The notes under the pieces were generated by a model, which was given only the letters and a program-made list of their open reading frames with translations, did not search any database and had not been told where the DNA came from. Below are positions 1 to 41,799 of a stretch of DNA of 41,799 bases, in pieces (positions within the stretch are counted from its first letter, which is position 1; each line of letters begins with the position of its first letter). The translations under genes and the position numbers were made by a program. This stretch comes from a virus, in the IMG/VR virus record IMGVR_UViG_3300042567_000358, positions 1 to 41,799 of that record. One strand, 5' to 3'.

Positions 1-230
1 AAATCGCTATGCGGAGTATATGAGTACGCAGCGTTACTGCCACTGATAGTAACATCTTCTACTTTTAAATTATCAAGTCCTAAATATTCTACAAAATCTT
101 CTGCAATCAATAGTAACTGGTCACGCACTTCTGGATCAAGCTTGTTATCTTCCCACAACTTAGGATTGAGTTCCTTGTGGAACGCTACGGCATCGCTTAA
201 TTTAAAAGATTCTAGTTCATTAATGTCCAT
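1..230 (-). CDS. Partial nucleotidyltransferase-like phage protein (N-terminal 76 residues; runs off the left edge)
   Basis: The frame opens with ATG at 230 and stays open to base 1, so only the first 76 codons are present. The protein starts MDINELESFKLSD and is acidic and helical. It then reaches GSNAAYSYTPHSD at the window edge. A glycine-serine followed about ten residues later by an aspartate resembles the GS...DxD signature of the nucleotidyltransferase (MNT/Pol-beta-like) fold, but the second aspartate would lie outside the window. I recall similar proteins as conserved genes of T4-like marine phages. A perfect TATAAATA octamer ends four bases before the ATG and no Shine-Dalgarno sequence is visible. 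The coding call is good; the fold is inferred from an incomplete motif. Confidence 0.62.
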   Translation of the reverse strand, partial: MDINELESFKLSDAVAFHKELNPKLWEDNKLDPEVRDQLLLIAEDFVEYLGLDNLKVEDVTISGSNAAYSYTPHSD

Positions 231-234
231 AATG

Positions 235-242
235 TATTTATA
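235..242 (-). promoter_or_regulatory. T4-type late promoter octamer, exact TATAAATA
   Basis: On the minus strand the eight bases are TATAAATA, followed by CATT and then the ATG at 230. In T4 this octamer occupies about -13 to -6, so transcription would start at or next to the ATG. The element overlaps the stop codon (238-240) of the preceding oxygenase gene. Confidence 0.7.
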
Positions 243-717
243 GATTTTCAAAGGTAAGATGTAGTCTATCTTCCTTACCTGCATTCGCAAAGGTGTGGGG
301 GATTGCCTGATTAACTACATAAGCGGAACCATTTGCCGGCATAAAGAATGCGCGGGTATCGTAAATAAACCTGCATCCAGTATTAGACATGATAGGAATA
401 TGTGCGCAGAACCTTCCCGGATCTGTATGCCAGTTATAACACCTATTAGGCAAAACTAATCTATAAACAACACTATTGAACTTTTGCAGCTTAAATACTG
501 ATTCTATAACCTGAGTTGTATAGGGCAATAGTGATAACTCGTGACTCGCAACATCATTTGAAATAAGGTGAAATTTCTTTTGCACTAAAGTAGCGTTGCC
601 GTGGTCGTCAACATCTTCTAATTTATCTTGAATTAGCTGGTATTCTTTCCGTAGCAATAGCATGTCAAACTGCAAATCAGGTATACGGTCTATATAGAGT
701 GTGATTGGTAAGGTCAT
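238..717 (-). CDS. Small 2-oxoglutarate/Fe(II) oxygenase-like protein (aspartyl/asparaginyl hydroxylase type)
   Basis: The 159-aa protein carries the pattern of a double-stranded beta-helix dioxygenase: HTD at residues 97-99, a distal histidine at 141 (in IPHTFANAG) and an arginine at 151 that could bind 2-oxoglutarate. The motif NWHTDPGRFCAHIPI followed by an NAG/R segment resembles the Asp/Asn beta-hydroxylase family, which hydroxylates protein or peptide side chains. The substrate is unknown. The gene follows the tmRNA on the same strand. Its ATG is five bases after a GATAAATA octamer, with no clear ribosome-binding site. A second domain with the same HxD...H...R pattern is found at the start of the 586-aa protein at 12337-14097. 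The iron ligands are seen directly; the hydroxylase role is inferred. Confidence 0.75.
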   Translation of the reverse strand: MTLPITLYIDRIPDLQFDMLLLRKEYQLIQDKLEDVDDHGNATLVQKKFHLISNDVASHELSLLPYTTQVIESVFKLQKFNSVVYRLVLPNRCYNWHTDPGRFCAHIPIMSNTGCRFIYDTRAFFMPANGSAYVVNQAIPHTFANAGKEDRLHLTFENL

Positions 718-722
718 GCAAA

Positions 723-730
723 TATTTATC
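723..730 (-). promoter_or_regulatory. T4-type late promoter octamer (GATAAATA)
   Basis: GATAAATA matches the consensus TATAAATA at seven of eight positions. It is followed by five bases (TTTGC) and the ATG at 717, which puts the expected +1 on the A of the start codon. It lies immediately after the 3' end of the tmRNA coding piece. Confidence 0.65.
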
Positions 731-985
731 GGGGGTAAGTTGGCGGATTCTGTTTCTAAGCTCCGCCGGGCTCACAGGATTATGCCGCTAGGGCAAGTTC
801 CACATTGTTGTCATTAGCTGCGACATTTACAGTTTTTGGTCTATAAGCGACCACCCTATTAATCTACTCTCACCTTTGCTTTGCAGTCGATCCTATTTCG
901 CCCCCATAAGTTTATGGTGGAGGCGCCGGGTACCGCCCCCGGGTCCTGCACAAACATTAGATCGTATCAACGACTAATCTTGTTA
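731..985 (-). ncRNA. ssrA: Permuted (two-piece type) tmRNA
   Basis: Read on the minus strand, the order is acceptor piece, short spacer, coding piece. The acceptor piece ends CGCCTCC-A-CCA at 915, preceded by a tRNA-like T arm (CCGGG, seven-base loop, CCCGG). A nine-base spacer TAAACTTAT (906-914) follows. The coding piece then begins GGGGGCG at 905, and its seven bases pair with CGCCTCC to rebuild the acceptor stem (one G-U pair). GGATCGAC follows, as in known tmRNAs. A helix-2 pairing joins TGCA and CAAA of the coding piece to TTTGTGCA of the acceptor piece with a 3-base bulge. The tag frame is at 780-821, and a GGCGGA/TCCGCC stem lies after it. The outer ends (985, 731) are approximate. 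Permuted tmRNAs are known from alphaproteobacteria, some cyanobacteria and some betaproteobacteria. The gene shares a transcript direction with the two small genes upstream. Confidence 0.9.
780..821 (-). other. tmRNA tag reading frame, AANDNNVELALAA-stop
   Basis: From the resume codon GCA (819-821) the frame reads Ala-Ala-Asn-Asp-Asn-Asn-Val-Glu-Leu-Ala-Leu-Ala-Ala and ends in TAA (780-782). The AND/N start and the hydrophobic ALAA end are the known proteolysis-tag pattern (ClpXP recognises the terminal LAA/ALAA). The AANDN start resembles alphaproteobacterial tags such as that of Caulobacter. It does not resemble the marine cyanobacterial tag, which begins ANNIV as I recall it. Confidence 0.9.
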
Positions 986-990
986 AACTC

Positions 991-1323
991 TTATTGGTAC
1001 CAGCAGTTGCGTCCGGCAACATACGGATTACCATAGTAATCATACTGTACTACATCTTCGCATACATACTGCGGCTGGCGACGATATTCACGATACTCAT
1101 AACGCTCAACTACACGAGTGCTGCGATTGTTACGATTGCTGTTTGCGATAGCTGCTCCAAGAACCAATGCACCTGTAATTATGGCAACTGCTTCTCCTGT
1201 ACGGATACCTCTGTTATGTCGCTCAGGTCTTTCATAACCACGGTCATGACCGCCGCGATGATTTGCCATAGCAGGTGTAGCAATCATTGAGACGGCAATA
1301 AGTGCTGCAATAAACTTCTTCAT
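991..1323 (-). CDS. Small secreted protein of unknown function (signal peptide, Arg/His/Tyr-rich)
   Basis: The 110-aa protein starts with a clear signal peptide, MKKFIAALIAVSMIATPAMA, with a likely cut after AMA at residue 20. A basic His/Arg/Gly-rich stretch (21-40) follows, then a hydrophobic segment (about 43-61, VAIITGALVLGAAIA) that could cross or bind a membrane. A tyrosine-rich tail follows, ending YDYYGNPYVAGRNCWYQ with two cysteines (C88, C107) that could form a disulphide. AAGGAG precedes the ATG. The gene lies between the 43-aa membrane peptide and the tmRNA, in line with early expression from the promoter at 1484-1512. An envelope role during infection is possible, but nothing in the sequence fixes a function. 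Confidence 0.8.
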   Translation of the reverse strand: MKKFIAALIAVSMIATPAMANHRGGHDRGYERPERHNRGIRTGEAVAIITGALVLGAAIANSNRNNRSTRVVERYEYREYRRQPQYVCEDVVQYDYYGNPYVAGRNCWYQ

Positions 1324-1340
1324 AATCAGTCTCCTTTAGA

Positions 1341-1472
1341 CTAGTAAATTAACCCATACGCAATACACCAAACTTCTAATGCAAGCTTGTAAGTCATGAA
1401 CGCTAGTAATGAGATAACAGGAGTCATCACCACCAAACCAGCAAGATAATCTTTTTTCATCATAGTTTTCAT
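1341..1472 (-). CDS. 43-aa single-pass membrane peptide
   Basis: This short frame starts with ATG at 1472, preceded by GAGG, and ends with TAG at 1341. It encodes 43 residues starting MKTMMKKDYLAGLVVM. A basic start is followed by a hydrophobic helix (about residues 10-28) and a short tail ending CIAYGLIY. It is the first gene after a near-perfect sigma70 promoter and lies just upstream of the secreted 110-aa gene. Two internal ATGs (1463, 1460) are possible alternative starts. Small membrane peptides transcribed early often target the host envelope, but here that is only a guess. Confidence 0.65.
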   Translation of the reverse strand: MKTMMKKDYLAGLVVMTPVISLLAFMTYKLALEVWCIAYGLIY

Positions 1473-1483
1473 AATATACCTCT

Positions 1484-1512
1484 ATTATACTTATCTTTTG
1501 TTCGTTTGTCAA
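1484..1512 (-). promoter_or_regulatory. Consensus sigma70 promoter (TTGACA, 17 bp, TATAAT) with a flanking inverted repeat
   Basis: On the minus strand TTGACA lies at 1512-1507 and TATAAT at 1489-1484 with exactly 17 bases between, so both hexamers match the consensus fully. It would drive the 43-aa peptide, the secreted protein and probably the tmRNA. A 9-bp inverted repeat, ATTATACTT (1484-1492) and AAGTATAAT (1511-1519), covers the -10 box and the upstream edge of the -35 box. It could be an operator or a chance result of AT-rich sequence. Confidence 0.85.
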
Positions 1513-1556
1513 GTATAATAATTAGCCAAAAGTAAGTTTTCTGAATGGTCTTTCTA

Positions 1557-1564
1557 CATAAATA
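1557..1564 (+). promoter_or_regulatory. T4-type late promoter octamer (CATAAATA), plus strand
   Basis: CATAAATA differs from TATAAATA only in the first base. It is followed by TCAGA (five bases) and the ATG at 1570. No Shine-Dalgarno sequence is present, so a leaderless transcript is predicted. Confidence 0.6.
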
Positions 1565-1569
1565 TCAGA

Positions 1570-2199
1570 ATGAATAATATCAAACTAGACAGTGACCATA
1601 TCATACTATGGTTCAATATGATCAGAGACCTACCCGAACCCGAGCGGTCACGCGGCTTAGATGCATTTTGGGACGGACAAATCCACAGCAAAATATGGTT
1701 GTCTGAAATGCTGAACAAACACTATGACAGCAAGATTCCTAGCAACATTTATATCTTTGGTGGCTGGTTAGGTGTATTAGCTAACATATTATTTCAGAAT
1801 AGCAAGTTCTATATCGACACAATCTACAACATCGATCTTGATCCATGGTGCAAATCAAATAGTGAGAAATTAAATCAAACTTACACTAACATGCAACGCT
1901 TTCAAGCAGAAACAATTGACATGCAAGAATACCAGTACAACGATAATACTGATATAGTCATCAATACAAGCACCGAACATGTATCACAGGAAACATATGA
2001 TGTATGGTACAACAACATACCAAAAGGCTCACTCGTAGTGTTGCAAGGAAACGATTTCTTCTCGTGTGATGAGCATGTTAGATGTAGCAAAGACCTAGAT
2101 GAGTTCATGACAATGAATCATGTTCACGAACCCATCTTTTCAGGTCAACTAAAGACTTCTATGTATAACAGATTTATGTGCATCTTTAAAAAAGATTAA
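1570..2199 (+). CDS. Class I SAM-dependent methyltransferase-like protein
   Basis: This 209-aa protein is the only plus-strand gene in the window. Residues 59-71 (NIYIFGGWLGVLA) fit motif I of a Rossmann-like methyltransferase. An acidic end of strand two follows at residues 88-92 (NIDLDPW), where the ribose of SAM would bind. Residues 128-138 (DIVINTSTEHV) fit motif IV. The glycine pattern of motif I is loose (GGWLG rather than GxGxG). The substrate cannot be read from the sequence. The gene runs toward the giant gene and their stop codons overlap at 2196-2199, leaving no room for a terminator. A late promoter octamer ends five bases before the ATG. The family is likely; the target is unknown. 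Confidence 0.7.
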   Translation: MNNIKLDSDHIILWFNMIRDLPEPERSRGLDAFWDGQIHSKIWLSEMLNKHYDSKIPSNIYIFGGWLGVLANILFQNSKFYIDTIYNIDLDPWCKSNSEKLNQTYTNMQRFQAETIDMQEYQYNDNTDIVINTSTEHVSQETYDVWYNNIPKGSLVVLQGNDFFSCDEHVRCSKDLDEFMTMNHVHEPIFSGQLKTSMYNRFMCIFKKD

Positions 2200-5100
2200 T
2201 ACTTACTGTCAAACCTATCTTTCAACCAATCCCAATAGTAGCTTTGACGCAACTGAGTTAGGTCACCGTTAACTTCATCGTAAAATTCAAGACCGTCTAA
2301 CGCACCCTCAATAGACCAGGCGCCGTAACTACCTTTACCAACACTAGTCCATACATCAAGTCTCTGTTTGGCAACTTCGTCGCCGTTATCTGAATATCTT
2401 TTTAGCTTTACTGCTTCTCTGAAAGCAGTTCTCCAAGTGCTGTGTGCGTCAGTATCACCTACTACAATACCTGAATTCAACTCTACAGTCATGTGAGGAC
2501 TATCCAAAGTAAAGTCTAGCCCAACACCCAAGTTGTTTAATACTAAATTCTTATTATACAATACCATTGATTGGTGACCATAGAACAAATCATTTACTGG
2601 ATTGTGTGCATTAAAGATATAGTGCTTTGGCATCTGCATTCTATCAGCTTGATAGTTCCAGTCAAACTTCTTATTGATAAACAGCTTAGCGGGTACACAG
2701 AAGAACCAAGGTGTTTTACTTTGTTCTGCGGCGGCGTGTAGTGCTTCTGTTCTACCGTTGATGCCGTCAACTCTGTGCATCTTGTTAGCCAATCCACGAG
2801 TATATTCAGATAGATGCTCATAATTTTGTTCGGCCACGAGTTCACCGTTGCTCACAAACACAATATCAAGTGCTTTACTCTTTGCAAGTTTAGGCATACG
2901 CTTGATATACGGGTATTCATACAGTTCGTTTGTAACATGATCTTTGGCTTCTGCGGGAACAACAATCCTAGTCCCACCAGTGCTAGTAATCAATATGTTC
3001 TTTGATTCCGGAGACCACAGATTCATTGGTTCAACAACAGTATCTTCAATTCCTATGTTGTCCTCTGTGATTAAGGTTGCGTACGGGAAGCCTGTTACAT
3101 TCTTGATTGCTGCAACCTGAGTATCATCAGTTGTTACAATGACGGGTTCCGGGAGTCTCTTTACTTTGATAGTAGAATTAAAATTGACCTTATGGAAATC
3201 TTCTAATTTTTCCATGTCATTGATTAATTCACGAGCCTTATTAACATCTACAAAGAATGTATCGCCAAACTTCTGCATACCGCTAGGGAATACATGCAAC
3301 TGATCTTTAGCGTATGGGTCGCAGATGTACGAGAAATCAAAATCAGTATAGTCACATACACTGGAACAAATCCAAATATAGTGTTCTTTCTTTTCTTGCT
3401 GCCTCTTAATGATGTCCTTTAAGGTATCAAAATAGCTAACATTATATGGGACCGTAGTGACAGTTCTACCTGATGTTTTGTTATTAACAATTTCTAATAC
3501 ATTAGATAGTTCTTGATTGCCGTGATCAATCACAACAGTATCGTACACACAACCAGTAGCAATTGCTCTGCGTTCCTTAACAAAGTTCAATGTTGATAGG
3601 TGTTCGATAATCTTTACATATTTCGTATCTTCGGGAAATGATTCACGATTTACCATAAAGGTTGTTCCCCAATGATTCCACTGAGTTCCAAACACATGCA
3701 CCATCTTCATCTGCCAAGGGTTAGGATAATAGTCAAAATCAAAATTACTATAGTCTAGTTCACTGTTTAAAATCCAAAGAACCTCGGTAGTTGACCGATT
3801 TATGCAGCGATTAACTGTATCTACCCAACTGTTAAGGTACCTAGTCTTTTGAATTTTTGTACCAAATTTCGCTTTTAATGCTTCGAATCTTGCTGCTGAC
3901 TCTGGATTACTTCTATCTACATAGAACATGTCAGGTTTTACGAACATTTGTACTAATGTTTCGTCTGTCAGTTCAACAGTTTCAACAAACTTAAAGGAAT
4001 TTTCACCTGCCAAATAATTATCAGCACTCACGAAATAAGTCTGAGTAAGTTCTGAGTCTACCGAACCAAACACATGCACATAATTTAATTCATATGCAAC
4101 CTCTACAATGTTCGGAAGCCAGGTAAAATCAAAGTTAGTATAGTCAATATTTTTTCGCAGCGCCCAAAAGATTTCGCCAGGATGTGCCTTGACGAGGTCT
4201 TCAAGTGTAGTTTCAATGTAATATTGTGAAACCGTAATGCCCGTATCATTTTCAAGTTCGACACGCTCCAAATATACTATTTCTCCGTTATTATCTGGAG
4301 TAATGTATCTAGGACCATCGTGGTTGTCTAACTTAGTACCAAACTGATAGATGTAAGGGGGTGCTAATGGATGCGGTACCCAACTAAAGTCAAACTTTCG
4401 GACATCAATATTTTGCGGGACTTCCCAATTAATTCTTGAAGTCAGGGTCTTTGCCTTCACATCTTCGACATAAAAGTGTTCGGTTGCTCCAGGTACGACA
4501 TAGCTAGGTCCGCCCCTATCATTCCATGTTGTAGCAAACTCGTATATATAAGGCGGACTTTTGGGATGCGGTACCCAACTAAAGTCAAAGCTAGATGCAT
4601 CGATGTTTTTAGGTACATTCCAATTAGCCATATTAGGAGCTAACTTAGCTTTAACATTATTAATATACTTTAGTGATTCTGCGCCCTGTTCAACATATTG
4701 TATCGTAGGCATTTCTTCTGCTGAGTATTGGGTGTTGCCAAACACATAGATGTAGGGTTCTGTTGTTTCATCTGGGTGCCATGAATAGTCAAAATTCTCT
4801 ATATCGTATCCATTCAGAACTTTCCAATGATTGCTCTTATTAGCAAGTCTAGTTGCCTTGATGATACGAGTATCAACATATTTTACAGAAGACCGATTAG
4901 TGGCTCCTGGTGCAAAGTAGCGAGGGCCACCTGTCTTTTGATGTTGAGTTCCAAATTGGTATATAAAAGGTTCATCTTCTGCATATGGGTGCCAGCTAAA
5001 ATCAAACGAGTCAACATCAATAAGTGTTAGATCATATTTCCAATTGCTCTTATCTGGCAATGCAATTGCTGATGGGTTATCCATGTATTTAAGTTCGGTG

Positions 5101-8100
5101 GCGCCAGGTACAGTATATACCGGACCACCACTTAATGCCCACTGAGTACCAAAACGATAGATGTATGCTGGTTCAGTAGAATCAGGGTGCCAACTAAAGT
5201 CAAACTCGGATACATTAATGTTGTCAGCAATGGTCCAGTTAGCCCGATTAGGCAATATAGTGGCATGTTGAAAATCGACATACTTAGTTTCTACTGCATC
5301 AGATACTACATAGCGAGGACCACCTGTCTTCTGCCACTGAGTACCAAACTCATAGATATAAGGAGGTTCGTTTGGATTAGGTATCCAACCAAAATCAAAT
5401 TCAGTAGTATCAACTCCCTTAGGAACTTCCCAGTTATCCATATTAGCAGCAAGTGTTGCTACAGCCTCATGAACATACTTTGTTTTTGTAGCGCCAGGCG
5501 TTTGATATTCAATAGTAGCACATTCTTCTGCTGGGTACAGGGTGTTTCCAAATACATAGATGAATGGTTCTTCAGTATCATCTGGGTGCCAGCTATAATC
5601 AAAGTCTTTAATCTTATAGTTACTGACCCAATTATACTTTTCTTTATTAGGCAGTCGTTTTGCTTTGAGAATACGAGTATCAATATATTTTATCGGACTA
5701 GAACTATCAGCACCGGGCGTGATATATTTAGGGCCCCCAGTCTTCTGCCACTGAGTACCAAACTCATAGATATACGGTTGATCTTCTGCGTATGGATGCC
5801 AGCTAAAATCAAATGTCTTAGCGTCAATCAAGGTTGGATCATACACCCAATTGTCTTTGCTGGGAAGTGCGAGAGCGGTTTGCTCATCCATGTATTTGAT
5901 TTCAGTTGCCCCTGACACATGATATGCAGGTCCGCCGCTAAGTGCCCACTGAGTACCGAATTGATAGATGTACGCAGGGTCAGTGTCATCAGGATGCCAA
6001 GAGAAGTCAAAATCAACAATATCAACATTCGAAGGGATTTTCCAATTATCTTTGTTGGGCAACGAGACTACCTTTTGGAAATCCAAATACTTGATTTCAG
6101 TAGCGCCGGGTACTACATAGCGAGGGCCGCCGGTCTTCTGCCACTGAGTACCGAATTGATATATCTGATCTGGTTCTAGTGGGTCTGGTCTCCAGGCGAA
6201 GTTGAATCCTGAGGTGTCAACATTCTTTGGAATATCCCATTTATCCATTTCAGGTAGCACTGCTACATCATCTGACATGTACTTGATATCAGATGCACCT
6301 GGTACTACATACTCAATAGTTGCTTTATATTTGTTACTAATATACTTGTTACCCCAACGATACACATAAGGAGGGTCCTTAGGGTTAGGTAACCAACTAA
6401 AATCAAACTTACTTTCGTCTATTGATTGAGTAATTACCCAATTGTCAGTATTAGCACCTAGGATAGCAATGATGTCTCCTACAAACTTTCTTTTTGTTGC
6501 ACCTGATACCCTGTATTCAACTGTAGGGCATTCTTCTGCTGGATATAGGTTATTACCAAACACATAGATGAATGGTTCTTCTGTGCTGTCAGGATGCCAG
6601 CTATAATCAAAATCCGTAACCTTATAATCATTGACAATTTTCCAATTGTCAGTTGGATTAGCAAGACGCTTAGATTTAATAATTCTAGTGTCAATGTATT
6701 TTGTGGGGCTATTGCTATCTGCGCCCGGAGTAATATACTTAGGGCCACCTGTCTTCTGCCACTGAGTACCGAACTCATAGATATAGGGCTGATCTTCTAC
6801 ATATGGATGCCAACTAAAATCAAATGAGTCGATATCAATTAAGTTTGAATCGTAAACCCAGTTATCCTTATTAGGAAGTGCGATAGCAGTTTGCTCATCC
6901 ATGTATTTGATTTCATTAGCGTTAGGTACACAATACGAAGGACCACCACTTAGTGCCCACTGAGTACCAAACTGATAGATGTAGCCCGGGTCTGTATTGT
7001 CTGGATGCCAACTAAAATCAAAGCCAGCGACATCAACATTTGAAGGGATTTTCCAATGCTCTTTGTTAGATAGTGCAACTACCTTCTGAGAATCTAAGTA
7101 CTTAATTTCAGTAGCATTAGTAACTGCATAGCGAGGGCCACCAGTCTTCTGCCACTGAGTTGCGAATTCATAGATGTAGGGAGGATCATTGGGATTCGGG
7201 ACCCAAGCAAAGTCAAAACCAGTAGTATCAATATATGACGGGATTTCCCAATTAGTATTAACACCTAATGTAGCAATAGCATCCCCTACATATTTTCTTT
7301 CTGTTGCACCTAAAACATGATATTCAATAGTAGCACATTCTTCTGCTGGATACAAATTATTACCAAACACATAAATGAATGGATCTTCAGTTTCATCGGG
7401 GTGCCAGCTATAATCAAAGTCTTTAATAACAAAGCCATCGACAATAGTAAATTTAGATATTGAGGGTAATTTTTTAACAGAGAACAAGTCTACATACTTA
7501 ATTTCGGTAGCGCCCGGTACTACATAACGAGGCCCGCCCGTCTTCTGCCACTGAGTACCGAACTGGTAGATATAGGGTTCTTCTGCTGGACTTGGTTCCC
7601 AACTAAAGTCAAATCCAATTGTGTCAACATCATCTGGTATTTGCCAGTTATCGGGGCAATGTAATCTTGTTACGATATCTTCTTGGTAGCGATATTCAGT
7701 TGCTCCCGGGACACGATATTCAATTGCAGGTCTATCTTCTGCCTTTACCCATTGATTCCCCCAAGCATAGATATAAGCAGGATCGGTTGCGTCCGGATGC
7801 CAAGACCAATCAAAACTTGATATGTCAATAGTGGAATCGTATTTCCAATTCTCAGTTGAAGGGAGCTTCTTAACTTTCTGAGTGTCAATATACTTAACCT
7901 CTGTAGCACTCGGCACTACATAACGAGGACCACCTGTCTTCTGCCACTGAGTACCAAACTCCCAAATTAGATCCGGTTCTAATGGATCAGGTCTCCAAGT
8001 AAAGTCAAAACTTTCAGCATCAACACCTGCTGGAATTTCCCATCTATCCCATTCTGGAGTAACCATGACATCATCTGTCATGTACTTGATTTCAGTAGCA

Positions 8101-9977
8101 CTCGGTACAACATACTCAATAGTTGCAGCGTATTTGTTGCTGATGTACTTGTTACCCCAACGATAGATATAGGGAGGATCGTTTGGATTCGGCTTCCAAC
8201 TAAAGTCAAAAGCTTCTTCATCGATCGGTTGCGTGATTACCCAGTTAGTCTTATCAGCATCCAAAATAGCAACTACATCATTGACATACTTTGTTTTAGT
8301 TGCACCCTTAACACGATATTCTAGCGTGGGCATTTCTTCTGCTGGATAGAGACTATTGCCGAACACATAGATGTACGGTTCTTCTGTGTTATCAGGATGC
8401 CAGCTAAAGTCAAATTCTTTTATTTTATAATTATATGTCCAATGCTCATCACTTACAGGAAGCCTTTTGGCTTTCAAGATTCTAGTATCAATGTATTTCT
8501 TAGGCGAACTGCTGTCAGCACCGGGAGTAATATACTTTGGTCCACCGGTCTTCTGCCACTGAGTACCGAACTCATAGATGTAGGGCTGATCTTCTACATA
8601 TGGATGCCAACTAAAATCAAATGTGTCGATATCGATTTCAGTAGAATCATATACCCAATTAGTCATTTCTTTCTTAGCAGTAGCAACCTGATCATCTACA
8701 TACTTTATTTCAGTAGCACCGTCGACTGCGTATACAGGACCGCCGCTGAATGCCCACTGAGTAGCAAATACATAATTATAAGGAGGGCTAGTATCGTCTG
8801 GATGCCAGCTAAAGTCAAACCCAGTGCTATCAATATTGTCAGGAACTTTCCAGTTTGCTGATGAAGGAAGCTTTTTGACTTTTTGAAAGTCAACATACTG
8901 CTTCTCTGTTGCGCCAGGTACTATGTACTGCGGGCCACCTGTCTTCTGCCACTGAGTTGCGAATTCATAGATGTAAGGAGGGGCAGCAGGGTTAGGCTCC
9001 CAACTAAAATCAAATCCCGTAATGTCAACATCGTCCGGAACATTCCAATTATCTAAACATGCTTTACGAATAGCACGGTCAGACATGTACTTATATTCAG
9101 TAGCACCTGATACTACGAACTGTACTGAAATTTTATCTTCTGGTGCGTTCCATTGGTTGCCCCAAACATAGATATACGGAGGACTGGTTGGATCCGGTCT
9201 CCAACTATAATCAATACCATAACTGTTTTCTAGATGCTCAAACAATTCTTTGTCGGGTGCAACAGGTATAAGTTCTGACAAATACTTCTTATCTGTGGCA
9301 CCAGGTACACTATACTCAAGCGTAGGTGAAGACTTACCATCTACATACTTGCTACCCCAAATATAAATGAGTGGCGGGTCGAGTGGGTTAGGGCGCCATG
9401 ACATATCAAATCGATTTTTATCAACTGCTTGATGTTCTACCCAACGGTCATATTCAGGAACCAATTCTACGATTGTGTTCATGTATTTTTCTTGCGTGGC
9501 GCCTGGAACATGATATTCTAATACATGCTTAAGGACAGCCGGGAAGAATTTACATCCCCATTTATAGATATACGGAGGGTCAGTTGGATCTGGATGCCAG
9601 CTAAAATCAAACTTACTATGGTCGATTAAGTCTAGCTCAACCCAAAAATCACTTTGCTTTTCATTCTTGCGTGATATAATATTAACATCATTCCGGTAGA
9701 TGATAGTATCGCTGTGTTCTTTAGCACACAGCCAAGTACCACTATCTTTCTGATGTTGACTAGGCCAAACATTGTTATGATCTTCTGCCCATACATCTTC
9801 GTCAGGAAGAAACTCAAAATCAAAGTCCCAGTCAAAATTGCGGTAATCACAAAATTCGTTGATTATCCAAAAGTGTTCAGTAGTACACTTTTGTCTAGCA
9901 TCTGCTAGATTTTTTACAAATTGTTCTCTGGGGTGTGCATTCGGCTTAGAACCGTAATAAAAAACATCTCTTAACAT
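2196..9977 (-). CDS. Giant 2593-aa tandem-repeat protein with a C-terminal GT-A-like domain
   Basis: The protein has three parts. The N-terminal 120 residues contain a diverged repeat unit (FWIINEFCDYRNFDWDF, residues 36-52). From residue 123 to about 2250 come some 30 units of about 66 residues. Each has a core like FDFSWHPDPTDPPYIY, then usually FGTQWQKTGGPRY, PGATEIKYVD and a W-anchored spacer. The last about 226 residues (from about 2368) match the protein at 34847-35797: a D-I-V-F-V-S strand, RVDGINGRTEALHAAAE, a VNDLFYG segment, WRTAFREAVKL and a W...GAWSIEGA segment. In that relative the active-site-like DGD is present. Here the position reads CVPAK, so this copy may be a binding domain only. 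There is no signal peptide, membrane segment or collagen pattern. The function is unknown; a surface or scaffold role in glycan work is a guess. Such repeat proteins occur in other marine phages, as far as I recall. Confidence 0.85.
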   Translation of the reverse strand: MLRDVFYYGSKPNAHPREQFVKNLADARQKCTTEHFWIINEFCDYRNFDWDFDFEFLPDEDVWAEDHNNVWPSQHQKDSGTWLCAKEHSDTIIYRNDVNIISRKNEKQSDFWVELDLIDHSKFDFSWHPDPTDPPYIYKWGCKFFPAVLKHVLEYHVPGATQEKYMNTIVELVPEYDRWVEHQAVDKNRFDMSWRPNPLDPPLIYIWGSKYVDGKSSPTLEYSVPGATDKKYLSELIPVAPDKELFEHLENSYGIDYSWRPDPTSPPYIYVWGNQWNAPEDKISVQFVVSGATEYKYMSDRAIRKACLDNWNVPDDVDITGFDFSWEPNPAAPPYIYEFATQWQKTGGPQYIVPGATEKQYVDFQKVKKLPSSANWKVPDNIDSTGFDFSWHPDDTSPPYNYVFATQWAFSGGPVYAVDGATEIKYVDDQVATAKKEMTNWVYDSTEIDIDTFDFSWHPYVEDQPYIYEFGTQWQKTGGPKYITPGADSSSPKKYIDTRILKAKRLPVSDEHWTYNYKIKEFDFSWHPDNTEEPYIYVFGNSLYPAEEMPTLEYRVKGATKTKYVNDVVAILDADKTNWVITQPIDEEAFDFSWKPNPNDPPYIYRWGNKYISNKYAATIEYVVPSATEIKYMTDDVMVTPEWDRWEIPAGVDAESFDFTWRPDPLEPDLIWEFGTQWQKTGGPRYVVPSATEVKYIDTQKVKKLPSTENWKYDSTIDISSFDWSWHPDATDPAYIYAWGNQWVKAEDRPAIEYRVPGATEYRYQEDIVTRLHCPDNWQIPDDVDTIGFDFSWEPSPAEEPYIYQFGTQWQKTGGPRYVVPGATEIKYVDLFSVKKLPSISKFTIVDGFVIKDFDYSWHPDETEDPFIYVFGNNLYPAEECATIEYHVLGATERKYVGDAIATLGVNTNWEIPSYIDTTGFDFAWVPNPNDPPYIYEFATQWQKTGGPRYAVTNATEIKYLDSQKVVALSNKEHWKIPSNVDVAGFDFSWHPDNTDPGYIYQFGTQWALSGGPSYCVPNANEIKYMDEQTAIALPNKDNWVYDSNLIDIDSFDFSWHPYVEDQPYIYEFGTQWQKTGGPKYITPGADSNSPTKYIDTRIIKSKRLANPTDNWKIVNDYKVTDFDYSWHPDSTEEPFIYVFGNNLYPAEECPTVEYRVSGATKRKFVGDIIAILGANTDNWVITQSIDESKFDFSWLPNPKDPPYVYRWGNKYISNKYKATIEYVVPGASDIKYMSDDVAVLPEMDKWDIPKNVDTSGFNFAWRPDPLEPDQIYQFGTQWQKTGGPRYVVPGATEIKYLDFQKVVSLPNKDNWKIPSNVDIVDFDFSWHPDDTDPAYIYQFGTQWALSGGPAYHVSGATEIKYMDEQTALALPSKDNWVYDPTLIDAKTFDFSWHPYAEDQPYIYEFGTQWQKTGGPKYITPGADSSSPIKYIDTRILKAKRLPNKEKYNWVSNYKIKDFDYSWHPDDTEEPFIYVFGNTLYPAEECATIEYQTPGATKTKYVHEAVATLAANMDNWEVPKGVDTTEFDFGWIPNPNEPPYIYEFGTQWQKTGGPRYVVSDAVETKYVDFQHATILPNRANWTIADNINVSEFDFSWHPDSTEPAYIYRFGTQWALSGGPVYTVPGATELKYMDNPSAIALPDKSNWKYDLTLIDVDSFDFSWHPYAEDEPFIYQFGTQHQKTGGPRYFAPGATNRSSVKYVDTRIIKATRLANKSNHWKVLNGYDIENFDYSWHPDETTEPYIYVFGNTQYSAEEMPTIQYVEQGAESLKYINNVKAKLAPNMANWNVPKNIDASSFDFSWVPHPKSPPYIYEFATTWNDRGGPSYVVPGATEHFYVEDVKAKTLTSRINWEVPQNIDVRKFDFSWVPHPLAPPYIYQFGTKLDNHDGPRYITPDNNGEIVYLERVELENDTGITVSQYYIETTLEDLVKAHPGEIFWALRKNIDYTNFDFTWLPNIVEVAYELNYVHVFGSVDSELTQTYFVSADNYLAGENSFKFVETVELTDETLVQMFVKPDMFYVDRSNPESAARFEALKAKFGTKIQKTRYLNSWVDTVNRCINRSTTEVLWILNSELDYSNFDFDYYPNPWQMKMVHVFGTQWNHWGTTFMVNRESFPEDTKYVKIIEHLSTLNFVKERRAIATGCVYDTVVIDHGNQELSNVLEIVNNKTSGRTVTTVPYNVSYFDTLKDIIKRQQEKKEHYIWICSSVCDYTDFDFSYICDPYAKDQLHVFPSGMQKFGDTFFVDVNKARELINDMEKLEDFHKVNFNSTIKVKRLPEPVIVTTDDTQVAAIKNVTGFPYATLITEDNIGIEDTVVEPMNLWSPESKNILITSTGGTRIVVPAEAKDHVTNELYEYPYIKRMPKLAKSKALDIVFVSNGELVAEQNYEHLSEYTRGLANKMHRVDGINGRTEALHAAAEQSKTPWFFCVPAKLFINKKFDWNYQADRMQMPKHYIFNAHNPVNDLFYGHQSMVLYNKNLVLNNLGVGLDFTLDSPHMTVELNSGIVVGDTDAHSTWRTAFREAVKLKRYSDNGDEVAKQRLDVWTSVGKGSYGAWSIEGALDGLEFYDEVNGDLTQLRQSYYWDWLKDRFDSKY
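3230..9615 (-). repeat. About 30 in-frame tandem units of about 200 bp with a higher-order period of about 1.8 kb
   Basis: Counting FDFSW-like cores gives about 30 units. Variants fall into types: HPYVEDQP (type A), HPDxTEEP with YVFGN (B), PNPNDPPYxYRWGNKY or the EFGTQW form (C), RPDPLEPD (D) and HPDxTDPAY (E). Counting from the N-terminus, units 6-14 read A B C D E (A-like) B C E and units 15-23 read A B C D E A B C E. A nine-unit block thus appears twice, about 1.8 kb apart. Matching DNA stretches near 8571-8625 and 6775-6830 are almost identical. The last three units (FDFTWLPN, FDFDYYPN, FDFSYICD) are diverged and may be ancestral. Confidence 0.85.
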
Positions 9978-9985
9978 GCATCTAC

Positions 9986-11479
9986 TTATGAACAGACTTT
10001 GAGGTTATAAAGTTTTTCAAATCTATCAGCGTCACTTCGATTATTTACCATTGGTTCTCCGCGTATGTTTAGTGAGGTGTTGAGCAGAATCGGGCAACCT
10101 GTTTCTTTGTACCAAGCTTCTAAGAGTTTTCTAATTCCCGATCCATCTTTCGGAACAGTCTGAACACGAGCAGTCCCGTCAGCGTGAACGATAGCAGGAA
10201 ATAAGTCAGGGTGCCTACAAGTAGCGATGACTTGCATATACCTACTGTCACTCCAACCGAAAGGCATATCAAAGTAATCAGTAACCAGCTCCTCCAAAAT
10301 AACAGGCGCAAATGGTCTAAATTGCTGTCTTCGTTTAATGTCATTTACCTTATCCTTAATGTCAGGGCCGCGAGGATCAGCAAGCAACGAGCGATTGCCT
10401 AATGCACGAGGGCCAAATTCAGCTCTGCCACTCGCAACGCCTACCATCTTATTAGTATACAACTCTTTTAAGATGTTGTCAACCGGGTATTCGCCGTTGA
10501 TGTCAAATCCCAAGAAAGCATCAGTCCAGTTAATCTTCTTACCGTACCCTAGTGCTGCTGCGCCCAAACTATTGCCCGCATCACCTGGATTAGGCATGAT
10601 CCAAATGTTTTGATAGTGCTTCCCGATTAATCTATTAGCAAGACAGTTGAGAGCAACGCCGCCGCCATATACAAGATTGTCACTCTTACCTAACTTCTTA
10701 GCTTTCTTAATCACTGTTTCAATTAGCTGTTCTACAACTGCTTGTGCAGATGCAGCAATATCCATCTCATCTGCTTCTCTGAGGAAATCATCATCTACCC
10801 CAATATGTAAATTATCTTCTAACCCAATTTCATCAATATTAGTGAATAGGCGTTGCATTGCAGGCGCATAGACAGGCTTGCCATATGCAGCCATTCCCAT
10901 CAGAATATATTCTTCGTCTAGTGGACGCAAGCCCACTCGTGCTGTCATCGCAGAATAAAAAAGACCAATCGAGTCAGGATATCTACGCCCCCAAATCTTC
11001 TTATACGTTGCTTTACCTTGTTTATCATATTTTGCATCCCAAATACTAATAGTGTCTAGCTCACCGATAGCGTCAATGACTACTACGGTTGCATCTTGAT
11101 ATGGACTTGTTTGGAATCCTGCTGCTGCATGACATAGATGGTGATTGTGTGTCTTTACTTTACCCTGACGAATATGCTTAAAACTTTCCAGCTGGTATAA
11201 GTTATGCTTGCCTATTATCTCATTGACATTGAAAGGCCCAAGCTTTTGTTTAGCAATAAACTGTCTAACAGCTTTGACATACGGGCGCTCATAATAATGA
11301 ACTTCAAAGTCATTATTGATATAATTCTTAGCGTCTGCTACTATACCCGAACACAATTTACTATCATGCTTCTTCATACTATAGCGTTCACTGTGTCCAG
11401 CAAAAAGTATATTGCCACGGTCATCAATGACGCTTAAAGCAGCATCATGGAAGCCGCAACTAATTCCTACATAATTCAT
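9986..11479 (-). CDS. Carbamoyltransferase (NodU/CmcH/TobZ family), slightly short
   Basis: This enzyme family moves a carbamoyl group from carbamoyl phosphate, through a carbamoyl-adenylate, onto a hydroxyl of a sugar or antibiotic. Seen here are the N-terminal GxHDAALS (residues 9-16), the metal/adenylate-site HHLCHAAAGF (113-122), VVVIDAIGE (132-140), a glycine-rich YGGGVALNC, and the C-terminal signature GRAEFGPRALGNRS with FRPFAPVILEE. Both the Kae1-like and the C-terminal catalytic domains are therefore present. At 497 residues it is shorter than the usual 550-600, and it stops soon after NTSLNIRGEPMV, so the final family segment is missing. It lies between the 34-aa basic protein and the giant repeat gene. 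A sugar of the phage-made glycan is the likely acceptor. Confidence 0.92.
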   Translation of the reverse strand: MNYVGISCGFHDAALSVIDDRGNILFAGHSERYSMKKHDSKLCSGIVADAKNYINNDFEVHYYERPYVKAVRQFIAKQKLGPFNVNEIIGKHNLYQLESFKHIRQGKVKTHNHHLCHAAAGFQTSPYQDATVVVIDAIGELDTISIWDAKYDKQGKATYKKIWGRRYPDSIGLFYSAMTARVGLRPLDEEYILMGMAAYGKPVYAPAMQRLFTNIDEIGLEDNLHIGVDDDFLREADEMDIAASAQAVVEQLIETVIKKAKKLGKSDNLVYGGGVALNCLANRLIGKHYQNIWIMPNPGDAGNSLGAAALGYGKKINWTDAFLGFDINGEYPVDNILKELYTNKMVGVASGRAEFGPRALGNRSLLADPRGPDIKDKVNDIKRRQQFRPFAPVILEELVTDYFDMPFGWSDSRYMQVIATCRHPDLFPAIVHADGTARVQTVPKDGSGIRKLLEAWYKETGCPILLNTSLNIRGEPMVNNRSDADRFEKLYNLKVCS

Positions 11480-11487
11480 TTATATTC

Positions 11488-11592
11488 TCACTTGTAAATA
11501 AAAGGATCTCTTTTTCTCAATTCCTTGATGCGCTTACGATATTGAATCTCACGCTTGATCTTGTTAATAATATTTCTAATCCATCTAAACAT
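11488..11592 (-). CDS. 34-aa very basic peptide, MFRWIRN...RDPFIYK
   Basis: A complete small frame runs from ATG at 11592 to TGA at 11488, with GGAG seven bases before the start. The peptide is an amphipathic Arg/Lys-rich helix (15 Arg/Lys of 34) that ends RKRDPFIYK. I recall small proteins with this DPFIYK ending in other marine T4-like phages, which argues for a real gene. It overlaps the end of the SGNH gene by eight bases and ends eight bases before the carbamoyltransferase start. A nucleic-acid- or membrane-binding peptide is possible; no function is known to me. Confidence 0.65.
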   Translation of the reverse strand: MFRWIRNIINKIKREIQYRKRIKELRKRDPFIYK

Positions 11593-12340
11593 TTTTGTTC
11601 TCCTTTTTTGTTACAAAGTCATACAATTCATCTGCATAAAGTCTATGCGGTTCTTCACCATGATGCCAGTAAAGAGCTTTTTTATTTTCGTATCCTAAGT
11701 TCTTATACTTCCAATAAAAGCTTTCACTAGTACCATGTCGAAAACGATAATAGTTATCCTTATCTATTAGTTCGAGTATGTTGCTAGTGAACGAATCGTT
11801 TGGTTGATAAAGATGCATAGTGCTGCACATCACATACGGGATGTTCAGTGATTTTAAAAAGTACTGAGTAAGCAGTATTTCTTTTAAAGACCAATTTTCT
11901 AGCATAGATAAGTTGTTTGCCATAAACTCGTGGTATTTAGGAATCATTGCTTTTTCATACGCAGTGCTTCCTTTCCATCCAAAATTTATTCTATAACAAT
12001 TGTTAGCAGAAGTATCATACCAATGTACATGTTGGTTATTACTAAGGTGGTCGCAGGGTCTATCAGTGGCGGGAACTTCTAATCTCACGCTCTCAGTCCA
12101 CCCAATACACACAAACACTTCCATTTCGTTTGGCTTGTAATTTTCGTTGAACCAATTAAGGACGCTTCTTGAAATTCCACTGTTAGCAGATCCGCCTACG
12201 GCGATATTTAGAGGAGTGTACCCTAACTTATCTACTAGCAATGACCCAAAGTTGTTTGCTCTGTTGTACTCACTATCCATCGTTCCGTCAATTTCAGAAC
12301 CGGCAATGTGACTGCATCCTGCTATTAATCCTATTTTCAT
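11585..12340 (-). CDS. SGNH-hydrolase-like protein (1 of 5)
   Basis: The 251-aa protein has the block pattern of SGNH/GDSL hydrolases, which add or remove acyl groups on glycans and lipids. The nucleophile block is GCSH (Ser10 in MKIGLIAGCSH), the Gly/Asn block is GGSANSG (49-55), and GWTES lies at 80-84. A histidine-rich stretch WHHGEEPH near the C-terminus could supply the catalytic His. The nucleophile context is GCS rather than GDS, as in the other SGNH-like proteins here. The start overlaps the end of the oxygenase/glycosyltransferase fusion by four bases (ATGA), so the two are probably translationally coupled. The substrate is unknown. Confidence 0.72.
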   Translation of the reverse strand: MKIGLIAGCSHIAGSEIDGTMDSEYNRANNFGSLLVDKLGYTPLNIAVGGSANSGISRSVLNWFNENYKPNEMEVFVCIGWTESVRLEVPATDRPCDHLSNNQHVHWYDTSANNCYRINFGWKGSTAYEKAMIPKYHEFMANNLSMLENWSLKEILLTQYFLKSLNIPYVMCSTMHLYQPNDSFTSNILELIDKDNYYRFRHGTSESFYWKYKNLGYENKKALYWHHGEEPHRLYADELYDFVTKKENKNV

Positions 12341-14097
12341 GTTGTTTCACTATCTTTGTGTGCTGGATTCCATTGGAATCCACGATGTGTCAACTGCTTA
12401 TATGTGTTTAAATTATGAATCAATATATGAGTCATTTGTTCATACATTTCACGCTGTTTTTCGTTTGGTATGCTAAATATTTCATCAATCAAAGTGAAAA
12501 TCTTTGCCAATCGCTCACCATGATCTAGTTCATCATCGTATGACTCATCCCAAAAATCACTGAAGGTTTTAAATCCCATACCACGAAGATACTCTAGGGT
12601 TTTCGGTGGTGCAACTAAAATGAACGGCCTCATGTACTGAATCGCTTGATAAGTTTTTTCACTGTAGTTTGCTGTTGGCTGAGCGTATCGAGTTTCATTA
12701 ATGATATCCACAAATATATCAAAATAATATGATGAGAGGGTATTTGCCAATCTATTGTAGAGAGCTGGAGTTTCTCCCTTCGACATACCTGATACATCAG
12801 GAAACATATCTACATGAAACGGATCTTCAACTACAATAGCACCGGCTTCTTTTTTATCAACTACAATAGGACTGGTTGCATTAATAATGTCACATCCATT
12901 TTTTAGCTTTTCATAATGTGATGGATATTTTGTTTTCCAACTTTCTAAGTCAAAAAACAAATCTTTCTTTAGTGTTTCAAAATCAGCTTTGTAATACCAA
13001 CTAAGATGACCATCATCTGCTGCTAAAAAGGTAGATACTAATTGTCTGTGCTTAGTAAATCGCCAGTTTAAAGATATAAAGTTTTTAATAAATCTTCCGG
13101 TTGGTTGCTCATTTAGATTTGCAATCTTCTTTTGTGTTCTTAAGAATAGGTCGTCACAAATCAAGCTCAACTTATCAGTATAGTAAGTATAATGTTGTTC
13201 AATTTTATAATCACAAGAATGAACAGTTACATTAGTTAAATTATTTCGTATAGTATAAGAGTAGATGCTGTCAAGCTCTTCCGAACGAAGTAAACTGTTA
13301 TCTATAGTATCGAATTCTGAATAGAAACCCTGAGAATGTCTTTCAAAAGGATATTTATAACTGCATAATGGTTCGTAAAGATAGATATGCAATCCTTTAT
13401 CATTAAGTGTTTCTATAGCAGAAAGATCATGATGAATACTATCTAGCTCGGTGATATATTTGTTGTTCAAATATACCATATAATGATCGTTGTTGATTCT
13501 AGGCTGTATCTTATTCTTAATTAATGGATGGTTGTCAGTACTTACAAGTCCTGGAACATTGTATCCAAACAATTGATTTAACTGACCTTCTAGTACACTT
13601 AGCCCAGTTACCTGTAGGGTGTATCTAGGATCAACTCCGATATTAGCAGCAGCATGGGGTACATCTCCACGCCACTTAAACCAATCGCCCGCTTTCCAAT
13701 TGACATACCCTATGCCATCTAACTCAAAGTAATGGCCCGGTTTCCAATCCTCTAGCATCATTAGAACTCTGCATACCTTCTCCGGTGATGTATTATTGAG
13801 TCTGCAATAAGTTCTATAGTGATCTGTATGAACCGGCATTATTTCTAAAGTGGTCATTCGGTAGATAGTGTAAGATTGGTTGTACAACCCAAACATTTGT
13901 TCAAGAGTGTCAATCCATTTTGGCATTGGATTTCTACTATCGTACATTGAACCAGTAAAACTTTTTACCTGGTCATATCCCATGTCTTCCCAAATTTTGA
14001 TTTCCTCATCAGTTACTGGCTGTTTGGTGAAGGGTAGATTTTTAAAGTCCTCTCCCCAAAAGCGGCCAGCATGACCAATTTCAACTCTGCTATTCAT
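12337..14097 (-). CDS. Fusion: 2-oxoglutarate/Fe(II) oxygenase domain plus glycosyltransferase-like domain
   Basis: Residues 1 to about 170 form a dioxygenase domain with HTD at 90-92, a distal His148 (VPHAAANIG) and Arg158 (DPRYTLQVTG). After a linker, residues about 335-560 belong to a family present five times in this window. It has a NWRFTKHR block (344-351), an acidic-plus-EK block (INETR...YSEK, 466-481) and PFILVAPPKTLEYLRGMGFK followed by TF..FWDESYD (491-521). The acidic/EK pair resembles the donor-binding part of GT-B enzymes such as fucosyltransferases, but that is inference. The oxygenase part could hydroxylate the sugar or acceptor that the second part handles. The 3' end overlaps an SGNH gene by ATGA. 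A weak late-promoter-like ATTAAATA ends five bases before the ATG. Confidence 0.75.
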   Translation of the reverse strand: MNSRVEIGHAGRFWGEDFKNLPFTKQPVTDEEIKIWEDMGYDQVKSFTGSMYDSRNPMPKWIDTLEQMFGLYNQSYTIYRMTTLEIMPVHTDHYRTYCRLNNTSPEKVCRVLMMLEDWKPGHYFELDGIGYVNWKAGDWFKWRGDVPHAAANIGVDPRYTLQVTGLSVLEGQLNQLFGYNVPGLVSTDNHPLIKNKIQPRINNDHYMVYLNNKYITELDSIHHDLSAIETLNDKGLHIYLYEPLCSYKYPFERHSQGFYSEFDTIDNSLLRSEELDSIYSYTIRNNLTNVTVHSCDYKIEQHYTYYTDKLSLICDDLFLRTQKKIANLNEQPTGRFIKNFISLNWRFTKHRQLVSTFLAADDGHLSWYYKADFETLKKDLFFDLESWKTKYPSHYEKLKNGCDIINATSPIVVDKKEAGAIVVEDPFHVDMFPDVSGMSKGETPALYNRLANTLSSYYFDIFVDIINETRYAQPTANYSEKTYQAIQYMRPFILVAPPKTLEYLRGMGFKTFSDFWDESYDDELDHGERLAKIFTLIDEIFSIPNEKQREMYEQMTHILIHNLNTYKQLTHRGFQWNPAHKDSETT

Positions 14098-14102
14098 ATT
14101 CT

Positions 14103-14110
14103 TATTTAAT
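14103..14110 (-). promoter_or_regulatory. Weak late-promoter-like octamer (ATTAAATA)
   Basis: ATTAAATA shares six of eight bases with TATAAATA. It is again followed by exactly five bases (AGAAT) and the ATG at 14097. The spacing is the same as at 717, 1570 and 41019, which raises an otherwise weak match. Confidence 0.4.
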
Positions 14111-14118
14111 GCGATAGG

Positions 14119-15093
14119 TTATCCGCGTTCTAAATCTAAGGTGACACAGTGAAAACACCCGCCTAGTGTTCTAGCATGCCGCATAGGGAGCATTGCGGAA
14201 TCAATACCGTATTTCTCCAGTTCGGTTCGCAAGCCATGTTGATGTTCTTCTAGAACAACTAGGTTAGGGTTGACACTTAGCAAGTTGATACTAACCCACT
14301 TACTAGCATTACAGTAGCCTGGATAGTGTCCGATATCAACAGGCTCAGGAGCCCAAATAATATCCCAATTACGCAAGACTTCCGGTAGTTGTTCTACGCT
14401 TTTAATTCTGTCAGGATTCAATAGCATCAAGCCTTCACGCAATAGTGCAATAGTACTGTCTAGATGAATATAGCTGTAAACATTCTCAATAGTATGAACC
14501 CGCTTACTGGTTCCCACTATCTCTTGTAAATACGCTGCGCCCTTTTTGTTACCGGTATTACTTACGAGATAGAATAAATCGTCGTTGCAGCGTAGAATGT
14601 TTGCAGCATCAAATATAGGATCGTGTTCATGTAGTGCAAGTACATTGGGGTCGCCTATACATCTTGAATTGTAGACATCAGTTGTTGTAGTACCAGGTGC
14701 AACGATGAGTTTATTCAAGTCAAAATATTCAGTACTTGCTTTCCACTCATCCCTTCTAGAACTGAGTGCAGTCGGTGTTGCAAGAATCAAATCATCGTGA
14801 ACTAATACTGTATCTCTAGGGCAGTAGTTATAATATTCGGGATCATTTGACTGTGGTCTATATACAGTAATACTTTGGCTTCTCAAGAAGTCACACAAGA
14901 TTTCTAAATCTTCATTAGCTTCGTCTATAACCTGTTTAGGATACAGTCCATGTTTAACAGTAAGATATTTACTAAAAGTTAAGTCAGCGTAATTAACAGT
15001 CCGTAAGCCAAAAGTAGAGGGAGGAATCTTAGCATCATCTGCTATTCCCACAATGACACTCTTTAGTGGGTCCCACTCATTCTTACTAAGCAT
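14119..15093 (-). CDS. Amidinotransferase (glycine/inosamine amidinotransferase family)
   Basis: The family moves an amidino group from arginine to an amine, giving a guanidino product. Examples are AGAT in creatine synthesis and StrB in streptomycin synthesis. The 324-aa protein shows the family sites: CPRDT (91-95), the catalytic-type aspartate in PIFDAANILR (Asp162), IHLDST (His210, Asp212) and the C-terminal GGCFHCVTLDLER with Cys316 as the expected nucleophile. Length is close to the bacterial enzymes. The start overlaps the end of the short aminotransferase by eight bases. An amine made by that aminotransferase would be a natural acceptor, so a guanidino-sugar or guanidino small molecule is a fair inference. 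Family sure; substrate not. Confidence 0.9.
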   Translation of the reverse strand: MLSKNEWDPLKSVIVGIADDAKIPPSTFGLRTVNYADLTFSKYLTVKHGLYPKQVIDEANEDLEILCDFLRSQSITVYRPQSNDPEYYNYCPRDTVLVHDDLILATPTALSSRRDEWKASTEYFDLNKLIVAPGTTTTDVYNSRCIGDPNVLALHEHDPIFDAANILRCNDDLFYLVSNTGNKKGAAYLQEIVGTSKRVHTIENVYSYIHLDSTIALLREGLMLLNPDRIKSVEQLPEVLRNWDIIWAPEPVDIGHYPGYCNASKWVSINLLSVNPNLVVLEEHQHGLRTELEKYGIDSAMLPMRHARTLGGCFHCVTLDLERG

Positions 15094-15676
15094 TAAACAC
15101 TTTCATTTTGCTTATATCCGGATAATCGTTATCTGACCAAAGTTTTGGTTCTGTTACTTCAGCGGTGCAAAATTTAAATATGCCTTTTTCTGCTGTTTCC
15201 GGAGTCATGTAATAGTGATAGCCAAATGAATCAATGTCTTGATCTTTCCATGGGATGTCATCAAGTCTACCATCGTAACGCATTTTCTTTAATTCATTAT
15301 ACTGTGTTAGATTGTCTAATAGTATCATTCCACCGCGGCCCAAACTCAAATGTTTCTTGTGCTGGAAGCTTAGACACATCATAGTATTGGGTATGTAGCC
15401 TTTTCTTTCCCAATACACGGCTGCGTCTACAATATTAGTATTACCAATAAAGTAAAAATTATTCCAATTATAGTCTACAAAGTCCCACTCAATGTCTAAC
15501 TTTTTAAATGTCATCGGGACACTGAGATATGTTCTAGTGGGACACAATACATGTTGTGGCTTTGTTAGTCGGAGACATAGCTCAATAGCGTGGGTGCAGC
15601 AATCTACTGCTACTGCATAAGGAGCACCATAGAACTCTGCTATTAGTTGTTCAAATTTTTCTACTTGTTGGTTCAT
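15086..15676 (-). CDS. Minimal DegT/DnrJ/EryC1/StrS-type aminotransferase (196 aa)
   Basis: The fold-type-I PLP signature is clear. An N-terminal FYGAPYAVAVDCCTHAIEL resembles the cofactor-phosphate region. A sugar-binding region is likely around PTRTYLSVP. SFQHKKHLSLGRGG (103-116) holds the predicted PLP lysine Lys108. Members normally have about 370 residues. Here the C-terminal small domain is nearly absent and the protein ends soon after YHYYMTPETAEKG, yet the frame is clean and both ends overlap neighbours neatly (ATGA with the radical SAM gene, eight bases with the amidinotransferase). It is therefore a compact form, not an obvious wreck. It would aminate a keto-sugar or similar keto compound. 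Confidence 0.85.
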   Translation of the reverse strand: MNQQVEKFEQLIAEFYGAPYAVAVDCCTHAIELCLRLTKPQHVLCPTRTYLSVPMTFKKLDIEWDFVDYNWNNFYFIGNTNIVDAAVYWERKGYIPNTMMCLSFQHKKHLSLGRGGMILLDNLTQYNELKKMRYDGRLDDIPWKDQDIDSFGYHYYMTPETAEKGIFKFCTAEVTEPKLWSDNDYPDISKMKVFNA

Positions 15677-17949
15677 GTGATAATCACATCTCTTTTTCTG
15701 CTTGGCAGCTTCTGAATACTATCCAAACTGATAGAAGATTTAACTGCTGTTCCGCTATCTGCTTCTTTTTCTGGCATTGCATCACGCTTTTCATTAGAAA
15801 CATCTACCTGATATTTTTCATGATTGCTCCAGTCACCGGAGCCCTTGAATTGAGTGTGAAAGCTAAAGTCGATAGTCTCGTTTAAGTATGCTTCTTCGTC
15901 TAACAAGTCAGCAAAGTCTTGGCCCGAACGGCCCTCATCTGAACTCCATGTAGGCTTTGCTAGCTTTCTAGCTCTTTTAACTGTGTTACTCTGCCAACGA
16001 CTATAATCCTGTGCATAAAATGCACCCTTACGGCCTTCGGGCGGATACTCTCTGTCATCTAATGGATTATCAACCTGTTCAAACTTAATATCGAAGTCAG
16101 CATCCCACTGACCTTCATCAGTAATCTTAAACTTATATGTTGCATAGAACTGCGCTGGACCATATTGAGTACCAAACTCTTTTAAATCGATTTCTGGGTT
16201 GAAAAGAATCTCTGCTTCGAATCCACCTCTTGAACGCCAAAGATTTCGTAAGAATGGCCAAATCTCATTAACTAATTGATTAGCAAATGGGTTATTCTCT
16301 GCTACGGGAGGAATGATGTTATAATCAAACTTCTCATACACCATTTCTTTACGAACATGTTCATTGTTAAGCTTAATCTTATAATGATCTTTTTGCAATG
16401 CGTGTCGCATTGGGTAGCCAATCGGAACATCAGTGCAACCGGTAAAGTAATCAAGCCACATGTGAATTAGCTTGACTCTCATCATGACATGAGGACCTCC
16501 CATCGCTAAGTCTTTACTAATCCAGTGTCCTTGATACTTATGGAAGCTGATATTGTAAGCGTGTGGATTCTGTCCTACGATTGTTTCTGGCCCTAATCCA
16601 TATCCTACGCCAAGCCCCATATTGTTAACATTGTTATTACGCATACGCCACATGAATGTCATAGTATCACTGAAGTCTTGGTAGTCTTCAGTGGGGAATG
16701 CAACGATCCAATTTGTGGCACAATAGATGCCTACCTTCTTACAGTCAATGAAGTTCTGCTCCATTTCAGCAATAGTAACACCCTTGTGCATATCGTCAAG
16801 AACTTTCTGTGATGCTGATTCACATCCAAAGTTAAACATGATGCAGCCGCCGTCGGCTAAGTCTTGTAGATAAGGTAAATCCATTCTACCGTCATGTCTA
16901 GCATAACCAGTAAACTTAACCTTAAGTCCCTTTTCTTTGAGAGCTAGGGCAAATGCTCTTAGTTCATTGATATTACCATTGATAAGACTGTCAATAAACC
17001 AAATAACATCAGTACCCTTATTATAATATAACCACTCTACTTCGGTAATCAAATCAACTGCCTGGCGCTGACGATACTTCCAAAAGTGTGTTTCTTCACA
17101 GAATGTACACTTAGCCGTACAACCACGACTGATTTCACTATTGACACCGTTCGGAACTTCGTATAAACTAAAGTCAATTGATTCGTAGTCAGGCATCGGT
17201 AGCCCGTTAATATTGATACGCTGATTCTCTGGCTGTGTTAATATCTTAGGTTCTGTGGGGCGCCAACCTTCTTCAATCTCATCAAGCATGACAAGTAGAT
17301 TCTGTTCACCTTCACCCACAATGACATAATCATAGTATGGACGAATATCAAACCAATGCTTGTGAACATTGGGGCCGCCCACAGCAATCAAGATGTTTGG
17401 GTTGCGTCTTTTAATTTCTTGAGCCATCCACTTGGTGGGTTCTTCACTAATATAGTATACACTGAACCCAACTACATCAGGATTCATTTCAATGATTTCG
17501 TCTACTGCTGCGCTTAGAATAGGTTCAAGCACGGGATGGATATCATTCATGTATGTTTCACCTAACCAGTGCCATGAACTAGATGGATCCCACAATCTAA
17601 ATGGTAGCTTATTATTGGGTTGCCAGTCATCACGATATGCATTATATGCTTTAACATTCAAGTCCATGATATGTGTTTCATATCCAGATGCTTTAGCAAT
17701 ACCACTCAGTCGTGCAAGACTGAAGGGAGGCATGTATGGACTCCACTCAGGACACAGCACGAGAACCATTTTAGTCTCACGAGTCTTGTAGTCTACATAT
17801 ACTGGTGTTAGATTTTTCTGAACGGCATCTCTAGCATAGGGCTTGATCGCCTCCATCATACTACGATGGCGAACATCTCCGATATCTTCTGTAGGTCTTT
17901 CATTAGGCTTTAAGTCTGTTTTTGCCAATGACTTTAAATTGAAATCCAA
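15673..17949 (-). CDS. B12-binding-type radical SAM enzyme (1 of 2)
   Basis: The N-terminal half has the layout of a cobalamin-binding domain: MVLVLCPEWSPYMPPFSLARL, a DxVGFSVYY strand, and ILIAVGGPNVHKHW with VIVGEGEQNLL. The radical SAM core follows with the cluster motif ISRGCTAKCTFCEE (Cys277, Cys281, Cys284). About 300 further residues form an unassigned C-terminal region. Such enzymes carry out methylations or other radical changes on unactivated carbons. There is no ATG near the start. GAGGAG at 17961-17956 touches a TTG at 17955 and lies six bases before a TTG at 17949, so I prefer 17949; two extra codons are possible. The end overlaps the aminotransferase start by four bases. The substrate is unknown. 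Confidence 0.85.
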   Translation of the reverse strand: MDFNLKSLAKTDLKPNERPTEDIGDVRHRSMMEAIKPYARDAVQKNLTPVYVDYKTRETKMVLVLCPEWSPYMPPFSLARLSGIAKASGYETHIMDLNVKAYNAYRDDWQPNNKLPFRLWDPSSSWHWLGETYMNDIHPVLEPILSAAVDEIIEMNPDVVGFSVYYISEEPTKWMAQEIKRRNPNILIAVGGPNVHKHWFDIRPYYDYVIVGEGEQNLLVMLDEIEEGWRPTEPKILTQPENQRININGLPMPDYESIDFSLYEVPNGVNSEISRGCTAKCTFCEETHFWKYRQRQAVDLITEVEWLYYNKGTDVIWFIDSLINGNINELRAFALALKEKGLKVKFTGYARHDGRMDLPYLQDLADGGCIMFNFGCESASQKVLDDMHKGVTIAEMEQNFIDCKKVGIYCATNWIVAFPTEDYQDFSDTMTFMWRMRNNNVNNMGLGVGYGLGPETIVGQNPHAYNISFHKYQGHWISKDLAMGGPHVMMRVKLIHMWLDYFTGCTDVPIGYPMRHALQKDHYKIKLNNEHVRKEMVYEKFDYNIIPPVAENNPFANQLVNEIWPFLRNLWRSRGGFEAEILFNPEIDLKEFGTQYGPAQFYATYKFKITDEGQWDADFDIKFEQVDNPLDDREYPPEGRKGAFYAQDYSRWQSNTVKRARKLAKPTWSSDEGRSGQDFADLLDEEAYLNETIDFSFHTQFKGSGDWSNHEKYQVDVSNEKRDAMPEKEADSGTAVKSSISLDSIQKLPSRKRDVIIT

Positions 17950-17970
17950 TTGCAACTCCTCATCAGATAG

Positions 17971-17978
17971 TATTTAAC
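17971..17978 (-). promoter_or_regulatory. Weak late-promoter-like octamer (GTTAAATA)
   Basis: GTTAAATA matches six of eight consensus bases and lies in the short gap between the sugar dehydrogenase fusion and the radical SAM gene. A start about five bases downstream would leave GAGGAG as a leader for the TTG start at 17949. Confidence 0.35.
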
Positions 17979-17986
17979 TAAGAGAA

Positions 17987-20299
17987 TTATACAAAATATT
18001 TTAAGACATCTTTTGTTACCCGATAATCAGAATTAGTATGCATCTGTCTTTTGTTATGTTCTACAATAGGCTTGACTTGTTGCATCCACTCTCTATATTG
18101 ATCATCAGTAAATGCTGCTAAGCGGCTAATTTCGTTAAAGATTAGCTTCATTCGCTCGGCATCATTTTCAACAGTGTCATATGTTTCGTCAATATACGGA
18201 TGAAATGTCTGATACCCGTGACTTCTCAATGTCTTTAAGAAATATGGTCTGCCCATAAGAATAAATGGATGCTTCATCATGATAGGTTTATAGATTTTTT
18301 CGCTAGGGAAAATATCCTTTTCAATGCTGATGGTTGGTCCATTATGATTAGTCTGATAATACGCTGTTTCTGTTACTATTGAAAAATAACTATTATCAAA
18401 AAATTCACTGTCTTGAGGTTGAATATCAGCAGGATTTGGTCTTTCCGCAGTTGAGTTGATATTCAATGGCAAGATGTGCAAGTTTTTCTTAATGTGTTCA
18501 TAATCTTGCACAACCTCCATCAGATGGTCGTCTGGCCTCCACAGCATGTAGTTACCGAATGATACAAATCCATCTTCCAATAAATTATTAGCTAATAAGA
18601 AATCTAATAACTCGCATCGGTGAAGTCTAGGCATTCTATTAAATGATAGATATTTTTTGTCTCTTAGCTTCTCAGCATCATAGTCTGGCCCAGAAAAGTC
18701 ACGATAGTGGCTTAACCCGGACTCAAAATAGCGAGTAGATATAACCTGAAGCTTTACTTCTTCATTAATGTAACCCATTCTGGTCTCATACTCAGTTTCG
18801 CCGTTCGCACATCCGGTTAAAAAGAAGAACTTGATTCCAGTAACTTGCTCATTAACTAAATCTATAATAGTATTAATCTTTTTAAATAAAGAATTTGCAA
18901 ACGGTTCGGCTAAACACTCAAAGAAGACATACTTGCTTCCTTTATTATATTGATCTACTATTAGTTCAACAATAGCTTCGTTACTATAGTTAGCCAATGT
19001 AAAATCATAATTATGGTTAGCATAGATAAAGAATGATTGATCCATATATGGAACTAGCTCTGGATACAGCTTGCTAGTCAATATAGATTTTACCCAATTA
19101 TGATAGTTGTCGGGTTGAACAACAACTTCTTTATTTCTAGTGTTACCATAATGTAGGCTGGCCGGGCCATTATATCTACGCCACGGGTCGATTACAGTAG
19201 CATACGCTGGAAATTTAATATCTTCCACATATTTTTCCCAGTAACCAATAAGATATACATCAGTCCAATCAGATTTTATGTCAGTGTCTCCAGTATGGAG
19301 ATCATAGTAACTAACATTGCCGCCGTGTTTTTCAATGTAATGGCCAATTAACATACTCGCACTGCCGTTGGTATATGGTACACCGGGCTTGTACGCTTTA
19401 CCGATGATTGTAACATTCTTACCATTCTTTAAGCAGCGTAATGCCATGTTCTCAGCTTGAATCTCTCTCGCAGCCATAATACTATCGAATAGATCGTAGC
19501 CGAGGTTTAAATTCTCTGCCATATATCGTAATGCAATGTTATCACGAGGGTGACATGCTCCTGCATCTCCCAAGCCTGCTTTCATATACGCTGGGCCCAT
19601 GATACGATATGTGCTATTCGCTAATGCAGATGTCACTACATCAACATTCATGTTACCATTGCGCTCTGCAACATCCTGCACCATGTTCACTAATGCAAGT
19701 TTCGTGCTAATAAAGGTGTTGTAGAAGATTTTAATCGCTTCTGCTTCGTCCCATGTACCCACTTCAATGCGCGGATCATTTTGCATTAATGGCTTATAGA
19801 AGTTAATCAGTTCTGATGCATCGCCAGTAAGTGAACCATCTTCTGTACCAATGATAAGCATTTCTGGATTGATAAAGTCCCACTTAGTCGTGCCCATAGC
19901 AATGAGATAGGGATTATAGATGAATCGTGCATTAGTAATGCAGGGTCTTAGTTCTCTGCGAACGGTGCCGGGTAAAACTGTACTAATCAATACTACTAAT
20001 TGTCTACGCTCAACATGCTTGTTGACCTCGTTAAGAATATCCGTAACAATCGTATAGTCAAAGTCTTTGTTGGGTAGATGACTAGTAGGGGTCTCACCAC
20101 CGTACATCGGGTCATGCGGAGTAGGAGCAGCAATAAAAATAATATCTCTGTCTGTTACTGCTTCTTGAATAGTTGAACACATTGGAAAGGCGGGGCTTCG
20201 CGGCTCAATATCATATCCTACTACATTATACTGCTCTGCCATTACTTCGGCACAATCTTGCCCTAGCTTACCTACGCCAATCATTGCTACTTTAATCAT
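17987..20299 (-). CDS. Fusion: UDP-glucose/GDP-mannose-type 6-dehydrogenase plus glycosyltransferase-like domain
   Basis: Residues 1-385 are a nucleotide-sugar dehydrogenase. They show a GVGKLG NAD site (8-13), IIFIAAPTP, STVLPGT, the EAIKIFYNTFISTK helix (Lys190, Asn194), the catalytic cysteine in AGACHPRDN (Cys249), and GKAYKPGVPYTNGS (300-313). These enzymes oxidise the C6 alcohol of a UDP- or GDP-sugar to a uronic acid. Residues about 545-770 belong to the five-member glycosyltransferase-like family: KKYLSFNRMPRLHR, NNLLEDGFVSF, SEK, PFILMGRPYFLKTLRSHGYQ and FHPYIDETYD. The fusion suggests that the uronate sugar is made and used by one polypeptide, which is inference. The start overlaps the end of an SGNH gene by ATGA, and GAGGATTTTAA precedes the ATG. 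Confidence 0.87.
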   Translation of the reverse strand: MIKVAMIGVGKLGQDCAEVMAEQYNVVGYDIEPRSPAFPMCSTIQEAVTDRDIIFIAAPTPHDPMYGGETPTSHLPNKDFDYTIVTDILNEVNKHVERRQLVVLISTVLPGTVRRELRPCITNARFIYNPYLIAMGTTKWDFINPEMLIIGTEDGSLTGDASELINFYKPLMQNDPRIEVGTWDEAEAIKIFYNTFISTKLALVNMVQDVAERNGNMNVDVVTSALANSTYRIMGPAYMKAGLGDAGACHPRDNIALRYMAENLNLGYDLFDSIMAAREIQAENMALRCLKNGKNVTIIGKAYKPGVPYTNGSASMLIGHYIEKHGGNVSYYDLHTGDTDIKSDWTDVYLIGYWEKYVEDIKFPAYATVIDPWRRYNGPASLHYGNTRNKEVVVQPDNYHNWVKSILTSKLYPELVPYMDQSFFIYANHNYDFTLANYSNEAIVELIVDQYNKGSKYVFFECLAEPFANSLFKKINTIIDLVNEQVTGIKFFFLTGCANGETEYETRMGYINEEVKLQVISTRYFESGLSHYRDFSGPDYDAEKLRDKKYLSFNRMPRLHRCELLDFLLANNLLEDGFVSFGNYMLWRPDDHLMEVVQDYEHIKKNLHILPLNINSTAERPNPADIQPQDSEFFDNSYFSIVTETAYYQTNHNGPTISIEKDIFPSEKIYKPIMMKHPFILMGRPYFLKTLRSHGYQTFHPYIDETYDTVENDAERMKLIFNEISRLAAFTDDQYREWMQQVKPIVEHNKRQMHTNSDYRVTKDVLKYFV

Positions 20300-21030
20300 T
20301 TAAAATCCTCTTTAATTGCACTGTTAATACACTGTGCCAGTTGTTTGTGTCCATTATGGTTGGGATGACTGTCAACATTTATTTCTATTCTATCATATTC
20401 CCAATACTGCCAGCTACCATTAATATAGTTTATCCATGGATAACTCTCTAATAAAAAAGTTTTAAATGGTTCTGGCAACCTATTAGGTAGATCACAAATG
20501 TCCCAAAAGTAATACTTAATATTAAATCTTTTAAACAGGCTAGATAATGCCTCACAATGTTCAATATATGTGTAGATGTTTTGGATATCGCTAGTGTGAT
20601 ATACTAATCTTTCTTGTGACAACTTATAATGCTTGTCAAATCCATCAATATCAGCAATATTTCCGCAGTTGTCCAAAGCCAAGGCCTGAGGAATAAGATT
20701 GTTTATTTTAGCTTTCATCCATCTGTCATTAATGTTCTCGTACTGTTTGTCGATGTCCATTGGATAATAGTATTCAAATCGTGATTCTTCGGTAAGCTGT
20801 ATGACGGCAACGATATCCTCATCTTTATTGTCTAATAGGTAGTCCAATGTAGTTCTAAAGATGCGCTGATTACTTCCGCACCCGTCGGCTAGATTTACAA
20901 AGTCAGTTGCACCTAACAAATCATGTAGATGTTTAGGCCAAGTTACTTGATCTAATTCTTGTCGTGTGATGCCATTTAGGTCGAGTCCTCCACCCTGGGT
21001 CCAACTACAGCCATTAGCTAGTAATTTCAT
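20296..21030 (-). CDS. SGNH-hydrolase-like protein (2 of 5)
   Basis: The 244-aa protein begins MKLLANGCSWTQGGG with the predicted nucleophile Ser9. It has a Gly/Asn block DGCGSNQRIF (49-57) and a C-terminal DSHPNHNGHKQL with the Asp-x-x-His of SGNH block V. All catalytic blocks are therefore visible, more clearly than in the other copies. It precedes the sugar dehydrogenase/glycosyltransferase fusion with a four-base overlap. A late promoter octamer at 21053-21060 and GAGGATTTTAA before the ATG give it its own late start. An acyl transfer or removal on a glycan is likely; the substrate is unknown. Confidence 0.78.
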   Translation of the reverse strand: MKLLANGCSWTQGGGLDLNGITRQELDQVTWPKHLHDLLGATDFVNLADGCGSNQRIFRTTLDYLLDNKDEDIVAVIQLTEESRFEYYYPMDIDKQYENINDRWMKAKINNLIPQALALDNCGNIADIDGFDKHYKLSQERLVYHTSDIQNIYTYIEHCEALSSLFKRFNIKYYFWDICDLPNRLPEPFKTFLLESYPWINYINGSWQYWEYDRIEINVDSHPNHNGHKQLAQCINSAIKEDFK

Positions 21031-21052
21031 TTAAAATCCTCTATTAGTTTAT

Positions 21053-21060
21053 TATTTATT
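21053..21060 (-). promoter_or_regulatory. T4-type late promoter octamer (AATAAATA)
   Basis: AATAAATA (seven of eight matches) fills the 33-base gap between two SGNH genes. The predicted transcript starts near 21047 and keeps a normal leader with GAGG before the ATG at 21030. Confidence 0.6.
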
Positions 21061-21063
21061 GAG

Positions 21064-21864
21064 TTAAAAGAGACCTGACAAGAAAGCATGATTCGCTGTG
21101 GCTGTGGTCGGAAATAAGGTTACTAAATCGTCTACATAAACAACAGTATCGAGTTTAGCACAGGACTCAATAGCATAATCAATTGTGCGCTGACTCAATG
21201 GTATTCCTACCGCAAGTAAATATTTGCAATGGTCCATTGGAGTAGGATGAGATTCGCATTGCGGGTCACCATTCTGATTTTTCCAATACCATTTTTTTGT
21301 AGATGTGATTATTTCGTTTACTGAAGGTAGCATTCCATCTAAGGTTGTTTTATATATTTCATTTATTTTTTGTTCAAAGCTAATTGTTTTTTGATCACTG
21401 TCAGTCATTGAATTTGTACCCTCGCCGGTCAACTCAATCATGCTAGTATGAATTGCAGTGCAAGGTAAATTGCTGAGATAGCTCCTTGTTAATTCTATCA
21501 AACTCATATCTCGTATTACAAAGCCTTCTGGGTCCGTATAGTTTTTAACAAAGTTCTTATCATACGCATGTTTTTGCGAATAGATGTTGCCAGCAGTAAG
21601 CCATTTGTCATCGATGTATCGATCTTCTCGGAAGGCACCAGTCCACATTACTATTACTAAGTCAGTATCACAAAATTTAAACTTACAATTAGCCTGTGTT
21701 ACTCTATTACTGATTAATAGATTACCTGACCCTGACCTACCAAAATTATAATATTCTGCATGTTCCATTTCTTTGGCCAATAAGTCTGCCCATGTAGGCC
21801 AGGCATATTGAGTGAAGCTGCACCCAAATACAAATAATCTATTATATTTTTTAAAGTCAATCAT
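21064..21864 (-). CDS. SGNH-hydrolase-like protein (3 of 5)
   Basis: The 266-aa protein has RLFVFGCSFTQ (Ser16), YNFGRSGSGNLLISNR as the Gly/Asn block, LVIVMWTG in block-III position, and a C-terminal SHPTPMDH that could give the Asp/His pair. It is closely similar to the gene just upstream (21861-22658): both share PTWA, YNFGRSGxGN, KFKFCDTDLV and REDRY. The pair is a tandem duplication. The start overlaps its upstream copy by four bases. Substrate unknown. Confidence 0.72.
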   Translation of the reverse strand: MIDFKKYNRLFVFGCSFTQYAWPTWADLLAKEMEHAEYYNFGRSGSGNLLISNRVTQANCKFKFCDTDLVIVMWTGAFREDRYIDDKWLTAGNIYSQKHAYDKNFVKNYTDPEGFVIRDMSLIELTRSYLSNLPCTAIHTSMIELTGEGTNSMTDSDQKTISFEQKINEIYKTTLDGMLPSVNEIITSTKKWYWKNQNGDPQCESHPTPMDHCKYLLAVGIPLSQRTIDYAIESCAKLDTVVYVDDLVTLFPTTATANHAFLSGLF

Positions 21865-22658
21865 ATTAATTCCTGCGGCACAGTTCTAGGGTCAAGATTA
21901 GGAAAAATCTGTTCGAATTCTGAGTAATGTTTAATTTGTCGCAATGCATTAGTTGAATCAATTGCATACTGCATTGCTTCATCACTCAATTCTATTCCTA
22001 TTTTTTTAAGATAGTTTGCATATCGTAACGGCGCCGGGTGATAATCTTCATAAAAGTCTGGATCCGACCAAGACTCAATGTACTTAGAACCATGTTCCCA
22101 ATAATTGTCCATTTCCAACTCAAACATATTATCCAAATAACTATCTTCTAATTCTTTATATAGGGTTAGCACCTGTGTTACAGTACTGTTGTTTAAATCC
22201 TGTTGATAGTTAAAAGGGACACTTAGCATAGCTAAAGTGTCACTCGGCAATGCGTTAAGATATGATGTAGTGAGATCAATGATGGACAAATCCCTGACTA
22301 AAAATGTCAGTGGGTCAGCGTATGTCACCAGATAATCTTTGTCAGCAAACTTAAGATCACCTTGCGTATAGATGTTACCGGGCGTTGACCAACCTTGATT
22401 CGGAAGATATCGATCTTCTCTACAGAATGTGCTCCACATAACCATTACTAAGTCAGTATCACAAAATTTAAACTTGCGGTTAGCCTCAGTTATTCTATTA
22501 GCGATGAATACATTGCCTCCGCCGCTACGGCCAAAATTATAAAACTCAGCTTGGCTGATGTGTTTACCCATAATATTTGCCCATGTGGGATACTTATAGC
22601 CAGTAAAGCTACACCCAAATGCAAATACTCTTTTATACTTGTTATAATCGTACATCAT
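21861..22658 (-). CDS. SGNH-hydrolase-like protein (4 of 5), tandem copy
   Basis: The 265-aa protein starts with two adjacent ATGs (22658 and 22655). The first overlaps the stop of the glycosyltransferase-like gene as ATGA and is preferred. Motifs are RVFAFGCSFTG (Ser17), YNFGRSGGGNVFIANR, DLVMVMWS and a C-terminal DYHPAPLRYANYL. It is the tandem relative of 21064-21864, with middle and C-terminal parts diverged, so acceptor or acyl specificity may differ. It stands directly after a free-standing member of the glycosyltransferase-like family. Confidence 0.72.
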   Translation of the reverse strand: MMYDYNKYKRVFAFGCSFTGYKYPTWANIMGKHISQAEFYNFGRSGGGNVFIANRITEANRKFKFCDTDLVMVMWSTFCREDRYLPNQGWSTPGNIYTQGDLKFADKDYLVTYADPLTFLVRDLSIIDLTTSYLNALPSDTLAMLSVPFNYQQDLNNSTVTQVLTLYKELEDSYLDNMFELEMDNYWEHGSKYIESWSDPDFYEDYHPAPLRYANYLKKIGIELSDEAMQYAIDSTNALRQIKHYSEFEQIFPNLDPRTVPQELI

Positions 22659-23812
22659 GTTAGGGCAGTGACAAAATTATCTTTTAGTGCAGAACTCTTA
22701 TTAGTCAATAGTTGATAGTTATATTCAACTATTTCTTTTACCGCAGTTAAGAATTCTACTAACTGTGGTTCGCTTAAATTACTTAATCGTTCTATCTCGT
22801 TAACTATCATTTTTAATCTTTCATAGTCATTGATTTCTTCATCATAGCTTTCATCTATATACGGACTGAATGTTTTATATCCTAATTCTTTTAACTTACT
22901 AAGACTGTGCGGTCTTGACACTAGTATAAAAGGATGACATCTTAGTATAGGCTTAAAGACTTTTTCACTTAGAAACAATCCTTCTCCTAAATCCTTAAAG
23001 TAATTTGTTTCATTTACAATACTAAAGTAAGTGTTCTCGTAATAGTAATCTAAGTTATTGTCTACCTGTACCTGATTCACATATAGTTCAGGAGTATCTA
23101 AAAACATGTCCGGAATGCTTTCTATTCTATCTCTATTACTCTGAAACAAGTTATACAGTTCCGGGTCACAGTGCTGTACTGAGCCTTGAAGATAACCATA
23201 TACACTATCCCAATTTTGACCGTCTACATTTTTACAAAAACTGACATGTCCCTTATCTAATAGATTGCGTAGCTCTAGTAACCCAACTAGTATTGGTCTG
23301 TGCTGGCGCCAGCGACGATTAAGATTCAAATATTTCTTGTCATACTGTTTTATCTCTAGTGTATTCAACTTGCGATAGTTCTCTATATTAGTGGCTTGCT
23401 TTACATTGTACTCAAAAATACGCATCCATTCAATCTGTATATATGGTTTACTGAATACTTTTGACACTCTGTCCACTTCTTCCAATATACTTGCAGACTC
23501 AGTTAGTAGTCTGATATAAGCCGGCGGAAAATTAAGATCCATTATAAAGTATCTATAAATGAATTCTATAGGATCATGATATGCTTCGTGACTGTTGTTT
23601 AATAGTAATGTGGCGCTGCCGCTTCTGATTCTATCTCTGATTTCTTCAGGAATAAAATCAATAGCTGCGATTAAATTCCAACCATGATGAAAATCAATAT
23701 ACCAGTAATCAGTATCTTCAAAATCATAAAAATACATCAGTGAAGACCCTAATCGTAGCTCGGGTCCGTTGTCACTGAAGAAATGTATGTTTTCTTTATT
23801 AAGTAATGCCAT
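22655..23812 (-). CDS. Glycosyltransferase-like family protein (free-standing)
   Basis: The 385-aa protein has the two-block layout shared by five proteins here. Block one is KKYLNLNRRWRQHRPILVG with NLLDKGHVSF. Block two is YFSIVNETNYF, LSEKVFKPI, PFILVSRPHSLSKLKELGYK and FSPYIDESYD. Glu..SEK resembles the donor-binding motif of GT-B and fucosyltransferase-type enzymes, so glycosyl transfer is a reasonable inference, though I cannot name a defined family. The N-terminal 140 residues are specific to this copy. It overlaps the following SGNH gene by four bases and begins one base after the radical SAM stop region, consistent with one operon. Confidence 0.65.
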   Translation of the reverse strand: MALLNKENIHFFSDNGPELRLGSSLMYFYDFEDTDYWYIDFHHGWNLIAAIDFIPEEIRDRIRSGSATLLLNNSHEAYHDPIEFIYRYFIMDLNFPPAYIRLLTESASILEEVDRVSKVFSKPYIQIEWMRIFEYNVKQATNIENYRKLNTLEIKQYDKKYLNLNRRWRQHRPILVGLLELRNLLDKGHVSFCKNVDGQNWDSVYGYLQGSVQHCDPELYNLFQSNRDRIESIPDMFLDTPELYVNQVQVDNNLDYYYENTYFSIVNETNYFKDLGEGLFLSEKVFKPILRCHPFILVSRPHSLSKLKELGYKTFSPYIDESYDEEINDYERLKMIVNEIERLSNLSEPQLVEFLTAVKEIVEYNYQLLTNKSSALKDNFVTALT

Positions 23813-23813
23813 A

Positions 23814-25736
23814 CTATAATCTCGTTACCCAACTCTTTCCAAAGTTTCTGCGTCTTGCAAAAAAGATTTGCTCACAGAACTGTTGCAGACTCATTGATTT
23901 GTTTTCCGGAAAATCGAACTCATATGCTACTGTATTTTCTAGCACATCACCCTGTACATAACCTATGATGTCATTTTTTAATTCTATATTTAATGGATAG
24001 CTGTTACATTCTTCATAATTTATTAAGAATTTTCTTTGCACAAATAACAAATCTTTTAGTATGTCTTCGGGTAACTCAAAGTTCTCTGTAACAAACTTAT
24101 CAATCAAGTCGAATACTTGAGTGTGTTTACACTCACCCTGTAAGTTAATAACAGTACTGTGAATAAGATTCCATCCGTGAATCTCCATACCCTGAATTGG
24201 ATCATGGTCTATCTTACCATTAGTTGTCCAATTATCATAGTGTTCTCTAATACGAGCTATCTCATTATTAAGCCAGGGGTCTGTCTGAATGTATTCGTAC
24301 AGTTTCTCATAGAAAGTCTTGTATTCAACATTACTATAGGTATATAGGAATCTAGCGATATAATTGGTCATTCCATTAATGTGGAAAGTATTCATGAACC
24401 ATGACCATACTTGAGCATCTATCATCTCGTTACGAGGCATGTCTTTAGTGGACACGATGACTTCAATGCCCTCTTTTACTTCATGCTCATTATATGTGCC
24501 AACTAGATAGTCATAAACAATACGGCCTTCAAGCTCATACTCAGCCTTTTGAGTTAGATTCATTTCAGCATTCTCTAACAACTGTGCTTGATATACAGTA
24601 ATACCAGTGTGGTTGCCTGCTAAGAATAACTTATAGAAGTTATCTTTCCAAGTCTCAAGTGTTTCGCCGGGTAAGCCAAGAATAAGTTCAGTATATAATG
24701 GAATACTATACTTCTCGCACAAGTCGAATACTTCTTGAATCTTATTCATAGCGAGGTTTTTACGCTTAATAATGTCCAATACATTATCGTCCATTGACTG
24801 TACTGAGAGGTTAAGACCCATCTTACTGCCGCCTTCGAAGATTAGCTTACGCACAATCTCAACAACCTCTTGCTTTTGGTTCTTTGCCCAAGCAATTGTG
24901 TAGGCTTTAGGATTGTTATACTTCTTTTGTACAGCAATTAACTTGTCTGCAATTAACGAGTCACGCTCAGGGAAGATACCAAAATTAGCATCAGTCAGTG
25001 ATACGAAATCACATTCGTTTCTACCAATCCATTCAAGCTCATCATACACTCGTTCAAGATGAAACTTCTTGACCTTACTGTAAGTCAAGCTTCCCCAGTC
25101 ACAGAATGTACACATATAAGGACAGCCGCGATTTGTTTCTAGCGTAGCATTCCATCGGACTTCGGGATGTTTCTCCATTAGTGATTTGAATACATCAGTA
25201 AGATAGGGACTAGGGATAGTGTCAAGGTCATTAATCCGATTCGGTAAGCCAGTATCCACCGTGTTCCCGTCAACATTAACTATTAAGCCAGTGATGTCTA
25301 GGTAATTCTTATCAGTAAGATATTGTTCTAATACTGATTTAACAGCCTTCTCACCCTCTTGTTTAACACATAGGTCAAGATAAGGAAAACGCTTAAAGAA
25401 CTCTTTATCAGTAATGGGAGGCTCAGGGCCCCCGGCGAATAAAAAGATATCGGGATTAGCTTTCTTTAGCTCACGCCCTAACACATGATTATAGCTACGA
25501 TTCCAAATATATGTACTAAAGCCTACTACATCATTATCTTTTAATCGTTCGACTACTTCCTCAATAGGGTCGCGGCGCCAGATAAATTGATCTAACTCAA
25601 AGTTTGCTGTAATGTCATCGAACTGATTCACATAGCTCCAAATAATGCCTGGACTATATGGCAGGTAGTAGGCGTTGAATTCCTTAGGTCCCTGCTGGAA
25701 GTTCGGATTAACGAAGCTGATTTTCTTTTTATGCAT
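23814..25736 (-). CDS. B12-binding-type radical SAM enzyme (2 of 2)
   Basis: From ATG 25736 the protein has 640 residues. The N-terminal KKKISFVNPNFQQGP, DVVGFSTYIW and IFLFAGGPEPP with CVKQEGEKAV fit a cobalamin-binding domain. The cluster motif is TNRGCPYMCTFCDWGS (Cys205, Cys209, Cys212). KMGLNLSVQS and LILGLPGET match the later strands of the radical SAM barrel and resemble B12-binding SAM enzymes such as those of the hopanoid, bacteriochlorophyll and antibiotic methylases. The longer frame begins with TTG at 25775, deep inside the upstream gene. The ATG at 25736 has AAAGG just before it and gives an eight-base overlap, like other genes here. Substrate unknown. Confidence 0.86.
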   Translation of the reverse strand: MHKKKISFVNPNFQQGPKEFNAYYLPYSPGIIWSYVNQFDDITANFELDQFIWRRDPIEEVVERLKDNDVVGFSTYIWNRSYNHVLGRELKKANPDIFLFAGGPEPPITDKEFFKRFPYLDLCVKQEGEKAVKSVLEQYLTDKNYLDITGLIVNVDGNTVDTGLPNRINDLDTIPSPYLTDVFKSLMEKHPEVRWNATLETNRGCPYMCTFCDWGSLTYSKVKKFHLERVYDELEWIGRNECDFVSLTDANFGIFPERDSLIADKLIAVQKKYNNPKAYTIAWAKNQKQEVVEIVRKLIFEGGSKMGLNLSVQSMDDNVLDIIKRKNLAMNKIQEVFDLCEKYSIPLYTELILGLPGETLETWKDNFYKLFLAGNHTGITVYQAQLLENAEMNLTQKAEYELEGRIVYDYLVGTYNEHEVKEGIEVIVSTKDMPRNEMIDAQVWSWFMNTFHINGMTNYIARFLYTYSNVEYKTFYEKLYEYIQTDPWLNNEIARIREHYDNWTTNGKIDHDPIQGMEIHGWNLIHSTVINLQGECKHTQVFDLIDKFVTENFELPEDILKDLLFVQRKFLINYEECNSYPLNIELKNDIIGYVQGDVLENTVAYEFDFPENKSMSLQQFCEQIFFARRRNFGKSWVTRL

Positions 25737-26592
25737 AGCCTTTGTATTTAATAAAGTTTGCAAGCTCGTCTGCAATTACCTTATATCCCTTAATAGTAGG
25801 GTGCGCCCCTTCACAATTTGTCAAGTATTCTGCTGGCCATGCCCTACTGTAATAATGTTGATGGAAACCGCCCCAATCACCTGCATCCATTATGTTATCT
25901 AGTTCAACTAACTTCTGCACAAAAGCCACATACTCCGTTGTATTGTGTAGATAACTTGACCAGTCAAACTTGTCACACAATGAACCTGTGTTAGCTCTCA
26001 AGTATTCAATGATACCCTCTGACCGTTGATTAAATGCATTAGCTATTACTAGTTTAAAATTATGTGCGTTAGCAAAATTTTGTAAATCCAGTAAGGCTAA
26101 CATTTGATTTGTTGCTACAAATCTTTCTGACCAAAGATGCTTAGCATAAGCTTTCCAAAAGATATTTTCTGAATCATGCGGCCAGGCAGTATTCCACTTA
26201 TAGTGTCTGTACTCCCCGTTGCTATATCCATCATCTTGACCGTTTGATTCGCTATGTGTGCCAGGTAAGTCTAATCGTTCAAAGCCGCTCATCATTAATA
26301 CGATAATGCCTTCGCTATTATCCCAATCAATCTTATCACAGAAATGTAATTGTTCAACAGCAGCACGATTGCCGATGCCTTTAATACCTAAATTAATAGG
26401 CGTGTGGTCAGTAAAGTGTTCGCGGCACAATACATTTACCCAACTGTTCTCGTGTTCATAATGTCTGATATGATAGTCATCGTGTCCGCGCAAACTAATC
26501 TGCGGGCGTCCATTATACTGATGCCAAATTTCGTCTGGGTATCCACCCTCGCCCTGAGTCCAACTGCATCCTAATCCAATAATATATTTCAT
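25729..26592 (-). CDS. SGNH-hydrolase-like protein (5 of 5)
   Basis: From ATG 26592 the protein has 287 residues. It starts MKYIIGLGCSWTQGEGG (predicted Ser10), has NLGIKGIGNRAAVEQ as Gly/Asn block and MSGFERLDL near block III, and ends with CEGAHPTIKGYKVIADELANF, where the His-Pro-Thr context is typical of the catalytic-His block. The longer frame would use TTG at 26601. The ATG gives an ATGA overlap with the preceding glycosyltransferase-like gene, so I use it. The middle part (about 90-230) is longer than in the other copies. Substrate unknown. Confidence 0.75.
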   Translation of the reverse strand: MKYIIGLGCSWTQGEGGYPDEIWHQYNGRPQISLRGHDDYHIRHYEHENSWVNVLCREHFTDHTPINLGIKGIGNRAAVEQLHFCDKIDWDNSEGIIVLMMSGFERLDLPGTHSESNGQDDGYSNGEYRHYKWNTAWPHDSENIFWKAYAKHLWSERFVATNQMLALLDLQNFANAHNFKLVIANAFNQRSEGIIEYLRANTGSLCDKFDWSSYLHNTTEYVAFVQKLVELDNIMDAGDWGGFHQHYYSRAWPAEYLTNCEGAHPTIKGYKVIADELANFIKYKGYA

Positions 26593-27626
26593 TTGAGCCA
26601 ACCTTTATTACGCATATGCTTTGTTATTTCAAAAAAATTACTGCTTATATCACCATATACTTCATGTTCATCTAATAAGAACTCTAGAGCTTTAGGTACC
26701 ATTTTTTCTTTATTGTTGCCGTAGTCTATAAATTTCTGTCTGTTGTATGCCAGTTTATCTTTTACTCTATCATATAATATGTGCTTGTCAATGCCCTTAA
26801 TTCGTTTAATATTTTCGGTAATACCTTCAATTCTACTATCAATATCGGGGTCATTATCGTAAGAGTAATCAAATAGTTCAGTATAGGGTTCTATACCATA
26901 ATCTTCTAATAGATATTTATGGAAATACTGACAAGAAAGTACCATGAACGGCTTCATCGCTATTACGCTTTTCATAGTTTTTTCGCTAGGGTAATACTCT
27001 TTAGGTTTAACTCTGCTTTCACATACTATGTCTACTAATCCTCTAAAGAAACTATTAGGGAAGTAGCTAGGGGTGCGCTCTGGATGACTGCTTAGTATAA
27101 AATTATCTTCGTCAATTAAGGGTGAGCCGTCATGATATTTCCAATCGGGTACATCACCTCTATATGCATTATGATATGTAACGATGCCGTCCGACAGTAG
27201 ATTATCTCTAGCTAAGGTGTCGATCATGTTGATTCGCTCACTTGAACTTCTGTGACAGTAAAGCGTAAACAGCTTGTCAGCCTTATGTATATTTTGAGTA
27301 AAGTCTACATCCTCAAATTTATATAAGGTGTTGCTTTGATTTTGCAGATAGTAAGCAAAGTTTTTGTTAACTACAATATGGTCTGATATCTTTCTATCAA
27401 ATCCTGGGGACAGAATAGTTATAGTTTTGTTATTTGTTTGAAGCCAACCCTCTATACCACTTATAAATTCTTTAAAAATAAGTTCAACATCATATTCACC
27501 TGTCGAAAATATTATTATAGTGTCAGGATTAATTTCTTTAATACTATTAATATGAGTTTCGTAGCTAGGAGATTCGGAGTTTATATATTGCTGAACAATG
27601 TAGGCTTTACTGATCTGTTTTACCAT
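26589..27626 (-). CDS. Glycosyltransferase-like family protein (free-standing)
   Basis: The 345-aa protein has the same two blocks as its relatives. LFTLYCHRSSSERINMIDTL with NLLSDGIVTYHN is block one; here the usual NR..R.HR is altered to HRSSSER. Block two is DIVCESRV...YYPSEKTMKSVI, PFMVLSCQYFHKYLLEDYG and LFDYSYDND, where the usual GFKTF and DES are worn down. It may thus differ in donor. The N-terminal part (DTIIIFSTGEYDVELIF, TITILSPGFDR) looks like alternating strands of a Rossmann-like domain. It overlaps the epimerase by 20 bases and the SGNH gene by four. Confidence 0.6.
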   Translation of the reverse strand: MVKQISKAYIVQQYINSESPSYETHINSIKEINPDTIIIFSTGEYDVELIFKEFISGIEGWLQTNNKTITILSPGFDRKISDHIVVNKNFAYYLQNQSNTLYKFEDVDFTQNIHKADKLFTLYCHRSSSERINMIDTLARDNLLSDGIVTYHNAYRGDVPDWKYHDGSPLIDEDNFILSSHPERTPSYFPNSFFRGLVDIVCESRVKPKEYYPSEKTMKSVIAMKPFMVLSCQYFHKYLLEDYGIEPYTELFDYSYDNDPDIDSRIEGITENIKRIKGIDKHILYDRVKDKLAYNRQKFIDYGNNKEKMVPKALEFLLDEHEVYGDISSNFFEITKHMRNKGWLK

Positions 27627-28587
27627 TAATAATTTCTCCGTTAATCCAATGGTAAGTCTTCAATAGACCAGTTTCTAAGTCTTCGTGTGGCTTCCATCCA
27701 GTAACCTGTTCTATCAGTCTGTTGTCACTGCGTCTTCCCATAACACCCAACGGACCATCAATGTTCTTAATAGTTACTTTTTTGTTAGTCAAGTTAGCAA
27801 TCAGTAATACAAGTTCATTAATAGATATCATGCGCTCACTGCCTAAGTTGACAGGCTTATCGTAGTCACTGTTCATAATACGATGAATACCGTCAATGCA
27901 CTCATCAATGTATAAGAAGCTGCGGGTTTGATTGCCGGGACCCCAAATCTCTACAGTACCGTTGTCATCAGCAAGTGCCACTTTTCTACACAGTGCGGCT
28001 GGCGCCTTTTCTTTGCCGTTGTTCCAACTGCCATTCGGCCCGAACACATTATGAAATCTTGCGATGCGAACATCTATGTTATAGTTACGGGCATATGTCA
28101 TGTACAGTCGTTCACTGAATAGTTTTTCCCAACCGTACTCACTGTCTGGATTAGCAGGGTAAGCACTGTCTTCAGATAGAATAGGATTGTCAGGATCAAG
28201 TTGATTATGCTCTGGGTACATACATGCACTTGAGCTATAGAATACCTTCTTACAATCCATGTTCTTCATAGCATCTAATACATTTAGATTGATAGACACA
28301 GAGTTGTGCATGATATCTGCATCGTGTTCGCCAGTGAAGATATATCCTGCACCGCCCATATCCGCTGCTAACTGATATACTTCATCAAACTTATGACAAT
28401 AAAAGATGTAGTCAACATTTTCTTTTAGCCTTAGGTCTTTCACATAAAACTCATCAGCAGAGCTATCAGTATACAGCGGGTATTTTAAATCAGCGCCAAC
28501 TACATAGTGACCTTGACTCTTTAAACTTTCAACAAGGTATGCACCAATAAATCCACCTGCGCCACATACTAATATAGTTTTTTTCAT
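27607..28587 (-). CDS. NAD-dependent epimerase, GDP-mannose 3,5-epimerase-like
   Basis: This 326-aa short-chain epimerase has GAGGFIG (9-15) for NAD, QLAADMGGAGYIF (72-84), FYSSSACMYPE (116-126, Cys122), the YGWEK pair (Tyr151, Lys155), ARFHNVFGPNGSW and GKEKAPAALCRK (191-202, Lys194). Cysteine and lysine in these two places are the acid/base residues of plant GDP-mannose 3,5-epimerase. The MGG and EKAPAA segments are also shared with it, so the best guess is conversion of GDP-D-mannose to GDP-L-galactose or -gulose. It could instead act on a related GDP- or UDP-sugar. The start overlaps the end of the glycosyltransferase-like gene at 28584 by four bases, so the product may feed that enzyme. 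Confidence 0.85.
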   Translation of the reverse strand: MKKTILVCGAGGFIGAYLVESLKSQGHYVVGADLKYPLYTDSSADEFYVKDLRLKENVDYIFYCHKFDEVYQLAADMGGAGYIFTGEHDADIMHNSVSINLNVLDAMKNMDCKKVFYSSSACMYPEHNQLDPDNPILSEDSAYPANPDSEYGWEKLFSERLYMTYARNYNIDVRIARFHNVFGPNGSWNNGKEKAPAALCRKVALADDNGTVEIWGPGNQTRSFLYIDECIDGIHRIMNSDYDKPVNLGSERMISINELVLLIANLTNKKVTIKNIDGPLGVMGRRSDNRLIEQVTGWKPHEDLETGLLKTYHWINGEIINGKTDQ

Positions 28588-29921
28588 TTAATGTTTTCTC
28601 TAACTAGTTTATTAATGTTATCAAGTAACATGTCTACACCTAAGGTCTTTATTAGATTAAAGTTATGCTCAAGAATAGGCTTAACTCTGCGTTTGAAATC
28701 AAGTATCTGATTATGATCCCAGGACGATATCACTTTGAATACTTCTCTGATGCGTCTCATTCTTTCGTCTGGACTGACATCTCCATTATCGTATTCTTCG
28801 GACCAGAATTCATTGAATGTCTTGAACCCTAGCGATTGCAGATATTCTAATGCTCCTGCGCCTGCAACTAATATAAAAGGATGCTTTTCTTTAAAAGGCT
28901 TGAAGCTTTTCTCAGTTAGTGCAACCTCTAGCTCACCGAAATTTGTCTCAGTTACTACGCTTACTAGACTATTTTGATAATATGGTCTGGACCTATGGTT
29001 AGTGTCTTCACACATTTGAGTAATTTCATGCTCATCATCTAGTACTAACGGCAATTTATTATTAAATCGCTGTGCTACCTCTTCGTTAATTCCCTCATTT
29101 CTATACCTATTTGATTCCACGACCCCAATAGCTCTATCTAAAAATGTGTCACTTGGATGCTCAATGTGTGTTTTGCTAAAGCTAATATAGCTTCGTTCAA
29201 CTAATCCTAATGCTTCAAGATGCAACGCTGCCTCAATTCGGTGATCTCTGAATCTACGATTCCACATTAAGAATAGTTTCTCCGGCACTGTCTCAGTATT
29301 ATATTCAGGTTCAGCACCCGGAAGTTGAAGATGTCTTTTAAATATATAGCCGCCGGACGCATATGGAATAATAGTAAGTCGGTAATGAGGGTCGTTTGGA
29401 ATACCATTTCTTTCACAGTAATCTGAATATAGTTTATTACTATTGACTGCACCGGTCAGATAAATTATTTTATTCAAAGGAATACCGTGTGTATTGCCAA
29501 AGTAATCATGCAATGAATTTAAGTGCTGTTCAGACATAAATGCTTCAACGCCGTGGTCAATTAATATATAACCATTTTTATCTCTAACTAATCTAATTAA
29601 ATGCCACGGTACATGAGCAAATTCAAGTAATCCTGTTTTACCCGTGAAGTAAAAAGCAAAGTTGATGCGCCAAAACAAGGTATAGGGAATAATAAAGGGG
29701 CGTTCGTCTTCAGTAGTAATTGAGCAAGCCGGATACATATCATATGATTCAGGGTCGTGACTAAAAATCTGATGCCAAACACTGTCTGTAACGAAACAAG
29801 TAGAATTTACTGTTCCGTGTTCTGAAACATTGTTGAGACTAAAAATATTGGGCAATTCAGTATTCCAAGCTGGACCTTTAGGCCCAATCCAGCTATAGAC
29901 AATTTTAATTCTATCGTCCAT
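28584..29921 (-). CDS. Glycosyltransferase-like family protein (free-standing, next to the epimerase)
   Basis: The 445-aa protein carries KLFLMWNRRFRDHRIEAAL with LGLVERSYISFSK, then YYQNSLVSVVTETNFG, LTEKSFKPFKEKHPFILVAG, LEYLQSLGFKTFNEFWSEEYD and a helical tail. These are the clearest family blocks in the window after the oxygenase fusion. The N-terminal half (about 1-210) holds a HVPWHLIRLVRDKNGYILID segment that looks like a Rossmann-like core of its own. Unlike three free or fused members, it is not followed by an SGNH gene; it is followed by the GDP-mannose-epimerase-like gene. The ATG begins directly after the preceding stop. Function inferred, not shown. Confidence 0.65.
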   Translation of the reverse strand: MDDRIKIVYSWIGPKGPAWNTELPNIFSLNNVSEHGTVNSTCFVTDSVWHQIFSHDPESYDMYPACSITTEDERPFIIPYTLFWRINFAFYFTGKTGLLEFAHVPWHLIRLVRDKNGYILIDHGVEAFMSEQHLNSLHDYFGNTHGIPLNKIIYLTGAVNSNKLYSDYCERNGIPNDPHYRLTIIPYASGGYIFKRHLQLPGAEPEYNTETVPEKLFLMWNRRFRDHRIEAALHLEALGLVERSYISFSKTHIEHPSDTFLDRAIGVVESNRYRNEGINEEVAQRFNNKLPLVLDDEHEITQMCEDTNHRSRPYYQNSLVSVVTETNFGELEVALTEKSFKPFKEKHPFILVAGAGALEYLQSLGFKTFNEFWSEEYDNGDVSPDERMRRIREVFKVISSWDHNQILDFKRRVKPILEHNFNLIKTLGVDMLLDNINKLVRENIK

Positions 29922-30896
29922 TTAATCAACCTTAAATTTAGGAATGATGATGTCAGTGCCGCAATGACAATGTTCTTTGAAGCATGTAATTTGTTTGGGG
30001 CCAACATTTTCTACATCATCAAGTATGTGTCCAACTGTTCCACCTTGACCACAGCTAGCTAGAGAGATTTCTCCGGTAGGATTGATAAAGATACTATCAC
30101 CGACATTACACTTCCATCCTGTAAAGAAGTTTTCTCTCCTAACAATAATCTCATTACTATTAGTAGGGTTTGAATACCTATCGTTATCACCCTCGTAACG
30201 ATTATAGCTCACATTACGATATGATCTTTTACCGGGCTTATGCACAGTTTCTTGTGATTCGCAGGTATGAGTGTCTAAGAACTCAGCTTTCTTTTTATCA
30301 GTGTATTCCCAAGGTCCTGCGTTAACACTCATTTCATCAAACAGGGGTGTCCACTCAATGAAATAGTTTGGCATCACTGACTTTAGTTCTTCTGCGAACT
30401 CTACTACTTCCCAAAAGCGGTCTTCATGCATAAGCATTTTAGTTGACAGGTAGTTAACCTTCTCGCATAAGAAAATACTATTTTCCTTATATCGCTCTTT
30501 ATTAGCGAACTCTACATGAAAGCTAGCCACTACATCGTCAAATAAATGGTAGTGCTTTTCCCACCATGCTAGAGGGCGTGAAAGATTAGTATTAACTGCA
30601 AGAGTAGCGAACGGTAATTCTTTATATAACCATTCACAGATAGGAATAAAATTACGCCATGCTGTAGGTTCGCCGCCACTAAAAAAGAACTTGAAGTTCT
30701 TATATCCAGCAGCCTTATACTTATTAATAATTGATTCTAGATTTTGAATGTATAGGTCTAGATTACCGTTATTGGGATTTTCACCCGCCCAATTACCCGG
30801 GTTACAATAACTGCAACGAAAGTTGCAGAAATTGTTTACTTGCCATGTAACCGCTAGATAAGGTTCTGGCGCTTCAATTGCTAATAACTTACGCAC
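29922..30896 (-). CDS. Radical SAM enzyme (compact)
   Basis: The 324-aa protein (from GTG 30896) opens with a strand LAVTWQVNNFCNFRCSYCN that holds the CxxxCxxC cluster (Cys24, Cys28, Cys31), followed by FKFFFSGGEPTAW, the GGEP SAM-contact motif. The second half has clustered cysteines (FTGWKCNV, SLASCGQGG, CFKEHCHCG) that could bind an extra iron-sulphur cluster, as in SPASM or twitch domains. A longer frame starts with TTG at 30929, but the GTG at 30896 gives an eight-base overlap with the upstream gene, and GGAGG lies about 12 bases before it. It is the last of four consecutive radical SAM genes. Substrate unknown. Confidence 0.85.
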   Translation of the reverse strand: MRKLLAIEAPEPYLAVTWQVNNFCNFRCSYCNPGNWAGENPNNGNLDLYIQNLESIINKYKAAGYKNFKFFFSGGEPTAWRNFIPICEWLYKELPFATLAVNTNLSRPLAWWEKHYHLFDDVVASFHVEFANKERYKENSIFLCEKVNYLSTKMLMHEDRFWEVVEFAEELKSVMPNYFIEWTPLFDEMSVNAGPWEYTDKKKAEFLDTHTCESQETVHKPGKRSYRNVSYNRYEGDNDRYSNPTNSNEIIVRRENFFTGWKCNVGDSIFINPTGEISLASCGQGGTVGHILDDVENVGPKQITCFKEHCHCGTDIIIPKFKVD

Positions 30897-32220
30897 GGGC
30901 GGCGTTTTCCTCCGCAATCTGTCTAGCAATCTGTTCCTTAAGGGCTACCTCTGCCCACTCGTATACTTCTTTGATTTCAGGAACAACATCTTCAAACTTT
31001 TCGTTACGGAACTCATCAAGCTCATCATTAAACTGCTTGAACTCTAGAAGTCCGCCGGGGTTCTCATCACCGACATTTAAGTTATAGATAATCATTTTGA
31101 ACCCGTTGTAGACATCTACATTGTCTTTACCATATTTATTTTGGTAGACCCGATATAGTTCAATCAATCTATTCTTAACATGTCTAGGTAAGATCATGAT
31201 ATTAGCATACCATGGGTTAGTAGCTAGATTAAATCTAGGGCTAACCTTTAAGTCAATTAAGTTATTGTCTATTAGATAGTCAAAGAAGTCAGGGAACTTA
31301 AAGATATTCCAAATACTAATAGTAGGTGTAATTTGAAATTGAACATGCGGTAGTTCTTCTTTTAGCTTCTTGATGTTTGCTACAGTCTTATCCCAGTCTG
31401 TACCCTTACGAATACATTCTGCTAATTCACCGTGTGCGTCAAGGCTTCCCCATACTTGAATATTCTTAAACTTACTCCAATAAGTGAGCAAATCTTTATT
31501 TTTATATCCGTGTAATGTACTGAAGTTCGTAGTATAATTTAATTCAATCGTGTCCGCTTGACCGTTCTCAATCCAATAATCAAGACACTCATAGTGTTCA
31601 GGAGTAATAATGATTTCGCCGCCGGCAAAGTATACTTCGCTAACATCAGCAAGATATGGCTTTAACTTAACCATAAACTTTTGGTCGTCATTATTATTAA
31701 TAACGACTTTACGATCAGGGAAATATTGGTCCCACATTTCTTGGCCGCGCTTGTCTTTAAATTCCTGTGCCCACATGCTTGAGCAGTCAGGGCCGCAGCT
31801 ACGACATTTCATGTTACACAGGTTACTGAAACGAATATCCATGTACTTCATTTCAAACTCTGATAAGCTGCCGTCTTCTTGTGTATTCTCAGCAATGTAG
31901 TTTACATAGTCAAGACCTCTACGCTTATTGTGGCTTTGGCGCATAGTCCAAGTACCCATAAGTTCAAGATCAAAACAACGCTTACATTCTGGAACTTCAA
32001 TGTCATTAAGCATATCTGAACGGATTTCGTTATAGCGTTCACTATTCATCATTTCGAGGATACTTTGGTCGCCTTCGATTTTCGCAACAGGCATGTTACT
32101 GTCTGCAATACAGCAAGGCATTACTCGCTTGTCAGGCCATGCATGAAAATGCACCCAGGGCAATACGCAGAAATGCTTACCTTGTGTTACTAGTTTTTCT
32201 ACTTGTTCATTGTTAGCCAT
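30889..32220 (-). CDS. Radical SAM protein with N-terminal SPASM/twitch-like cysteines (1 of 3)
   Basis: The 443-aa protein begins with a cysteine domain, HFCVLPWVHFHAWPDKR (Cys18), MPCC (36-37) and CKRC (79-82). This looks like a SPASM or twitch auxiliary-cluster module placed before the barrel instead of after it. The radical SAM core follows: DIRFSNLCNMKCRSCG (Cys135, Cys139, Cys142), YFAGGEIIITPEHY, GSLDAHGELAECIRKGTDW. The GGE motif fits SAM binding. SPASM enzymes usually modify peptides or proteins. In marine phages such proteins are commonly annotated twitch-domain radical SAM proteins. It follows its relative at 32224 by three bases. Substrate unknown. Confidence 0.87.
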   Translation of the reverse strand: MANNEQVEKLVTQGKHFCVLPWVHFHAWPDKRVMPCCIADSNMPVAKIEGDQSILEMMNSERYNEIRSDMLNDIEVPECKRCFDLELMGTWTMRQSHNKRRGLDYVNYIAENTQEDGSLSEFEMKYMDIRFSNLCNMKCRSCGPDCSSMWAQEFKDKRGQEMWDQYFPDRKVVINNNDDQKFMVKLKPYLADVSEVYFAGGEIIITPEHYECLDYWIENGQADTIELNYTTNFSTLHGYKNKDLLTYWSKFKNIQVWGSLDAHGELAECIRKGTDWDKTVANIKKLKEELPHVQFQITPTISIWNIFKFPDFFDYLIDNNLIDLKVSPRFNLATNPWYANIMILPRHVKNRLIELYRVYQNKYGKDNVDVYNGFKMIIYNLNVGDENPGGLLEFKQFNDELDEFRNEKFEDVVPEIKEVYEWAEVALKEQIARQIAEENAARA

Positions 32221-32223
32221 GTG

Positions 32224-33483
32224 TTATTCCATTAAATCCTGTAATCTATTTAATTCTGGGAATGTTTCCCAGAAGTTTTCGCCGCGAATTCGGTCTACTG
32301 ACTTAGTATGCATTAAGAATTTCTCACGAACATCGCTCCATTGATCAGTGTCGTTTGCAAAATTAACTGCATCCACAACTAATTTGGGCACACATGTTTT
32401 ATCGTCCATGTTACTATTAGCCCAAGCTAACGCTTTTTCACCGGCAACTGTTTTTAACTCTTTCGGCAAACTCTTAGCACAATAATAATTAGGATGTACG
32501 GCAAGATAGAGCGAATGATACCAGTCTTCTGTTCTCACGATGTTCTTATCCTTAAGATATTGATAAAAGTCGCCGATGGTCAAATAATTATAGATACTGA
32601 ATACAGTGTTCATTTGGAATGACACATAATCTAAATCTCTAAAGGTAAGTAGATTACTCTCCACTACGCCCCAGTCAGTACCTTTACGCATGTACTCAGC
32701 CCGTTCACCATAGTGATCGATACTGCAACTTAATTCAATATTTTTGAAGTGCTTCCATAACTCAAGCACATCATGCTTTTTATACTTGATATTGCTAGCA
32801 TTCGTATTGTATCGGAGCGTGATATCTGTTCTGCCCTTACGGATCATTGCTTCAAGCATAGTATAATGCTCATCAGTAATAAGGGGTTCACCTCCAGCAA
32901 AGTATGCTAGGTCAATATGTTCGATGTGTTCTAACACTTCGTCAAGCACAGTTCCTTTATTGTCATCGACATGAATCAAAACCGGGTGTTTAGGGTCGTA
33001 GTTCTTACGCATTTCTTCACCCCACTTACTACTGAACTCTGAGCCACATGTGCGGCACTTAAAGTTGCAGATATTAGAGAAGCGAATATCAAAATAACGC
33101 ATTTTGAATTCATCTACTGTTCCGTCTTCTTGTGTAGTAGGAACAACATCATCGAAGTATTTGCCAAAATGCTCCTTACTATAGTTACGGAAACTATATG
33201 GGCCAGCTTCTTCATGCTTGTAGCAGAAGTCACATATATCATTCTTCTTTTCGTTAATCATATCAAGACGAAGTTCTTTCATCTTGGGGCTATTGAAGAT
33301 TTCTTCTAGTGTGTTGTTCTTAGTGTTACCTACAGGATCAGTATAGTCATTGCTACAGCAAGGATATACATCACCCTTAGGGGTAGCATTTAAATGCACC
33401 CACGGGAACATACAGAAAGTCTTACTTTCGTTTAAAAGAAAGTCTCTGTTTAGAGAGGGTTTGTTAGGTTTACTTGTTGACAT
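32224..33483 (-). CDS. Radical SAM protein with N-terminal SPASM/twitch-like cysteines (2 of 3)
   Basis: The 419-aa protein has KTFCMFPWVHLNATPKGDVY (Cys24), PCC (42-43) and CDFC (84-87) in the N-terminal module. The core has DIRFSNICNFKCRTCG (Cys139, Cys143, Cys146), LAYFAGGEPLITDEHY and CSIDHYGERAEYMRKGTDW. It is clearly the same family as the genes on both sides, and the pair with 30889 keeps DIRFSN.CN.KCR.CG in identical positions, pointing to gene duplication. The start overlaps the preceding gene by 34 bases; the ATG at 33483 is the only good one. Confidence 0.87.
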   Translation of the reverse strand: MSTSKPNKPSLNRDFLLNESKTFCMFPWVHLNATPKGDVYPCCSNDYTDPVGNTKNNTLEEIFNSPKMKELRLDMINEKKNDICDFCYKHEEAGPYSFRNYSKEHFGKYFDDVVPTTQEDGTVDEFKMRYFDIRFSNICNFKCRTCGSEFSSKWGEEMRKNYDPKHPVLIHVDDNKGTVLDEVLEHIEHIDLAYFAGGEPLITDEHYTMLEAMIRKGRTDITLRYNTNASNIKYKKHDVLELWKHFKNIELSCSIDHYGERAEYMRKGTDWGVVESNLLTFRDLDYVSFQMNTVFSIYNYLTIGDFYQYLKDKNIVRTEDWYHSLYLAVHPNYYCAKSLPKELKTVAGEKALAWANSNMDDKTCVPKLVVDAVNFANDTDQWSDVREKFLMHTKSVDRIRGENFWETFPELNRLQDLME

Positions 33484-34847
33484 AATCTATAAAAATCCAT
33501 CATTTCTGGGTAGACATTCAACAAGTCTTTTTCTCGTCTATCGTCTAGTTCGTTAAACCAATTGTAAAAGTCTCTACGACCCTCAATTAGCTTTTCATCA
33601 CTATACACTGTTTCTGCCATATAGTCAACAACTCTCTTGAACTTTTCATATTCAATCGTACTGAAGGCATCTGCACGATTATCATCAAGATTGTCTTCCA
33701 TAAACTTTAATGCATCGTGCATATAGGGCATGAATTCTTCTTTGGGCAGTATGTTCATATCATATTGAATTGGGTCACGCAGATAGGGAGTATCAAAGCG
33801 AATGATATGCTGCTTGCGTTCTTCATCCCAGCCATACTGCTTGCGCCACTCTAAGAACTTTTCGAGTAAGCTCTTGAACGAGGTTACTGAAAAGATATTG
33901 AATGTGATCATGAATGTGACAGGGGACTGAGACTTTGTTACATATGTGTGGAAGTTCTCTTCCCAAACTTTCAAATCAAGTCCAGTGCGAATATATTCTG
34001 CTCTTTCACCCCATGTATCCATAGATGTGAACAGCTTGAATGTTCTGATCTTACCTTCGTCTACTAGTTTCTTGACCTTAACAGCAAGGCGTTCAATAAG
34101 AATGTTCTTAGTGCCTAAGTTACTATTGATGTTAAGCTCAAGCCAGGGCATAGGTTCTTCATCAATCTTATCTAGCAATTGCCAAGTTGATTTGTGTAAT
34201 GTAGGTTCGCCGCCAGTAACACGCATGATGTTTAATGTCTTGCGTAGCTCAGGCCACCACTCCCAGAATGCGTCAACATATGGGTTTTCTTCTTCACGCT
34301 GAAATAGCTTCATCCAATCAACATCACAGCGATGGTTCTTTACATTTTCAACCGGACCAAACTTTTCAATTTCTTTATAGAAACTTGTAGAATACTTTGG
34401 GTGACAGTAACCGCACTTGAAATTACATTCGTTGCCGAAGTTAATCTCTAAATATTCTGGATTAATGTTTTGATCCCACGGACCCTTGATAGCCTGCTCA
34501 TAGCGTTCTTCAGTGAAGATAGAAGCGTTACGGATATGTCTATCAGAGATATAATCTTTGCCCATTGCTTCAATATTCCAGCAGTATTGACAACCTTCAG
34601 GCTTCTTGCCCTCTAGCATTTCTTTACGCTCTAGCTTCTTATGCATAGTATTATGCAATGCGCTTGGATTGTCTTTTAGTTCTGCTAAAGGAATCTTATG
34701 CGGCTGAGGGTGATAACAACTGTGCGTCTCACCTGTTTGTAGATACATCGTGACATGCTGCCACTTAGCCAAACAGAATGTTGGCGTAGCGTTTACATCA
34801 ATAAAGTCCCGAATGCGGGTAATTCTGTCTGTTTCTGATTCTGACAT
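33450..34847 (-). CDS. Radical SAM protein with N-terminal SPASM/twitch-like cysteines (3 of 3)
   Basis: The 465-aa protein has TPTFCLAKWQHVTMYLQTGE (Cys25), HSC (Cys44) and GCQYCW (Cys86, Cys89) before the core, then EINFGNECNFKCGYCHPKYS (Cys141, Cys145, Cys148), MRVTGGEPTLHKSTW and FTSMDTWGERAEYIRTGLD. It is the most distant of the three: the double cysteine PCC of the relatives is a single HSC here. The family is known in marine phages; substrate unknown. The ATG overlaps the stop of the GT-A-like gene upstream as TAATG. Confidence 0.86.
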   Translation of the reverse strand: MSESETDRITRIRDFIDVNATPTFCLAKWQHVTMYLQTGETHSCYHPQPHKIPLAELKDNPSALHNTMHKKLERKEMLEGKKPEGCQYCWNIEAMGKDYISDRHIRNASIFTEERYEQAIKGPWDQNINPEYLEINFGNECNFKCGYCHPKYSTSFYKEIEKFGPVENVKNHRCDVDWMKLFQREEENPYVDAFWEWWPELRKTLNIMRVTGGEPTLHKSTWQLLDKIDEEPMPWLELNINSNLGTKNILIERLAVKVKKLVDEGKIRTFKLFTSMDTWGERAEYIRTGLDLKVWEENFHTYVTKSQSPVTFMITFNIFSVTSFKSLLEKFLEWRKQYGWDEERKQHIIRFDTPYLRDPIQYDMNILPKEEFMPYMHDALKFMEDNLDDNRADAFSTIEYEKFKRVVDYMAETVYSDEKLIEGRRDFYNWFNELDDRREKDLLNVYPEMMDFYRLCQQVNLTNPL

Positions 34848-35797
34848 TACCAGCCCTCAATGCGACGAATAACATCCATCTCTTTAACTAACGGTCCTTC
34901 GTTATACTTGTCATTGTTGTAGTGACGCTTAAAGAATTTGCTTTGGTCTGGGCTAAGAGTACACATGGGTAATCCTAACCGATTAGCTAGTTCATCACCT
35001 AACATTTCTGAACCCATCATCGGGTCACCGTTCTTGTGACTTTCCCAAAGAGTCGGATAATGGTCAAACCACATTACTTCTTTGTAGTCCCAGTCAGTGA
35101 GTAAAGTCATGTGTGTCCCTAATCTCGCTCCGTAAATAGCCCAAATGCCATTCTCTACATCAGCTCCGACATTGTGCCAAATAGTGAGATTGTTTAAGTT
35201 GCGGCCTGCAACTCTTTCTTTAAAATCGTCTATACTAGGCTTTGCACCCCGATCAAGTACCATTTTGACACCTTCACGGAATCCTGCTCTCCACGCTTGG
35301 AAGGGAGTGTAGTTAGGATACGTCGTAGAGTAGCAATCGTGCATTGCCCAGTATAGATTATCAGAAGAATCCATGCAGAAATCAACCGTAGTTGTATCGC
35401 TTCCGTCACTTGTCTCATGGGTCTTCATATTTGCAACATAGGTCTTTGTCCAAGAACTCATACCGCCGTTGCCATAACGTAGCCCATTGACAGCATTAAC
35501 TGCTCTCCAACGATACTGCGCTAATTTATAATTAGGATCTTTGTCTGTAAAGTCTAGTTGTAGATTAAAGAAGTTCTCATCAGGCATATTGTCACCGTCA
35601 ATGAGAATGAATCTTTCGGTGTCGCTGAGGTCGCCAGCTGCTTTATGTGCTGCGTCGGAGCCCTTAACGCTATCAACACGCTTAGCCCAAGGTACCATGT
35701 TCTTAATCTTGAGCCAAAATTCTTCTTTTTGTGGTTCATCATAACTAAGATAAATGCAGTCTAAATCTGCAACATCCACAATGTCATCATAATTCAT
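34847..35797 (-). CDS. GT-A-like glycosyltransferase family protein, homologous to the giant protein's C-terminus
   Basis: The 316-aa protein starts with LDCIYLSYDEPQKEEFW, WAKRVDSVKGSDAAHKAAGDL and RFILIDGDNMPDENFF, where DGD (67-69) sits where GT-A enzymes carry the metal- and nucleotide-binding DxD. Later come VNAVNGLRYGNGGMSSW, PFQAWRAGFREGVKM and IWHNVGADVENGIWAIYGARLG. I recall this family from marine T4-like phages, as glycosyltransferase-like or unknown. The same segments occur in the last 226 residues of the 2593-aa protein, where DGD is lost. It probably transfers a sugar; the acceptor is unknown. The gene ends one base into the radical SAM start and overlaps the small unknown gene by 11 bases. 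Confidence 0.75.
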   Translation of the reverse strand: MNYDDIVDVADLDCIYLSYDEPQKEEFWLKIKNMVPWAKRVDSVKGSDAAHKAAGDLSDTERFILIDGDNMPDENFFNLQLDFTDKDPNYKLAQYRWRAVNAVNGLRYGNGGMSSWTKTYVANMKTHETSDGSDTTTVDFCMDSSDNLYWAMHDCYSTTYPNYTPFQAWRAGFREGVKMVLDRGAKPSIDDFKERVAGRNLNNLTIWHNVGADVENGIWAIYGARLGTHMTLLTDWDYKEVMWFDHYPTLWESHKNGDPMMGSEMLGDELANRLGLPMCTLSPDQSKFFKRHYNNDKYNEGPLVKEMDVIRRIEGW

Positions 35798-36119
35798 ATG
35801 TTTTTAGTTCCCAAAATTGACCATCTTTGCTAGTAACAATACTAATATCTTCTACTTCGCACATTGTTCCTATATTACTAGGATACAATCTAGAGATAAC
35901 TGATCCAGTACCTGCTCTAACTATTCTACCATCCACCACTCTGACATCTGGTCTAGCTTCAGCAAAAGTCAACGAATCGACAAGAATATGATTGCCTTCT
36001 AACTGTTCACAAGTATAACACACTACATAGCCTTTGTCATCATAATAAAGCCTAAATTCGGGAGCCTTAATGATCGGCGCTTCCCAAGTTATGATATATT
36101 CATCATTTTCATCTGACAT
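35787..36119 (-). CDS. Small protein of unknown function (110 aa)
   Basis: From ATG 36119 the protein reads MSDENDEYIITWEAPIIKAP and continues with short strand-like segments (FRLYYDDKGYVVCYTCEQL, VRVVDGRIVRAG). The pattern of alternating short strands and turns suggests a small beta-rich protein; two cysteines in CYTC are close. GGAG lies eight bases before this ATG, so I prefer it to an upstream ATG at 36146 that would extend 27 bases further into the neighbouring gene. It overlaps genes on both sides, so it belongs to the same operon. No family recognised. Confidence 0.7.
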   Translation of the reverse strand: MSDENDEYIITWEAPIIKAPEFRLYYDDKGYVVCYTCEQLEGNHILVDSLTFAEARPDVRVVDGRIVRAGTGSVISRLYPSNIGTMCEVEDISIVTSKDGQFWELKTYEL

Positions 36120-36870
36120 TGAATTTCTCCAATATGACATTTGCAAAAGCTTTGATATGATAGTGCACCGGGTACATTTGTGCGAGTGTGTTTATTCTAA
36201 AAGAATGAGGCAATAGCTCAGGAACAAAAATATCAGTCCATCTTTCACTCGGTAGATTATTAATAAACTGTTTCATGTGAACCATAGACAAGTCATTAAA
36301 TTGCGGGAGCGTAGTGTTTTCTTCTCCGAGAAGATGACAAGCAATTGCATATGCCCAATCAGTTGTAGCTGGCTCATCCTTATTACACTTGAGTATAGTT
36401 TTATAGTCTTCCCAATTTTCAAACACATCCCTAATGATGGCAAAAAACTTCGCTGCTAGTTCACTCTTACGAAAGTAAGTGATGGCATTGTAAGTGTTTG
36501 GTAAATTGTTATCTACGATGAAGTTACGGTAAGGCATGATGTTTGTTAATTCTTGCTTTACATTTCTAATTTTAGTGTTTACTACTACATCCCGCTCGTG
36601 CAACACTTCCCACCAATATTCAATTGATCTAGGTAGATACATATCCGATTCTAATTTAATAGTATACTCATATGGACTTGCTTCGTATACTTGCCAATCA
36701 TTCTGTAACTTCCAGTTTGTGTTAGGAGCTTGGTCACCGTATGGAAGCATTTCTGTTGTAATGATTGTTACATTTGCATCGGGCATAACATGTTTAATGT
36801 TAAGCTCAAGTGCCTTAGCACACTTAACATAATCATCGCCCTGCGCCATAATTACAAAACCCTTATCCAT
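36109..36870 (-). CDS. GT-A-fold glycosyltransferase-like protein (1 of 2 adjacent)
   Basis: The 253-aa protein has MDKGFVIMAQGDDYVKCAKAL at the start, a typical first strand and helix of small GT-A transferases. It has TIITTEMLPYG and then YTIKLESDMYLPRS, in which ESD (74-76) takes the DxD position. Later segments NAITYFRKSELAAKFF, TTDWAYAIACHLLG and HMKQFINNLPSERW are consistent with a GT8-like or similar enzyme. The metal motif is the weaker E-x-D form. GGAGATAATCA precedes the ATG. Donor and acceptor unknown. Confidence 0.72.
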   Translation of the reverse strand: MDKGFVIMAQGDDYVKCAKALELNIKHVMPDANVTIITTEMLPYGDQAPNTNWKLQNDWQVYEASPYEYTIKLESDMYLPRSIEYWWEVLHERDVVVNTKIRNVKQELTNIMPYRNFIVDNNLPNTYNAITYFRKSELAAKFFAIIRDVFENWEDYKTILKCNKDEPATTDWAYAIACHLLGEENTTLPQFNDLSMVHMKQFINNLPSERWTDIFVPELLPHSFRINTLAQMYPVHYHIKAFANVILEKFNVR

Positions 36871-37669
36871 TGATTATCTCCACAAATAAGTCTTTGTTCA
36901 TGATATGAAAATCCATGTTCGTAATATTGATATATTCTTTTCTTATCTTGCCGCGCTGCCAATTGTCAAATAGAATTTTGAATGAAGTATCAAGCTCGTC
37001 TTCGTTATTCTTTGAAATTTGCGTGTTCTTTCCAAGATGAATTAAGTTCCACGGAATATAATCGTTCTTGTTATCACTGTGACCATTAACAATTTTAAGT
37101 GCTAGTGTTAGTGCGTAATCATTGCGGAATACGCCGCCTACAAAGCTATGGATGTTTGCATAATGATCATAATTTTCTTGAACCATTCTCAGTGAATCAA
37201 AGATTTGTTTTGCTCTATCGGTTTTTTTAAACGCAACAACGGTTGCCCAAAGCGTTTCATAGCTATATGCAGACAATAATTCTTGAGGAGCGCCAGGCAG
37301 CATAAGATATTCAGTTCTGTTGTGGCAGCAGAAGTCATCATAAAAATCAAAAATGCTAAGCAACTTATCGCTGTTTACAACATAGTCCACATCCAATAAC
37401 AAAGTCTCATCATACGGGCTTAGATCATAAGCCATATACCTGCCCTTATTAATCCATTGTCCCCAGTCACGGAAGTTATCTTTGTCTGGAGTAATCTTTA
37501 CTACCTTGTCCCAAAACTGAGATTCTCCTGCAGGCATAGAATCATCATCTGTAACGAGTGTTACAGGTAGATTAAGGAAATGTTCGATACGCTTTGCAGT
37601 GTACTTAGCCATTTCATAATAATTATATTTAGGACTGTTAAAGGCAAACAGTATTACACCACGAGTCAT
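36863..37669 (-). CDS. GT-A-fold glycosyltransferase-like protein (2 of 2 adjacent)
   Basis: From ATG 37669 the protein has 268 residues. It begins MTRGVILFAFNSPKYNYYEM and has VTLVTDDDSMP and then DETLLLDVDYVVNSDKLL with DVD (93-95), the GT-A metal motif. ETLWATVVAFKKTDRAKQIF and FVGGVFRNDYALTLALKIV resemble the substrate-binding middle of GT8-like enzymes. A longer frame begins with ATG at 37705, but the 37669 ATG gives the ATGA overlap seen across this operon. Likely soluble and cytoplasmic. Substrates unknown. Confidence 0.75.
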   Translation of the reverse strand: MTRGVILFAFNSPKYNYYEMAKYTAKRIEHFLNLPVTLVTDDDSMPAGESQFWDKVVKITPDKDNFRDWGQWINKGRYMAYDLSPYDETLLLDVDYVVNSDKLLSIFDFYDDFCCHNRTEYLMLPGAPQELLSAYSYETLWATVVAFKKTDRAKQIFDSLRMVQENYDHYANIHSFVGGVFRNDYALTLALKIVNGHSDNKNDYIPWNLIHLGKNTQISKNNEDELDTSFKILFDNWQRGKIRKEYINITNMDFHIMNKDLFVEIING

Positions 37670-37980
37670 CTTTTGCTTTCTAGCTCTTTCCACTCGTTGT
37701 ACCATTCTAACATAACATTATTGTATACTTTTTTCAGTTTAGACAGTAATTCACTACGGTCAACGAGTACTGGATTCTGAAAGGTGTCCATAAGTATTAC
37801 TCTATCGTCCCAGTCATTTGACACTACTGATAAAAATGTAATGGTTTGTTGGTCAGCCTTCCAAAGACCGCCCTGATCAGCTACGAGTAGCTTTGCGTCA
37901 TATTTTTCTTTAAGATAAGCTTTTGCTGAATTGTGATTGAAGCGGGCCTTTGCTTCAGCAATTAAAGTTTTAGTATCCAT
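37666..37980 (-). CDS. Conserved small T4-like phage protein (104 aa)
   Basis: The 104-aa protein MDTKTLIAEAKARFNHNSAK continues with AYLKEKYDAKLLVADQGGLW and KADQQTITFLSV. As far as I recall, near relatives are common in cyanophages and pelagiphages, next to the tail and structural genes, without a proven function. The gene has AGGAG seven bases before the ATG. An 11-bp inverted repeat covers the start codon, and a late promoter octamer lies between the two arms. It is the boundary between the virion genes and the glycan cassette, so it may mark where the cassette joins the conserved core. Confidence 0.75.
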   Translation of the reverse strand: MDTKTLIAEAKARFNHNSAKAYLKEKYDAKLLVADQGGLWKADQQTITFLSVVSNDWDDRVILMDTFQNPVLVDRSELLSKLKKVYNNVMLEWYNEWKELESKR

Positions 37981-38013
37981 CGTTTACTCCTATGAGTATT
38001 TAGATGGATACTA
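37971..38013 (-). promoter_or_regulatory. 11-bp mRNA hairpin burying the start codon of the 104-aa gene
   Basis: On the minus strand TAGTATCCATC (38013-38003) and GATGGATACTA (37981-37971) are perfect inverted repeats around a 21-base loop. The loop holds AGGAG and the 3' arm holds the ATG (37980-37978). A transcript reading in from upstream would fold and hide the start. A transcript begun at the late promoter in the loop would lack the first arm. This is the plan known for T4 lysozyme gene e and soc, but here it is inferred. Confidence 0.6.
37997..38004 (-). promoter_or_regulatory. T4-type late promoter octamer (TCTAAATA)
   Basis: TCTAAATA differs from TATAAATA at one base. The predicted start near 37991 is at the A of AGGAG, so the late message begins at its Shine-Dalgarno sequence and escapes the hairpin. 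Confidence 0.5.
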
Positions 38014-38029
38014 TGATGCCATTAAAAAA

Positions 38030-38983
38030 TTAAGATACTGTAACTGATCCAGCTAAGGTGATAGTTCCCCAAGTATTTGCTAGATTGGTTGTTTCGGGTG
38101 CCTGTGCTGTTAGAGTTACTGCTGAGCCTGATGCAACAGTTAGACCATTTGGAACTTCATCCCAAATAGTGTAGATAGTGATAGCTGAACCAGCATCACT
38201 GTTTGAACCTTGTGTACCGTTTGATTTAGCAATTACACGAATAAAGGTTGATAGATAACCTGAAGGACCGGTGCTAGCAAGCTGTGTAAATACGTTTGCG
38301 TTGCTTGTGGTCATTGCATAATAACCACTGTTTTGTGAGATAGTAGGGGCGTTGCCGCCGCCGCCAATTTTTGTAATCCCGTTATATGATGTTCCGGTTA
38401 CTGTGATAGTACCTGAAGACGGAGCCGACATTACTACCGTGCCGACATTACTTGCCAAATTATTAAGCAACAGATTAATTCCTGTTCCTGACGGGTGACT
38501 CATAGTAAGCTTAAGTTGACCGCCTGAATTGAAGAAGTATCTAGCAGCATCACCATTTGCGAATGTTGCAGTATGCGTCCAAGTTGCAATGCTACTCCAA
38601 GTAGCAGCGGTTGTAACAGTGTTTGCTGATGTAGAACCCTGTGAAGCAGCGTTCAATCTGTTTGTATAGATTGTCTGTAAGTTAGTAGGTATAGCAGAAA
38701 GAAATGTGATAGTACCACCGGCGACTGGAGTAGAGACAGCAGTAATACTTGAGCCTTGGTGAGTTGCAGAATTTGCGGTATTAGTAACTAGTGACGCCCA
38801 TTGCGATGTTGCTGCGACTGTTTGTCCGACTGTGACATTTCCTACCGCAGTTTGTCCATACCCAGCAGTTCCGCCGCCTGTTGCCCATGTAGCATTAAGC
38901 GTGTTGGCAGTTGTGGTTGGGTTTCCGCCTACTAAAGTGTTGAAGTCTGCTGCTTGTACAGTTCCGAATTGTGCGTATGACAT
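38030..38983 (-). CDS. Virion structural protein (cyanophage/pelagiphage type)
   Basis: The 317-aa protein MSYAQFGTVQAADFNTLVGG is rich in Thr, Ser, Asn, Gly and Ala, and keeps the GTAGYGQTAVGNVTVGQTV and ATSQWASLVTNTA segments that I know from structural proteins of marine T4-like phages. The C-terminal half is a beta-strand-rich, low-charge region, typical of tail or fibre-associated proteins. AAAGGATTAGGG precedes the ATG. A GYGQT motif is shared with the next protein (38995-40218), so their N-termini may be distantly related. Exact place in the virion unknown. Confidence 0.8.
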   Translation of the reverse strand: MSYAQFGTVQAADFNTLVGGNPTTTANTLNATWATGGGTAGYGQTAVGNVTVGQTVAATSQWASLVTNTANSATHQGSSITAVSTPVAGGTITFLSAIPTNLQTIYTNRLNAASQGSTSANTVTTAATWSSIATWTHTATFANGDAARYFFNSGGQLKLTMSHPSGTGINLLLNNLASNVGTVVMSAPSSGTITVTGTSYNGITKIGGGGNAPTISQNSGYYAMTTSNANVFTQLASTGPSGYLSTFIRVIAKSNGTQGSNSDAGSAITIYTIWDEVPNGLTVASGSAVTLTAQAPETTNLANTWGTITLAGSVTVS

Positions 38984-38994
38984 CCCTAATCCTT

Positions 38995-40218
38995 TTATCT
39001 AATTGAAACAAACGCTTCGACATAACCTATGCCATCGTCTGTTTTATATTCTAAAGCTCTACCGATCGTATTAAAAGGATTTGCTTCGCCTGACTTAGCT
39101 GCTCTAGCTAAACCGTCACCTGCACTAACTAATCTGTCGCCCTTATTAACTTTTCCTGAAACTTTAACTTCAACTCTACCTGATACTGCGACCGGAGGGT
39201 GAGTTAAATCAGTACCGGCAGCACCGTTCATAATCATAGCAGCAGTATTTGAGATAACGCCGAATACATCTTCTGAAAGCTCGTATTGAACTGCGGTGAT
39301 TTCATGCTCTCCGCCAATTTCTACAACAGTGCCAGGTGTATATTCTTCATCAGCAGCGAAACGTTCGGCCAAGTCAGCGTAAGTAGCGTTTAGTCGTGAG
39401 CCAGCAGTGAGTGTCCAGTTACCTTCAATACTACCTGGAGTTGTGTTTGCACCAGTAGTAACTACTGAGGCTTGTGTCTGAACGGTTAGAATATTACCGT
39501 TATATATGGGCAGATAAGCAGCAACATTTGAGTTGCCGTATGTACCAGCAAAACTGATTGGGCTACCATTACCATAATAGAAGAAATCAGCAACAAGACC
39601 TCTACTTGAGGTGTTCGATATAACTAAATTGCCACCGGTCACATAGAGACTTGTCCCAGCAACACCATTAGCAGTACCCGCGCCGTTAGCAGTCCAAACA
39701 CCTGTTAATGTACCGGCATTTGCTTGAGCTCCAGTAGTAATTGAGGTTGTAGTCAGAGTTCCGATAGTAGCAGAAGTGATGTTTGCGCTGGCAATGTTTG
39801 CTTGTACGGAAGTAGTTAGATATGAACTGGTTATTGCGTTAGCATTCGCATTGTTAGTTGCCGTAATGTTGTTTGCCGTCAAATTACCAGAAACTGTTAT
39901 TGCACCAAATGTAGTAGTGCCACCTGATGCAGTTGAGGTGAGTGATAACCAGTTAGCTGCATTTGATTCACCGTCGGTAGGGCAGATATAAAGTGTGTTT
40001 GCACTAGTATTGTACCAAAGCTGACCTCTTAGAGGGTTTGCAGGAGGAGTGCCATCAGCAAAATTTTCAAGAATATGAACTTGGTTGGTGTCTAGCGTTT
40101 GTCCATAACCAGCATAGTTACGCCCGGGTAACCCTAGTGAGGTGCTTGTAGTGTTAATAGTACCATCAGCAATGGTTGTTAACGGTACACCGTCACTTTT
40201 TACAATTGTATATGCCAT
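38995..40218 (-). CDS. Tail-fibre-like virion structural protein
   Basis: The 407-aa protein begins MAYTIVKSDGVPLTTIADGT and has RNYAGYGQTLDTNQVHILEN and PPANPLRGQLWYNTSANTLY, the N-terminal domain common in T4-like marine phage fibres. A long Thr/Ala/Asn-rich middle (about 100-270) has many short strands. The C-terminus, YADLAERFAADEEYTPGTVV through GRVEVKVSGKVNKGDRLVSA, resembles the chaperone-like or autocleavable end domain seen in many phage structural proteins; I do not claim cleavage. A late promoter and GGAG precede the gene. Confidence 0.82.
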   Translation of the reverse strand: MAYTIVKSDGVPLTTIADGTINTTSTSLGLPGRNYAGYGQTLDTNQVHILENFADGTPPANPLRGQLWYNTSANTLYICPTDGESNAANWLSLTSTASGGTTTFGAITVSGNLTANNITATNNANANAITSSYLTTSVQANIASANITSATIGTLTTTSITTGAQANAGTLTGVWTANGAGTANGVAGTSLYVTGGNLVISNTSSRGLVADFFYYGNGSPISFAGTYGNSNVAAYLPIYNGNILTVQTQASVVTTGANTTPGSIEGNWTLTAGSRLNATYADLAERFAADEEYTPGTVVEIGGEHEITAVQYELSEDVFGVISNTAAMIMNGAAGTDLTHPPVAVSGRVEVKVSGKVNKGDRLVSAGDGLARAAKSGEANPFNTIGRALEYKTDDGIGYVEAFVSIR

Positions 40219-40240
40219 TTTTAATTCACTCCGTTAATTT

Positions 40241-40248
40241 TATTTATC
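40241..40248 (-). promoter_or_regulatory. T4-type late promoter octamer (GATAAATA)
   Basis: GATAAATA sits in the 31-base gap after the 206-aa gene. The predicted +1 near 40235 leaves a leader with GGAG about 10 bases before the ATG at 40218. Confidence 0.65.
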
Positions 40249-40249
40249 A

Positions 40250-40870
40250 TTATGTTGTTATCAAGTTGGTCAAGCTTTGGATTCGTACAGTATAATCAAT
40301 CTGAATCTGCCTGTTTAATGATTTTTGAACTGGGTGAAAGATTACATGAGTCAGTAACCGAGTGATAACATTTCCATTACTGTCTGATCCGTAATTTGCT
40401 AATAGGCCCAGTTCATCAAATATATAAGAACTATCAGTTTGCGTGCTATTGTCGAAAGCAGCTTGCCCGGATGGTTCGCCGTAATCAAGTAAACACTGCA
40501 CAAGAATGTCAGTGTAAGTTCTGCCAGTAGTGTGGAACACTGTCATCTTGTTACGAGTGGGGTCTAGGTTGAAGACACTAGTATCATCTACAATCTTTGC
40601 GTATGTCTGATTGTAGAGAGCAGCATTTTGCCCGGTAGTATTAGGTGGAAGGTAAGTGATGACACCAGTGTCATCTACGCTTGCTCCGCCATTGCCAAAT
40701 GCCATTTGATAGATTTCTCCATATCCGCGACTACTTAAAGTATCAGCGATTGCTTCTGACATGTTCTCATAATTAATGGCATTGTGCTTGTCTACGAAAA
40801 TTTCACCTGAATTGGGGTCGTAAATTTTTAAAAAGCCTTCAACCTTATAAGACAATGTAATTAAAGACAT
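40250..40870 (-). CDS. Virion structural protein (206 aa)
   Basis: The 206-aa protein starts MSLITLSYKVEGFLKIYDPN with SGEIFVDKHNAINYENMSEAI, continues with LSSRGYGEIYQMAFGNGGAS, and ends in strands typical of baseplate or tail proteins (RLLTHVIFHPVQKSLNRQIQ). I know similar proteins from cyanophages and pelagiphages as virion structural proteins. The ATG overlaps the stop of the 49-aa gene as TAATG. AGAGGGG lies just before. The exact role in the virion is not certain. Confidence 0.78.
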   Translation of the reverse strand: MSLITLSYKVEGFLKIYDPNSGEIFVDKHNAINYENMSEAIADTLSSRGYGEIYQMAFGNGGASVDDTGVITYLPPNTTGQNAALYNQTYAKIVDDTSVFNLDPTRNKMTVFHTTGRTYTDILVQCLLDYGEPSGQAAFDNSTQTDSSYIFDELGLLANYGSDSNGNVITRLLTHVIFHPVQKSLNRQIQIDYTVRIQSLTNLITT

Positions 40871-41019
40871 TAAACGTCCCCTCTTTTGTGTAATATTACT
40901 TGTTGTGTATTAGGATCAAAAATCTTTACACTAGACGAAAAACTAAAACCCGCATTTTCGTTGGGTTTTCTTCCTATAGGTTTTTGCACTGATCCAGTAG
41001 ATTTTGACTTATCATTCAT
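40870..41019 (-). CDS. 49-aa protein resembling the N-terminus of its neighbour
   Basis: The frame ATG 41019 to TAA 40870 encodes MNDKSKSTGSVQKPIGRKPN, then a C-terminal SSSVKIFDPNTQQVILHKRG. The last part resembles FLKIYDPNSGEIFVDKHNAI in the following gene. The frame also opens at ATG 41034. I prefer 41019 because a GATAAATA octamer ends exactly five bases before it, as at other leaderless-type starts. Probably virion-associated or a partial duplication. Moderate certainty that it is expressed. Confidence 0.55.
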   Translation of the reverse strand: MNDKSKSTGSVQKPIGRKPNENAGFSFSSSVKIFDPNTQQVILHKRGDV

Positions 41020-41024
41020 CTTTT

Positions 41025-41032
41025 TATTTATC
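41025..41032 (-). promoter_or_regulatory. T4-type late promoter octamer (GATAAATA)
   Basis: GATAAATA followed by AAAAG (five bases) and the ATG at 41019. The +1 is expected on the start codon. Confidence 0.6.
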
Positions 41033-41033
41033 A

Positions 41034-41799
41034 TTAACTTGCATCCGATTGTAAGAATAATGCAGGAGGCGTTATGCTAATCTGTAATGGGTCTCCCAAA
41101 GTAGTATTGTAAACATAGCTGTTCCAAACTTGATCATAGTATGTGTTTCGCAATCTATTTTCGTTCAACAGACTATACACTACTGAATATTGTGGTATCA
41201 AGAACTGTTTTGCAGTTCCATTTGCTCCGCGCTGTATATTACCCAATGTATTGTTTACTAGGTCTACTGATCCGAAATTAATTTGTTCACCGTGAACAAA
41301 AATTGTCCCGCCAACTAGAGTAGTGATAGTCAATGAATCACCTACATTAATATAGGGGCCTGCTACAATTTTAACTAGCGGAGCTAAATCTTCAATCACT
41401 ATAGAATAGTTAGCTGAATCAATTGTATTTCCAGTCGTATTATTAACGATGCTGACCCCAAGAATTAAGTTTCTCGGTGCGGTCAACCCAACTGTGTAAT
41501 TTCCATCTATTGCAGTAGGAGTATTAACATTTTGTATTACCTGATCAGTGACCGAAGTTACATCATTGACATAGATAGTTGTACTCAAGTCATAGATAGG
41601 CTGTGTCAACCAAGTTCTATTTCGTACATTTTCTCGGTACACAGTTCCTTCATTAGCACTATTAACAAAATTAATATAGATTTCTTCGTTAGGTGTTGCA
41701 GTTGGAATCATGTTAGTAATAATGATTTCGTCGCCGGGATTAATAGTAGAAAGAATACTAAGTTCATTAAAGTCACTCAATCTGAGTTTAGCTGAAGGG
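41034..41799 (-). CDS. Virion structural protein, 5' end beyond the window
   Basis: The frame stays open to the right edge. The visible part reads PSAKLRLSDFNELSILSTIN, then PGDEIIITNMIPTATPNEEI and a string of Asn/Thr-rich beta strands, with VHGEQINFGSVDLVNNTLGNIQRGANGT, a segment I know from baseplate- or neck-associated structural proteins of marine T4-like phages. An internal TTG at 41780 would be an arbitrary start; no ribosome-binding site is seen before it, so the gene is partial. It ends TAATG into the 49-aa frame. Confidence 0.75.
   Translation of the reverse strand, partial: PSAKLRLSDFNELSILSTINPGDEIIITNMIPTATPNEEIYINFVNSANEGTVYRENVRNRTWLTQPIYDLSTTIYVNDVTSVTDQVIQNVNTPTAIDGNYTVGLTAPRNLILGVSIVNNTTGNTIDSANYSIVIEDLAPLVKIVAGPYINVGDSLTITTLVGGTIFVHGEQINFGSVDLVNNTLGNIQRGANGTAKQFLIPQYSVVYSLLNENRLRNTYYDQVWNSYVYNTTLGDPLQISITPPALFLQSDAS

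Follow-up and report, generated by a model that had tools for sequence, protein, structure and literature searches.

A complete, circularly permuted gene for tmRNA lies at about 738-985 on the minus strand of the window, the whole 41.8-kb IMG/VR fragment that was analysed (41,799 nucleotides); ARAGORN, cmscan against Rfam and reading of the sequence all found it. Judged from the gene and its relatives, it very probably encodes a functional, phage-owned tmRNA of the alpha type that a clade of giant phages of the T4 superfamily has retained. A sequence-only reading had placed a circularly permuted tmRNA at 731-985 and given no strand; ARAGORN, both Rfam models and the sequence itself bear this out.

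ARAGORN called a permuted tmRNA (tmRNA*) at 689-1007 of the minus strand with the tag VAANDNNVELALAA. The alpha_tmRNA model RF01849 matched 738-1023 of the same strand over its full length (model positions 1-355, 84.2 bits, E 1.6e-21), with a gathering threshold of 50 bits. The tmRNA_permuted model RF04321 matched 780-975 of the minus strand, again over the full model, with 89.7 bits and a gathering threshold of 47 bits. The detection is thus far above chance level. The best clan match is alpha_tmRNA, in agreement with the description of the gene as alphaproteobacterial in style. The free fold of the precursor is 2.2 standard deviations better than that of shuffled sequences, which taken alone lends weak support. 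The parts of the gene and the landmarks around it are as follows.

738-1023, minus strand: permuted tmRNA gene, full alpha_tmRNA span with precursor and flanks (RF01849 match)
915-985, minus strand: acceptor piece, first in the gene, 5' end approximate (RF01849 and RF04321 alignments, sequence)
926-942, minus strand: T arm, CCGGG / GGCGGTA / CCCGG (sequence; T stem 5/5 in parsed phage relatives)
919-925, minus strand: 3' strand of the acceptor stem, CGCCUCC, containing U70 of G3:U70 (sequence)
918, minus strand: discriminator A (sequence)
917-915, minus strand: encoded CCA (sequence)
906-914, minus strand: intervening segment TAAACTTAT, 9 nt, presumably discarded at maturation (sequence)
899-905, minus strand: 5' strand of the acceptor stem, GGGGGCG, probable mature 5' end of the coding piece (7/7 pairs with 919-925)
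738-905, minus strand: coding (mRNA-like) piece, 3' end approximate (RF01849 alignment)
780-821, minus strand: tag frame, AANDNNVELALAA followed by a stop (ARAGORN, sequence)
821-819 and 782-780, minus strand: resume codon GCA and stop codon TAA (sequence)
742-767, minus strand: post-tag hairpin GGCGGA...TCCGCC with AACAGAA in the loop, fitting the 3' part of the alpha model (RF01849 alignment, fold)
238-717, minus strand: downstream gene, 159-aa Asp/Asn beta-hydroxylase-like protein (PF05118, E 2e-9)
991-1323, minus strand: upstream gene, 110-aa protein with a signal-peptide-like N terminus (blastp)
40250-40870, minus strand: gene for the 206-aa phage marker protein (phrog_11259)

The acceptor piece lies ahead of the coding piece, with the intervening segment between them. 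The acceptor stem forms all seven of its pairs, including G3:U70, the alanine identity pair of the acceptor stem, and the T arm is complete. AUAGGAUCGAC is present in the coding piece between its GGGGGCG start (905) and the tag. The tag codons at 821-783 read GCA GCT AAT GAC AAC AAT GTG GAA CTT GCC CTA GCG GCA, so that the resume codon, the stop and the hydrophobic AA end are all in place (AANDNNVELALAA-UAA); the seven-base stem, T arm and stop-terminated tag frame described earlier are therefore found as described. The tag would be AANDNNVELALAA if the resume codon is the GCA that follows ...AUGUC; the ARAGORN tag is one codon longer, (V)AANDNNVELALAA.

The clade to which this phage belongs was found with the 206-aa protein. 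Viral contigs contain at least 599 relatives of this protein, of which the best 80 share 88-98% identity with it and come from contigs as long as 525 kb. By this protein the cultured relatives are the jumbo phages Phosso and Atu_ph07 (about 50%) and the Asteriusvirus group of E. coli (about 45%). In the window the tmRNA is on the strand of the 206-aa gene and about 39 kb further downstream. Every one of the 22 relatives that reach 88 kb has a permuted tmRNA (RF04321), a count of contigs that are mostly fragments and are not to be read as independent events. One of them (G022) fell under the cut-off in the first search, probably owing to a long insert, and scored 99.8 bits when searched again. 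In the relatives the tmRNA is always on the strand of the 206-aa gene and 18-42 kb downstream of it. The T4 major capsid gene, gp23, is not in the 41.8-kb window; it is present in 15 of the 21 clade contigs searched. The earlier label of a phage-encoded, T4-like gene thus appears right at the level of the superfamily, through these relatives. Boxes resembling the late-promoter sequence TATAAATA precede about five genes of the window.

Both genes that flank the tmRNA are conserved and lie on the minus strand. Homologues of the 110-aa protein are found upstream of the tmRNA in G021, G025, G030 and G081 (39-48% identity, E 1e-17 to 6e-31, blastp), and homologues of the hydroxylase downstream of it in L002, L003/L004 and G030 (59-67% identity). 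Pairing of tmRNA and hydroxylase as a clade-wide functional unit was considered and rejected, as the adjacency is confined to the window, G030 and L002-L004. Farther along, the window holds at 9986-36000 a long cassette of carbamoyltransferase, radical SAM/B12, UDP-glucose dehydrogenase, nucleotide-sugar epimerase and aminotransferase-like genes, situated between structural-type genes and the tmRNA; its content suggests surface-sugar modification. A 385-aa protein at 22655-23812 has no match among cultured phages, and a 2593-aa protein at 2196-9977 has no PHROG or Pfam match.

The gene would be transcribed as a single minus-strand precursor, which may also include the upstream 110-aa gene. The 9-nt segment would be cut out by RNase P and 3'-trimming nucleases of the host, leaving two RNAs joined through the acceptor stem and helix 2, which host AlaRS could charge by way of G3:U70. 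Host SmpB would then bring the phage tmRNA to ribosomes halted on truncated messages, which phage-driven mRNA decay is expected to produce. Translation would restart at GCA and append AANDNNVELALAA, whose LAA end should pass the tagged product to ClpXP. The likely benefit would be that ribosomes are kept cycling late in infection by an RNA matched to the host type.

A search for SmpB gave no match in 27 records, possibly incomplete and including contigs of 525 kb and 352 kb; the same search was positive in 10 of 14 control genomes. Since only the RNA appears to be supplied, host SmpB, AlaRS and RNases would be needed. The earlier proposal that the phage brings its own ribosome rescue thus holds for the RNA, and the protein partner was not found in these records. 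The suggestion that leaderless late mRNAs create the need for a tmRNA found no support: only two gene starts of the window have a suitable box, and a link between such boxes and the tmRNA could not be established. These boxes, GATAAATA and TATAAATA at 730 and 242 of the minus strand, lie 4-5 nt before the ATGs at 717 and 230. They resemble late promoters and would fit near-leaderless messages in the case of these two genes alone.

The lack of an SmpB match would also suit an RNA that works against the host system, titrating its SmpB or replacing host tagging by an altered tag instead of aiding rescue. There is a precedent in mycobacteriophage DS6A, whose tmRNA consists of the tRNA-like domain only, and such a molecule inhibits endogenous tmRNA (PMC4131195, PMC11915505). 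A decoy needs no tag, yet the window and nearly all relatives retain a whole tag frame, from the resume codon to the stop, with a tag that ends in AA; G030 and G021 both have the tag AANDNNVDLALAA. A decoy or modulator is therefore improbable, and a tmRNA that takes part in rescue is the preferred reading.

The stems of this tmRNA appear to be under selection. In the parsed relatives the acceptor stem has 7/7 and the T stem 5/5 pairs, and double compensatory changes occur at acceptor positions 4-6 (for example G-C to C-G and C-G to U-A) and at T positions 1-3. The G3:U70 pair is invariant in all 38 parsed copies; G015 and G055 were left out of the parsing, and G025 was paired by hand (GGGCCTG 7/7 with CAGGTCC). 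The sequence-only reading was to be given up if no tmRNA model matched or if stem and tag were not kept in relatives; full-model matches and compensatory stem changes were found. The same changes bear on the idea of a recently acquired, neutral passenger gene, which could account for the replacement of one tmRNA type by another within the clade and for intervening segments that differ between near-identical copies. Such a passenger would hardly be retained in 22 of 22 long contigs with compensatory changes maintaining its stems, and this explanation is very improbable.

The type of the tmRNA, by best Rfam clan match, is alpha in the window, G030, G021 and G025. It is beta in G045, G014, G035, G033, G037, G023, G029, G009, G044, G007, G008, G011, G012 and G015. 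Five further copies (G013, G018, G022, G031 and G034) weakly reach the alpha threshold, with 50-74 bits, and have body and tag sequence in common with the beta-type copies. Together with G017 they were treated as mosaics and counted as not alpha; in these six the type models score weakly or not at all and the tags are mostly beta-like, so the split between alpha and beta is not clean. The typing of G081, G067 and G028 was done partly by reading of the sequence. Most of the clade thus has beta-type or mosaic tmRNAs at this site, and the alpha type is found in the sub-clade of the window. On the tree of the 206-aa gene (615 columns) the alpha type is one change, the window-like alpha tmRNAs falling into one group, and the AU test does not reject a tree that keeps them together (p 0.66).

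The 37-mer of the window that runs from the T domain to CCATAAAC is found exactly in 16 bacterial contigs; the titles of 15 give alphaproteobacteria, and that of the remaining one gives unclassified Proteobacteria. A search for the nearest host tmRNA, by a scan of genome contigs and of 289 alphaproteobacterial genomes, gave matches to the tRNA domain only, the best being 95% over 61 nt, in small genomes. In the 289 genomes there was no match to the window outside the tRNA domain of about 60-75 nt, and naming a host from tmRNA similarity was therefore rejected. The window scores 89.7 bits with RF04321 against mostly 113-162 bits in alphaproteobacterial hosts, and hence some drift or phage-specific change has taken place. 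The tmRNA type is a reasonable host clue: the alpha type is seen in the window's sub-clade, where it would mirror an alphaproteobacterial host, and such a host is plausible from these sequences. The clue claimed earlier is weakened by the beta-type and mosaic tmRNAs at the same locus in close relatives, the type following the phage sub-clade.

That the gene is instead a piece of a host tmRNA marking the edge of a prophage or island, as its position less than 1 kb from the left end of the contig and the known use of tmRNA as an integration site (PMC4383910) might suggest, is very improbable, because both pieces are complete, the tmRNA is syntenic within contigs of up to 525 kb bearing phage genes, the same neighbour genes recur in independent phage contigs, and matches to host tmRNAs in the 289 alphaproteobacterial genomes stop at about 75 nt of tRNA domain.

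The intervening segment is 8-499 nt long in 92 non-identical phage copies and 3-115 nt in 57 bacterial copies, the latter a biased host sample drawn from Proteobacteria matches and mostly alphaproteobacterial by tag. These sampled proteobacterial segments are short and free of open reading frames (ORFs). Among the 52 phage segments that measure 90 nt or more, 28 have a longest ORF with p <= 0.05 against dinucleotide shuffles, where 2-3 would be expected under independence, which related phages do not have. The nested ORFs are 38-123 aa long and occur at L234/L273 (G024, 123 aa), L272 (G022, 104 aa), L274 (G010, 101 aa), L210 (G023), L019 (120 aa), L020, L021 and L047, and further at L035, L046, L051, L073, L115, L082, L091, L104 and L112. 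They often start after a TAAGGAG directly 3' of the CCA and often end at ...TGATGGG. Rfam models span them with up to 137 bits, showing that the tmRNA halves on either side belong together. G017 lay outside the segment parse and was checked by eye.

A 44-aa family, nested in five viral contigs, has a pN/pS of 0.19 in frame against 1.46 and 2.56 in the other frames; the ratio is 0.20 for a 38-aa family and 0.48 for a family of two sequences. Where testable, in the two best-sampled families (pN/pS about 0.2), these ratios indicate purifying selection on the nested ORFs. The 44-aa ORF has no protein match in cultured phages. The nested protein of G024 has a homologue outside the segment in G021 (56%); for the nested proteins of L019, L020 and L021, too, other phages encode homologues in stand-alone genes away from the segment. 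The segment TAAACTTAT of the window is identical in G030; 119-126 nt take its place in G021, G081 and G025. In this sub-clade G030 and G021 have acceptor pieces that agree at 64 of 64 positions, with segments of 9 and 121 nt. In Melnitz (L368, MZ577097.1, about 46,090-46,250) an unannotated ORF lies inside the annotated tmRNA, with the Shine-Dalgarno sequence GGAGAAGTATATG, and reads into the coding piece. One segment (G028:C1:260302-260394, L223/L369) contains a skipping-rope RNA (RF02924, 46.8 bits); as a general content of the segment this RNA was rejected, since it occurs in G028 only among 44 records.

The phage intervening segment is thus probably a slot for nested genes. ORFs would lie between the tmRNA halves, often with a Shine-Dalgarno sequence after the CCA and a stop that adjoins the coding piece at its mature 5' end, and maturation would release a small mRNA. 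Genes would enter and leave the slot between related phages, the slot being empty (9 nt) in the window and G030 and apparently occupied, without annotation, in Melnitz. A non-exhaustive literature search found no published description of an ORF nested in a phage tmRNA segment, and these genes would be a new arrangement, if translated.

In these giant T4-like phages, a very widespread clade, the ribosome-rescue RNA is a fixed gene with conserved synteny and not an occasional passenger. Its type switches in place between phage sub-clades, making it a usable though indirect marker of host lineage for uncultured jumbo phages. Such genes are common, because one 18-base alpha-tmRNA pattern occurs in at least 120 stretches of viral contigs. 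Counts of phage tmRNAs that rest on annotation are too low: in RcRudolph, Cp1R7A-A1 and Phosso the gene either lacks annotation or is listed as a protein gene. The tmRNA of Rhodobacter phage RcRudolph (OP009285.1, 49133-49421; L242/L244), permuted and scoring 103.6 bits, is annotated as hypothetical protein RCRUDOLPH_61, and that of Mesorhizobium phage Cp1R7A-A1 is unannotated.

Two-piece tmRNAs in phages have been described before: 18,146 phage genomes gave 133 unique tmRNA structures, of which 53 are two-piece candidates, those of Melnitz and Mosig included (PMC9004378), and the current database holds 79 unique phage tmRNA sequences (PMC11915505). Permuted tmRNAs in T4-like phages are thus already published, and the window adds one more case. 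The T4-like marine phages Melnitz (of Methylophilales) and Mosig (of Pelagibacter) have a two-piece ssrA; like the window they combine a circularly permuted alpha-type tmRNA with a T4-like myophage and a presumed host SmpB (PMC9004378). Melnitz differs in having a 141-kb genome, in infecting OM43 and in a tmRNA that adjoins a glutamine riboswitch (PMC9004378), whereas the window phage belongs to a giant clade and its tmRNA has secreted-protein and hydroxylase neighbours and a 9-nt intervening segment. A glutamine riboswitch (RF01739) also lies directly 3' of the phage tmRNA in L026 (1019-1072, minus strand), as published for Melnitz (PMC9004378). The study of huge phages (PMC7162821) reports tmRNA and SmpB among them; the window phage shares the tmRNA, and in its clade SmpB was not found. 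DS6A likewise encodes a tmRNA-related RNA, but without the tag frame that the window has (PMC4131195).

The 206-aa proteins of Sinorhizobium phage Phosso (469 kb) and Agrobacterium phage Atu_ph07 (490 kb) are 50-52% identical to that of the window. Atu_ph07 has no permuted tmRNA match; Phosso has a permuted tmRNA with the tag ANDNVSTKVALAA, unannotated in its record, and differs from the window in its intervening segment of 410 nt. The bacterial members of RF01849 and RF04321, such as that of Caulobacter, resemble the window in gene order, in the acceptor stem with G3:U70, in the T arm, in UAGGAUCGAC, in the ANDN start of the tag and in the post-tag hairpin with AACAGAA. The window differs from them in a score below that of most members and in its short 9-nt intervening segment, although similarly short segments are found in some alphaproteobacteria with small genomes.
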